This document shows positions 1 to 64,000 of a stretch of 64,000 nucleotides of DNA, in pieces. The stretch is taken from positions 4,938,776-5,002,775 of the forward strand of contig JARUPZ010000010.1 of the NCBI GenBank assembly GCA_031213475.1, written 5' to 3'. Each line of letters begins with the position of its first letter. Positions within the stretch are counted from its first letter, which is position 1. The notes under the pieces were generated by a model. That model saw only the letters and a list, made by a program, of their open reading frames with translations, was not told the origin of the DNA and ran no database searches. This stretch comes from Nereocystis luetkeana (lineage: Eukaryota; Sar; Phaeophyceae; Laminariales; Laminariaceae). The position numbers were made by a program, and so were the translations under genes.

Positions 1-1350
1 ACGACGACCCTTGTCATGTTGCGCCCAAGCTCAACTTCCCCTCTAGCTCGTTGTCCCTTGAGGTTGCGGCCGTCACCTTGGGCATATGAATCCTCCACTG
101 GTTAGACATACCTCTCATGAATTGAGCAGATGATGCTGCCGTCATCCCCAGTTCTGCGGCGCTGCCGGAGGCTTCACGGTTAGTACTCCCGTGAGGTTAG
201 CTGGTCTACGTGGTTCACTCGCCAACGGAGGCAAACCCTAACGTTCTTGGAGCAGGCAAGGAGATACGTCGTCGCAGCGACGACTACGGGCATGGTTTGG
301 AATGGAAAACGATCCTAAGCTATCAAAATGTGAGGTTTGTTTAGTCCACGAATAAGTCTATGACGCCCTACGGTGCGACAACGCTAGATATCTGACGAGT
401 GAGTACGCGGTGCAACGCCGACCGCTGCAAATTGCTCTACCTCATCATGCCCATATCTTTCAGATTTTGATGACTAAACTCTGCCTGAATGACGATGTTA
501 CTTACAACCTAATCCCGTCGTCCTTCACACCTCTGATCTCATCGTATTTACTCGCTTTGAACCCCCCCCCCCTTCATTCTCTCTCTCCTGATACCGGTTA
601 CCGGTCTACACCTCCTCTGCGTTAGAGCCCCGAGCGGATTGTTTTCAGTTTCCGATTGGGCATGCACGTGCTTCCTGCTTGTAGTAGAGCGGACGACGAA
701 CAGACCTGCAGCGGGCGGGCCAATGGGACGCACGCAGGGAGCGGCGGGGATAGTGGGGGTGGCCATAGGAGAAGGTCAAAGTCCACTCGTAACTCTTCAC
801 GCCGTCTTCGTTGTGAGTATATTGGATGCTTGCGCACGCTCCTCCTGTAAACTGGATACAGCAGGGTTATACATCGCAGATAGGTGAGAAGATATCCACG
901 TGACATAGCTCAAACCTGTCCTTTGTACTACTCAAGGTGATCCACTTCGTAGTTCACCTGCTTGTACGCGCTCCGGCTAGTTCCCTGTAGCCCCGTGCGC
1001 GATGGCCGGGTTCTCGATTTTGTTGCAAAATAGTCTCACTCGTCCGCCTTTCCTGACTGTTGAAACATCCGAGCAACTAGTCTCAGCTTGGGTACGAGCG
1101 CAGTTTCTTGGCCAACCCTACGGCATCCCTGTTTCGTAAGCTTTCAGCATCTCGCTTTTCCGCTTACATCATCGCCGTCCCCCTCCTTTGAAAATCTCTC
1201 GGACCGTGCGCTAGTCACAACGACGCTCACATCTCTCCACGACACCTACCAACTGATGAGCTACCGCCCGTATCAGTGCATAGCAGTGTCACACGCCGGA
1301 ACTGCACCGGTACCTATCTGATACCCACGCGGGTATTATTGGGGCGATAG
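1..1350. other. No gene recognised
   Basis: No exon with clean splice sites or family motif was seen. Only short unconvincing open frames and a short C run near 560. Confidence 0.5.
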
Positions 1351-2026
1351 ATGGGTATGAACCAAGGGTCATTGCAGAGGATATTTCGATATCGTTTCAG
1401 CGGATTCCTTAGCATGGCTTTGGGTTTGTTGCTCGGATGCGTTCAGAATTTTGCTTCGGGCGAGAAGCAAGTCAGAATATTCAGAATTGCTAAACTACCC
1501 CCACATAAATTCGAAACACAGAGCTCCGAAATGGCACACCACAAGCTCCTTCTACGGATCATTGGTTTCCAGCGCCGACAAGCCAGCGACCCCCTTATGT
1601 CGAATGCCAAGGCCCTTAAAAAGGCACAACGCGAGAGCGTTAGGACGACCATCCGCAAACGACGCATTCTCTTTGCGGGGGTCGTTCTATGGACGGGCGA
1701 TGAGCGGCTAACCCGTCGGGTGATGTTTGGAACGATGACAGGTAGGGAGAACCCGGGACCAGGCTGACCAGAAAATAACTGGGGCCAATGTCTAGCAGAC
1801 GACCTCAGGGTATTTCAAGCCATCGAGCGGTCCACGGAAAACTCCCCTTTGCTGTTCGGAGTAGAGACGGTGTTATGGCCGAGGGCGGCTACGAAGAGCG
1901 GGAAGCGGTACGGGGGGGATCGTCGAAGCGGCGGACTGTTTCATGATGACGTGGTACAGAGGCAAGGCGCAGAGACGCCGGCGGTGCCACGCCGCTGAGG
2001 GTGCCAAGAGCAGCGACTAGAGGAGG
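1351..2026 (+). pseudogene. Decayed LINE-type retrotransposon ORF (region after the reverse transcriptase)
   Basis: The plus strand reads LTRRVMFGTMTGRENPGPG, a TGA where CGA (Arg) is expected, then PENNWGQCLADDLRVFQAIE and STENSPLLFGVETVLW. After a G run the frame shifts and continues IVEAADCFMMTWYRGKAQRR. The order RRVMFG, PG-x-GRP-x-x-W, CL-x-DDL-x-x-F and a final W-x-x-x-A helix is what I recall from the C-terminal part of endonuclease/reverse-transcriptase proteins of non-LTR retrotransposons. The stop and the frameshift show it is dead. No reverse-transcriptase catalytic motif was seen upstream, so this is a 3' fragment. Confidence 0.5.
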
Positions 2027-4330
2027 GGGGAGGGCAACCGTACTAATACAGCTGTCGACGAATGCAGAAACGTAATGGTAGATCGGGTGGCTAGGTATCG
2101 GTTCGACTAGCCCTTGGATTCTAGCATTTTTTGTTTGCTTCTTATTGAGTTGGTCAATGGAGGGGGGCGCGAGAGTAGGAAGGATACGGCAGAGAGTGTT
2201 GTCTAGGTTTCCGAATCAGTTTCCTAGCAGAGACGGGCACCCACGTTATACTATTACCGCCTGGAGTACATTTTTCTCTTTTATTTTCTCCCTTCTCTCT
2301 TCCTTTTTGTTTTTCGCCTTGTCTCTCCCTCTTTTTTCTCCTCTGTGTTGCTTCGTGCGTGCAGCAGTCTGTCCTTCTTGAGTACGTATGATTTCCTTCT
2401 AGCACCCTTTCTGATCTCCTTATGTCATTTGTACTATGTTCCATTTCAGATTTGTGTTGTCTTAAGGTTCGTATTTCCTGGCCTTGCTTGTGCTTGTTGT
2501 GTTTCCGTGCGCGGTACCCTTGGAATTTTTCTTGATTTACCCATAGATTTGTTATACTCTTTGGCTTTTGGGGTTTCTTTGTATCACAGTCTGTGACACA
2601 GAATTTGTATACCTCTAGGATATGGAATAAGGGCGATCATTGAGTGTACTGATAAAACTCGGTAGGAAAGGCGATTTAATGCTAAGACAACACACAGCGT
2701 ACTGTAGTATACTGCTGTACTGTATAGTTTGCGCTATGTTGCTGAAATACGTGTGGCTCGGCTTTTGCACAAAACAGGTTCACCGAAATTTAAGGCAAGA
2801 CACGCCTTACCGCACACAATAGTCTACCCAAGACCCGGCGACGCTGCTCCTGCTGCTGCCCCCGGGTGGGGCGGTAGGGGGTCGCAGCAGCCGGCACAGG
2901 CTAACCTAGAAGGACGTGTAGGGGTCAACACTAGCAGAACCGGCATGTGAAGAACGCCAGCAGAACAAGGGTTGATGCGTCAAACTCCAGTTAAGGCCCG
3001 CTACTAAGAAACATGCCAGTAAGAAATCGAGGCTCGGCCTTTCACAAAAAAAAAGGAATTGAGAAAAAGAAACGCAGCTCGAACTGGCCGACAGAATAAG
3101 AAGTAGCAGCTGAAGAACCTTCAGCAATCGACGCCCACACAAGATAAGGAACGAGATCGATTCGGAAAAAACCGAACGAAACAAGAAACGCGGACTGCAG
3201 CGCAGGACTGTGCTGTGTACAACTTCCTCCCGCAGTGTGGAGACCCTATAGCTGGGTTGCTTTTCTTTAATTTTTTAATTTTTATCAAAACCTTTGTACC
3301 CCGGACCCCCAAAATCACCGGCCGACTTAGTTTGTGGGTAATTCGATCATTTTCCGAGGGTGATACCGCCCGCCGTCGCCCCACGTGATCGCAACTCCAT
3401 CGAGGATACGGCATCCTCCATGCGCGGTAGTGCATTCCAGGGCTTCGCTCGATGGCCTTGACCACGTTGTTGGTCGTTTCCAGCGAAATCATTGAAGATA
3501 ATATCTACTCCTACGAGACATTATATCGGTGGGAACAACATCAAATTGAACACAATTCTCACTGGGCACAGGAAAGACTACTCGTAGAGGAAAGTTTTTT
3601 CAGGGCTCTCTGGGATAAAGACCTGCAGCGGTTGACAAGAGTCCAGGAAAAAAAAGGAATTTTCTGTCTAATTTAGGTGGAAGAAAGACCAGAAAAATAT
3701 AGGAGACGCTTCAGTAGTAAGGGCCGTTCATAACGAACCGAAAAAAAATCCTGATTCGTGACTTTTTGGCATGCCAAATGATCACGATCTGTGACATTTC
3801 AGTTCTAACGAAAAAAGCCGAAAAACGTCACGTTTCGTAATATTTCGAAATTGTAAAAATTCCGATATTTCAAACCCGACGGTTTTTGCGGATGGAGCGA
3901 ATTCTCGCGAGTGGGGCGCGGCCCGGCCGAGCCGGGCCGACCGCGCCTGGCCCGGCCCGTGGTATATTCGAATCACGGGCCGAAGCCTGACCCAGCCTGC
4001 GAAATTCCTATTTAACCGATCGTAGGCTAAGTCCGGTTCGCGACATTCTATCTCGCAGGGCATCTCTGCCCGGCCTGGCCTGTGACATCCTCAGATCATT
4101 TTCGCGTTTGGCTTCGAGCAGTGGCTCCTCCTCGTCGAAATTTCGAGGCCACAACCTGCTTGTTAGCCCGCGCCCAGCGTTGTCTTTGGGTAGCTGCCCG
4201 TTGTCCACAAGCGGCGCACGAAGCAGAGTCTGCCATACCCCTATACCGACCTTCGGATGCCGTTGGCGCGCGTGGGTTGCGTAGTGCCTTGATCAGGCCC
4301 GATTGGAGACACGACAAATGCCACGAAAAG
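2027..4330. other. Repeat-type and low-complexity DNA, no gene recognised
   Basis: A pyrimidine-rich stretch (2270-2360), A-rich text, and from 3720 an AT-rich segment with GATTCGTGAC-type words followed by a palindromic GGCCCGGCC-rich patch (3910-3970). Confidence 0.5.
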
Positions 4331-5880
4331 CGGGGGGGGGGGGGGCACGTTTCGACACGTCAATTCATATTTCCAAGGCGAGCGGCACACCGTACAACGA
4401 AATGGAGATAGCAAAACAAAGACTGTAGCGGCCCGCAAGCGTCATCGCTCACTGGGATGTCGACAACCGGGGGTAATGTTTAGCAGGGACACCAACACAC
4501 CAGACATTATAATCGCAAGGGGAGGAGAGGGCGTACTCGTTCGTTGCTTGCCCTCAGTCGTCTGACGATTGACCACGCATCTCTTTCGAGACGGAGCACC
4601 GTTCCTACTCCTAAAAAGAGACAACTCCAACATCTGGGCAGCTTACGGGAAGGGAGGGCGTACTCACTTGTTGCTTGCCTTTAGTCGTTTGACCACTTGA
4701 CCGCGCATCCCTTCCGAGACGGAGCACCGTTCTTACTCCAATTTGAGAGACAACGCCAACATTTAAGACGCTCATTACGTTTTCCCCAATACATATTATT
4801 ACATAAAAACCTTGAGTTCATCTCATCCCCTTCCTACTTCGCCGCATGTTGCCACCATCTATCTCGTATTAATATTAATAGGAGGGGGGGGCATCATTGC
4901 AGGGTAACACTCAACTTCAAAATACAACACTACCAAGACAACCCCTACCCTACCCTACCCTACCCACGCCCCTCCCCAACACACTATCACACTGGGTGAT
5001 AAGATAACACACCCCCTTGGGACGAATTTCAGACCCGGTTTCCCTCCAAAACATGGGGGGGGGGGACACACAACGAAAATGGTGGTTCTGGAAAGGTTTT
5101 GTCGGGAAGGTTGCATAGACGCATCGCTCGTCGTATTCAGTACGCCCTCCCGGTTGTCGAGAAACCCAGCTTGGAAAATCGTCCGAGGGGGGTGTGTTGT
5201 CTTATCACCCTGGTGTGATACGGTACCACTATGGGCGGAAACACACGGACCGCTTAGACATTAGTTCAAAGAACAAGCGGTCCTTCTATGTACTCGCTTA
5301 GTGGTGGCACTTTTAGATGACATGATACACCCCCCGGAACGATTTTTCCAAGACGACTTTCTCCAAAATTACGGGGGGGGGGGGGAGGGGGCACACACCA
5401 CGAAAAAAAAGTGATATTTGGAAAGAATTATCGTCGAGATTTAATTTCCATAGACGCGTATGTACGTGCTGGTAGCTTCGGTGCTTGCACCCTTCCCACC
5501 GTAGAGGGGAAATCACCTTGGGAATAGATCCAAGGGGGTGTGCTATCTTACCGCCCGTGCGGTAGTGTCATACGGTGTGTACGGACACAAGACACCATAT
5601 ATGTAAGGGGGGGTGGGGAGGGGGCACTACCAATAGGGTCTTCAAGTCTACAGCGCGACACCGCCAACACAGCCCTACATCCCCCCCTCCCGCCCCGCCC
5701 TCATGCCCCAACTCCTCCATCTCCCGCCATGCACGGCGAGTAGCAGCCCCAAGGCCAGAAACGAATAAACAAGCGGACGCGTGGGTCGGGAGGGGCGGGG
5801 GCGGAAGAGGAGGAGGAGGAGGAGGAGGAAGAGGAGGAGGAGGAGGAAGCGGCGGGAAGGGAAGTGGGGATGGACGCGTG
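4331..5880. repeat. Left arm of a large inverted repeat (about 1.55 kb)
   Basis: This stretch reads, in reverse complement and with scattered differences, as 13455-14971. Outer ends are long G (left) or C (right) runs; inner ends are GGA-rich and finish near GATGGACGCG. The arm itself is modular: two copies of a unit containing CCGTTCCTACTC / CGAGACGGAGCACCG (4530-4640 and 4670-4800), then units with a poly-G tract and a GTGTTATCTTATCACC-like edge. Related modules occur at 37440-37930, so the arms are built from a dispersed transposon family. Confidence 0.8.
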
Positions 5881-5965
5881 AATCACGACAAAAAAAACAC
5901 GATTCATGACCAAAATCTCACGAATCGTGTTTTTTTTTGTTCGTTAAGGTCGTTCTTGTAAGGAG
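5881..5965. mobile_element. Small AT-rich inverted element, family 5
   Basis: AAAAAAACACGATTCATGAC and TCACGAATCGTGTTTTTTTT pair with each other. A sister copy with the same words is at 49900-49990, so it is a dispersed small element. It abuts the inner end of the left large arm. Confidence 0.5.
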
Positions 5966-8900
5966 TTTTTTTTTTATCTCGTTTCGCGGAAAATTCACGG
6001 AAACGCGAAAAAATGTGGTGGGTCCTATTGTCGCCCGGTATCATGTGAGGTCGAAATGCTCGTCCATCTGATCGAATCGTCGAAACCAGCGGCGCGCGCG
6101 TGGGTTGTCCGCTGGATCGTGCCGCTAAAGGTGCCCCGACTCCTAGAGAGGCGACCATGTCTCGCCGTACCTCGCGAGCTCAACTTCTGGCGCGACAAAG
6201 CCCTCCACGACATGAAAATAGCTGGCGATTTCCTGTAGATCTCGGCTATGTCGGTGAGTCGGCTCTGTTGACTGGACGAAGAGAGCTCTCGTTGTGCACG
6301 GCGCTTTCTGCGACCATGTGCAGTGCCAGGTGGTGACACGACCCACACGGCTCACACTGTGTACGCCTATCCGATGTTCTGCGGCGATGAGGGACTTTTC
6401 CGCGATACGGGAATTTGTTTTGAGGAGTTTTGCCGGGGTTGAAAAAATTCCGCGAAACGCGAAAACACCCCCCGGAAATACTGGAATTTTCCTCGAAACG
6501 CGAAAAAAAACGTCCGGTTAATAATAACGACCCTTGGGAGTGGCCCTAAATACAGCTGGAACGTGCCTACTATTAATACTTCGAGTCAGTAGACCAAATA
6601 AGGCATTGGGCCTCAACACCAAACTGACGTTTTTTAGTAGCGCGCCTCAACTCTACTAGCGATGGTGTTCGGTACCGGCACCAGCAGCACAGCAGGAGAA
6701 TGAGGAGGAGGTTCGTCGCGCGACGAGCGAGCGACAGATCAAGTCATTGCCTTCGTGCCGTTATTTCGTGTACAACAAGGCCACCTCGTACTGGCTGGAA
6801 GGGCTGGAAGGGCGAAGCGCCATCGAAGACGCTCGTTGTCGGTTGCCAGTTACCAGGTATCCAGGTATCAGTTACGAGATATCAATTGTCAGCGATCAAC
6901 TGCTGTTTCAGATGTTTGTCAAATAATGCTTGATTTCTTGTGCAAAATGTTGTCAACCGTCATCCGTCGACTCGTCGGGTCGTCGAAGAGGCAAACTGAA
7001 ACCGTCACACCTGGTATAAAATATGAAACGGAAGGAAAGACACCCCAAGTCTCTACGAAAACCAATATTTCAAAAACGCGACAACTCCCCAAGGTTGACT
7101 CGAAAGCTCGTGACTCGTATCAGTGCCTACAGCACACAGTATACATAACCACCACCTGGTGCGAGGAAGAGCTCCTTGGGGTGCTTTGGAAGAGGCCAGC
7201 CGAAGCAGAAAGAGAAAGCTGGAGCTGTTCCAGTCTGCGGTTCGAAGATCGAAACCACAACAACTTCCTAGTCGTGGGCTGTAGGTTGGGCGTACCTGGT
7301 ACCTCGACCAGGTAGGTGGTAGCATGGACTATCGATGGGACAGCGTAGGAGAGACAGGCGACGGGCTTGACGCGGAAAGGGGGCTAGCGGAGTCCATCAG
7401 GGTTAAGGTGAGGTTTCTTATTGCCACTCCCGAGTCAATCAGCCCGACAACTCGGTGGGTGCGTGCTGTTTGTGTTATGACCGAATCCCAACGGCAGGTC
7501 CGCTTACTGCTGTTGTGCTGTACAGGTACAACCTGGTGACCTCCGGGTGCACTATTATACTGTACCTGGTATGTAGGTACTGTTGTACACCGGGAGGTGA
7601 TACGTATGCGTGCAGCAGCCGCATGGTCTAATTATCAGGCAGGGCTTGGGATGCACCAGGAGGTGCGTACAGCAATGTGGTGGTAAATGAGGCGCGAGCT
7701 CAACAGACAGACTACTGCTGTAGTGGTGTACCTGCGATGCTGGGTGAGGATTGGAAACTGACCATCAACCGGTGCTTGTGTTCTTGTGCGCAACGTCAAC
7801 CTCAGTAAACTATAATAGCGGCATGTACCACACCAGACACAGCAGCAGTACTGCCCCAAGGGGACACAATGATGTCGGCGAGACTACGGGTACTTGGTAT
7901 TTACCAGGTACACGCCCAAACTAATCCACGAACACTGCTCTTCCATCTTCCATCTGTGCTGTCTGAACGTGGCCAGCACAGCACCACAACAGAGTTTCCT
8001 GAACAGCAGTACCACTATGTCCGCATAAGAGTCAATTTGGTATCAAGATCCTCACAATTCCGGACGCAACTCGTATCAATAGTATTAATACCAGGTATGC
8101 TGAACTTTGAAGGATACGGATTACTTCACGAACGGATCTTCGCCGCGGGCACGCACGTACCCGAGAGTGCGAAGCGGGAACGTCGAGTACTCGCTGCGTT
8201 GACGTGGCAGCATTTTTTTTCTACAGTATTATTTTTACGCTGCCGCTGATCATTCAATGTAAGTACAGTATTGGATGGGATGAGGCCTCCTGCCCCGAAG
8301 CAGGGGAGCCTCGCCCGGGATAAACTCCGCGTTTAGTGCGTTCTCAGCGTGGTGCCAATCCCTGGGATTGAAATGATCTTGCGAAAAAAGACTCCTACGC
8401 CTGTGTAGGGTGAGCGGGAAGGTCTGTATTTTTCCTGTGCCTATTACCCTGTTCTGGCAGGGGAACTAGCCTTCAACAAAGTGATCGACTCGGGCGTTCA
8501 TTTTCTTAGTTGATCCCACCAAATCCTGACTCCTCATTTTTGGTGCCAAATTTGAGTTCATCTGATTGGGTGACGATTTTACTACAGTACCTGGTATTCT
8601 TTTACGCTGCCGCTGATCATTCAAATGTAAGTGTCGGATTGGATGAGGCCTCCCGCCCCGGTCGGTGGTCCTACCCAAAATTCCTTGTATTATTTGTTTT
8701 TTAATTGATCACCTACCGGCGCTGTGTTGTCTCACCCAAACTTGTGTCGCTTACGTACGTACTGGTGTACTGTAGGTGTACTTCTGCGCGCACATGGAAG
8801 AAGCTGACTCAAAATCCGGAGACACTAGCATTGCTCGCGGTCACGTATAGTCCTTGTGCTGTTGGTTGGACGCGTGTACCAGCGGTCGTCCCCATGTCGT

Positions 8901-9236
8901 GGTGATCATCACGGAAACGACGCGCGGGCTGCTGTTCCACTACATAAGCTTTCATGTGGCACCCAATCCTGTGTTGCACAGCCCCCCTGCGTAATTTTCG
9001 TGGGCGACACAGCAGTAGATTTTGTTCCCGCTTTGCTCTCTCTCGAGTACATTTTCGCGTGGGTCTGGCCGCCCACCCCACACAACCACCACACCACACT
9101 GTTCTGCTGCTATGTACCGCTGCTGGTGTAGTACTATCAAATACTACTGTTTCATGTACCGCTGCTGCTTCGTTGCTGCCGCCGCCGCCGCCTTCTGGTG
9201 TTTGCTTTTTTTGTCGATCGGCACGAAAGATTTTTC
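5966..9236. other. Loop side of the large inverted repeat, no gene established
   Basis: Contains several ACCTGGTA/TACCAGGT words and the 80 bp direct repeat. A stretch at 6680-6760 reads QENEEEVRRATSERQ after an acceptor-like CACAG and could be an upstream exon of the coiled-coil gene, but no donor fits. Confidence 0.4.
8221..8310 (+). repeat. Direct repeat of about 80 bp (partner at 8582-8670)
   Basis: Both copies read ACGCTGCCGCTGATCATTCA, then ATGTAAGT, TTGGAT and GATGAGGCCTCC-GCCCCG. The copies are 360 bp apart. Confidence 0.65.
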
Positions 9237-10110
9237 TGTAAGACCTACCAAGTATGCCAATGGAAACGCAAGGTATCCATAAAAAGGGTGAATTCCGAAG
9301 ATACCGGTCGGAGTTTTTCAGGTACAGCTTGCTATGAGCACGATTCTTCCAACCGAAATTTCCAAACGTTTGGAAAGCCCCGAAAGAAGCAATTTTTGGG
9401 CAGATGTTGAGCCAAAATCGGCTTCAGAAAACTCAGGCGGGTGTTTAGGTTAAAGCGGCGAGATCCCGGCGAGATCCCGAGTGCTCAACAGACATCGATC
9501 GACAAAACCAACGACCTCGTCATGAGTTGTGAACGGAGTGCTCTCGTTGGGGGCTCCGACCCACCGTAGTGTCAACGTGTTCTTATAATGGCGGGTGATA
9601 TGTGGCGGGCGCTGGCCAGGCGTATGATGAAAAACAATTGGCCGCTGGTGTGCGCGAAACTGATGACAACATTTCTCCATCAGTCTCGAATGGCCAAAAA
9701 TACTTCTTCTTTTTTCAAGTTTGGGACAAGACCGTAGGACGCCGGCGGCAAGCTCTTGCCACCTATATCATGGATCCACCTGATGTCTTCGAGGCAGTCA
9801 TCTGTACTCGTTGGCCTTGCCCGACACCGAGCGAGTTGACCGTGGGCTGAGTCTATGTCGAGATCGAAGGTCTGTCGTCGCACGAGCTGATTTTTCATCG
9901 GCGTGTTGACCTTTTACAACGAGAAAAAAACACATTGCGCCGCCTGCAGTCGTGTGGAAAAAAAAACCGAAAAATCGAATACGTTTTGCCTTTTCCCCCA
10001 CAGCGGCGGTACGAAAATACGTTCATCTGTTTCTTGAAGGCGATATTTTCGACATAAGAAAAAAAAAAAATCGCGTTCCCATTGCCATAGGTGCAAGGTA
10101 TTACGGGGAG
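9237..10110. repeat. Left arm of an inner inverted repeat
   Basis: This pairs in inverse orientation with 11975-12740. Shared words include GCTTGCTATGAGCA, GGCAGATGTTG, CAATTGGCCGCTGGTGTG, ATCTTCGAGGCAGTCAT-like text and CTGAGTCTATGTCGAGATCG. Divergence is higher than in the outer arms. Open stretches on both copies are AT-rich and full of frame breaks, so no protein is called. Confidence 0.7.
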
Positions 10111-10190
10111 CCATATTAAATAGGACAAAAACCTAAATATTTCGCTTTTTTTATCAACAATGTTTTGCCCTATTCATTATGGTCCCCCGC
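10101..10190. mobile_element. MITE-like element, family 1 (diverged copy)
   Basis: Starts TTACGGGGAGCCATATTAAA, ends CCCTATTCATTATGGTCCCCC. It shares the termini and the AT-rich middle of the better copies at 37261 and 49444. Confidence 0.5.
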
Positions 10191-11537
10191 AACAGAGGAT
10201 TTTTTTTTCTGTGTTTATAGACAGGCATTAGAGCCCATCTTAACGGAGACTTTTATTTTTTTCGATTTGATTTTTTTGTTTTTTTTCTGATTTAATTTAC
10301 ATCTGATTGGTCAAAGAGTAAACGACCAAGCAGGCAAATAGGAAAATTTGAAAAGTCTTTTGGGATTTTTTTCGCGTGTTTTTTTTTATTTCAATTGGAA
10401 ATTTGGGAGTTATTTGGTCTTGATGTAGCATGTTCATGGTGGGTCAACACCCTAGGTGGAGTCTGGGGTTATTCTTGGTCACTTCGGTGACCACGATCGA
10501 GGCGATAAAACACGAACCTCAACGAGAGTTGACCGGAGCAATAACCGCGCCCACGCCCACAGACCATAGAACATCGCACCCCGGCGGTGGCGCCTCAAAA
10601 GTAATCATGGCGGCCGCAATCCCAATTTTTCGGCCTGCTCGATCGGCCAACAATCACGAACGCCTAGAAAAAGAGCGAAAAAACGGAGGATACGCTCGAG
10701 ACCTCGATAACTGCATCACCGCTGCTGTTCCGCACGCGGCGCTTGAGGGCTCCCTCCGCCTACCCAAGACACCCTGGGAGTGATAGCTTCCTATCCTGAT
10801 CTACCAAAAAGAAAAAGAGGCTGGCGGCGGCGAGCACGCGACAACGCAAAGCTTCGCTCTCGTCTGACGCGCGTCGCTGTTTGTCGGCTGGGCGTTGTGT
10901 GACGCGGCGCGTTCTTCCTGGTTATTCCGAAAAATAAATCGATTGACAACTGTTCCCCGATAGGACACAAGCACGGGTTTTTTTCGAAATCAAACTAAAA
11001 TTCATTGAAATGAAATTTTTATTTCGAAATAGCGTTCCCCGTTAAGATGGGCTCTTAGCGGATACGAGACATGCCTGCCGCAAACATGCTCGGAGCTTCA
11101 GGGAACCCCTCTTACGTACGACACACCTGTTGTGGTGCGGCTGGTTACACTCAGACAGCACATTCAGCAACGCGGCAGAGCCGTGTTTTAGAAGCTTGTA
11201 CCTTGTTACTATCAAATAGTTTCGAGGAAACGACCCCCCGTAATGTCCTTCGGCAACGCCTCGCCCTGGATGTCGATTACTAATAACAACCCCGAACTGT
11301 ACAAGGTAAGGAGAAAAAAAAGTGGGGCATCCCGCGACGGACTCCTGTTGAGCGAGTACGTACACCGGTAGGCCGGCTACGTATCCCACGAGAATAACCG
11401 CCCCGCGAACGGTCCCCAAACGCACACAAATAACTATCCCGGTACTGATGCACCGGGATATTCATGTGGATTACATTTTCTCTTACCCTTCTCACTACGC
11501 TCTGTGCTCGTCTACCATCGATACCGGAAAATGACAG

Positions 11538-14500
11538 GCATTGGAGTTCGAGAGAGAAAGAGAGGCGTACATCGAGGCGGCCAGGCAGCAGCTGCTGCAG
11601 GACCTCTCCAAGACTGGAATGAGGGGGCGAGAAGGTGGGAGGACTCGTTGTCCCTGAGCGGTGGTGCAAGCCTTCGGCGGGTCGATTTCTGAGACCGATA
11701 CTGCTGCTGCTGCTGCTGCTGTGTCGTCGTCGGGGTCTGAAGGCGTGTACGACGGGAGTTGCATGTTGTGTGTTCGGCGTTGTGGGGCCATAGTGCGAGC
11801 GAGGCTTTGGGGTTGATAGCCCCCCCCAAAGACGCCGCATTTCTCAGTGACGATTGGCGTCGCTGTGGCTCAAGTTCTGTGACGGAGGTTCGTTTCTTGT
11901 CCGACGATTTTCGACCAATTTCTCTTGGGGACAAATACTTCGTACAGTAGATGTTTACCTGATACATTACACGTCAGGTATTATTAGACCTATGACAATA
12001 GGGACGCGGAGTATGGACGTTTTCTCTAAAAACAAAATCGCTTTCAAGAAACGGCCGAAGATATTCTCGTACCACCGCTGTGGGATAAAAGCAAAAAACT
12101 GTTTGATTTTTTCTATTTCTTTTTCGAACGGCTGCAGGCGGCGCAAGTTGTTTTTTGCGGTTGCAACTTGTCCACACACTGATAAAAATGAGCTCGTGCG
12201 ACGATATACCTCCGATCTCGACATAGACTCAGCCCACGGCCAACCCGCTTGGTGTCGGGCAAGGCCAACGAGTACGAATGACTGCCTCGAAGATATCAGG
12301 GGGGTCCATGGTCTAGGGGGAGAGAGCTTACCGGCGGCGTCCTACGGCTCTTCTCTCACACCTGATAATAAGTCTATTTTTTGCCATTCGAGACGGATCG
12401 AGAATTTTGCCATCTGTTTTGTGCACACCAGCGGCCAATTGTTTTTTATCGTACGCCTGGCTAGCCCCCGCCACATATCACCGGCCATTGTGTAAACACG
12501 GTGACCCTAGGGTGTCGACTTCGAAGTAAACATCCGCCTGAGTATTTCTGAAGCCGATCTTGGCCCAACATCTGCCCCAGAATTGTTTTTTTCGGCGTTT
12601 TCCAGAAGTTTGGAACTTTCGGTATGAAAAATCTTGCTCATAGCAAGTTGTACCTGAAAACATCTGGCGGGTATCTTCGGAATTCGATTTTTTTATGGAA
12701 ACTGCGCGAAAGTTTTTATGGAAACTTTGCGATTCCATTGGCACAGGTCTCAGCATGTACTCGTACCAGCTACTTTTGTATTGCGGCCATTTTTTTTGGA
12801 CTTGCGTGGATATATAGCCAAGCACGGTGATGCCGTGGGTTATCCCCCCCACACGCACACGCACACACTTGGTGCAAGCAATATCTGTCTGGTCGGTGAA
12901 AACCCGACGTGCTCCGTCCCGGCATTGTAGGGATGCGAGGGTATATGGCCTTACGACTACGGCCATGCATGATATCGAGTACACCCTCCCCCCCCCCCCC
13001 CCCGCCTCACGCACGCACGCATCCCCATTGGGTACGCACCGGCTTACGACGCACCTGACGCGTGAACAGACGGACGGGGCGTCAGGTCGCGCCTTGCGGG
13101 GAGGGGACTGGAGGAGGACAAAGAAAACGTCGGCGAAATTAACCCGAACCTCGTTAATGGAAACCCAACAACATCAGCAGCAACAGCAACAGCAGCAGCG
13201 AAAGCGGGAGTAGAAGCTGGAGCGGCGGCAGTGGCGGCGGCAGCAGCAGTGGTGGCAGGCGCGGGGGCGGGGCCGCGGCAGGACGGTGGGAAGGTTCGAG
13301 CGGCTCCGTCGCTCCGGCAAGCGCGCGAGGAGCGGCGAGCGGCGAGCGAAGAGATCAGGGTGCTCCAGCAGAGGAAAGCGGACGCCGCCGTGAGACTGCA
13401 GGGCGAGAAGCTCAGGTGCTTGTTTATTCAAACCGGGGCAGATGCCCCCCCTCCCGCGTCCATCCCCTTTTCCATTCCCGCCGCTTCCTCCTCCTCCGCC
13501 CCCGCCCCTCCCGACCTACGTGTCCGCTTGTTTATCCGTTTCTGGCCTTGGGGCTGCTACTCGCCGTGCATGGCGGGAGATGGAGGAGTCGGCGCATGAG
13601 GGCGGGGCGAGAGGGGGGAGATGTAGGGGTATGTTGGCGGTGTCGCGCTGTAGACTTGAAGACCCTATTGGTAGTGCCCCCTCCCCACCCCCCCTTACAT
13701 ATATGGTGTCTTGTGTCTGTGCACACCGTATGACACTACCACACGGGTGGTAAGATAGCACACCCCCTTGGATCTATTCCCAAGGTGACTACCCCTCGAC
13801 GGTGGGAAGGGTGCAAGCACCGAAGCTACCAGCACGTACGTACGCGTCTACGGAACCGAAGTATCGACGAGAATTATTTCCAAAGGTCGCTTTTTTTTTT
13901 CGTGGTGCGTGCCCCCTCCCCCCCCCCCCCGTAATTTTGGAGAAATTCGTCTCGGAAGAATCATCCGAGGGGGTGTATCATGTCATCTAAAAGTGCCACC
14001 ACTAAGCGTGTACATATAAGGACCGTTTGGTCTTTGAACTAATGCCTAAACGGTCCGTGTGTTTCCGCCCATAGTGGTACCGTATCACACTAGGGTGATA
14101 AGATAACACACCCCCCTCGGACGATGTTCCAAGCTGGGTTTCTCGACAACCGGGAGGGCGTACAGAATACGACGAACGATGCGTCTATGCAACCTTCCCG
14201 AAAAAACCTTTCCAAAGCCACCATTTTCGTTGTGTGTGCCCCCCCCCCCATGTTTCGGAGGGAAACCGGGTCTGAAATTCGTCCCAAGGGGGTGTGTTAT
14301 CTTATCACCCAGTGTGATAGTGTGTTGGGGAGGGGCGTGGGTAGGGTAGGGTAGGGGTTGTCTTGGTAGTGTTGTATTTTGAAGTTGAGTGTTACCCTGC
14401 AATGATGCCCCCCCCTCCTATTAATATTAATACGAGATAGATGGTGGCAACATGCGGCGAAGCAGGAAGGGGATGAGATGAACACAAGGTTTTTAGGTAA

Positions 14501-17247
14501 TAACATGTGTGGGGAAAACGTAATGAGCGTCCTAAATGTTGGCGTTGTCTCTCAAATTGGAGTAAGAACGGTGCTCCGTCTCGGAAGGGATGCGCGGTCA
14601 AGTGGTCAAACGACTAAAGGCAAGCAACAAGTGAGTACGCCCTCCCCTTCCGGGAGCTGCCCAGATGTTGGAGTTGTCTCTTTTTAGGAGTAGGAACGGT
14701 GCTCCGTCTCGAAAGAGATGCGTGGTCAAATCGTCAAACGACTGAGGGCAAGCAACAAACGAGTACGCCCTCTCCTCCCCTTGCGATTATAATGTCTGGT
14801 GTGTTGGTGTCCCTGCTAAACATTACCCCCGGCTGTCGACATCCCAGTGAGCGATGACGCTTGCGGCCGCTACAGTTTTGTTTTGCCATCTCCATTTTGT
14901 TGTACGGTGTGCCGCTCGCCTTGGAAATATGAATTGACTTGTTAAAACGCCCCCCCCCCCCCCCCCCCCCCGCTGTCACCTCTTTGTTTATGCTTTCATC
15001 GATGTTGCCTTACATAAAGCAACCTTGAGCAAGGACTGGAGCTGGGAGTTTTACGACTGGAGAGGCTTTTGGACCGCGAGAGGTGGGGCTGGGGAGCGGG
15101 GGCGCGGGGGGGAGATGCTTGGGTGTATATATTTATTAGCGGAAGAAACAGCGGGGACCATAGGGCGGCTTCCTTACTTTTTTATGTTCACGCACTCTTA
15201 ATGCTTTGTATTAGGTAGTTCGTTTGGCTTGTTTTCGTCTTGGTATATTTTTTTCTCAGTTTTTATGTCAGTTTGTATGATATGTACAAGTGTATCGTAT
15301 TTTCGTCGTTGGTTTCAGTTCAATTCGTACGGAGTGTTAAGGTATTATTGTAACCACCAGGTGTAATTTTTTGTTGTCCTTTTATTTTCACTTCCTATTA
15401 TTATGCTGTCGGGCCTTGTAACGAGGCGTTCACGACCTTTTTACCCCGCCGACACAGCAGTAGCAGCAAGCAAACACGAACGCTATCCGTGCCGCCGACA
15501 AGGAGGGCTCACCGTTGCGCGCCACCCGCCCCCCAAGACTCCTGTGGTGTCCCTCCCCCCCTTTCCCCTCTATTCCTTTTTTACGACGAACGCCTAGCGT
15601 GATTCAGTCTAGAACTGCGTTGTTTCGCGCTACCCATCCTCAAGACTCCTGTGTTGCCCCTCCTCCCCTTTTCTCCCCTTGCGACAAACGCCTCATAGGA
15701 TTCTGGAACTGCTTCGTCTGACGGATCCTAATCGACCGACAGGACCAGCAGCAGCGGCAGCGACGGCGGCGGCGGCGGAGGCTACGGGTGGTGCCTCGGA
15801 GGGGGCTGAGGTGTCGGAGGACCTGATTGGCGAGCTTGAAAGCCGGGTAGAGGAGGCGGAGGTCAGTCGGGTTGCTTGTGGTGTTGCGCTCTACTTCTAA
15901 TTCATAGGAGCATTGGGCGGGCGAGAGGTGGCGTGTGCGTATATGATGCTGCTTTTTTTTTTTTTTTTAGTTGTTTTTTTTTCGTTTCGTTCGTGTCCTC
16001 ATGTTCCGTGGTGGCTCGTTACGCTCTCCTGCCTGTGCTGGTTATGTTGGCCATGTTGCCCACATCTGTCTTGGCTGTCTTTGCTCGCAAGGCCATGTCG
16101 CCGATGCTGACTCTATCGGCTATCTTGGCTCTCGTGGCTGTCTTGGATACGGTATAGGCCCCCAAATATGAAATAAGTTAACACGCAAGAACATAAGGAT
16201 CACATTTTGGAGGACGCTAAAAAATTGGGTCAGCAACCTGTACCCAGCAGCGAGCGCTACACTGCTTTATGTTACGTGTGATGTCCAAATTGCCTATGCT
16301 TGAGGTTGTTGAAGGATGCTGTCACGATAATATTATATGCCTTGTTCACATTGGGTGTTTTTTTTGGCGGACCCTGTACCTAGTATAACAACATGTCACA
16401 ATATCGTGCCACTCTGTCCCAAAACATAATCAACGTTTTGATTGAATATTAATGTAAATATTGTTCCTATATTACGGGACAGAGTGGTATAGTACTTCCC
16501 TAGCTTAGCTCTCATGGCTGTGTGGCCTATCCTGGCTGTTCTTGGCTCTCAGGCTATGCTCGCGGCGTTGGCTTCATTGACTGTATTTCCTGTGCTGGCT
16601 AAAGCCGGTCCTCGTGTCTACGCTGCCTGTGCTGGGTATTTTAATCTTGTTGCCGGTGCTGTCGCCAGAATGGGTGTGCCGGCCTTGTTGACTGTGCTGG
16701 CTGCGTTGACTACTCTGTTGCTCGTGTTGGCTACGTTGACTTTCTTGGATTTAATGTAGGGTCGTTTGGGGGGCGTGTTGTTCTGGCTATGTTGCACGGC
16801 CATGTCGGCTGGGTTTTCTCTCAGACTATGCTGCATTTTATTGCTCTCAGGCCTATCCTGGCTATTGTAGCTGTCAGGGTATGTTGCTCGTCGTGGCTAT
16901 GATGGTTGCCAGGGTATGCTAACTGTGCTAGCTGCGCTGGCTATATATGATTCATCGCCCGCCCTCTCGCCCGCTTTGCAGGAGCGGGTTCGAGCGGAAG
17001 CTGCCAAGCTAGGAGCCAAGATGGCCGGCCGACTCGGAGGCAGAGCGAAGAGGGAGGAAGAGTTTCGAACGGAGGTACGTCACGCTTGGGCGAGAGGGGG
17101 GGGAGCCGCGAGGTCTCTGGGTTTGTGTTAGTGGTGTATAGGAGCCAGTAACATGGTAGTAGGAGTAGGAGTAATAGAAGTTCTAGTAGTAGCAGCAGTA
17201 GAAGTAAAAGTAGCAGTAGTAGCAGCAGTGGTAGGAGTAGCAGTAGC

Positions 17248-17285
<38 letters not shown>

Positions 17286-17359
17286 CAGCAGCAGTAGTAG
17301 TAGTAGTAGTAGTAGCAGCAGCAGCAGTAGTAGTAGTAGTAGTAGTAGTAGTAGTCGTG

Positions 17360-17402
<43 letters not shown>

Positions 17403-17406
17403 CAGC

Positions 17407-17474
<68 letters not shown>

Positions 17475-20400
17475 CAGCAGCAGTAGTAGTAGTAGTACGA
17501 GCAGCAGCAGCAGTAGTAGTGCCCACATTCATGCTTTTTGTTCGTGTTTTAGGTGGCATTCCGGAATTCATTTTTTTCCTTTCCGCGTGACTCCGCGGCG
17601 ATGCGCTCTGACTTGCTCTTGTTGTCGACCCCGACGAAACGTTATTTTCCCTATCACCCATAAGGAGGGGGTGTGTGTGACGACAAGTAGGGCAAGAGAC
17701 GGCTTCCGAGAGCGACCTACCCCGGGTGGATTGCCTTCGGCCAGCTACTAGGTACCGGTATATGTTTTTTCGCGGTGTTTCCCTCGAGAGTTGCTGGTTG
17801 CCTGCCGTTGTCGCGCGTCATGCGTGGTCACACGAACACACCGTGTCTTGTCGTCGCTAATGTTGATAGTTATAGTGAGGCCGGGGGTAGGCGTCGGCTT
17901 CCTGGGGCGGCGGCGGCGGCGGCGTTCTGGGCATTAAAACGCCCCCGTCCGTGTGTCGCTGTCGGTAACATCGATGCACATCACGCCACCTTACACACAC
18001 AACCCCCCCCCGCCTCCCGCTCGCACAGCCACACCCCTCCTCGTCATCCCGTCACTTAACAAATCTCCCTGTTGACGGCCGCAGGTGGTTGCGTCGGGGA
18101 TCTAAGGTAGTCTTGGACTTTCCTCGCTCTCGGGGCTGAACACTCGTATGGCGAGTGCGGTGATGTGATACGAGTACCGTATGTCACGCAAAGGTGTACC
18201 CCCGGATTTCCCCTGACGACTACGTACATGTCGCCATGCACAGACCTTCCCTCTGTGGTCGGTCGAGAGACATTGTCTATTCCGCCGCTCATAGTAGTGA
18301 AACCGTAATAATCTTACGAAATGCCGCGCACTGATCACCTCGCGATTTTCCCCGCTGTCGGGGCCAGGCCGTGGAGGCGAGAGACGACGTACTTCGTCTG
18401 CAGAACGCACTGAGGGTCAAGGAAGACCGCCTCGCCCAGACCGTCGTCGATTACTTGGTGAGTCGCCAATGCTTTTGCCCCAAAACTGACCTAATAAAAA
18501 ATCTGCCTCGCATTTTGTTTTTATCAATAGCCTCGCCTTTGGGAGTTTTGTCTGACTTGTATGCGTATACGAAGGGCGGCGCTCCATCGATGTGTAGAGA
18601 CGAGGCTGTGGGAGAAAACCACAGGTCGGACACTATTATACTAGTTTGAGTTCCCCTTTTTGCTGTGGCCGTTCTGGTGGAAACCCCGATTATGGTGGAG
18701 AAAGTCGCGTGGGAGCAGGGTGTCTTGGTGGGCCCTGCCGGCGGCTTCTGACAGTTATGCACCTCCAAATAGGAGCAGGGCGCCAAGAGGAAACAGGTCC
18801 AGGTGGGGTGAGGCTGCCACGTGGGAGCAGGGTCGAGAGCAGCGTCGGCCTGTGAAATTTTCTGGCAAATTTTCTGGTAGGCTCGTGTCTTCTACAAGTA
18901 GTTCCTGTCCGGGGGTTCGCGTGCCGTTGCAGTTGCGCAAGCGAGGCCCGCTTCACTCTGTGCTTGCCTTGTCGGGACCTTGTTTTTTGCGTGAGGGGAG
19001 GGGGGGTAGGGCGGCGGGGGGGGGGGGGGGGGGGGGGGGGGCTGCCTACAGCAGCACCTCGGTGTTCCCCGTGTGGCACACTCTGTGCCTGTTTCGACCT
19101 CCCGTGGTAAAAGCTGTCCCTTGTTCGACACCACGGGACACGACGCATACAAGTACGACCGTTGTGACCCGTTGACACGCGATGTGGCCTGTTTGTATTG
19201 ATTGACCCCGCGGCAGTGTCGTCTTCTTTCTTCCTGTTTGACCCCCCCCTGGGCACACGGGTGTGCGTGCTTTTGGTTGGCATTCCGGCAGAGGGCGCCC
19301 TCCTGTTTTGTCCACCTTGGCACACGATGTGCCTGCTTTTTGGGGTTCGACGAACGAGCAATGCCGCGGCCTGCAGGGGTGGCGTCTTATTTTCTGAGCA
19401 TACAGGGGGGGCATCTCATTTTCTGAGCATGCAGGGGTGGTGTCTTACTTTCTGAGCATGCAGGGGTGGCGTCTTATTTTCTAGGGGTGGCGTCTTACTT
19501 TTTGAGCATGCAGGGGTGGCGTCTTACTTTCTGAGCATGCAGGGGTGGCGTCTTACTTTCTGAGCTCACACGAGGAGCTCAGTCTCCCAACCGAAAACAT
19601 GACTTCGACCTGACCAACTTTTCTATGCGCTAGATAGTCCTTAAAACAAATATTCTACAGTAGTAAATACTTTAATACTAACCGCTGTGCTACTGGTTGC
19701 TCACTTGAGGAACCCATCCGGTCAGAAAATATTGAGCAAAAAGATTCAACCCCTACCCCCCGAACCAAGTGTTGCCTTCCACCAAAATCGGCAACCCTTC
19801 CGCATCGCCAGCAAATATAAGTTAGGCGACGACGAAGACGGAGACTACAGTGTCGATCCTCCCTGCCGCGTTTCATGTTTGCGCCACCGGTACGTTGTAC
19901 CAGTAGTGTTTGTCTAGTGTCGCGACTTGGCCCAGCTTCACCTACACAATGGTTGACAAACCCGCACTTACTCCTCTTTTTTTACATCTTCATTTCGAAA
20001 AAAAAATGCCCAGCCGGTGTCGGGATTAGGGCTGGTGTACGCAAGGGTTGTTGACATTGTCGGGTATATACCTGGTACATATGTCTCAAGCTTTCTTATC
20101 AAGTTTTTTTGAAGAAAATATCACCTGTGAGATTGAGGATTTCGTCCGAAGTCGTAGCACCCTGTCCCTGAATGCAAGTACCTTTTGTTTATTTATTTGT
20201 GACACGAAACCTCCTTATATATAGGAACAAAGTGGGTACCTTGGAGTTAAAAATAAGAGCACACCCGTGACAAGCGGAAACACGCGCTCTTGGCCTTTTC
20301 AGGGCAAAAACTGCCTTCCCGTTTTGGGGACAAAACCAGTCGAGTTCTAAGTAAATTTGTGCCAAAACGGTACCGCGGCAGCCCCTAAAAAGGTCAACTA

Positions 20401-23400
20401 CTGTATGTATTGCTCTCGTGTGTGTATAGTGGGCAAAATTGAGCTCTCAATATAGGTGGGGCAAAAAGCCGGTTTGACCGCTCTTATCCCCTTCTGGACC
20501 GCAGTCCCGTTTTGGGGACAAACTGCTTGAAATTCGAGTGGGTTGTCCCCAGAGCGGTGCTGCAGTCCTGCACGGGGTTTACTCCCGAATGTTCTTCACT
20601 CGGGCGGGCGCTCTTGACTCGGGGTACCCACTTTATGTCGAAGATGGGGGTGAGGATGGAACTTCGCAAGCGGTCGGGGCGGTCAGGGTTAGTGTGAGGG
20701 TCGTATGGTGTAAAGTTAAATGTTAAATCAACCATTTGGTCGAAGCCGGACCTGTGTCTAACTAGCCCTCGCTGCTGCCGCCGCCGTTGGCCGATTGTCC
20801 GCAGGAGCTGCGTCACGCCATGCTAAGGGTGCAGCAGGCGTCCTCCGTGGCTCGGGAGGACGCAGCTGCCGAGCGCATCGTGCAGGAGGAAGAGGTAAAC
20901 ACACCGTTCTTTTCTCTCTATTCTATTTAATTTCGTAGATCTAGTGGACTTCGGTGGGTAGCGGGTTTCGGGAACTTAGGTAGACTTCGGTGGATTGGAA
21001 TTCGTGGACTTGGTAGAGTTCCGTGGCTTGGACTTCATAGGGTGCGTAGATCTGGTAGAACTGGTAGATGTCGCAGGTAGGCTTAGGTACGAAGTATGAT
21101 GTTTTCGGTAGATGGTAGATTTTGATGTCAACGACACGTTGTGTTTTATAGACTCTGTGTGGGTTTGACACGCTCGTTTTTTATTTGGTGGTTCGGGGGA
21201 CGATCGCCGCTGGTCGACTGGCCGTAGGATTGGTTGGTCGGTCAATCGTGTCTACTCGTTCGGCGAGGAGGCGTCTTATTCGGGAAGAAAACGCCTGGGC
21301 TGTTTTCTGAGTGTTGGCACTGGCTGTTATACTTCCTTGGTCCTTCTTTGGGGCAACAAATCGTTTTGGCTTGCTTTCGGCTCCAGCAACGGCAAGGCTG
21401 TGCTGGTGGAGCTTCTTTTGGCTTTGCGGCTCCCGCCATTTTAGCAGCACGTTCGTGATTCGTGAGATTTCTTTGGCGTCTTGACTTTTCCCCCCCGAGA
21501 ACCCTGGTAGAAAAAACATGTTCGTCATTAGTTTGTTTTGTCGGCATTCCTTGTTTTTGTTATTTCCTTGGCACCGACCGGTAGATAGGTACACGTTAGC
21601 GCTTGCCTGATTTCCCATTTTTTTCACGAGTCCGTGTTTTCGTATCGTCGGTCTAGTGCTGTATCCCTTTTCTGCCCTCATACGTACAACAACGTGCCGG
21701 TAGCACTTGACTTCGTTTCGTTTTTTTTTTCGGCCTCAGTGTTTTCTTCTTTTTTTTCTCCTCTCTCGTGAGTGAGGACTGCTTGTCTGTCGCACGCCTG
21801 ATCCGTCGTAGTTCGCGCCATGTCTCTCTGTTGCACCCTCGCCGGCCGACTGGCTGGCTGTGCAGGTGCGGGAATGCAGGAAAAGCACGGCCAGGCAGGC
21901 CGAAGACGCGGCGGAACAAGTGGCCCGGACGTGCGAGGAGGTCGGCGGCGAGCTGCGCCGACAGATTCAGGTGCCCCCGAGGAGATGGAGGAAAGAACGA
22001 TTCGATGCGATATCCTAACATTTTAGTTCAATGCTGATGCTGACGCTGCTGTCGCATATCTGGTATACTGTATCAATGGGACGCGTCCCGCCTTGATGTT
22101 CGTCGTAGGCTACCACTACCGCTCGCCCACGCCCGGCCTTAACTTTCGTCGTAAGCTAACACCACCACTCGCTCCCTGCCCCCCCCCCCCTCCCCGCCTC
22201 CCCGCCAAACGCCGCCTCGTAAAATATAAAACACGCGCATAACTCATGGCAGCTCCGAGAGGGTGAGGCGTGTATGCTGCAGGAGCAACGGGCAGAGGCG
22301 GAGGAGCTGTACGAGGCTAGAGCGGTGCGACTCGAGGAGTTGCTGGACGAGTGGAAGGCGAAGTACGCGGCCTTGCGCAGAAAGTTCGCGCTCGAGACGG
22401 AGGGGTTCCGCCGTGACGCGGACAACATTGGCAGGCATGTGTATGGGTTCAGGGAAGAAGGGGGGGGGGGGTGGCAGGAGGGAAGGTAGGCAGGGGGAAG
22501 TATTCGTTGTTTGCACGCTACGGGAGTTGTTCGGCGCCATACTGGTAAATATGTAACACCAGGTAGAGATTGCAGTCTCCTTCGAACGCACCGGTTCGCA
22601 AGAAGGGGCCGGGTAGGAACCAGGGCCCGCGTGCTGACCGCTTTCATCTCCTCTAAACTCTGAGGAGCAACGGTCTCCGTCTGCTAGCTTGCCACCACCG
22701 ACCATACTTTGGATGTGCATTTGTTGTTGCTGTGGCTGTTGTTGACGTTTTGTTTTTGTACTTTTGACCAGGTAACGTGGGCACCGGGTGGTATCCAAGC
22801 GAAAAAAAAACAAAGAAATATCCGCGCAGCAGTTCTGCTGTACGAGCAGTCGCTGGAGTCTTTATTTTCCCAAGGCGCCGCGAACAGCGAACCACCAACG
22901 CCCCCCCCCCCCGCGCGCACCCCGCGCCCCTCTCAGCCTCGCCTCTATCCCCACTCACCCGTCTCAACCCCTCCGGTTGTTCGTTGTTGTTGCTGTTGTT
23001 GTTGTCGTTGTTGTTGTGGCTAAGCATGCGTTTTCGCGAGCTCGCCGTCCACAGCCCCCGACCGCTTTGTCGCTCGTCGTAGAGGCTCTTCGACCACGCT
23101 ACTTCTCAATACTCGTCACTCGATTCAATCTATCAATCAATCAATCAATCAGTCAATCAGTCAACCCACACTTTGTTTTTCTTATTCCTGCTTTTTTGTT
23201 CCCCATGTTTTTTGTTGTTATTGCACTGCTTCTGAAGGCGTTTCGAGCGTATCCGCGCGGGGCCTCCTGGGGGCCGACCGTCCATCTCTAGCAGGGGCGG
23301 GTCGAGCGCCAAGCACGCCGTGGAACGCGCCATGTACTCCAGAGCAAACATGGCGTCGGCTCCCGGTCGACCGGCCATGGGGGAGGCGGGAGCGAGCGGG

Positions 23401-23490
23401 GGAAGGGGGGCGAGGGTGGGGGCGGCGGAGGCGGCGGAGGCGGCTTACTCGTCGTCGGCTTTCGGGGGGCGGAGGAGGGGTGGGTTGTAG
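11538..23490 (+). CDS. CCDC77-like coiled-coil protein, nine 3' exons (5' end not found)
   Basis: Exons read: 11538-11634, 13259-13415, 15699-15861, 16982-17074, 18368-18457, 20805-20894, 21866-21970, 22253-22434, 23295-23490. Phases agree at all joins and five consecutive junctions are phase 0. The product is nearly all charged helix: LEFEREREAYIEAARQQLLQ, LRQAREERRAASEEIRVLQQ, KLRILELLRLTDPNRP, EDLIGELESRVEEAE, REEEFRTE, LDEWKAKYAALRRKFALETE followed by GFRRDADNIGR, and a last exon with AVERAMYSRANM and a basic FGGRRRGGL end. The KYAALRRKFALETEGF stretch, the ILELLRLT stretch and MYSRAN recall human CCDC77, a centrosomal coiled-coil protein; the match is from memory. The last intron appears to start GC (GGCAG/GCATGT); a GT donor four bases later would change the final frame. 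The right arm of a large inverted repeat fills the second intron, and a TAG microsatellite lies in the intron after 17074. Confidence 0.6.
11975..12740. repeat. Right arm of the inner inverted repeat
   Basis: Inverse partner of 9237-10110. The 1.9 kb between the arms holds the coiled-coil exon 11538-11634, so this arm too is intronic if the gene model is right. Confidence 0.7.
12868..12995 (-). repeat. Poly-G-led dispersed module, inverted copy
   Basis: On the minus strand a G run is followed by a word like GTACTCGATATCATGCATGG, then CCCTCGCATCCCTACAATGC and CGGTTTTCACCGACC-type text. Same family as 26730, 28330, 33000 and 58600. Confidence 0.6.
13455..14971. repeat. Right arm of the large inverted repeat, inside an intron of the coiled-coil gene
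   Basis: This is the reverse complement of 4331-5880, with small differences, for example the poly-C tract is longer (ending at 14971). It lies wholly within the intron 13416-15698 of the CCDC77-like gene and starts only about 40 bases after an exon end. Confidence 0.8.
16405..16490. mobile_element. Small MITE-like element, family 3
   Basis: GCCACTCTGTCCC at the left is mirrored by GGGACAGAGTGGT at the right around an AT-rich core. Single copy seen, in an intron of the coiled-coil gene. Confidence 0.5.
17154..17522 (+). repeat. Long TAG/CAG trinucleotide microsatellite
   Basis: About 370 bases of almost pure (GTA)n mixed with (GCA)n. It keeps all six frames partly open, giving false poly-Val/Ala, poly-Leu and poly-Thr/Ala frames. 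It lies in an intron of the coiled-coil gene, about 80 bases after the donor at 17075. Confidence 0.9.
19014..19040 (+). repeat. Long uninterrupted G run
   Basis: About 27 consecutive G, one of many such runs in the window (others near 4331, 14950 as C, 28313, 32700 as C, 35219). These are likely unstable and may be miscounted by sequencing. Confidence 0.8.
19371..19566 (+). repeat. 29 bp minisatellite
   Basis: About six to seven tandem copies of a unit like GCAGGGGTGGCGTCTTACTT then TCTGAGCAT, with one shortened copy. Intronic in the coiled-coil gene. Confidence 0.8.
20487..20580. mobile_element. MITE-like hairpin, family 2 (decayed right half)
   Basis: The left half (ACCGCAGTCCCGTTTTGGGG) is intact while the right half has drifted. 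It is in an intron of the coiled-coil gene. Confidence 0.5.
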
Positions 23491-26099
23491 TGTAGAATGG
23501 TCGGTGTGTTGCTGTTTGAGGCTGTTCGTTGGTCTGTGTTGGTGTGTTGGAAATGATCTTGACGCGTGCGTATTGTTGTTGGTGTTAGTTGTGGTGTGTT
23601 ACTTCTTTGGTGTGTAGGAGTTGTGCGTTGGCGTTAGGCGCTGGTGTTGTGCGAGAGCCATGTTGGTTTCGTGGGAACGTATGACTCCGGACGGAGCGGG
23701 GCGAGGCGGGAGGACTCACAGCTTGGAAACTGGAGGCGGAACGTAGGGGAGGTTTGTTTGCCTGGTACTCCAGTGGACTGTGTTTTGGCAAACGTTGCTT
23801 GCCACCAACGATGTGAAGTGCGTGCCGCTTGTGTGTGTCTTTTCATCGACCTATGCGGTACGAGTAGTGGGGGTGTAGCCGCCCTGCTGTGCGACGCGCA
23901 ACGGTGGCTGGCGCACGCGTGCGTACCTTAGAGCTTGCTTTCATCGTGTTTTTCGTTGGTGGTGGGTTTCATCTGGCGTGCGTGCGACTGACTGCAACAT
24001 CGTGGTCGCATCGCGTTGCCATCACGCCTGCCCACGCACATCACCTCGCTCACCGGCTGCCTGTTTTTTGTTTTCGAAACCGTGTCCGCTTTCGTTTTTT
24101 TTTCGAGGGATTGGGAGCAGGCGGTGTGCCTCGGGAACGGGTACATGCTTCTAGGCGTTTACAATTTTGAGCTCCTACGTACCCTCTGGGACGTATTTGA
24201 CCGACGGTTTCAACATGTGATTTCGGTCTGGTTCGGTTGACTCTGCGTACGATAGATGTATGTTTTCATCTTGGGATTTCCAGACTGTTCGCCGCTCGGG
24301 TGCCTTGTTTATCGACGAGCAAGGCGAAAGTTGTGTTGCTTGCTGTGGGACTGGGGGGTCAACGTATGCACGCCGTCGTATGCATCGGCAGCGCCATGGC
24401 CGCCGTAGGCCACGGCAGCCCCGTGTTGAAATTAACGCACGATCCAATTTTTTAAGGTGGAAGTGTGGTGAGCTTATCCTTCATTTTAACCCGTCCGCCG
24501 TAGGAATTAAACCTGAGGAACAACACAGCTGTGTATTTCATTAATCCCATGCCTGACAGCAACCAACTGGTGGCACCCCACCCCTCCTCCGAAAACCTAA
24601 AATGAAGGGAAGGAGCAGCCCTATACTATATTATGTGTCCAATTTCGCCACTAATTTCGCCAAGAACACACCAGGTACGCGTATAGGTCAGGCCGGCCCG
24701 TGGATGCACCGCTCTGCAAGGTACCTGTTCCGGTTCCAATTTACTCCCTTCCTCCCTCACGTTAGCGCTGGGGCTGTTTCATACCATGCGGATCGGTTTC
24801 GAGCTTCGTATTTGTATTGTTCGATCCCAAAAATGACAGCATCTGCTAAATATGCAGCCCGAATATATGAAAAAATCGACCGGATGTTCTTAGATTTGAT
24901 AATCCGATGGCCCAAGTCGTCAGATTTAGGCCCAAAATCCGACGGCCAGGACCATCAGGTTTTCAAATCGAAAAATGGCTTGGTCTCTGAACTCCAAGAT
25001 GTTATCCACAACAGCAAGCAGCAGCAGAACGATCGATTAATTCGATGGTGACACAGTTAGTTGTAGAGCGACTTTGCGTCGGCCCGACACGCAGTCGGCG
25101 GGGCGGCGCGTCTCTCCGTGGCCACACTACATTCGACTTGCGGGCTCGCGCCTAGAAACGAAGGGAAGCGCACTCGACGCGCACCTCTCCGTGGATACAT
25201 ACTTGTAGACTACCAGCAGCAGCAGCAGCAGCAGCAGTCAGTCACATAAGGCCAGAGAATACAAAATTCCAAGAAAGGTTGGTTCTATGATAGCGCACTC
25301 CGCACGTCTCTTTGCCGCCAGACCAGAGGCGGTCAGCGTGGGCTCGGAAGCTTGGGTCCTACGTGCAGTGCATCGCACTGGTCGCGTCTCTTCGTGACGT
25401 CAGACCACAACAACAGCAGTCGGTCTCGGCGTTTGCTTGAATCTCCGCACGCACAATAATTTGTTTTTTTTCGCACAGGAAGACTGCTGTGTCGTTTTGC
25501 GAAGCTCACAGCTGAAAATGCGATCGAGTCAAACTCTGAAGCTCAAAATCTGATCGGCACAGGAGACAGACAGCCGGTGAGGTTTATTCAGTGAAACATA
25601 ATGTGTCCCCTTTCAGTGACAAACCCGATGCTATACGAAGACTACTGCGAACATACGAATAAGAACCAAAATGAAGTGTCGCAAAATATGAGAGGATGCC
25701 TGTTTTTTGGGGCAATCATAGGTTCTGATTACTACCAGTAGCTTCGCTTAAAAGCACGCACGCACGCACGCACCGTCCCGTGCCGTATCGTTACAGAGCT
25801 CGAGCGTGCTCGTAGCTCGTTATTGGGGTCAACATATCGGAAAATGTTATCTACAACTTCATTCCCATCACAAGATGCTGGTTCATTCGCATCACAAGAT
25901 AGATGATGCTTAAAACACACACGTAAAAAAAAAACGCACAACAAGGTCCACATACCGTACCCACCAGGAACAAAACGTCCCATACCGAGGAAGAACAAAG
26001 CATCGTACGTATACCACAGTTGCATGCTTACTTACGTCCCTTTCACAACCGTAAACTGAAAAAAAAAATGTCAAAAAATGACATCTTGCCAAATTCAGG
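23491..26099. other. Intergenic, between convergent 3' ends; no gene recognised
   Basis: The coiled-coil gene (+) ends at 23490 and the fusion gene (-) at 26405, so both transcripts terminate in this interval. A CAG run is at about 25208-25235. Confidence 0.5.
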
Positions 26100-26440
26100 C
26101 TCCGAATCAGAGAGAGCGAGAGGCTGTCGATGAAGACACTTTTTTTTTTGGGCCAAATTGAAAGTAAAAAACCAGTTTCACACCCACCACAAGAATCAGA
26201 CGCTGTCAATGATGACGTGGACCTCGTACCAGAAGCAGCGCTCTCCTACCAGCTGTAAAAAACACATGTATGGTTGTGGTCAGACTCCAGAATCAGAACC
26301 TGAGGGTGTCGATAACGACATACTCCGAGATATCAGGTACTTTACTCGAAATCACAATCAAAATCAAAATCAAAATCAAAATCAAACCAGAACCAATACA
26401 AGAATCAGACGCTGTCGACAACAACGTCGACCTCGTGCCA
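26100..26440 (-). repeat. Tandem array of four degenerate copies of the kinase gene's last-exon end
   Basis: Four related segments end in a stop followed by TTC at 26405, 26293, 26195 and 26107, so about 112, 98 and 88 nt apart. They read [12 protein letters not shown] (the real end), YVVIDTLRF-stop, VHVIIDSV-stop and VFIDSLSLSLI. The copies lie downstream of the functional stop. This looks like tandem duplication of a unit of roughly 100 bp covering the 3' end of the gene, followed by decay. A short AAATCA-type tandem repeat (about 26353-26386) sits between the first two copies. Confidence 0.55.
26195..26254 (-). pseudogene. Diverged copy of the kinase terminal exon, possible alternative last exon
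   Basis: After a good acceptor (T-rich, ending TTTTACAG) the minus strand reads LVGERCFWYEVHVIIDSV and a stop. The real last exon ends [18 protein letters not shown] and a stop, so this is a diverged copy in phase 0. Inside the real exon, right after the codons for NDLPNA, stands a GTGCTG that could act as a phase-0 donor; splicing from there to this copy would swap the C-terminus without a frameshift. Whether it is used cannot be told from DNA. Confidence 0.55.
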
Positions 26441-29400
26441 GGGGCAGCGCTCTTCCACCAGCACCGCGTTGGGGAGATCGTTGCCCTCCACCCTCGCGCG
26501 CGCCTCCCCTTCCTCGATGCCCGTCTCCACGTGTCTCTTCCTCACCCTTGTGGCAGAGGGTGTGATACGTATGGTGACACATACATGCGCACGGCACGGG
26601 GTGTGGGACATAGCGTATGGGCACGGGAGGCGGCGGGGGGGCGGTCAGGGCGTTGTGATAGGAGACCAGGACGGGCACAAGCGACGGCGGCGGAGAGATG
26701 GGGGTGGTGGCGGCGGGCGGGGTACTCATGTCATGCATGGACGTAGTCACATGGCAATAGACCCTCGCATCCCTACAGTGCCGGGACAGAGCTGGGGGGT
26801 TTCATCAAAAAGAAAACGAGTCAACATCGTCGTTCACTGAAAAGAGGGACAAGTTGGACCCGATAGTACAGAGATGCAGATCGCGACATAGTATATGTGC
26901 GTTTCCAGGAACGTTCAAGAAAAAGGCTTCGCACATTTTTCTCGGAAACCTCCCCCGCTGCCTCTGCTGCTGCCGCTGCTGTTGCCGCTGCTTTTTCTGA
27001 GCTTCTGCTGGAGGTACTATGCGCACAACAGGCACACAAATGCGCGCGTACACGAACAAAAATACCTGGAGCATGCAGACACATACCTGGTCCACAGCAG
27101 ACGCGTTCTACGTTAAAGGTAGCACTCTACCGCTGAAATAGTTTCCCAACGGCGGGGTTCCTTAACCCCTTTAGAACCGCAGTCCCGTTTTGGGGACATT
27201 CCACTCTAATCTCAAGTACTTTGTCCCCAAATCGGGACTGCGGTTCTAAAGGGGTTAACCCAAAATCGTCGGAATGCCGATCTTGTTTCGAAAGATGACA
27301 TTTTGTACGCTGGGGCCATGGGACGATTCATCGGGATGCAATTTGGTTTTTTGCTAAAGTAATTTTTCGGGTGAGGTGTGGAGCTCCTCAAGTGAGGAGC
27401 CTCAGAAAGGTTATAGGGTGAACCTGTATCGCAGAACGCCTCAGCAGTAGTACAGATACACACAGCCAAGAGCAAACATAGAGAACAACACGCCCACACG
27501 GCACAACGTCTGACCTCTCCGCGCACACGTTCGACGGGCATCGAATGGCCCAAGCCTCGTCAAATAGCGCGCTTGCGCCGTCCCATGGTTTCACCCCCTT
27601 GAGCAGCAGGTAGTTCCCCTCCACGATTACGACGGCGTGCGAAGGCTTTACCTGTCATGAAAACGGAAAAGGCGAGAGCAACCCCAACCCCAGCCGTATG
27701 GTTACCTTGTGCCTCATTATATATTTTTCACGCGTATCTACAATGCACTACAACAAGGTATTTGTTCCGTGATTTTTGAAGGGCAGAGGGCTCCAACTGT
27801 CACCAAATATGCCGCCAAAAGGTTCTTCAGTACAAGAAAAAACAACGTTCATTTACACAAAATCAAAACAGATAGCCCGCACACTACAGACAACACAACA
27901 AAACAGAACAAATAAACGAACCAAAGCAAAGCAAAGCAAAGCGAATTGACGCAATCAGAGTATTGTATGCAGAATCTGAGGGCAACCAGAACGCCGCGCC
28001 GAGCCTCTCACATGAGACGAGACGAGACGACACGACACGCCACCCCAATCCATCCCACCGCAGCTCACCCCATTCCACGCCACCCCCAGCATGTCCTTAC
28101 CGTCCAAACGTTTTCCACAGGATCCCCCACGGCGTGATCGAACCCGGGAAAGCTTCCTCGACCGCGGCGTCTCGCTTCTCCAACCTCTCTCAAAAACCGA
28201 GCACCGTCAAAAGTCCAGTGTGCTCCCCGCCGCCGTCTAGCTTCCTCGGCGTTTGGCATCGCGTCTAGCTCACGCCTGTCGTGAGAGAGTTGGCGAGCAC
28301 GCGCCGAAGGAGGGGGGGGGGGGGGGGGGGGGTATATGTGGGGGGTGTACTCATGCCATGCATGGCCGTAGTATGACCATAGACCCTCGCGCCCCGACAT
28401 TGCCAGGACGGAGCATGCGGGGGAAGAGGGGGAGGAGGGGGATTATCGCGCTCCGAATTTCTCACAAATTATTCCGCGGGTAAGGAATTCCATTCCTCAG
28501 AGTATGTTAGAAACATCTTCCTGACCGCTTCGGAGAAACACCGCCTTTCAACATTTTTTAAAGAAACGCCGCACATCGGGAGGACGCTCAAGCGACGTGC
28601 AAGGAAACCCTCCCTGCCCGCCGGACCCCAAGGTTTCCATGTTGAGGGATGTCGCGGGAGGGTACCCTATCTATGATACCCCCCCGGCAGCTGAACGGAG
28701 TGGAGGTGGTCCGAACCTGTATAAGTGGTAGCCGTCCATGGGCACGCAAACCGCGGGAAACTCCGCTTGGACGAGCCTGCACACCTCCGCCTGCGGTGCG
28801 GGGTGGGGCGGTCGATGTGGTGTGGCACAATAAAGTAGACAAGGGAGGGGGCGGGGGGTTCTCAGCACAGTCCCGATCCGGCCGGCCATCGAGAAAATCT
28901 CGCCGAGGACAACTTCTACCCGTAAATTAGTGTGAAAGTACCAGATACGTATCACGATCATACCTGGTCGGTGTTTCAACATTCCTGTTATCACAGGTAT
29001 TTACAGGTGAGGCTTAGTCGTGCGGCGAGAGGTGTCTAACTGCTGTGGGTTTCCCGCGAACCAGGGCACGAGGGCTGGAAGACTGGGGCATTGGGATTCG
29101 GAATTCTCGAAACCGGCGGAGCACCCGCATGCAGGACACTGCATCACGAAGCATGCGGACCGGGAAACTAAGAAAGAACAATTCACGTAAGAGCGCGGTT
29201 GGGGGCGCCGGAAAGGGGTTCAATAACCCCCCGGGGCTTGTCACGGCATTAAATTAGGCAGCCACAGGCGGCAGCACTCTGGCAGGGTACGTGTTTAAGC
29301 CCGCTGTCAGCCTTCTATTTACGGTGGAATTCTGCCTCTTCCAAGGCACGTTGTTTGATTGGTCCTTAGAGCTCAGATGCGAAGCGGTTCCCGAACGCAC

Positions 29401-32400
29401 CTCGCGCCCGTTTCGCTTGCCGGGCGGCGCTTCGTCGTGAGGGGGTAAATCCTACCGACATACCTTGCGAGCGTGGGACGTTCATTACCAGGTACAGGGG
29501 GAAATTTTTATGAGGAGTCTTAAGATCGTTCCAGCTGGGTGAGTCAGAAAAAAAACGATAGTCTCGCCATCGCCGAAGAATTTGACCTCCGCACTGCACA
29601 CCAAACGCCAAGTCCATCAGCCAGCCCTACTTCACGTGACCTGGCGGTCCAAATCGATGTTCGTGTTCGAGTTAACCTCCAGGCAGACCTGAGCAATCAA
29701 AGGCAAAAAGCATCCTGGGTATGGTCTCTGATCCGTTCGGTCCAACGTTCTAGCCAAGCAAAGGCATCGGTCTACGCACATACAAATGTACACATACTCC
29801 GTACAATGCACATACCCAGGTACAAAGTATGTAGCTGGGTCGACAAAAACGGTGCAAGATGTGATTTCTCGGAAAACGGACGGACTTGGAGAAAATAAAA
29901 ATAACGCGGAATAGCCGTGTGTGGGGTAAAAGCCGTCGGAGCGCGCGGCTTCGGCGGAACTACAGTCTTGACGTTTTAAACCGCATTTTCCCTCACCGCC
30001 AGAGTAGTCTTCCCCGACCCGGGAGCCCCCGCCACAGCAACCCAGAGCTGCTCCCCCTTGCCCTCTCCGACAACGTCACCACCGCCACCATCACCACCGC
30101 CGCCGCCGCCGCCGCCGCCACCACCACCACCACTACTTGCCGTCCGTGTAGCCTCACTCCTGCTCCTTCTCTCCCGCACCGTGACCCGCAGGCGCTCGGC
30201 GAGGCGTTCGTACACCGCTTCCATCCGTCTGTCGGGCCGTTCAGGCCATTCCGGCCGTTCCGATCGTTCGGAGGGCGTGTTTCTATCTGGGTCAGCGGCC
30301 GGCCATTCATGCCGCTCCGGTTGCCCGCCGCCCCCCTCGTCTTCAACGTGCTGGGTTGCGCCTATTGGGTCAGACGACGACCCCGTGCAAGAAAGAGGGG
30401 TTTCAGGCGGCGGAGGAGGAACTGAAAGCGGCGCCTCAGGGCGTAGGCCGCCACTGCCGCTGGAGCCGCTTCCATCCACCTCTGACAGAAACCCCGACCC
30501 CGACGTCTGCCAGGGCGTCCACCACCGTCCAACTGACGTTTCTAGTTCGGCCACCTCCGTCACCGACCCTCCTGCGACTGCTGCGCCGCCACTACCGCCA
30601 CCCTCACCACCGATGCTCCCACCGAAAGCCTTCCTCAGCTCCATCAAGAGCGGTTGTTGCCCGTCGGGATTGTACGCCACCACCGGGACACCGCCGCCAT
30701 CTCCGCGCCTGCTGCTCGCTAGGTACTCCCGGTGCATGTTCCAGACGCGTTCGTCGTAGCGCTCGAGCAGTCTGGCCTCGAGGTTGCACCCCTCCCGGCC
30801 GCCCCCGCTTTCCACGACGACGCTCCCGCTACTGCTTCTCTTGACGGCAACATTTTTGGACTCACTGCAACCACCTCTGGCGACACCACTGCCACCATCG
30901 CCACCGCCAACGCCATCGGTGCCGGTGCCGTCGCTACCGCTGCAGCCACCACCGCCGCCACCGCAGCCGATATCGCTGCGGCCGCCGCTGTTGTCGCTGT
31001 TGCCGCTGTTGCCGGTGCCGCCACCACTACCGCCACCCTTACCGCCGCCACTGCTGCTGCTGCTGCTGTTGCTGCTGCTACCCTTAGAAGCATCGGCGGA
31101 ACCTCCCGGACGATCGCTAACGCTCTTAGACGATGGGTCCTTGGCGGAGGAGTTGATGCGCCGCATGAACAGGTCGGCCGTGCCGCCCCGCTGGGGTTGC
31201 ACGAGAATGGCTCGTCCGTTCGGCGCAAGGAGGGTCTCGATCGTTCTTTTCAGGTCGCCGTGGAAATCCTGAGGCCAGACAGGAATCACGGAGAGCGGGG
31301 AGTGAGGGAGGGGGGGGGGGCGGTCATGAGTGAAGCGTGCTGCTGTAGGGGTGCATCAATATTTTAATATTCCCGTGGGGCTGGTCCCTCGAGGAGCCCG
31401 ATGATAAAAAGAAAAAAATGAAGAAAAAACAAAAACGAAAGTTCAACCCGACGAGCAATCCCTAACCTCAGTAAGGTAGGTAACGACCAATCTTTTTTAA
31501 AGCACACACACAAAATGGGTTTCCAACCATAAGGCATGCCTCATAGCAGGGTAGTAGTTTCCTCAGGTGAGGAGCCCGCCAATTGCAAATATTTTGGGGG
31601 GGGGGGGCAAAAAGTACTACCAGGTACCTGGTATACTGCACTCCTATCGTAGCCCGCGTCGACTGTCCATTCTATAAAAACAGTCCTTACCTTTTGGAAC
31701 ATAGTGGCATACAGATCACGACCTATCTATCTATCTATCTATCTGCAGCGGATCATCTAGATCCTAGCCTGCCGGCCTGAGGCCCCGCACAGGACCTGCA
31801 CAGTACGGATCCAACCCGAGGAGACACGCCCTAGATCATACAGATACTGCTGTAGATCACAGAGGTAAGGGATGTGTCTGCCCTGATAAGTCTAGGATCA
31901 TGCAGCGGGAATCGATGGGTCGTCCGATGCGTGGACGACCCCCACCTGACACGAGGGAGACAGACACCCAGCAAAGCCATCCACAAACAGGAATGGTCGC
32001 GAACACTACAGGAAAACACGAGCGCCCGGACAAGTTGTGTTGCTACGTACGCACCTTGACGTTGCACCATCTACTGATCAACCCATTGAATAGTATGTGT
32101 GTTGCCGTAAATACGCACAGGAACAACGGCCCGACTCGCCTTGAAGAACAGGCAGTCCGATGCGATCACGAGATCGAAACCGCCGGGGTGCGAAGAACAC
32201 AACGCGCCCGTGCTCCCGTCTCTGTCGAGACTGTCCCATACCAGCCTTCGGGCCGAGACCTTCACAGGCGGAAAAAGAAGAAAATGGAGTCATCGAGCGT
32301 ACAGAAAAAATATCAAGCGTTTCGCCGGAGGAGAATACGATCTTGTCAGCAAACAAAAGCCAAACAAAAAAACACTGGGCTGGGAGAATTGAACCACGGG

Positions 32401-33722
32401 AAAAGAGGGAAAAGGAAAACGCATCTCACAACTCCAAGAAGGCTACTATCAATGCAACACAAAACAAACCTATTATCAATCGAACATTCTCCTGGGACAC
32501 CAAAATCTCTTCCGGGAGGACACCAAACAAAGTGAGACACCTACACGGCATTCCGCCAAAAAAAACGCAACGACAAGGGCAAGCCCTGAAATCGCGGACG
32601 CTCGCGCATTTTCCCGCCCTGCAGTGCATCACGATGCACTCTGCCCTGGCATGACACTCACGTGACCACCATTCTTCTCCGTGAAGTCGGTCGGGCCCCT
32701 CCCCCCCCCCCCCCCCCCCCCCCGCCCCACCTCTCATCCCCTCTCGTTATACCTCCCTGTCTCCTTCCGAAGAATTTTCCCTTGTCTGTACTTCTACGGG
32801 GGCACATAGTAATCAGGACCTATCATATTCACACATACTATATATTACAGACTTTTTACTGCGCTAATTTGGTCCTGGTCCCGACTACTATGCTCCCCCT
32901 TAAATTAAGTTTCCCCCGTACACTCGCCTTAGTGCTTCCGAATACGCCCTTTTTAGCGTTGAGTTCCACACACGCCTGCACGTTTGAACACACCAAACAG
33001 GGGGGGAGGGCGGGGGGGGGGGGCAAGGGGTGCACTCATGCCATGCATGGCCGTGATCGTAAGACCATAGACTCGGGCATCCCTACAATGCCGGGACGGA
33101 GCACGTTGGGTTTTCACCGACCAGGCAGACAATACTTGCACCGAGCGTGGGGGGGGAGTGTACTCGATAAGAGAGATACACTCGATCTCATGCATGGCCG
33201 TAGTCGCATGACCATAGACCCGCGCATCCCTATAATGCCGGGACAGAGCATGTTGGGTTTTCACCGACCAGGAGGACATCGCTTGACATTGCTTGCGCCA
33301 AGCGCGAAGCGCCGTAAGGAGCCCGGCGAGTCGCACGAAGGGTGATCTGCATCCTACTAAGAACCGCTTGCGAGGCGGACTTGCAACTGGATGACAGCTT
33401 CAATGAGTTAATTTAATTTCCGGTGTAGCTACTTCCCGAGACAGCAATGAGAGTACTATGTAACTGCCTCTTGGGCGCCCTACCATGAACACTACGTGAT
33501 ACGATCAATTTCCTTGTGCGGAGTAAAGGTTATTTACCTCGCACAAATGATCTAAGTCGGCGACCAGTTGTGAGTGACCACAAAAAAAAAACGGTACCCT
33601 GGTGGTCTAGCTCACGTAGTGAGCGGCATGTTTTACAGTGTCGTTGCCAATCGACGCCAACCCATCCTATATAAAACAGAGGGGGGGGGGGGGAGGGTAA
33701 GGGCCGAGAGGAGCGAGGGATC

Positions 33723-33762
<40 letters not shown>

Positions 33763-36700
33763 CAGTGGCGACAGTAACAATAGTAGAGGCAGTAGCAGCA
33801 GTAAAAGCAACAGCAGTAGAGGCAGCAGCAGAGACAGGGAGATAACCCCAAGGTTGTTTGTTGGCGCTAGCTGTTCAATGTGGCGCCGAGGGTGGCGGTG
33901 GCGGGGGGGGGGGGGTGCAGTGGGAGATGGGGGAGTAAAACCTGAGCGGTCCCCATCTATAATCCGCTCGAGCACACGCCACTGCAAACAGCAAGCGGTA
34001 TCGCCACAGCAGTGCCCCCAAGCCCGCCCAAAAAGAAAACAAGACGGCTGAGTGTGGTTCAAGAAATTCAGACGAAACCGCACTGCACTGGGCAATAACC
34101 AAGGTATCTCCACATCGAAATAGGTCAAAAGCGGACCGTTGGCCGGCCAGGTGAGCTCCTTCGTGCCCCCCACCAAAACCCTCCCCCACCCATGATAAAA
34201 TGTATTTCGATAGTCGACGCCCCTTCCCGCCTTTTCCCTACGGCCGACCCGAAGTGTGACAGTAACACAGGATGACAACCTCTCCAAGGTCCATACCGTA
34301 AGCATTGTATGCGCCCGGATCGAAATATGTGAACGCATACGTTCGTTTCTTTTTCTCGGCCCAAGCCTGAAGGAGAAAGTTTATTGTTTGCAAAGATACA
34401 TGATTACATTACATATATATTACTTATATACGAAATACATGTGTTGTTCGGTGATGGGACACGGCATCATCAAAATCACGCGCAATCAAGTTGTATGCTC
34501 GATATTTTTATAAGTTCGTTGCGACCTAAACAAAAATACCGCCAGCCTCCAAACGACCCCCCGAAATCAGTATGCCCTCGCGAAACAAACGCCAAAGCGG
34601 CTGGGACCTTGGCGCCATGATCCCCTGCGTCCTAGACGCTGCCAGAAACGCCTGTCTCCGCAAAAAAACTCTCGAGCCAAAAACGTAGGATGCCTTATCA
34701 TCCAACTCAAAGGCCGTATCCTTGCTTACACTTACTTGCTCCGTTCATTTTTCGGTACAACCAGACATAACCGGATCCGTCGAAGCACCAACGGACCACC
34801 CGGTTTGCGTATCATTGGGCTTTGGGGTTTCCACATCACCGTTTTCCCCCTAGCAACCGCCGTTTCTAATGGACAAGACTGGGGGGGGGGGGAATGAGAA
34901 GGTGCAAAAATAAGTACCGAAAGTGGAGGGCAATAACAACGTACCTCCAAGTTTCGTAGCGCGTCCGGGTTTCCGTCGGTAATGACCACGTCGGTAGCTC
35001 CCGAAGAAGCTGCCACTCCCAGCCCCGCGAGGCCGGTCTTGCCGGCGCCCAGCTCCAGCACACGGCTCCCTTCCAGAGATGAAACTAACGGTCTGAGGGT
35101 ATAGTAGCATAATAGGGCATCAGGTGTTACGAAACAGTTGGCGGCCTTAAGAAAAACAAAGAATACGTCAGCAGCTGAGAGAGCGGGGTCGGGGTGGGGC
35201 GGGGGGTGGGGCGGGGGTGGGGGGGGGGGGGGGGGGGGGTCGGCGATGTACTATATAGCTGGCATTGTGTTTTGTATTTACCAGTGCCGGTCGTGTTGTG
35301 CTGCAAGAAAAAAAAAATTATGAGTTTGTCGATGGTTCAACGCGTTAGCTTCGTTTTTCCGACAACGGAAAATAATTAAAAAAAAAAAAAGTCGCCAAAC
35401 CCTCTTGGAAAAGCACAAATATTTCGGAAAGCCAGCTGGCTGATTGGTCGTATCGGCTTTCGTCCTGAACCTGAAAGATAGCGACTGTACAACTCGTGTT
35501 GGTAGCACAGTTTATACTTCCTTTGGGCCTTATAACCCCTTTTTCATACCGGCGGCGGGCAGAAACACATATCTGGCTCAAATTCTAATGTATTATGTCC
35601 CCGTGTCGGGAATGCGGATCTAAAGGGGTTAACCCCTCACGAACTCACCGGCCGCGGTCTTGGGATAGACCAGCTGGTATCGCTGTAGACTGGAATAAGT
35701 TATGCAGAGGTGTAAAGTGGATATGCCCGGTACGCTCGAATCCTTGCCTGTTCTCTTCGTCGTAACTCGAGATCGAGGTCTAAGAGCATGGACCCCCTGC
35801 CCCCCCCCCCCCGCCCCTCCCACTTCCCCGCTTCAAAAACGTGGGCATTGATAGATTGGGGATATAAAGAACAGCTTCGGAGAGTGGTTGCCGACTACGA
35901 TCGATTGCGGTTCATCGCCGGCGACCCTGTTGCTTGTGTGCCGCCTGCTATCATGTTGCAATGACCACCCTCTGACAACGCCGAAAATCGGGCGAGCACA
36001 TAACCACGCAGCATGCATCGATCAACGTGACGGTACAGCGCCAGTGAGCCGACAAGCCCGTCCGGTCTAGATACTCAATCGGTACGCTTTTTTTTGTACT
36101 CTTGGCGACCCTTCGCGAGGAGCACGAAAACGCTTCTACAACACTACAACACTATCAGAGGACAGCCAATCACAACACCAACACATATCATGTTCATGGT
36201 AGAGATAAGAGGCCCAGTCAGGTTGCGAGCAGTGACACGTTTGTTTGGAAAATCCCGCTACATGCTACTCGATAACTAGTCAGCGTTGACTAAGACTGAG
36301 TGTGTTGATTTCAATAGCTCAGCAGTGCAGCGTTCGGCGACAGGACGCGCCCCGGAACACCGCCGATAGTTTGGCCCAAAACGAAAGTACGTACTTTGGT
36401 TGCAAGCGGAGAAAACCGACCAGACAAATTGCTTGTTCGGTCGCGTAAAAAGAGATTGACAAACCCGCGAGACTGCTTACCGGCATATCAGGACCGACTT
36501 TCTATGAACAAAAAATAATACCTGGTACCCGGTACGAGTCTAATACGTGGGAGCATAGAAATAATCACAGGGGGGGATACATGTTTTTTTTGGGCCCATC
36601 GTGAGTTCTGATTTTATCACGCCCCCCTACGTACAGCAGCAACGCTAGTATACGGGGGACTATAGTAAATAGGACCTACGGTACACACAAAGCCCTCTAG

Positions 36701-39700
36701 ATTTCCCTATTTTTACCAATAGTGTTTGGCCCTATTTACTATTTACGATGGTCCCCCGAAATAGCAGGTTATCCCTCTTATCTCCAACACCACATGTCTT
36801 TGTGTCCTGGAGACGCGAAAAAAAAAAAAACGTTTTTCGCCGCACCGCACCCGGAGAGAAGTGTGTGAAGCAGAACCTGCTCCGCCGGCCAGACGCGCAC
36901 GTTTCCCGTGTTGTCCACGCCATGGACGCGGTGCGCGAAGAGCTGCTGCAGGGTCACGGTGGGCCTGCCTCCTCGTCCCCTTCGCGACGACGCCTCCTGG
37001 GTCACCACCTGAAACACACAAAAAAGAAACAGGAATTTGGGCGGGAGTAGCTTGGTGCTGCTGCTGCTACTGCTGCTGCTACTGCAGCAGCTGTTCTTCT
37101 GCGGCTGGCGTTGTTCCTCTTACTGGTGCTGTACGAACGCAGATATCGTTGCGTGGAGGGTCACACGCTATGTACGAGGGAGGATGTTGGACCTTGCGCT
37201 GTGTGGGTGTCGGGGCTCGAGCAGCGACGATTTGGACACTAGGTAAAACAAAACGTACTATTACGGGGGACCATAGTTAATACCCTGGTAGGACCAAATA
37301 TTGTTAGTAAAAACAGTTAAACATATAGTTTTTAATGTATACCATAGGTCCTATTAACTATGGCCCCCCGTAATACGAGTACAGCAGGTATGATTATGCG
37401 TGAAATGAGAAAATCACATTTTTCAGAGGCGGGGTACTCGTTCCAGTTCAGCCAACGCAGGGGGGGGGGAGGGGGGTACTCGTTTATTGCCAGCCTTGGC
37501 CATTTTACCATTGGCCACGCCTCCCACTCGATACTGAGCACTGTTTCTTCTCCTAATGAGACACCTCCAACCTTGGGGCGTTCATGACGTTTTTTCCACA
37601 TGTTCCATTTTTTTTTAAAATGCCTACCAGGTACGTATCTTTTTCCTTTTCTTGTTTTGCCTTTTGTGTCCACCATCTATTTCCTAGGATAGCGATCGTT
37701 TTTTCGTTAGTATCTAGAGTAACAACCTCCCCCATGTCAGGTCCGTCTGCTTCCCTGATTTCCTCCTCCAACACATGCGGAGAAGGGGGGCGTACTCACT
37801 CGTTGCTTTGCCTTAGTCGTTTGGCCATTGACCACGCACCCCTTTCGAGACGGGGTACCACTCCTACATATAGTCCCAATAGAGACACCTCCAACGGTTG
37901 GGCGCCCACTACGACGTTCTTTCAATATATGACATACCTGGTACAAGATTTTGCTAATATTATTCCCTTTTGTGTTTCGGGGGTTAAAACACGTGTCGAC
38001 TACAAGTACGGATTTTGCTTTCTCTATTTCACCCTTGGAAGCAGTCCTGAAGCTGCCAGAAAAGGGGGGGATGTGTATGCATTACAGCAGCATATAGACG
38101 CGTTTGATATCGGCAAAAAAAAACGGTTGACGGCGCGAGCGAGCCAAGAGCAACTTGACAAAAATAATGAATCATATGTGCGCTCTCGTTGACACAGAGT
38201 TTCGGCCGTGAAACAGACGCGCGTATTTCAACATGAAACCTCCTCGCTCTTCTAGGCTGCTATTAATAGTAATAGTGTGCTGCGAGTGCTGCCTGCGCCC
38301 ATTGAAACGGTATGGGTCAAAGCGTTGCTCAGGTGAACGCATCTTGGGAATGATATACGCTGGACGACTTCGCGACGAGCCGAGAACGTTCGTCGTTCAA
38401 GCGCGCAACACGCAGCTGGGTCGATGCATACCTGGTATGACACGGACGTGGCGTTGGTAATAAGCCCTTCAGAACCTCACCCTCGTTTTAGGTTCAAACT
38501 ACTACGGTAGGAATTAATGGAGGATGTCATGATATCTCAGTTTCCCCTCTATAGATGTGGAGGCGTTACTATTTTTATTCCCCAGGGAGAGGAATACATG
38601 CCCTTCCTCTCAAAATAATCTGGAGAGGCAGGGAAGTGCTTAACCCTTTTAGAACCGCAGTCCCGATTGGGGACAAACTACTCGAAATTTGAGTGGATTG
38701 TCCCCAAAATGAGACTGCAGTTCTAAAAGGGTTAAGAGGCCTCGGTATCTCCACGAGTAAGCGCACCCATGTTTCAGAGACAAACTACTACCTGGTAGGA
38801 ATTAGATAGGCATCAGTTTTGCAGCGTGGTAAATGGGTCAAATACGGAAAACAAAAAAAACGACACTTATCAATAAAACGCCTTATTTGCAGGACGAAAA
38901 AAAAAACAAACTGCCAGCAGAAGCGCTGCAACGATTTCCGATGCGTCCACCCCGCGGGGGCACTTTTGTCATCTCCCTGGAGTTTCTGGGGGTAGGGGGT
39001 AGGGTACAAGCTGCATGCTGCTGTACATCACTGCTATTGTGCACAACTGCTGTACTTTGCGCTCCTGCTTCTGTCGTGCTGCTGCCTGTGGAAGGCGGGC
39101 TCGATGTCTGGGCAGTGTCGTGGGAACAAATAAGCAAGCGAAACACCCTGGTACACATGTCCGGAGGCAGCGGTTCCACCCCTTGGAAGGCAGCAAATTT
39201 GCCGTATTCTGCCTTGACTGAAAACAAACTACTCCCAGGTAGGTTTTAGTGTGGAGCACTCGGCCCCACACCTTCGATAGTTGCACAAGTTTCTCTTGCT
39301 TGGCCATTTCGCCTCTGACATGCTCGAATGCAAGCCTTATTACCTGTGAGCCGTTCGGCAGTTGGTACGTCGCCAGAATAACGCCTCCGCCAAGCTCTCC
39401 GTCCGACTTTTCTTCTTGTCTGTGCATCGGATGTCGCAACAAAGAGCAAAAACCAAAGGGTCGGGCAAAGAGGGGGGTATACCATTGTACGGCGGTATAT
39501 CTGCCCGGGCAGGCTGGCGTATCGACAGATACATGATACTAATAATGAGCAGGCAGATCGGGTTGCTGTGCTGTTGTTGCAATACGTAATAAGGACTTGA
39601 CACTGACTTGCTGACTGCACCATGGGCCATCATACAATCTCGCCGCACACGACGTACCAGGTACACAGTACCAGGTATTGCTGTTCACAGATGTACAGTG

Positions 39701-40264
39701 CTGTGCAGCAGCAGCAGCAGCAGCAGCAGAGGCAAACGCCGATCACGCGGCTGTTTGCGTTCCAGCGACTTGCTCGCAAGAAGAACGGCCGACACCTTGA
39801 CATTTCTGCGTCGAAACCGACGGCAGACCAGGAAGGCGCTTGCACGACTCGTTGTACGAGTACGACTCGTTGTACGAGTACACAAAACTGTACGAGCTTT
39901 GTGTTGTGATCTCATTGCGAAGCCCGCATCCCGATAGGTTGATAGATGTACGTAGAACAACGGCGTCTATAGACGCAACACAGCAGTAGTACCGCGGATT
40001 TAGGAACCTGGGAAAGAGCTGGAAGCCCTCGAAGCGCTTCTCCTGATCTGCGATGCCCGTACCGCCTCCACTGCTGCTGTTGGTGCATCTGCTGCTGCTG
40101 TTGTTAATATTAATATTAATAGCAGGAGTACCAGCAGTAGTGTCTGCGCCTCCCCCCCCTTCTGCTGTTTTGGAAGCGGCGACAGCTGACAAAAACGCAT
40201 TTCGGAGCGTTGACCACCTCGCTGACGGAGCGCCACCATCACGGTTGGTACTGGCCCCAGACAT
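26405..40264 (-). CDS. Calmodulin-lysine N-methyltransferase-like / YFH7-type P-loop kinase fusion, 10 exons
   Basis: Exons, 5' to 3': 40264-40008, 39419-39272, 37008-36877, 35145-34945, 32259-32140, 31268-29997, 28790-28717, 28275-28101, 27651-27515, 26546-26405. They sum to 2658 nt (885 codons plus stop) and every junction agrees in phase. Methyltransferase: [10 protein letters not shown] and RFEGFQLF near the N terminus, [16 protein letters not shown] motif [16 protein letters not shown], then [24 protein letters not shown] (the DxxF signature of seven-beta-strand lysine methyltransferases), [17 protein letters not shown] and [14 protein letters not shown]. This order matches CaMKMT, which trimethylates calmodulin. 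Kinase (from about residue 635): Walker [61 protein letters not shown] and [15 protein letters not shown], as in YFH7-like P-loop kinases of unproven substrate. A short exon between 34945 and 32259 is probably missing (about 15-20 residues). One intron (32139-31269) starts GC. The fusion call is strong; exact borders less so. Confidence 0.8.
26730..26806 (+). repeat. Poly-G-led dispersed module, partial copy
   Basis: ACTCATGTCATGCATGGACG then CCCTCGCATCCCTACAGTGC; truncated after the CGGGACAGAGC word. Confidence 0.55.
27162..27258. mobile_element. MITE-like hairpin, family 2
   Basis: A near-perfect inverted repeat of 97 bp: TTAACCCCTTTAGAACCGCA at the left and TGCGGTTCTAAAGGGGTTAA at the right, then CGTTTTGGGGACA / TGTCCCCAAATCG inside. 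It lies in the intron between the last two exons of the fusion gene. Confidence 0.8.
28313..28425 (+). repeat. Poly-G-led dispersed module
   Basis: A run of about 20 G, then TGTACTCATGCCATGCATGG and GACCATAGACCCTCGCGCCC. It lies in the fusion-gene intron next to kinase exon 28275-28101. Confidence 0.6.
29997..31268 (-). CDS. Fusion exon joining methyltransferase C-terminus, low-complexity linker and kinase P-loop
   Basis: A single exon of 424 codons, open from end to end. It starts at [16 protein letters not shown] just after a CTCAG acceptor, carries the last methyltransferase strands, and contains two Gly/Ser/Asn-rich insertions. One insertion sits inside the methyltransferase, before [16 protein letters not shown]; the other follows [11 protein letters not shown]. 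The exon ends with [17 protein letters not shown] and a GTGAGG donor. A methionine about 76 residues before the exon end ([12 protein letters not shown]) looks like the natural start of a free-standing kinase, so an older separate kinase gene may have been joined here. No in-frame stop and no forced intron separates the two parts, which is why a fused protein is inferred. Confidence 0.8.
32795..32902. mobile_element. MITE-like element, family 1 (diverged copy)
   Basis: Begins TACGGGGGCACATAGTAATC and ends in an inverted version (ACTACTATGCTCCCCCTTA), enclosing TCAGGACC / GGTCCTGG. Confidence 0.5.
33000..33130 (+). repeat. Poly-G-led dispersed module
   Basis: A G run, then TGCACTCATGCCATGCATGG, CATCCCTACAATGCCGGGAC and GGGTTTTCACCGACCAGGCA. 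Immediately followed by the longer copy at 33150. Confidence 0.6.
33150..33680 (+). repeat. Long dispersed repeat, copy 1
   Basis: Matches 58600-59110 in the same orientation, with many substitutions. Shared words include CATGCATGGCCGTAG / CCATAGACCC, GGGTTTTCACCGACCA, GGCGCCCTACCATGAACAC and GTCTAGCTCACGTAGTGAGC. It is made of the poly-G-led module plus about 330 bp more. It lies in an intron of the fusion gene. Confidence 0.65.
33724..33759 (+). repeat. CAG microsatellite (about 12 units)
   Basis: CAG run followed by imperfect AGCAGT-type repeats to about 33835. Lies in an intron of the fusion gene. Confidence 0.85.
35530..35633. mobile_element. MITE-like hairpin, family 2 (decayed left half)
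   Basis: The right half (GTCCCCGTGTCGGGAATGCG then TCTAAAGGGGTTAA) is kept and the left half has diverged. Confidence 0.45.
36651..36762. mobile_element. MITE-like element, family 1
   Basis: TACGGGGGACTATAGTAAAT is mirrored by ATTTACGATGGTCCCCCG at the other end, with AATAGGACC / GGCCCTATT inside. It lies in the intron upstream of methyltransferase exon 35145-34945. Confidence 0.6.
37261..37373. mobile_element. MITE-like element, family 1 (intact hairpin)
   Basis: Terminal inverted repeats TTACGGGGGACCATAGTTAA and the mirrored TTAACTATGGCCCCCCGTAA pair almost perfectly over about 30 bp, with an AT-rich loop. It has no coding capacity and sits in an intron of the fusion gene. Confidence 0.75.
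38640..38735. mobile_element. MITE-like hairpin, family 2
   Basis: The same element as at 27162: TTAACCCTTTTAGAACCGCA ... TGCAGTTCTAAAAGGGTTAA, with GGGGACAAACTACTCGAAAT on the left of the loop. Intronic in the fusion gene. Confidence 0.8.
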
Positions 40265-41260
40265 GGTACGCCTACTAGCACCCTGGCGTGGTAGGTGTTG
40301 CTGGTGATCTCACACCCTCCCCCGCGTTGCATACCAGGTACCTGGTACCAGGTATGTGAGTTTCCCTCGGTGGCAAAGATGCTTCGTCGGAGACGGTCTT
40401 TTCGGGCGCGTCAAGGTCTTTTGACTCGATTTTAGTGTTTGGTAATCGGTCAGTCAAGGAGTCAAACCGCGGTCTAGTCTAGTCTCCTAGCTCGACTGGG
40501 AAAAGCGGCGGGTTTTATGCCGTTTGGTGAGGGGCGGGGGGTGAGGGGCGCGAGAGGACCGAAGCGAAACGCGAAAGCAGCTAAACTGCTGGCTGTGGCG
40601 GTTTTGCAAGTTTACAACGAAAGGATGCTGTGCACCGTGGGTGTAGTGCTGGTGTGGCCCGGTTGTGACCAGGTCGTGACGCTCTGACCTACTGCGACAG
40701 CCTTCATGGACAACTGCACTACCTACGCGCATGACCGGATGACCGGTCTTGCATAGATCAGGTTTTACATAGCTGAGTATAAACCACAGTGGTTGGAGTC
40801 AGAGTAGTACTGCAGTAGGAGTTTAGCGCGCAGGGTGAAGCCGTCGACGTGGGCTAGTTGGACGCATTCCGCGAGGGTGTCGCAAGTGTGGTGCATGCCG
40901 CCCTCCGACTCGTGCCTCTGTTTGCTCTCTCTCGTCGTCGCCGCAGCAGAACCTGTCTTGGTTTAGGCCTAAGCACGCGAGCGCCTGGGTGTGGATCCAC
41001 ATGAAACGACTCGGGAGGTAACGGACGAAAAGTTTCACTCCCGAAACGGCAGCTGCTGGCGTGTTTCTTGGGCAGGACAAAAGCGACAAGTCAAGAGGAC
41101 GAAGGTACAAAGTGAAAACGGCAACGTATACTAATGTGCATGAGGTCTTGCTACCAAGCGCGCACAACTAAGACCAGGAGTGTGACATGCAGGTCCTAAC
41201 ATGCTTGTGGTGTGCTTGAGAACACGGCTATTTATGGCGTCCGGAAGCGTACAAACGAAG

Positions 41261-41357
41261 TTAACCCTTTTAGAACCGCAGTCCCGTTTTGGGGACAAAC
41301 TACTCGGAATTTGACTGGTTTGTCCCCAAAAACGGGACTGCGGTTCTAAAAGGGTTG
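41261..41357. mobile_element. MITE-like hairpin, family 2
   Basis: TTAACCCTTTTAGAACCGCA ... TGCGGTTCTAAAAGGGTTGA. Intergenic, upstream of the fusion gene. Confidence 0.8.
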
Positions 41358-42413
41358 AACGTAAACCAGGGTACGTACCAGGTAACTGGTACATACAGGC
41401 TTCGGAAAGGACTGTGGCCGCCACCTCGTGTGAAGGGGCCACACGGCGCCGTGTTCAAACAGAGCTGACGAAAACAAACTGTGGACACAGCTCCCGAAAG
41501 CAAATGCGCAAGGAACCGTCACACCGCAGTTTGACGGCGTACAGCGATCGACCGACCAACCACACATGAGTCAAAACAAAACGTATCCCTATGGATGCAC
41601 GGATGGATACAGGAGAGCGTTGAATCTCACGACGGGCGTTTTTCTTTCCTTTTTCTTTTGTCGTATTCCTGCCTCATAGGTCTCAACCTGCAACAGACGC
41701 ACGTCGGCGGCCAGTGACACAACAGCTGTAGCAGGGCGTTCGGTGTCCCCGCGTGCAGCCATACCCCCCCTCGGTTAAAGCGAGCGACAAAATAAATGCC
41801 GCCGAACAACAATGGATAGACGCCACACTCCCAGGCCGACTTACGGAACCAACAACCAGAAACGACTTTGTACGTACGAAAATACAAAAGGTCGCACTCC
41901 GTCCGCACCAATGACAAGTACGAGCTAGGTATCCTTACCCCTGCTCCCCCTCCACAGAGGCCAACACCGTCCATCCCACCGAACCTCGCACCGCCCGGGC
42001 AAAGCGCTGTAGCCTTCCCCTCATAGCGCAACAAACGTTATAATCGGACTGATGCCCCCCAAGAAAGAGCGTGCTAGTCTCGTCAGAGACGACGCCCACT
42101 AAACGATCACGCACCTTCCCCCTCTCTAATCCCTCCCCCATTGTTTCCACCCCGCCCGTTCAATGTTCCACCTGCTCGGTTTTGCCATCGACAATATTCC
42201 AACGAGACAGATTTTGCCACGAAGAATTGGGAGGGAGGAAGCTCACGCCCCCTCCCCCCCCTCCCAGCCCCCCCCCCCCGTTAATAGTGTTTATTATGTA
42301 TCATGTTCTCCCTGCTGGGTTATCGTGTCGTCCCTACTGGTTTTTAACAAGCCTATCCCAGAGCCGCCGCTTGCTGGTGACGCGCCTCTTGCCGAAGTCG
42401 ATGGGCGTGGGCA

Positions 42414-42742
42414 TCAAGACGACTTCCACTTGAGAAGGTTGCTGATAACGTCGTCGGGAAGCTTGTGGTCGCCAAGGATTGACATCAGCTCCGTTCTCCC
42501 GTTGCTGTACCGTTAACAAAAAGAGAAACGAAAACGAAAAAAAAAAAACCGAAAAGCGTTCCCCGTCACAAGGAGAAGCATTACACATACAAACATGCAC
42601 GCACGCGAGCGCGATACGGAAGAAGATACGCGTTATATATCGTGTGATCGCAACGTGCGGGCGACTGACAAGACTGCGAGACCCGGCAAGGTACGTGAAC
42701 GACTTGGCGTAGCGCGCAAAGAGGAGAGGACTTGCCACACTG
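42414..42742 (-). CDS. Last two exons of an unrecognised gene
   Basis: The final exon (42504-42414) follows a T-rich acceptor ending GTACAG and reads NGRTELMSILGDHKLPDDVI then SNLLKWKSS and a TGA. A small 48 nt exon (42742-42695), with acceptor ATCCTGCAG and donor CAC/GTACC, reads SVASPLLFARYAKSF and joins in phase 2, giving AKSFTNGRTELMSIL across the junction. The short end looks like a compact helical C-terminal domain. I do not recognise the family. Upstream exons should lie between 42743 and 44300 but were not identified. The last exon is well supported by splice site and composition, the small exon less so. Confidence 0.45.
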
Positions 42743-42835
42743 CTGCAGGATCGTCGAAGCAAAGACGAAAAAAAACGACGATATTGACCCGGTTGGTCCA
42801 AGCTTCTCCACTTAGGAGGTTTGTGATGATTCAAT

Positions 42836-43090
42836 TCGGGTTGGTTATACAAACAGTAGAAAAACCGACAAACACGAGAACGTAAACAGGTGAACCAGAA
42901 TTTCCCCCGTTTTCTAATCAACCTACAGAGTTACCCAACCCGAGAACATAGGTACAAAACGTCAGTTAAGTCACTTTTTTCCCACAGTCATTTTTTTTTC
43001 GTGCGTTGGGATTACGACCACATACCTCGTATAAAACAGACTATTATCACAACAAACCCAACACAACCAAAATATCCGCAACACCCTATT
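42836..43090 (+). repeat. Dispersed direct repeat of about 250 bp, copy 1
   Basis: Resembles 56255-56520 in the same orientation: CAGAGTTACCCAACCCG, AAGTCAC-T-TTTTCCCACAGT, GGGATTAC, ACCCAACACAACCAAA / CCCAACCCAACCAAACTAT. No coding capacity. Confidence 0.6.
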
Positions 43091-44326
43091 TGCCGCCACC
43101 TCGCTCGTGCATTGGTTCTACGAGCCTCCCACGCGCGTCCCACAACGAAATGACACGACAAGAAAATAAAATGGATAGCAATGGGGACGCGGGCATAAGG
43201 AAAGGAACTCAGCTGCGACCGAAATAGAAGGCAACCGGCAACAAGAAAAAACGCAAGAGAGGGCAAGCTACCGCTCGGGGCACGCCTCGATCGTAAAAAG
43301 CGAAAATGCTCAAACGTTTGATTGCATGCTCGGCTAGACATCAAGTATCAACACCGTCGGACAACAACAGCGAGGGTCTTTCGTTTCATGACGTCACCGC
43401 CCTGCCCCCCCCCCCCGCGTCGGAAATACAAGCGAAAAAGCAAACACGGTGAACAAAAGCAAGCAACCACTAGGGCGCATGTTGGCGAACTGAGAGTCCT
43501 CGCGATATCTCGAAAAAATCGTCACTAGACTAATCGAGAGTATAAAATACGAGAAGCGAAAGGCATCGGCTACTGACGTAGAATACACCGCTGAAAACGG
43601 AAGGCTAATCAGTCGTGCGCCCTATGAAATATCACCAGACTCGGGAGCATCAAAATGAACTCCCTGGGTCAATATATTCCAGGGCTCACGGGCCATGACT
43701 TCATTCACGGTTTGGGTCAGAAGGTCTTCAAATCTTACGCGACGGGTCGGGGTCGGGTTAGGTGACCCGGCCCGACCCGACCCGACCCGCGAGGTTTGAC
43801 CCGACCCGGAGAACAGCCCTGCTATATCCCAGGGTCAAAGTAGGAAATAGAGGGACTATATAGATACGTACTACCCACAGCTAGCTGTCTACTCAACAGT
43901 AAAAAGGAGCTTGGTCCAGTTTACTGTAGACACGGTACAGGGTTTGCGGGAAACGCCGACACAATAGAACGCGAGGAGCGCCCGGCGCTGCGAAGCGCCC
44001 ACTTCCCATGTCTGCGAGCGGAGGCGGCACCAACCCTGGAGGGCAATGACAGTGCACGCAATGAACCGGGCTACGGCAGACCCGGGGAGGGGGGGGGGTC
44101 CATGTATAGTACCATACCCCAGGCTGAGACGGGAAAAGGTCGCACGACACGTCAACAAACGAGAAAACACGCAGACACCGAAACCGATCCCGTATCTGTA
44201 TCATTAGTTCATACCAGGTATCGCACTGCTCTCATAAGCGGCTCACGTCGTACTGCTTCATGATTGGCTTATCGCGTATTGCCGTGATATTGGTTTATAT
44301 CCTACGAGAACTGCTGTATGATTAGC

Positions 44327-45999
44327 TCACTCATTGCCGCCGGCAGCCCTCTCCTTCTCCAGGATTTTTTCGAGGAGTTTCTTGTCTTCCCTGCGCATGT
44401 ACACGGTCTCTTCGCCTTTTTCCCTGCCACAGGCGAAAACGAATGCGAATCACAGCAAGGCCGTACGAATCAACACCCCCATGTTTCCTATTTTCGCTTT
44501 GCTGTCGCTTCGCTGTCGCTGTAGCAAGGCAATGTTGATTTTTCACATGCGGTCGGCAAAACACGACCTGCAGCCGTACGTTGAGGACAGTCGATCACGA
44601 CCACCGCATAGTATGTATCAACATCATAGCAGCACAGTACCGGCAGAACAGCATAGCAACACAGTACCAACATTGCTGTAGAAGCGTAGTGACACGACAG
44701 TATCGGCACAGTATGTATGACCAATCTCGTGAAGGCCGCCTCTACCTTCTACCCTCTAGCCAACACGTAAAAAATGTTGCGAGTCAGTGTGAGGGAGCGA
44801 GGCGAGGGGGGAGGGGGGGGAGGGGTCGTCAATTCGCCACAACAACTTATCCACGGTCGCTTTTCATCGCTAGGGCAATACTCATTTCGTACGTAAAGCG
44901 GCCAAAACAGACAATTTCCTCGTAGGTAATTGCATTCGTGGGATGGGAAACTGCCTTGCAACAAGCAAGACCAAAACCCGAAACCACAGGCCACTGCACA
45001 AGCAGAGGCAAGAAGGGTGGTCATACAACGCAGCCATTAGCAGCGTCACGCACATGGACGGCCCGCGAAAATTCAGCTAGCTGACAAATCACACCCCAAC
45101 ACCGATCCCCCACGCTTCACCCGTCGTATCGATCTCCAAAAGGAACGCCTCCATTCACCTAGTGCCTCCTCACCTAGTGCCTCCCTACGAAAATTGCCCC
45201 CAGGTATCATATACACAAAAATATACCCGATGTATCTGGCGCTCAGTAGGCCTATTCGCAAAACGCCGGCAGAATCTTATGAGAACACCATACAGTACGC
45301 GACAGCACTCAATAACTCAAGAGTCAAGAATTTCAGGCTCGACGATTGAACGAAGAAACAATGTGGTCATCTGTATATAAACCAAAATTAGAGCAGGTCA
45401 GACTGCTCGGCACAATATCAAGCGGTGTCACCCACTGGCCTGCACGACACCAAGATGGGGCAGCTCTCGCGAGGAACTGGCGCTGATGGATACTTCTAAC
45501 CGCCGCCAACTCTCTATCAGGTGGGGGGGATTGTATTCTAATCATAACTTTTGCATATCTTTACATACCGTATTCGGTTCTGAATACCGGGTACTATCAA
45601 TATATGTCCCCCCGCGAATGGGCAATACACAATCTGAATGAAACCAGGGTTTACAATTCTGTCGGCCGGCGACAATCTCTGGCTTCGCCCAGGTGACAAG
45701 GGTAATAAGGCATATGCCCTGTGAGTGCCCTGTGAGGCATGCCCTATACCCGAAATAATACGTGGTCGTGTCACTTCGCAACTTGCTTTCGCTCGCCATG
45801 AAGCTGTCTCACAAAAACGAGCGGGACAATCTCACGCAGCGGACGCATCGATTTTCACTCACCTCTCTTGGAAGGTGGTCATGCCCCTGCGCCCGGTGAC
45901 GGCCAGAGCGCTGCCGGCGGCGGTGGAGGACTGCACCCCCGTCAAGTAGATGCCTCGGGCCGTAGCCGCGCCCGCCCTCATGACACCGGAAAGAGACAT
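44327..45999 (-). CDS. Small mitochondrial protein resembling F1F0-ATPase inhibitor (IF1/IATP), 77 aa
   Basis: Two exons, 45999-45863 and 44423-44327, joined by a 1439 nt GT-AG intron (donor GAGAG/GTGAGT, acceptor TGGCAG), phase 2 on both sides. The first exon from MSLSGVMRAGAATARG to RRGMTTFQER is rich in Arg, Ser and Ala with no acidic residue before the last few, which is how a mitochondrial presequence looks; RRGM is a plausible cleavage neighbourhood. The mature part is EKGEETVYMRREDKK followed by LLEKILEKERAAGGNE, a single short charged helix. IF1-type inhibitors share a (D/E)RE-KAEE-x-Y-F/I-R core that blocks ATP hydrolysis by ATP synthase when the proton gradient fails. Family assignment is from short motifs only. 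Upstream ATGs exist in the same frame (46113, 46068); this start was chosen because it begins the presequence-like stretch. Confidence 0.6.
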
Positions 46000-47119
46000 A
46001 ATGTGGCTACGGTCGCTGTAGCTGCTACTGCTAGTTCTGAAGAGATATCCGCCTTCGTAACCTGACATGTGAGCATGGGGGTAATGAACAAGCGAAAATA
46101 GCAAGAAAAACACTAATTTGTGAACGGTTACGGATTGTCGTAAAGAGCATTGTTCGCATAGGGGGCGGATGTGATCGATTTTTTTAGGATTTAACCGTAA
46201 AGGTGCTACGGCCGGGCGCTAATTTTTCGGGAGGCTCTCGACTAGATCTTTCCGACAACACCTTGTTCGGTATTGGCATACGTTAACCTTTCCGTTTCCG
46301 AAAAATCGAGCGCTGAAAACCCGTCGCACCCCTGCGCGAACTCGACGTGCTTTACGGTGTATGCGCCGATGTCACCCCCCTCCCCTTGAAATCCGCGCTG
46401 TTGCTCCCTGGCGCTACATACTGGGTATACTATTAATAGCAACACACTTCATGTTGGAATCATAGTACCAGGTATTGGCCTACCTGACACTCTATATCGT
46501 ATGCCTGCCTGGTACCTGGTAAGGTTACAAATGCTGTACCTGGTACACCAGTACATGTATGCAGTACAAGGTTCCCCTCCAGGACGTGGCTAGGGGAGTG
46601 GCGCAAGAACGAGTTGAAAACGACTCAGCATACGAAATTGTGTCATACAAAAATGCTGCAAAAATTACGACGGTATGAAATATCTGCATATCATTGCTTT
46701 ACATATATATAGGCGTGTGCAGCAGAAGACTCTTCTTTTAGAACTGCACCTGCATTTTCAAGGACAAAACATACATGGAAAGAGTGTGGAACTGTTACAC
46801 GATTGACTGAGTCGCTTTCATAGATTTTCTTGACGATTTACATTGTATCATACTTGTCAGTATGTTAATGCATTCTCTTCTTGTCGCGCTTACGGCGAGG
46901 AAGGCCTGTCCAGCACAAAACCGAGGACTGCCGACAAAAAAATGGATTGCAAGCACTCCACGCGCGACACAAGGACCACACCGCAGACACACGCGTGACA
47001 CACGGAAAACAGCAGTGCAATGTAGTGTAGCGGGATAATAGTTACAGAAATAGGAAAGGATGCACCGAAGAAGGGACAGGAACCCTCGATCACACTCGGC
47101 TGTCCACGAAAATCGCACT

Positions 47120-47120
<1 letters not shown>

Positions 47121-47166
<46 letters not shown>
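47121..47166 (+). repeat. CAG microsatellite (about 15 units)
   Basis: Pure CAG run with no gene frame assigned to it. Confidence 0.9.
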
Positions 47167-47167
<1 letters not shown>

Positions 47168-49443
47168 TTGTACCTGTGGCAGCATGCATGTATCGCAAAA
47201 CATGCACAAATACACCCCAACTATACGACAGATCGCAGGGTCCGATGAAATATCAACTATTAACAAGAAGCCACAGCAATACAGCGCGGACAACCTACCG
47301 CACACACGTGATGCTAGTTCCTGCTCTGCCGGCGGGCAGCAGGCGTGCATGGCGCTATAGCCAGCTCGTTGTAGCGCGCGCCCTCCACTGCTCATGTGCT
47401 GTTTGTTGTCTGCGGTGTCTGGGTTACGTACATGATAAAAAAAAATGAAAAAAAAAGATGATCTGCGCGAGGATCGGACTCAACGCTCCAAGTTCTAAAT
47501 CGGGCATCGTGACCATTTTAAAATATTAACAAAGATCTATATCACCTGGCGTTATTTTTCGCGGCGCAAACAGCACACCGCAAACACACGCACAGCAGCA
47601 AAGCAGAAAAGAGAGAGGTGGCGATGACAGATGATCGACCGCAGCCTCCGCCAAAGCAACTGCAGTAACGATAGCAGTGCAACACGGACTTGCGACACGC
47701 GCGTGGTGTGCCCCGCTGATGCTTGTGCCGCCAGGAAGGGTTGTAACGTTGTTTGTGTTATGTGCATGATGTCTGATGTCTATTAAATAGATTTTTCGGG
47801 TGTGGCTCGGCCAAGAAACACAAAACGTCGGAAACATAAGGACAGTTACGATACTTATATTCAATCCAAACGGTCCTAACATTTCCGTCCAGAGTGTGCG
47901 TGGGTCTGCCACACACAACAGCAGCAAAGACAGGTAAATGGCGGAGTACGGACTCCGATAAACACAACTATTTTAGTCACAGCAGTACATCGCAGATGGG
48001 GGTGTCACACACGTACGGTGTTGCCTGTTGATGTGTATGCGTCACAGCGTTGTAACGTTGTGCTCTCTGCCTGTTGTCTATTGTCCACCTGATACATGTC
48101 TGGGCTGTGTGCTCATGAAAGGGCAAGAAACTGACGACATTGAACCGGTACGCACGTATAAAACAAGGCCTCTCTTACTGAAACCAGGGAACTCGTCTGA
48201 TCTACTCCCGCCGAAAAAAACAAATTGAGCGCTCGCCACGCGTTCCAGAGTGCACGGATCGCGCCGAGATCTCGACCAATCAATGGGCTTCCCGTGTCGG
48301 AGTCCTTAGCGTTTTGCCGAAAAAGTGGTCGTACCAAGAGAAAAGCTGGAAATAATACGAAAAATTCACACACACATACATGCTAGCTACACATATACGG
48401 TAGTACGAACAACATAGACCCGGTATGTACAATACAGAAATGCAGGTATGACGTGAGGTACTGGGGCGTGGTCAGTGCGAGTAGTGTGCTACAGGCAGGT
48501 GTACTGTGAGGAACTGGGCCATCCATTCCCTGTACTTCGAGCAAAACCATACTCTGAGGTACTCATGTACTCTGAGGCACTGGTACCGGCGAGGGTATAC
48601 TGGGTGGGTATTCTGGCATTGTGCGCAGTACCTATACCAGGTATACGTACAGCTGTGACGACATTTCCAAAACGTCTAGGGCTGGGGACTGGCTGACTCA
48701 ATCAGTAGCTATTATGCTGTGGTCAAAATCAATCACTATACTATTAATAAATCGCAGCAATATACTGGCCGAGAGAAGCGAGTAACAGGCGGTCGAACGC
48801 AGCTCGGCCAATCGGCCACACCCGGTTGGTAAGGGGGGGACTCTTGAGGCGCCGCCGGAGGGTGAAAACATACGAGTTTCAACGCTTCGTTTCTCATCAC
48901 AATCGGGGCTCAAAACTGCATTGGCTGGGGGTAATTGCCGTCATCGACACAAAAAAATCCAGAACCCCCCCCCCCCCATAAAACCGCGAGCAACGTGTGG
49001 CGATGATGTGACGCTTTATGTTACTGGTTTTCGCGCAGGTACGTTATGAATCGCTCTGATGTATCATATTTACCGCTTCTCCTTCGCTCCTACCCGGTGC
49101 CCTTGGGGCACAGGGCAGAGATGGCAGCAGGCTCTGACCAGCAAACAAAATACAACTGAGCAGGGACACACTGAAGCGAAAAACCATCTAAAAAAACGAA
49201 GGAACGCTACGATAGACGTAACCGGTATCAGGTACGTATCAGGTACTCAACGCCAAGAGAGACATAGCACGGAAAAAAAGGAACGAAGGAGCAAGTCGAT
49301 AGGCCCAACAGTCGGGGGGTGGCGGAAAGCTCCTCTCTCCTCTCCTTCGGAACCCATTAGGCACTCATTCGGTACGTATTTGTACTGCTCCGCTCCTTCC
49401 CTCGCGGAGCTAAGTAGCATATCACAACTACTACTATATACTA

Positions 49444-49548
49444 TTACGGGGGGCCATAGTTAACAGGACCTATGGTATACATAAAAACCTATATGTTTAA
49501 GCATTTTTACTAGCAATATTTGGTCCTGTTAACTATGGCCCCCCGTAA
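49444..49548. mobile_element. MITE-like element, family 1 (intact hairpin)
   Basis: TTACGGGGGGCCATAGTTAA at the left end and TTAACTATGGCCCCCCGTAA at the right are perfect reverse complements, followed inside by CAGGACC / GGTCCTG. This is the cleanest copy, flanked by TA. Confidence 0.8.
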
Positions 49549-49899
49549 TAACAGAAGAAACTACAAAACGACCTAAAACAGCTCAACAATCAGACCGATT
49601 TGTTGCACCCGGGTTCCCTCCCTTTCTTGAGCGACAGGGAGGGCGGGTGGGAACAACGATCGATCCACTCGTCCCGCTGCCTTCCACCACGCAGAAATCA
49701 CGACCATAACCCCGCTCCCAAGGCCAGCTATTCTGACGACGTGAGGAAGAGCCAGCTCTCTCCTTCGTGTACTCCGTACTCTCGTGCCTAGCTCGTTGCT
49801 TTCACTGTCCTATGCCGACTGGAGACCGGCCGCTTGCTTGCGCCGTGCTCACTTGTTACTCGACTCGAAACCGCCTCACAGAACGTTTTTTTTTTGTGA

Positions 49900-49995
49900 G
49901 GAAATTTACAGCTTTTGTCGTGAAGCGCGACAGAGAAAAAACACGATTCATGACGAATCGTCTTTTTTTTTGTTTTGTTCGTTGGAAGTAGCCCT
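49900..49995. mobile_element. Small AT-rich inverted element, family 5
   Basis: AAAAAACACGATTCATGACG then AATCGTCTTTTTTTTTGTTT, followed by TTCGTTGGAAGTAGCCCTAA, parallels 5881-5965. Confidence 0.45.
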
Positions 49996-50123
49996 AACTT
50001 AAAGAATACCTCGTACCAGGTACGTTCCCCTCGCTGCCTCGGCAAGGAATGCTGCGAGGCATGCCCTATCAGGCTAATAGCGAGTGGGGTAGGTCTTTCT
50101 GGCGGGTGTAAGGCCGGACTCAC

Positions 50124-50245
50124 CCTCAAGGAGTGATACCTTCTTGCTGCTGCCTGTGGCCGCGAGGCTCAGGCGGCAGTAGAGTTGGGTCGTACGTGGT
50201 GCGTCAGGCACGGAGACCAACGATTCGCGCGTCTTTTTTAGGCAG
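50124..50245 (-). CDS. Internal exon of an unrecognised gene
   Basis: The exon is bounded by a strong acceptor (GCTGCTCTGCCGCAG) and a consensus donor (GAGG/GTGAGT). It reads CLKKTRESLVSVPDAPRTTQ followed by LYCRLSLAATGSSKKVSLLE, entering in phase 2 and leaving with one base over. Composition and splice sites are those of a real exon, but no family is recognised. The minus strand at about 50600-50430 also has an open stretch (HGRLIALAQSTRSFARALV then hydrophobic residues to a TGA), but its phase does not fit this exon. Confidence 0.4.
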
Positions 50246-51637
50246 CTGCGGCAGAGCAGCAATGCTCAATCGGGGTGTCCGTGCGCGGAGGCAGGCGCCA
50301 CCACAGGCCACACTACGGCACAGTCTATTGCGCCGGTAGGAGGCTGGATTCGACGACGAGGGATGAGGAAGACTGAGCGTCGACGTGCGGGGAAGAGACG
50401 GATTGACCTCCCCCTGCGCAAGAATTTTTATTCTTCAGATCAGAACCGCAAGTGCGAGGAGCATTTTCAGGATGACGAAGAAAGGGAACGACTGGAAGGG
50501 AATGGCAACGAGTGCACGCGCAAAGGAGCGGGTGGATTGGGCCAAGGCGATGAGGCGGCCATGAAGAGCGGCAGGAAGACGGTGCACGGAGACCCATGAT
50601 CTGCGCGCACACTATCATTACGAGAGAAGCAGTCATAGCTTGTTTTTTCCTGGTATTGTTTTTCACGAGGCAGAATAGTATCTACCGGTACTTGGTATTA
50701 ACGTCGTCACTGGTCTTTGTAGTTAACGAGTTGTATACCCTTCATGGGGAATAACCTACGCAATTATCAGGGACGTGGTATCATAACTGTGCTGCACCTT
50801 TTTGTGTCAGACAGTCCAGGAAGAGATGGCGATCGTTGATATTCGTGTGGTAGTAAGGTTCGATTGCTCCTTTTTTCACTGCATATCCGCGAGTCTTCAC
50901 TCTGACAGCACTCCAGATAGCAGGCAGGTGTGTTCCTCTTTCGTTTTCAGGACTACCGTGCGTTTCGTACGGTGCAGGCAGCACTTTAGACAGCATTCGC
51001 TGTAGTCAGCAGCCACGAGTTGGCTAGTGGTGGGAACGGGGGTACTCTATGTTATAGTTGAGAGGATATACCCGCGGCCATGTTGGTTCAGTTTGCACAT
51101 TGGTTTTAGCTCGTGTGCGCTTTCTTCGTCTCGTGTATTTCGAGGCAGCCGAATTTTCGATTTTTTTTTGTTTTTCGGATCTTCCTAGGGCTCCAGCACC
51201 TTTGTGCGACCACGGACTCCTTCGTCAGAGAGTTTTAATGTGAGAACAACAACAACAACAACAACAACAACAACTTTCCATGCTTTTAATACGCATCCAG
51301 CGGAAACATACACATCGAAACGTGAGACGCGGGTACCGCTTGCCGCGAGGCCTGGTTCCTGGTTCGACGTACCTGGACCCTTCGCATTCCAACTGTTTGT
51401 TCATGCAATACTGCTGTACTGATACATGATATCATACATCCGTGTATAGTGTTCGAGGACTGCATGGGCGCGATGTGCAGCTGGCGTAAATCCGCCCGCA
51501 CAGGCGAAGTTCTTCAGACGTGCCCGAATAAAATGATGTTTCTAATGCGGGAGGGTTTTAGCCACGAAACTGTTAAGAGATTTTTTACATTACTCCTAGC
51601 TTCGGTAACGGTAGCCACCACCCCGACCCGGAACTTT

Positions 51638-51659
51638 AACCCTAACCCTAACCCTAACC
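51638..51659 (+). repeat. Short interstitial telomere-like repeat
   Basis: About three and a half copies of CCCTAA (TTAGGG on the minus strand), alone in otherwise ordinary DNA. Confidence 0.7.
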
Positions 51660-52692
51660 AGAGGCATTCTTGGTTGGTGTGCCAGCTCGTCGTTGTGCTC
51701 GGAAAGGCTCCATTTGCTGCTCGGGCACATGTAAGGAAGGAAGTTCGCCTGAACGGGCAGATCTACGCGACATGGGCAGATCTACGCGATATATATGCGA
51801 TGGGGTATCTGTATTGTCGTTGACAAGCAACTGTTTATTTGCAACAGTGGCATTGGAGAATGGAGAAGATGAATGATGAATTAACCGTAGTGGTGTTAAG
51901 AGAGGCTTGCAAGCTGCGAATGCAATACCATGTACCAGGTACCTGGTATATTACACGTGATGCGATCTTCAAGGGATCGAGAGGCCAGGGCCATGATGAG
52001 TCATGAGCCCGCCAGCCCATCGATCACTCTTCACTCGTCGGTATTCGCGATAATATCCCAAACTGCAGATTGGAGCGGGCCCTTATCGGTTCTGTGAGCA
52101 TTGCTGCTGTACTAAACGAAGAGTACCTGCACTGCTCCTGCGATATTGTAACGTTGGCAACTGAGCATCCGCGACAGCGGTACCAATAGTAGTAGTAGCA
52201 AACAAAAAATATTGCTGTACCACGCGCGAGTCGCACCAGGAGTACCAGCACTATTAATATACATACCCATGGCCGCGTACCAAAGTGAACAACTATTAAC
52301 TCGTACCTATAACCAGTACCTGGGTACGATGTAATGAGAGCGCTCGCCGCTATATTAATATCAATACTCGTACGACTGCTGTTCTACGTTGCTCCTCCGA
52401 CCTTTTCAAACTTCAACCGTCCCTCCTAGACTTTCATGACCTGCCTGCCCGCCTTTCCACGCGACTACGCACGGGTTCCAGCGGCAGCCTATCGTCCAGT
52501 TGGCCTCATGATCCATCTTGGATGCCCACATCCCACTCATGCGCCAGGTATACGATACTGCTGCTGCTGCTGCTGCTGCTGTATACCTGGCATGTACTCG
52601 TACCCGTGGCTTCCAGCACAGCGGAGTCCCAGGTACCTGGTGTCTGGCTATTTCATAGAACTACAGCAGCAGTTGTAGCTCATATGCCCAAA

Positions 52693-52760
52693 CATCCGGG
52701 AACGTAAGAACCGTTTAAATATTAAAATATATATATAACGATCCTTACATTCCCGGACAT
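52693..52760. mobile_element. Short hairpin element, family 4
   Basis: ATCCGGGAACGTAAGAACCG and the mirrored CGATCCTTACATTCCCGGA enclose a TA-rich loop of about 25 bases. Only one copy seen. Confidence 0.45.
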
Positions 52761-52775
52761 AATGGTAGGTACGAG

Positions 52776-53212
52776 TTACTCGAGAGGAGGGGAGGGCATG
52801 TTCGCCGACCCGGCCCCCAACGAGCGGAATCCATATGTTCCGCTGGGGGTAAGAAGAGGTCTAGCCGATCTCAGGGTAGGAGGCGATCTTGATGGCACCA
52901 CTCGGGACGGATTTGGCGAGGTGCGGGAGGCGTCACTGAAAGCAGGAATCGACAACGAGTCGGCTTGCTGCTCGAACATTACTCCATCACACCAACCCAA
53001 CAGGCTTGTGAGAGTAAAGAAAATACATTCTGGAACAAAAACGACGACGAAGGTACATACACGATACGATCTGCGCGGATCTCTGCACACAAGCTCTTCA
53101 GGGCATAATCTACCATCCTACTACAGCACGAGCGTTGCGGGCAATCGCTTCTCACCTTCGTGGCAGCACGCTCGAGACTGAGTTCCTAGTTATCACGGTC
53201 CTTCTTAGCTTT
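52776..53212 (-). CDS. Ser/Pro-rich C-terminal exons of an unrecognised gene
   Basis: The last exon, 52935-52776, follows acceptor CTGCTTTCAG and reads DASRTSPNPSRVVPSRSPPT, then LRSARPLLTPSGTYGFRSLG and AGSANMPSPPLE with a TAA. The exon before it ends at 53156 with a strong donor (ACGAAG/GTGAGA) and reads KLRRTVITRNSVSSVLP. The two join in phase 2, creating a serine codon. The start of the earlier exon at 53212 is a guess. A basic, Ser/Pro-rich tail like this suggests a disordered phosphorylated C-terminus; the family is unknown. Confidence 0.4.
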
Positions 53213-55345
53213 CTCCGATATGATGGTGATGTTGATGCGGTGCAAAAAAGGTGTCTTTCGGGTTCGTCGGAGGTGTGTTTTCTAGAGATATGTGGATTCG
53301 CCAAAAATGCTCCACAATCTAGAAAGAGCCAGCGTGGGGGCATTCATATTCTTCAGTTCATCAGTGTTGTGTTGTGTGTTGTGTGGGGTGTGGGATCGCA
53401 TGCATAAAAGCACGAAAGCGTGCGCGTTCCGGGAAGAGGGACGAAGGATCCCCGTGTAGCAGCGGTTAGTTGTGCAGCAGGAGGAGCGTGTGTGAGGGTG
53501 TTTGTACATTCTTCGAATGTACGTACGTACAACAACAAACAATCAATGTGTTCTACGCCCTGCAAATATGTCCAAGAAGAACTTGCCAAGAAGGCGATCA
53601 TCTCATATAATATACCTGGTATGTAATAATCCCCCAAGTATACTGCTGCTGCTGTTGTTGTTGTAGTTGTCTTTACCGTTAGTCCCGAAAGCAAAATTCT
53701 AAACTCAGCAACAAGGTTTTAGAGCAGTATAGGCTTCTTGTGGGGCTAATTAGACTTGCTCAAGGGCCGCAGTACTTGTAGCGTACTGCAAACTATATAA
53801 ATTTGGTGTTGTTTGCCCACCGTCTGCCAGCAGCTCGCAGCGTGAGGGCGCCCAGCAGTACAAAAGAGTAGGACAATGTTGCGTCCATGCCGTACGACTC
53901 CCTGTGCATTGTATCTCGAGTCTCGGGCACCAACTTGCATCGCCCCCCAATCACGCAGTGGCCGTTTTGCTGTAATCGCCAGATACTATCATCATATCGC
54001 CATTTTTCACCTCTGAAGTCCCAAGAGGGTTAACGCAAGGCAGTGAGTAACACCCCCCTGTGTGATATGATCGCAAATATTCGAACACCTATAATATATT
54101 GTTGGGCGCACTACGAGGAGTTGGGGACTCTATAGCATTATTTCGTTGTTTCGAATAGCCCTCCCGGGTTTTCCCGGATGATCTCCGTCATCATCCATCG
54201 ACCGTCGTGTGGTCTGCATATATATATACGACCAGGGTGGGCTAATGTGATACTTCGTACGATAAAGTATCGGGCTCTATAAAAATGGTTTTGATGTAGC
54301 CCGCAGTATCGATTCCCTGAATACCCTAAGAGTATGTATCGGGCGCTGCAGTTCCCCTCGGCGAACAAGAATCAAAGCCCTGAATACCCCAAGAGTATTC
54401 CTGCATGGGGCTCTTATGCCCCCCTCGGTAGATAAGACAGTCAGTAATATTGAGGCTTTCGTAAGGACGTAGGGAACGTTCCTAGGACAGATCTCCTTTG
54501 AAGACAGGATGACCCGTAGAATTGGGTTCTAGGATATACTCGTACAGAAGTATCCTAGGGTTTAGCTGCTTCTTTGTTTGGTTAGGAACACCAATAGGAG
54601 AAGAGTATACCAGCGTCCGGGGAAAGTTTTGCTCGGACAAGTGTGTATTTACCCGTACATATAGCGGGTTAATGGAAGGGAGCAGAGTGGGCTTGATACC
54701 TCGAATCAAGCCCCAATGGAATCACTCTCAAGCTGCTTCCTTTTCTCTCGTCATAAAGGGGAATGACACGACAACAAAGAACTAAGTCTCCTGAACAAGA
54801 GAAGCTGCCTTCCAAGCCAGTTCCCGCATTCCAACCACTTACCTTTGTTGTCGGGCTCTGCTACACCTTCCTGTGGGCATGGGGCCATTTCATCAAGAAA
54901 ATGAAAATAAGCATTACCGTGATGTCCTAACGTTTGCAGGACATTTTGGGGGCTAGAGTCGTCACAGCAGGTCGCGGCTAAAAATAGCTTGTTCCACTCT
55001 GAATAATAACCGAGGCGGGTTCGGGCCGAACTGACAGGGCATGAACTTAACACGTAGTCAATCAATCTGCGGAAACACACAACTGTCGAACAGGAAAGAC
55101 GTGGCGCGACAGCATGCGCGCGTTGAACACAAGCCGCCCCACTATGTAGGGCATTTATGAACAATTTTTGCTCTGGTCGACGTCATCCCGATGATATTTG
55201 ACACGCCCTCCCTTAACACCCGCTCGCCTCTTCGGCCCCTGTTCTAAAGGTATGCCCAACGCAGATAAATATTATTTTGCGTGAACGTAGGCAAGGAACG
55301 TGAGGAGAGGATACTCGGCTCTGGTGATATACGGCACACCACCCC

Positions 55346-55558
55346 TTGGTACCCCCTCCCCGCCCTCCTTGTCCCTTCGTCCAAACGCAGACCAAGCACT
55401 TCGACGATAGCTGTGCTAGCATTTGGAGCAGACGAACCACCTTCCGCGTGGACATGAGCAAGGAACGGGAGGAGGAGTGGCTCGGTCAGACACACAGCTC
55501 GCGTCTTCAAACGCAGTTATCGCAGAAAGAAGCCCAGGCCCGTGCGACGGAAGCGTGA
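55346..55558 (+). CDS. Possible C-terminal exon with a charged helix
   Basis: The plus strand reads FRVDMSKEREEEWLGQTHSS then RLQTQLSQKEAQARATEA and a TGA, a composition typical of a coiled coil. No companion exon or clean acceptor was fixed, and the opposite strand is also open, so this is a weak call. Confidence 0.25.
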   Translation: MVPPPRPPCPFVQTQTKHFDDSCASIWSRRTTFRVDMSKEREEEWLGQTHSSRLQTQLSQKEAQARATEA

Positions 55559-56124
55559 GAGCAAGGAGCCACCACACACATACGTACGCAGAGGTGTACC
55601 TGCACAGCAACACTACAGCAGTAGCCCACGACGTGCTGCGAAAAAGCTACAGTACGTGCTCCACTAAATGCGTTCTGTGCCAGCAAGCGAAGAAGGGCCA
55701 GTGTTCTGCGTTCGTTTACGTAGGGTGGATCCTAAAGCCAAAAGCGATTACTTGCTGCCTGTTTCGATAATACTAGAAGACGGTTAGGGTGGGCAATATC
55801 GGTGCTCTTGCGACGACGACTGACCTTCCTCCCTACCCTTGCAACGTGCTACATTCACCCTCCTCCGGCAACGGCACTCCTATCCATACCAACCGGCGCT
55901 ACGGTTGTGGTGGAAGCCTGCGCATAAGAAACAAAAAACGGAAGAGCCGTCATTGCCACAGACAAAAACAAAACGAAAAACGACGTCTCGTTCACAGAAG
56001 GAGGGCGAGGTGGAGGTCAACAGTTTTACGCGCGCTTGATTGGACCTACCGGGCACCTTGTACCACTATGTACCACAATATAAGGACCATTTATATCACG
56101 GTTTAATATACAAACGGTAACCAA

Positions 56125-56226
56125 TAGGGGGGGCATAGTAATCAGGACCCACGATGGACAAACAAAGCGTCTATCCCACTGTGTCTGACAGGCCATATTT
56201 GTTCCTGACTGCTACTGTATGTTCCG
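56125..56226. mobile_element. MITE-like element, family 1 (diverged copy)
   Basis: Starts GGGGGGGCATAGTAATCAGG; the right end keeps TTGTTCCTGACTGCTACTGT but the terminal C run has decayed. Confidence 0.4.
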
Positions 56227-56254
56227 CCGTCTTAAGGTGTTTGTAATACTCATT

Positions 56255-56520
56255 TTGGGCAGGGTTATAAAACAACTTTGAAACCGACCAACATCAGGAA
56301 CCGATTTGTTAAGCAGGTGAATAAGAGTTTGCGCCGTTTGCCAACCAGGCCGCAGAGTTACCCAACCCGCTAATGCATGGGATAACAGCGTAGTTGAAGT
56401 CACTTTTTCCCACAGTAATTGTTATTTCGTGGGTCGGGATTACTACCAGTATTTCATAGGAAACGGACTACATGAAACCCAACCCAACCAAACTATTCGC
56501 AATCACCCTAGAAGCGGGCT
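56255..56520 (+). repeat. Dispersed direct repeat of about 250 bp, copy 2
   Basis: Sister of 42836-43090. It lies just downstream of the CFAP119-like gene. Confidence 0.6.
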
Positions 56521-56893
56521 GCTATTTAGCCGGCGCCGACCCTTAGCCCAAGGAGGAGTTCCATCTGACGATCAGCCTGCGCTTCCTCAGGGGCAAAATG
56601 TGTCAAGAGACGGCAGGGTAGGCCTGTGACGGACGGCGGTCTAGACCAAACATACTAGTTTAAGTGTGGGATCTCCTGAAGGTGTGACTGACGGCGCCCG
56701 TCACAGCCGCCTGCCGACATATTTGCTCACGGAGGCAACATGGACGGAAAGAGGTCCAAAACAAAACCCCAAGACAGCACGCACAATCATCACGCTAGCA
56801 CGGGCGATTTTTCGGCACGGCTGGGGCAGGTATAACGTCGAATCCCAGGCAGATCGAAACTATTGCAAGGTGTATGCTCGTGGCGTGGTTGTG

Positions 56894-59603
56894 TCATATC
56901 AACGCAGAGAGCCATTCCCGTACCAGCGTTAGTGCAGCGTGCAGGGGGGGGGGCACGAACGGCTCCTCCACGCCGTGAGGGTGCCGTTGCTCGATGGCAA
57001 TGTTGATCTTGGTGGTGAAAATATGCTTGTACAGGTGGAAATGTCGATAGTAGCTGCGGAAAGAAAAGTGTGCGCGACGAGCGAGTGAACAAAAAGCGGC
57101 GCAATGAGCACAAATCTATGGCAAACAGTGCCCTTAATGAATTGCGTGTAGCGCTGTTGTTCACACGCGCCCAGTCGTCATCGGTGTGGCTTGAGGTGGC
57201 TGACTATAACACAAAACACAGCCATGCCTGAAAATGCCTTTTTTCACCAAAACAAGTGCGAACGACATTGAATAATTGATACTACGCAGTGCTGAGGAAT
57301 TCCGTTTTCGTGGACCACGCTACCAACAGCAGGACGAAGCTCATGGGAGATGGCGCGTATGATCTATAACAGTAAGGATCGCCGTTATTACTAACGGTAG
57401 ACTACCAGGGAGTAGTGTAGCTCAACGTATAGAGATAGTTCCTTCTACCTAAAACATTCTTCTGCGTCGATTGAAAAACGTTCCTCACATAAATGCAGGC
57501 CGAAGCAGACAAAGATCAACCCAGCATCTTCAACCGAAACCACGGAGAGAAGTTTTTCGGAGAAGTAAATACCAAACGCACGACAGGATTCAGGTTCCGT
57601 GAAAGTAACATAGTTACCGGCCATCAAACAAAGCCATAAACGAGGCCACGAGCGGCGGTTAATAAAGTCAATAGCATATCTGGATATGTGGAAAGGGGGG
57701 AGGGGGAGGGGAGCTTGCCTGTTGGACACGTAGTCCGTGATCGCGCCGATGTCTTTAGGACAGAGAACGCCGGTCGTCCATGGTGGTCGGTCTACGGCAT
57801 GTCGGAGAATAAGTTCCTCAAACCGATCGAAAGATGCCCTCAAGGACGACTTCGAATCGTTGGTGGCCATGTCCTTTTTCGAAAGCGAAAGATGTGGGCG
57901 TAGGCAACCGGGCTCAGGAAAGCGAGGTATATCGGGTCGTGATTGCTGGGCAGATTGAGATAGGCGTCCTGGGTCGCTTTGGAGGCAAATTCTGACAGAG
58001 TACCAGTGCCTGGTATTAATAGTGAGAAGGGGCGTGAGTTTTTCAACGGGCACCCACTCTATTCCGCGCAGCCGAATAGGTAAACCAATGCGTGCGAGAA
58101 ACAACCCCATGATTCTACCACGCGCGCGCAACGAAGGTAGGAGCGTCGTCCGGTGGACCTCGTCCTCCTATGCTGCAGGCGAACGGTACCGAAGCGGTGA
58201 CTCAACAAATTCATGCTCGAATGCACTCGAGGTCCCGGAAGCCGCTCTATCCCTTGGCTTCTGTTTCACTGCCGCCTTGGTGGAAGTACACGAGCCTCAA
58301 CCACTATGTGCGATGAATGTGTCAACCTCAACAAACAAAGACAACCAGATAACGTTCATGCAGACTACGTTACTGTTGTAACAAACCTTCTCATAGAAAA
58401 GAGCCCGACAAGCAGCTAAGCCTTCGGTTTTCGAGGGAATAAGAAATTTGGGAGTGGTTATGCTGATGAAGTTAGTGTGGCGCATTCCTTTCTTAGCTAA
58501 GAAATCTAGTATGGGTCAGTATCCCGGTTCTTGAGAGGGGGCCGGGACTGCATACCGTCAATAGAAAGCATGTGAATAGCGGGCTTTAGGTCGATGCTTC
58601 GTTGGAAGTACTTAGAGGGGGGGGGGGTGAACTCAATATCATGCATAGTCGAACCATAGACCCTCGCATCCCTACAATGCCGTGATGGAGTACGTCGGGT
58701 TTTCACCGACAAGGCAGACATTGCCTGCACCAAGCGCGAAGCGCCGTGAGGTGTTGAGCGAGTCGCATGAAGGGCGAGCTGCATCCGACTATAAAACGCT
58801 TTTGAGGCGGACTTTCTCGCCTATGGATGACAGCGTCAATATATTGAAGTATTTCCCGGTAAGCCATTTCCAGAGACCGCACTAGGTTTACTATGCAACT
58901 GCCTAGCGGGCGCCTTACCATATACACACTGCGTGATACGATCATCTCCCTTGTTCGGAGTTGAGGTTCTCCGCCCACAAAATATCTAACTCGACCGCCA
59001 GCCGTGGTGACCGCCGAAAACAAAACGGGATCCTGGTTGTCTAGCTCATGCAGCGAGAGGCGTGTTTTACAGCGTCGTCGCCAACCAACGTCAACCCAAC
59101 CTATATATATATATACCTTGTATACAATATCGTACTTGGAGGGGTGGGGGGCTCATTCGCAGTTTGAAGGATGGGATGCACGGGCGGGGGTGGTTTAGGA
59201 GGTATTTTGTGCGTAAAATCGCTTTGGCGCGTCGCACTACAGCAGTATTGCGGGGTTTTTTTTACGAGTGGTCTTCGTTTTAGTTTCTTGGTCAATTGTT
59301 GACATTTACACACGCTACATATTGTCGGATGGCAAACATAGTTATATTATAGTAATAAACATGTAACATCGTATGAGTCTCACCTCGTCCAAAACATCTC
59401 TCATGATGGACAGGAATGTTGACGTAGCACGAGCGTCGAAACGCCGCTCCTTGCAGAAAGCGTAGTTGTAGTAGTGGAAGTCCAGCACAATGTTTTCCTT
59501 GTCCGTCAACTGTTCTATTCTAGTGATGGCATCGTCATCACCCGGTCCACCCTCTCTCTCGTCGCTCTTGGACGCCCCAAGCCCGAGGTACACTGCCAGG
59601 AGC
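56894..59603 (-). CDS. CFAP119/CCDC189-like flagellar protein, three 3' exons
   Basis: Exons 59603-59384, 57873-57719 and 57053-56894 join in phase (0, then 2) and end at a TGA. Recognisable stretches in order are LLAVYLGLG, DKENIVLDFHYYNYAFCKER, ATSTFLSIMRDVLDE, FDRFEELILRHAVDRPPW, CPKDIGAITDYVSN and YYRHFHLYKHIFTTK. This order and spacing match CFAP119 (CCDC189, DUF4464), a protein linked to motile cilia and sperm flagella, where the equivalent block is an F-x-x-F-x-x-L helix, an RPPF motif, DYV and YFRH-x-K-LYKY-x-FT. The second intron (57718-57054) begins GCAAGC, a classic GC-AG donor. The first exon found may extend upstream past an alternative acceptor (FSDSWLLFRLLAVYLG reads on without a stop). 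No start codon was identified. The C-terminus after EEPFV is family-variable. Confidence 0.75.
58600..59110 (+). repeat. Long dispersed repeat, copy 2
   Basis: Sister of 33150-33680, starting with a G run and GTGAACTCAATATCATGCAT and ending near GTCAACCCAACCTATATA. It lies in an intron of the CFAP119-like gene. Confidence 0.65.
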
Positions 59604-62600
59604 CTGAAGAGGAGCCAGGAGTCCGAAAAACTGTGGTGTAAGCTCTGCTATCATTTGTCCGACCAAGCACGTGAACCAACCCTCCCCCCCCCCCTGTACT
59701 TTATCCCGCCTGCAACCACCGACGTTTTTTATTGTGGTCGACGCGCAAACTTCCGCTGCACTCGGGAATAACGCGCTCCGATGCACTACAAAATCCCATT
59801 GCTGGTACGTGCGTAGTGGCCCCGCGCTTCCGATCGTCCGTAGGATTTACGAGCTCGCAACCCCCCCCTTTTGTACGACTGCTGTGCTGCAGGTCGAGCT
59901 TTCCATAAAAGGTTTGTCCTATACGAAGTATACCGGTACAAATGTGTCAGCTGTGGGTAATACCGATTGTAGAGTCGAAGCTCATCTGTGCAAGCTGCGC
60001 CAGGTTGCGGGTTACTGGTTATGATCGAAAATGTGTTTGATTGGGCAAGGGTTGGAGGTTCTGATCCTGGAGGACGTCTTCACATATGGAGACGTGAGAG
60101 CAACGCTTGACAACAACCGAGGGTCGCTGCAGGAACTGTCAGCGCCTCCATGTTCAAATATGAATGAACTTTGGAGTACTGCATGCGCGTGCTCGGACGC
60201 AATTGGGTCGTTGACATCTTTACAATACGTGCTGTGGTACCGTTGCCAAAAGTTGGCGATTGCAGCACGGACTCGCGCGTATATTTTCGCATCACCACCT
60301 ACTGCCTTCTTGGGGTACAGTAGTCCTGCACAGTACTCATTCGTCATCTCTCAGCACCCCCTTATAGTTTTACTCACGTTTTGCATTGAGTGTGCTCTAG
60401 CGCAGCTTCGAGGCAGCTGATCTGCTCAGCGCTGAAGTGCTTCCATGCGACCGATGTAGCCTGCACGTAGGATGAAGGGGCAGCACGCAAGATGCTGGTA
60501 TTAATACTCGTAGTACTGCTATGCGGTGTTGATCGCCCGAAAAGCCAGCACATCTTTTCAAGTGCACCTACTGTAGTACACGTTGTAAATAATATCGATT
60601 CTACCCCGATGAATATACCTCACAACAGTGGCAGCAGGGCCTGTGTGGTTTATTCTCACTACAATTCACGGTCTCATACACAGTTAACTGACGCGATCCT
60701 CTGGTGGAGAAAGCCAGCCTACTACGGTACGTAGCGATTCCGACAACAATGACCTGGCGAAGAATAGATCGATGCTCTTGGTGATTTTCCCCGTCGCTAC
60801 GTCCGAGTACAACAATCGCCGAAAATCATGAAAACAGCCCTCTCTGCTCGCTGCCACGGGGCGAACACCCTCATACGATCATCGAGCCTGGGATACCAGT
60901 GACACCTCACCATACGTCTCCTGTTTGTGTCCTCAAGTCCACGAAAGGAGAGTGTATCTCTGTCTCGATGTCTCAATGCTGCACTCGGTAGACATGGAGA
61001 CGACACGAAACGCCAGCATGCGGCGGAATAACAGAAGCACACACAAATCCAGTCAAATGTTGGACGAAATGCGGCGGAATTGATGGCGGCAGTCGACACT
61101 TTTCGAGCTTTGACCGTTGGCCACGACGGTAGGGGGGGCATCGACGATGCAGCGACTTAGGAACCCGGGCGAGGTGGTATAAACACCAACTAGGAAGAAT
61201 ACCAAACCGGTGATTTGTAGCCCACATACAAATTATCGTGGTGTATCTTTCATTAATAGTACGTACGACCGATGTCAACTACCAACCACAACAGTAGCAA
61301 CACGTTTTAATAAAGTACGAAAGTAAACTGTATGGTAGAGAACGTACAGGCGAGCGCTGCGGTCCATGTCAGGTGCTGTACGCCGCTATCCTCGCATGCC
61401 ACCGCCTTCACACTTGCTGGCTGGTGTCACGCGTAGGAGCACCGCTGCGTATATGAATGCATAGGGTGAACCACAAGCAGGACGGTGCCACCGATCGAGG
61501 TTCTTTCAAATGCCGTGAAAGTAGTCGGCGCGACCCACGAAAGTTTCCTAGATATAGGAGAGATGCCGCAGATCGATGTTGTGTGTTTCGGTGCCTTCGT
61601 ACGTTCGCACGAAGATACGAGTACGAGTACGCAGCCGCTTTCAATGGAAAGCATCGCGCTGATTTTTTATAGCGTGAAATGACACGCCCTCCCCTCTCCT
61701 CTTCGTTCGAGTAGCATCTCGTTCATGCAACGTTGCTTCCTCGAAGCGCAACGTCTCTCCTCTTCGTTCGAGTAGCATCTCGTTCAGCAACGTTGCTTCC
61801 TTCGAAGCGCAACGTTGCTCTCTTGCACCTTGTGTGCGAGTTCAGTAGATCTGATGTACCAGTTGCTCGTACCTGGTACGTATGTGACTACCTGGTACGC
61901 ATTTTGCCATATTGTCTCTGTGGAATAACGTGTACTGGCAGAGTTCAAATTAGAACCGACGACGAGTACCAATAGTTGACTTCTGAGCTGTGTTTCTTAT
62001 CACGAAATGAAAGGAACCATCATCACAGAAATCACGCACATCAAAGGAACCCCTCAGCTTGCTAATCTGAGCATCGATCCATTTTGTGGTTGAACTCACA
62101 GCAGTAAATTTGCGGTGTTAATAAAACATCGTTCGACAGCAAATAAAATTCATGGATGCCGTACTCGTACCAAGCAGCGGCCATGTTGGGTCCGAGTGGT
62201 ACCCGGTTCAACATATTTGAGCAGGTACGAAAGTACTGTTATGTATGCAGCTCTCAGACTGGTAATACTGCGCATCAGCACCCCAACCGGTGACCCCGAG
62301 GGCGGTCGATACATGAAACTGTCGTCCATCATCTCGAAGCAGGTATACGAACGAGACCCCTCCGGAGAAAGAAAGCAACCCCGGTTCAGGAACCTTTTCG
62401 CGCCCAACCACATTGTTTTTTCCGTGTTGCCCACTCTAGCTTAGAACTGCAGTAACTGTAAATACTGTAGAGTACGGGCGGCGGATCTACGAGAAAGAGA
62501 AAATCCTTCGCCCTCACTCAGTCCCTGCGGGACATGACTTTAGCAAGACCCCCGCGAACGGCGCTTCGCAAGGCTCCCAGCCTCCCCCCAGCTCCCGCGA

Positions 62601-62625
62601 GACCCCCCCCTCCACTAGCACCCAC
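59604..62625. other. Unassigned region between the CFAP119-like and NSF-like genes
   Basis: The first exons of the CFAP119-like gene and the later exons of the NSF-like gene should both be here, but none could be fixed. Contains the 63 bp tandem duplication. Confidence 0.4.
61690..61816 (+). repeat. 63 bp tandem duplication
   Basis: Two head-to-tail copies of a segment containing CTCTTCGTTCGAGTAGCATC and GCAACGTTGCTTCCTCGAAG; the second has single-base indels. Confidence 0.75.
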
Positions 62626-63147
62626 TTCAAGCAATGCCTGCTCAAAGTTTCGAACGGTTACCACAAGCCTAGTATTCCCGCCTTCCTCCGCCGGCGCGAC
62701 CCCAGCACCTGCGAAATTAATCTCACTGCTGCCCGACTTTGATGTTGGTACCCCATCTTGCGTCGTCCTTGACGCCTCTCTCTCCCCTGCTTGCACCGCG
62801 CCCGCAGCTAGCGGCAGCGGCAGCGGCAGCGGCGCATGGTTGCCGTCTCTTCGTCCCACCCCATCCTTGTCACCGCTTAAGCTGTTGTCGTCGTTGTCGT
62901 CGTCGCCGGTAGTGGCGGCAGCGGATGCCTGGCTTGGGTCTGGCTGCCTCCAGTCGGCAATGGCAAAGCTGGTGGCGGAGCGCACGAGCCCTGCCAGGTC
63001 GGCGCCACTGAACCCGCGGGTTTTCTGAGCGAGGGAGGCGTCTTCAACTTCGGGGGACACCAGCCCCGCGTCCCTGGCCTTGCGGAGGTGTATTGTGAGG
63101 ATTTGCCGTCGCCCGCCCACGTCCGGCAGCGGGATGGGCATGCACAC
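62626..63147 (-). CDS. NSF-type AAA ATPase, one internal exon (end of D1 domain), partial
   Basis: A 174-codon exon follows a pyrimidine-rich acceptor (TACTGTAG at 63148). It reads MPIPLPDVGGRRQILTIHL, then GLVSPEVEDASLAQKTRGFS, GADLAGLVRSATSFAIADW, and after a long insert LVVTVRNFEQALLE, with a likely GTGGGT donor at 62625. In NSF (vesicle-fusing ATPase, which disassembles SNARE complexes) the same order occurs at the C-terminal lid of the first ATPase domain: LPD-x-x-GR-x-QIL-x-IH, NFSGAE-x-EGLV, and the DF-x-x-AL helix. The insert of about 90 residues, rich in Ser, Asp, Gly and Leu-Pro repeats, is unusual. Walker motifs must lie upstream, beyond or near the window end; the following exon below 62626 was not found. 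The open frame continues to a TGA at 62518, which would give a truncated product if the donor is not used. Confidence 0.65.
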
Positions 63148-64000
63148 CTACAGTAACGAAGCAAGGGAACGGTAGAGTGAATCGGGGCGGCAGGACGGCC
63201 CACCATTGACGCAGGACGGGTGACGCAACGTTTTTTCGGTAAGGCCAGGGTCAAGAAAATCCGCGCGGTTCAAGGTACTGTTGTGCGTGATGCCAGGACG
63301 GATCAGGGCAGCAATGTTAATGATAGCGATATCAAATTGGTCCACATCTTCAAGGCGCTGAACATCTTCAAGGTGCTGCGGACTGCTTGCAGGCGCTACG
63401 CGACAGCGGACGGGCGTGGAAGGGCGCTTCCGGCACCGGCGCTTGTACTTGAAGGGGGGTCGGGTACGACGTTCGTTTCACGTTCCGGACGCCATCTACT
63501 GGGCGATCCGCTGGATTTCAACGGCCCTTTCTTTAGTACGCCTCCACACCGGGAAAACCATTTCCCGTTTTTCATCGCCACACGGGGAAAATAAGTAACG
63601 AAGCCTAGAACGATGAACAGCTAAAGAATAATCGTTGAAAAATAATAATACCCTACGGCAGGGTGGGGGCGGGACAAGGAACTACACGAACAAAAAAAAA
63701 TGCGGGAATGGCGGGCTGGGGGCTGGTTTCTGTGCTATGTGGCCTTTGCTTTTCCGTTCGTTGGGGTTTTCGTCTTTTGTCACGTCTCAAAAACCGACGT
63801 TCGCGTACTTGAAGATATGTACAGAGTTATACTACTGGTGCCGCCTTGGTTAACGCTTAGAAGAGGAGGAGTTGCTTCCCACTGCCGACATTGCCAAAGC
63901 GCCTATATATTCAACGCAGCCTCCAGCACCCCCTCAAGCGAGAGCAGGAACGGGAACTAGATCGCAAGCATTCATGACCTAAAATGTACGTACTCGTATA
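63148..64000. other. Presumed intron of the NSF-like gene
   Basis: A minus-strand frame (FDIAIINIAALIRPGITHN at about 63345-63280) echoes the ALLRPG word expected just upstream in AAA proteins but lacks the arginine after it and is not in a convincing exon. Confidence 0.35.

Follow-up and report, generated by a model that had tools for sequence, protein, structure and literature searches.

The window, a stretch of 64,000 nucleotides of the Nereocystis luetkeana genome (contig JARUPZ010000010.1, positions 4,938,776 to 5,002,775), contained no N bases. On its minus strand, splicing of 11 exons with matching phases gave a single frame of 868 residues that runs from 40264 to 26405, where its stop codon ends. 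Eight of the introns had GT-AG borders and two, those after exons 5 and 6, had GC-AG borders. The product starts with a CaMKMT-type methyltransferase of family 16, which a linker connects to a P-loop kinase of the PRK09270/YggC/Yfh7 type. A preliminary description had counted ten exons; the exon overlooked was probably the 48-base exon at 32975-32928. Its remaining structural claims were reproduced: the phases were compatible throughout, every quoted motif was found in order in the joined protein, on the minus strand and within the span given, and the exon described as an open stretch of 424 codons holding both the methyltransferase C-terminus and the kinase Walker A was exactly 424 codons long.

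Exon structure of the locus

The methyltransferase begins in exon 1 (40008..40264, minus strand, as for all features below), which carries the start, a helix, and RFEGFQLF, corresponding to the CaMKMT N-terminus, and which aligned with the related proteins P0002, P0003, and P0005. Exon 2 (39344..39419; phase 2 in, phase 0 out) matched P0001. Exon 3 (36851..37008) encodes the 12-residue CaMKMT signature, and its 3' end was set from P0001–P0003 and P0005. A coding assignment for the 18 residues between WPAEQ and PLVSS was dropped because homologues show exon 3 continuing to LLSG, with that stretch being intronic. The PF10294 and PDB sequence searches reported below used the first model, whose 877 residues depart from the final version at the exon 3/4 junction and nowhere else. 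Exon 4 (34945..35092) contains the 13-residue SAM-binding motif and the TDGN loop, exon 5 (32928..32975) contributes 16 residues that aligned with homologues, and exon 6 (32140..32259) carries DCLFF, which we take to be the DxxF hallmark of lysine methyltransferases.

Exon 7 (29997..31268; 1,272 bases) joins the two halves. It contains the end of the methyltransferase core (VQPQRGG), a low-complexity insert, and the 13-residue methyltransferase C-terminus, followed by the linker, the N-terminal helix of the kinase, and Walker A. The linker itself (30225..30623) spans 133 codons from the methyltransferase C-terminus to Met618 of the kinase and is predicted to be disordered in the relative P0002. 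The rest of the kinase is encoded by exon 8 (28717..28790), with PMDGYHLY; exon 9 (28101..28275), with a 27-residue motif stretch; exon 10 (27515..27651), with a 10-residue motif; and exon 11 (26405..26546), with the kinase C-terminus, NDLPNA, and the stop codon. A 12-residue kinase motif is split by the intron at the exon 8/9 junction and is present in no single frame of the unspliced DNA.

The methyltransferase and kinase domains

Family-16 lysine methyltransferases are defined by a SAM motif, an acidic loop, and DxxF/Y. The methyltransferase of the window had an intact SAM motif, TDGN loop, and SDCLFF. PF10294 matched residues 176-317 of the 877-residue model (E 1.1e-16; 61.5 bits against a cut-off of 21). 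A sequence search of solved structures returned CaMKMT (PDB 4pwy) at E 2.4e-25 and 92.2 bits, versus 28.6 bits for METTL21A and 23.5 bits for METTL21B. A Foldseek search with the structural model of P0002 also found 4pwy (TM 0.61), and the tree described below agreed. These results support membership of the N-terminal domain in CaMKMT-type family 16, as had been proposed in the preliminary description. Stand-alone relatives of CaMKMT have HYP.LL ends that resemble the C-terminal PD..QPLL motif of the fusion. Unlike CaMKMT, however, the fusion has a low-complexity insert ahead of the C-terminal strand and continues into the kinase where the stand-alone enzymes stop. Among the gene models of related proteins, P0004 lacked the W..E signature, P0005 lacked DCLFF, and P0012 lacked both W..E and QPQRG.

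A search of the genome with PF10294 gave 16 exon-level matches, from which the gene in the window was itself absent, indicating that the search was not sensitive. Twelve loci from among these matches were compared with the methyltransferase of the window, and no near-identical second CaMKMT was present among the 12; the best-scoring match had 45% identity over 73 residues, and the highest identity was 58% over 36 residues.

The kinase half matched a bacterial 'fructokinase' (PDB 3c8u; E 4.1e-22) and yeast Yfh7 (2ga8; E 5.1e-15) in sequence searches. Its best NCBIfam family was NF006743 (PRK09270 group, 'nucleoside/nucleotide kinase family protein'; E 9.8e-40), at 135.9 bits against a curated score of 227, which was also missed by the relatives from Klebsormidium (P0034, 184.9 bits) and Pirellulaceae (P0018, 173.6 bits). 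PF00485 (PRK) fell just under its cut-off (19.1 versus 22 bits), which the stand-alone kinases P0014 and P0015 pass. Walker A, MDG.H, FDH..GDP, EGNY, and NDxPNA were kept in the window and in all eight of the other brown-algal records, and in our reading this set defines the PRK09270/YggC/Yfh7-type kinases. The Foldseek search with the P0002 model returned 3c8u first (TM 0.82 by target length), followed by Yfh7 (0.51). The earlier assignment to a Yfh7-type kinase is thus borne out by matches to 3c8u, 2ga8/2gaa, and the PRK09270 group of NCBIfam, though the family scores lie under the curated cut-offs.

The closest known systems each differ from the fusion. The PRK09270/YggC kinases (COG1072; 'fructose transport system kinase', 3c8u), of which YggC presumably belongs to the PRK09270 group, resemble it in that NF006743 is the best family, 3c8u the top Foldseek match, and six of six landmarks are kept; the kinase of the fusion, in contrast, lies under the curated cut-offs, is eukaryotic, and is joined to a methyltransferase. 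Yeast Yfh7 (2ga8, 2gaa) is alike in kinase family by sequence and, in the P0002 model, by fold, whereas its PDB title reports a circular permutation and its chain is longer and stands alone. To our knowledge, Yfh7 is a stand-alone protein without a known substrate. For PRK09270/YggC/Yfh7-type kinases as a whole, no settled substrate was found in the open-licence literature. Kinases of this type occurred in bacteria, plants, fungi, and algae among the matches listed (best 120 of 877). We take Arabidopsis At1g03030 to be a member of this family. One paper describes At1g03030 and bacterial yggC (COG1072) as a sugar/polyol kinase predicted by comparative genomics, with a test then in progress (PMC3223725). 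Another lists AT1G03030 among partly Ca2+-dependent changes in the Arabidopsis proteome, in a table that gives a different protein name (PMC12680889), and this entry is too thin to build on.

The linker and the same arrangement in other brown algae

The window's longest stretch without a stop codon, 459 codons, includes exon 7. The exon contains no stop that would close the methyltransferase, and as a whole it was open in none of 5,000 dinucleotide shuffles. The linker alone was open in 288 of 5,000 shuffles (chance 0.058), which rules out the open linker as sole proof of fusion. Codon periodicity in the linker was weak, and GC content by codon position was not clearly coding. Comparison with other brown algae provided stronger evidence.

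A search with the kinase part within the length range of the fusion returned 10 proteins, and the top five (P0001–P0005) all carried PF10294. The closest, P0001, had 90% identity over 81% of the query, and its source label, Undpi1, we take to denote Undaria pinnatifida. The brown algae named among these five are Undaria, by that reading of the label, Ectocarpus sp. 12, and Scytosiphon promiscuus; the EukProt records P0002 and P0003 were counted as brown-algal by their place in the kinase tree. Three further records came from a search with only the kinase as query: P0011 (Ectocarpus sp. CCAP 1310/34), P0012 (Ectocarpus sp. 12), and P0013 (Hapterophycus). PF10294 was thus found on the same gene model in six of eight brown-algal kinase records (P0001–P0005 and P0012), representing five proteomes, as P0004 and P0012 both come from Ectocarpus sp. 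12. The two records without it are a model that begins in the middle of the linker (P0011) and a partial sequence of 182 residues (P0013). P0057, the ninth kinase record of the clade, comes from unspliced contig sequence; its ORF covers kinase exons only and is neutral on the fusion.

Eight of 193 retrieved proteins carried the methyltransferase C-terminal motif in its brown-algal form. In all eight, the frame stays open across RPD(R/Q).M as far as Walker A. Two points qualify this count: stand-alone enzymes had no chance of matching a motif derived from brown-algal sequences, and ORFs stopping early in the linker could be missed, as the search admits 0.55-1.75 times the query length. Five of the eight (P0152, P0159, P0184, P0187, and P0189), short 'lgn' records from the methyltransferase search that we assume to be Logan assemblies, have the single-exon layout of exon 7 and read past its donor into the would-be intron. 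They are therefore unspliced ORFs and not joins made by a gene predictor. The junction motif RPD(R/Q).M was present in 11 of 11 sequences, and W..W was found in the linker of 10 of these 11, P0001 being the exception. From the end of the C-terminal motif to the methionine, the linker measured 115-147 residues in nine sequences, including the window, and the frame was kept. Linker similarity was clear within orders (z 10.9 for the window and Undaria, 18.6 for P0002 and P0003) and marginal between orders (z 0.3 to 3.2).

An AlphaFold model was obtained for P0002 (759 aa, from an alignment of 32 sequences), and it is this relative, not the spliced protein of the window, that the AlphaFold and Foldseek results describe. 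The pLDDT was mostly above 90 in the kinase, mostly about 60-80 in the methyltransferase core, and mostly below 50 in residues 339-466, which comprise the linker and the C-terminal part of the methyltransferase.

The preliminary description had suggested a search for the same domain order in other brown algae and stramenopiles and a domain search of the joined protein. The in-frame arrangement was present in other brown algae, and PF10294, 4pwy, and 3c8u all matched on one protein. The claim of a single polypeptide is consistent with these gene models and unspliced contig ORFs, and we read the locus as a fusion, probably real and conserved, in which two enzymes are tethered to each other. The existence of one gene is better supported than any particular linker, since the gene models disagree there: the methyltransferase C-terminal motif is missing from P0001, no linker is included in P0005 or P0012, and P0011 starts within the linker.

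This disagreement bears on two other readings. The locus might comprise two adjacent or overlapping genes, with a methyltransferase mRNA that splices out or ends near its C-terminus and a kinase that starts at Met618 (MEAVYERL..., 30224), the joined frame being an accident of GC-rich sequence. Met618 aligns with the point at which stand-alone kinases begin (MEKVYDEL in P0068, for example), P0011 was modelled as a kinase beginning in the linker, the chance of 0.058 applies to the openness of the linker alone, and P0003, whose model also fuses in an unrelated downstream gene, demonstrates that predictors can merge neighbours. We consider this arrangement unlikely, because the in-frame junction motif lies upstream of the methionine in every sequence that was compared and W..W in all but one, because every record with the brown-algal methyltransferase end continues in frame, five as unspliced ORFs, and because exon 7 does not close the methyltransferase with a stop. 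A single gene with a partly spliced linker is a possible, tentative reading that overlaps with the fusion proposed here, so that the odds of the two are not exclusive. Its main product, with a short linker, may lack the C-terminal strand of the methyltransferase or the N-terminal helix of the kinase. P0001, P0005, and P0012 were modelled in this way, although each differently, and the pieces removed include the methyltransferase C-terminal motif, which has a counterpart in the 11 stand-alone relatives inspected. A further argument against this reading is that gene-prediction programs frequently treat low-complexity coding sequence as intron.

Origin and possible function of the fusion

Each of the 11 stand-alone methyltransferases chosen for inspection stops no more than about 20 residues from the homologous C-terminal motif. 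Stand-alone forms included one from Chrysoparadoxa australica (P0134, 449 aa), a transcriptome record of 442 aa that is marked complete (P0135), and one from Albugo (P0146). On the kinase side, P0014 is a kinase-only transcript of 283 aa from another organism, marked complete, with a hydrophobic, signal-like N-terminus (judged by eye) that is absent from the fused proteins. Because the stand-alone methyltransferases end near the motif and a kinase-only transcript exists, the fusion looks derived. The two domains had been described as separate proteins in animals and plants. Among the matches listed, arthropods, nematodes, and an oomycete had methyltransferases of about 300 residues (65 matches), and plants, fungi, a trypanosome, and bacteria had kinases of stand-alone length (best 120 of 877); no animal-named kinase was present among those 120.

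Both domains were placed in quick trees, without bootstrap and midpoint-rooted. Seven brown-algal methyltransferases formed a clade (SH-aLRT 99; 40-row tree) nested in a larger group of 22 rows (99) that includes the Albugo and Chrysoparadoxa enzymes; the named animals fell in a different group. The brown-algal kinases likewise formed a clade (SH-aLRT 100; nine rows including P0057; 75-row tree) on a long branch whose neighbours were not settled. An ancestry shared with the kinase of Tribonema was not backed, as the kinase tree does not group them. The simplest history suggested by these sequences is that the fusion arose from two separate genes on the brown-algal line before the split of Laminariales and Ectocarpales, the orders to which we assign the fusion-bearing algae. 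The matches listed named no record from Fucales, Dictyotales, or other orders.

We estimate a probability of roughly 0.78 that this is a genuine fusion in at least two brown-algal orders, producing one bifunctional protein, with an origin by stop loss and the putative activities that follow. An ancestral CaMKMT gene may have lost its stop codon, so that translation carried on into a kinase gene of the PRK09270/YggC/Yfh7 type by way of a new linker, intrinsically disordered and about 130 codons long. The likely old start methionine of the kinase (M of RPDRRM) would have been kept at the junction. The N-terminal domain would methylate a lysine in a protein, with S-adenosylmethionine as donor; kinship makes Lys115 of calmodulin, the site described for CaM-KMT in PMC11514484, the most likely target. 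The C-terminal domain would phosphorylate a small metabolite at the expense of ATP, with a sugar or polyol as the likeliest substrate. A linker this flexible would count against tight channelling, and the fusion would fix co-expression, a 1:1 dose, and a shared location. The sequences themselves establish that the spliced frame is open, that both domains are related to their families in sequence and fold and carry the catalytic motifs, and that the joined layout is conserved; we infer the activity of both domains, their substrates, their functional coupling, and the stop-loss route.

The target of the methyltransferase might, alternatively, be a protein other than calmodulin, with the tether bringing the kinase to that target or keeping the kinase out of the plastid. 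Such a target is compatible with the core of the fusion proposed here, and family-16 enzymes have diverse targets. The signal-like stretch of P0014, missing from the fused proteins, fits the idea of altered location. We regard another target as doubtful, because CaMKMT is the closest solved relative by a wide margin and the 12-residue CaMKMT signature is kept in the window. As for location, the ancestral kinase may have been plastid-targeted, as P0014 (one sequence, read by eye) hints, in which case the fusion would keep the kinase outside the plastid.

The proposal of the preliminary description that one polypeptide couples calmodulin methylation to a small-molecule kinase stays a conjecture drawn from sequence. 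A link from Ca2+ to metabolism, judged from the AT1G03030 entry and the literature above, is conceivable and nothing firmer. A wider scheme, which we consider improbable, would have a sugar/polyol-type kinase and calmodulin methylation act as one device in brown algae. The fusion would then connect Ca2+/calmodulin signalling with carbon metabolism, for instance with the phosphorylation of mannitol or fructose, or with the supply of NAD(P) via a methylation-sensitive NAD kinase, and would so reveal the pathway of the orphan Yfh7/YggC kinases.

Enzyme-domain fusions are not rare. Both families here are known, and this fusion of them was not found in print in the open-licence literature. Searches of open-licence full text for brown-algal CaMKMT, composite genes in brown algae, and an Ectocarpus calmodulin-methyltransferase fusion found no paper, and the titles and opening abstract lines of the open-licence literature on CaMKMT in algae indicated none on such a fusion. 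The architecture is unusual and testable, and the coupling that it suggests is putative. Kept across two brown-algal orders, the fusion would be a Rosetta-stone clue tying an orphan kinase to the CaMKMT pathway; if the domains are merely co-expressed, it would still be a clean marker fusion for brown algae.

Inverted-repeat elements in the introns and flank of the fusion gene

The introns and flank of the fusion gene were found to contain repeated occurrences of a TTAACCCCTTTAGAACCGCAGTCCCG... inverted-repeat element. The inverted-repeat search revealed copies at 27162-27258, 38639-38736, and 41263-41356, and a weaker copy was recognized by eye at about 35530-35640. The element is ~95-100 bases long, with TTAACCCCTTTAGAACCGCAGTCCCG...-like arms of 32-37 bases that are 85-97% complementary; its appearance is that of a short, MITE-like mobile element. 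Inspection by eye also indicated a second inverted-repeat-like element, of the GGGGGACYATAGTWAATA... type, with two copies (about 36640-36760 and about 37265-37375) located one per intron in adjacent introns. This type was absent from the output of the inverted-repeat search, in which arms of at least 25 bases were required.

Gene models and relatives of the kinase

The 1,530-residue model of P0003, a EukProt record that carries the kinase and PF10294 and is placed among the brown algae by the kinase tree, also merges downstream cysteine-rich repeats and a PF02622 domain, indicating that predicted models of its group can wrongly join neighbours. In P0014, a complete transcript encoding the kinase alone, the N-terminus, inspected by eye, is hydrophobic at first and then rich in Ser, Thr and Arg, resembling a plastid signal of complex-plastid algae.

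Related kinases were also observed joined to other domains. P0006 (a jgi record) has a PF00398 (rRNA adenine dimethylase-type) domain followed by a C-terminal related kinase in a single protein, and is thereby another methyltransferase-kinase join, one that perhaps arose independently. In P0007 from Monoraphidium minutum, a protein-kinase domain and a related kinase are present on one 1,237-residue model.

Other open stretches in the window

Two further open stretches on the minus strand matched Pfam domains. The stretch at 57448-58167 matched CLAMP (flagellar C1a-32) with an E-value of 3.1e-5 and 24.7 bits, compared to a cut-off of 22.7, and that at 62521-63147 matched PF17862 (AAA+ lid domain) with an E-value of 8.5e-9.
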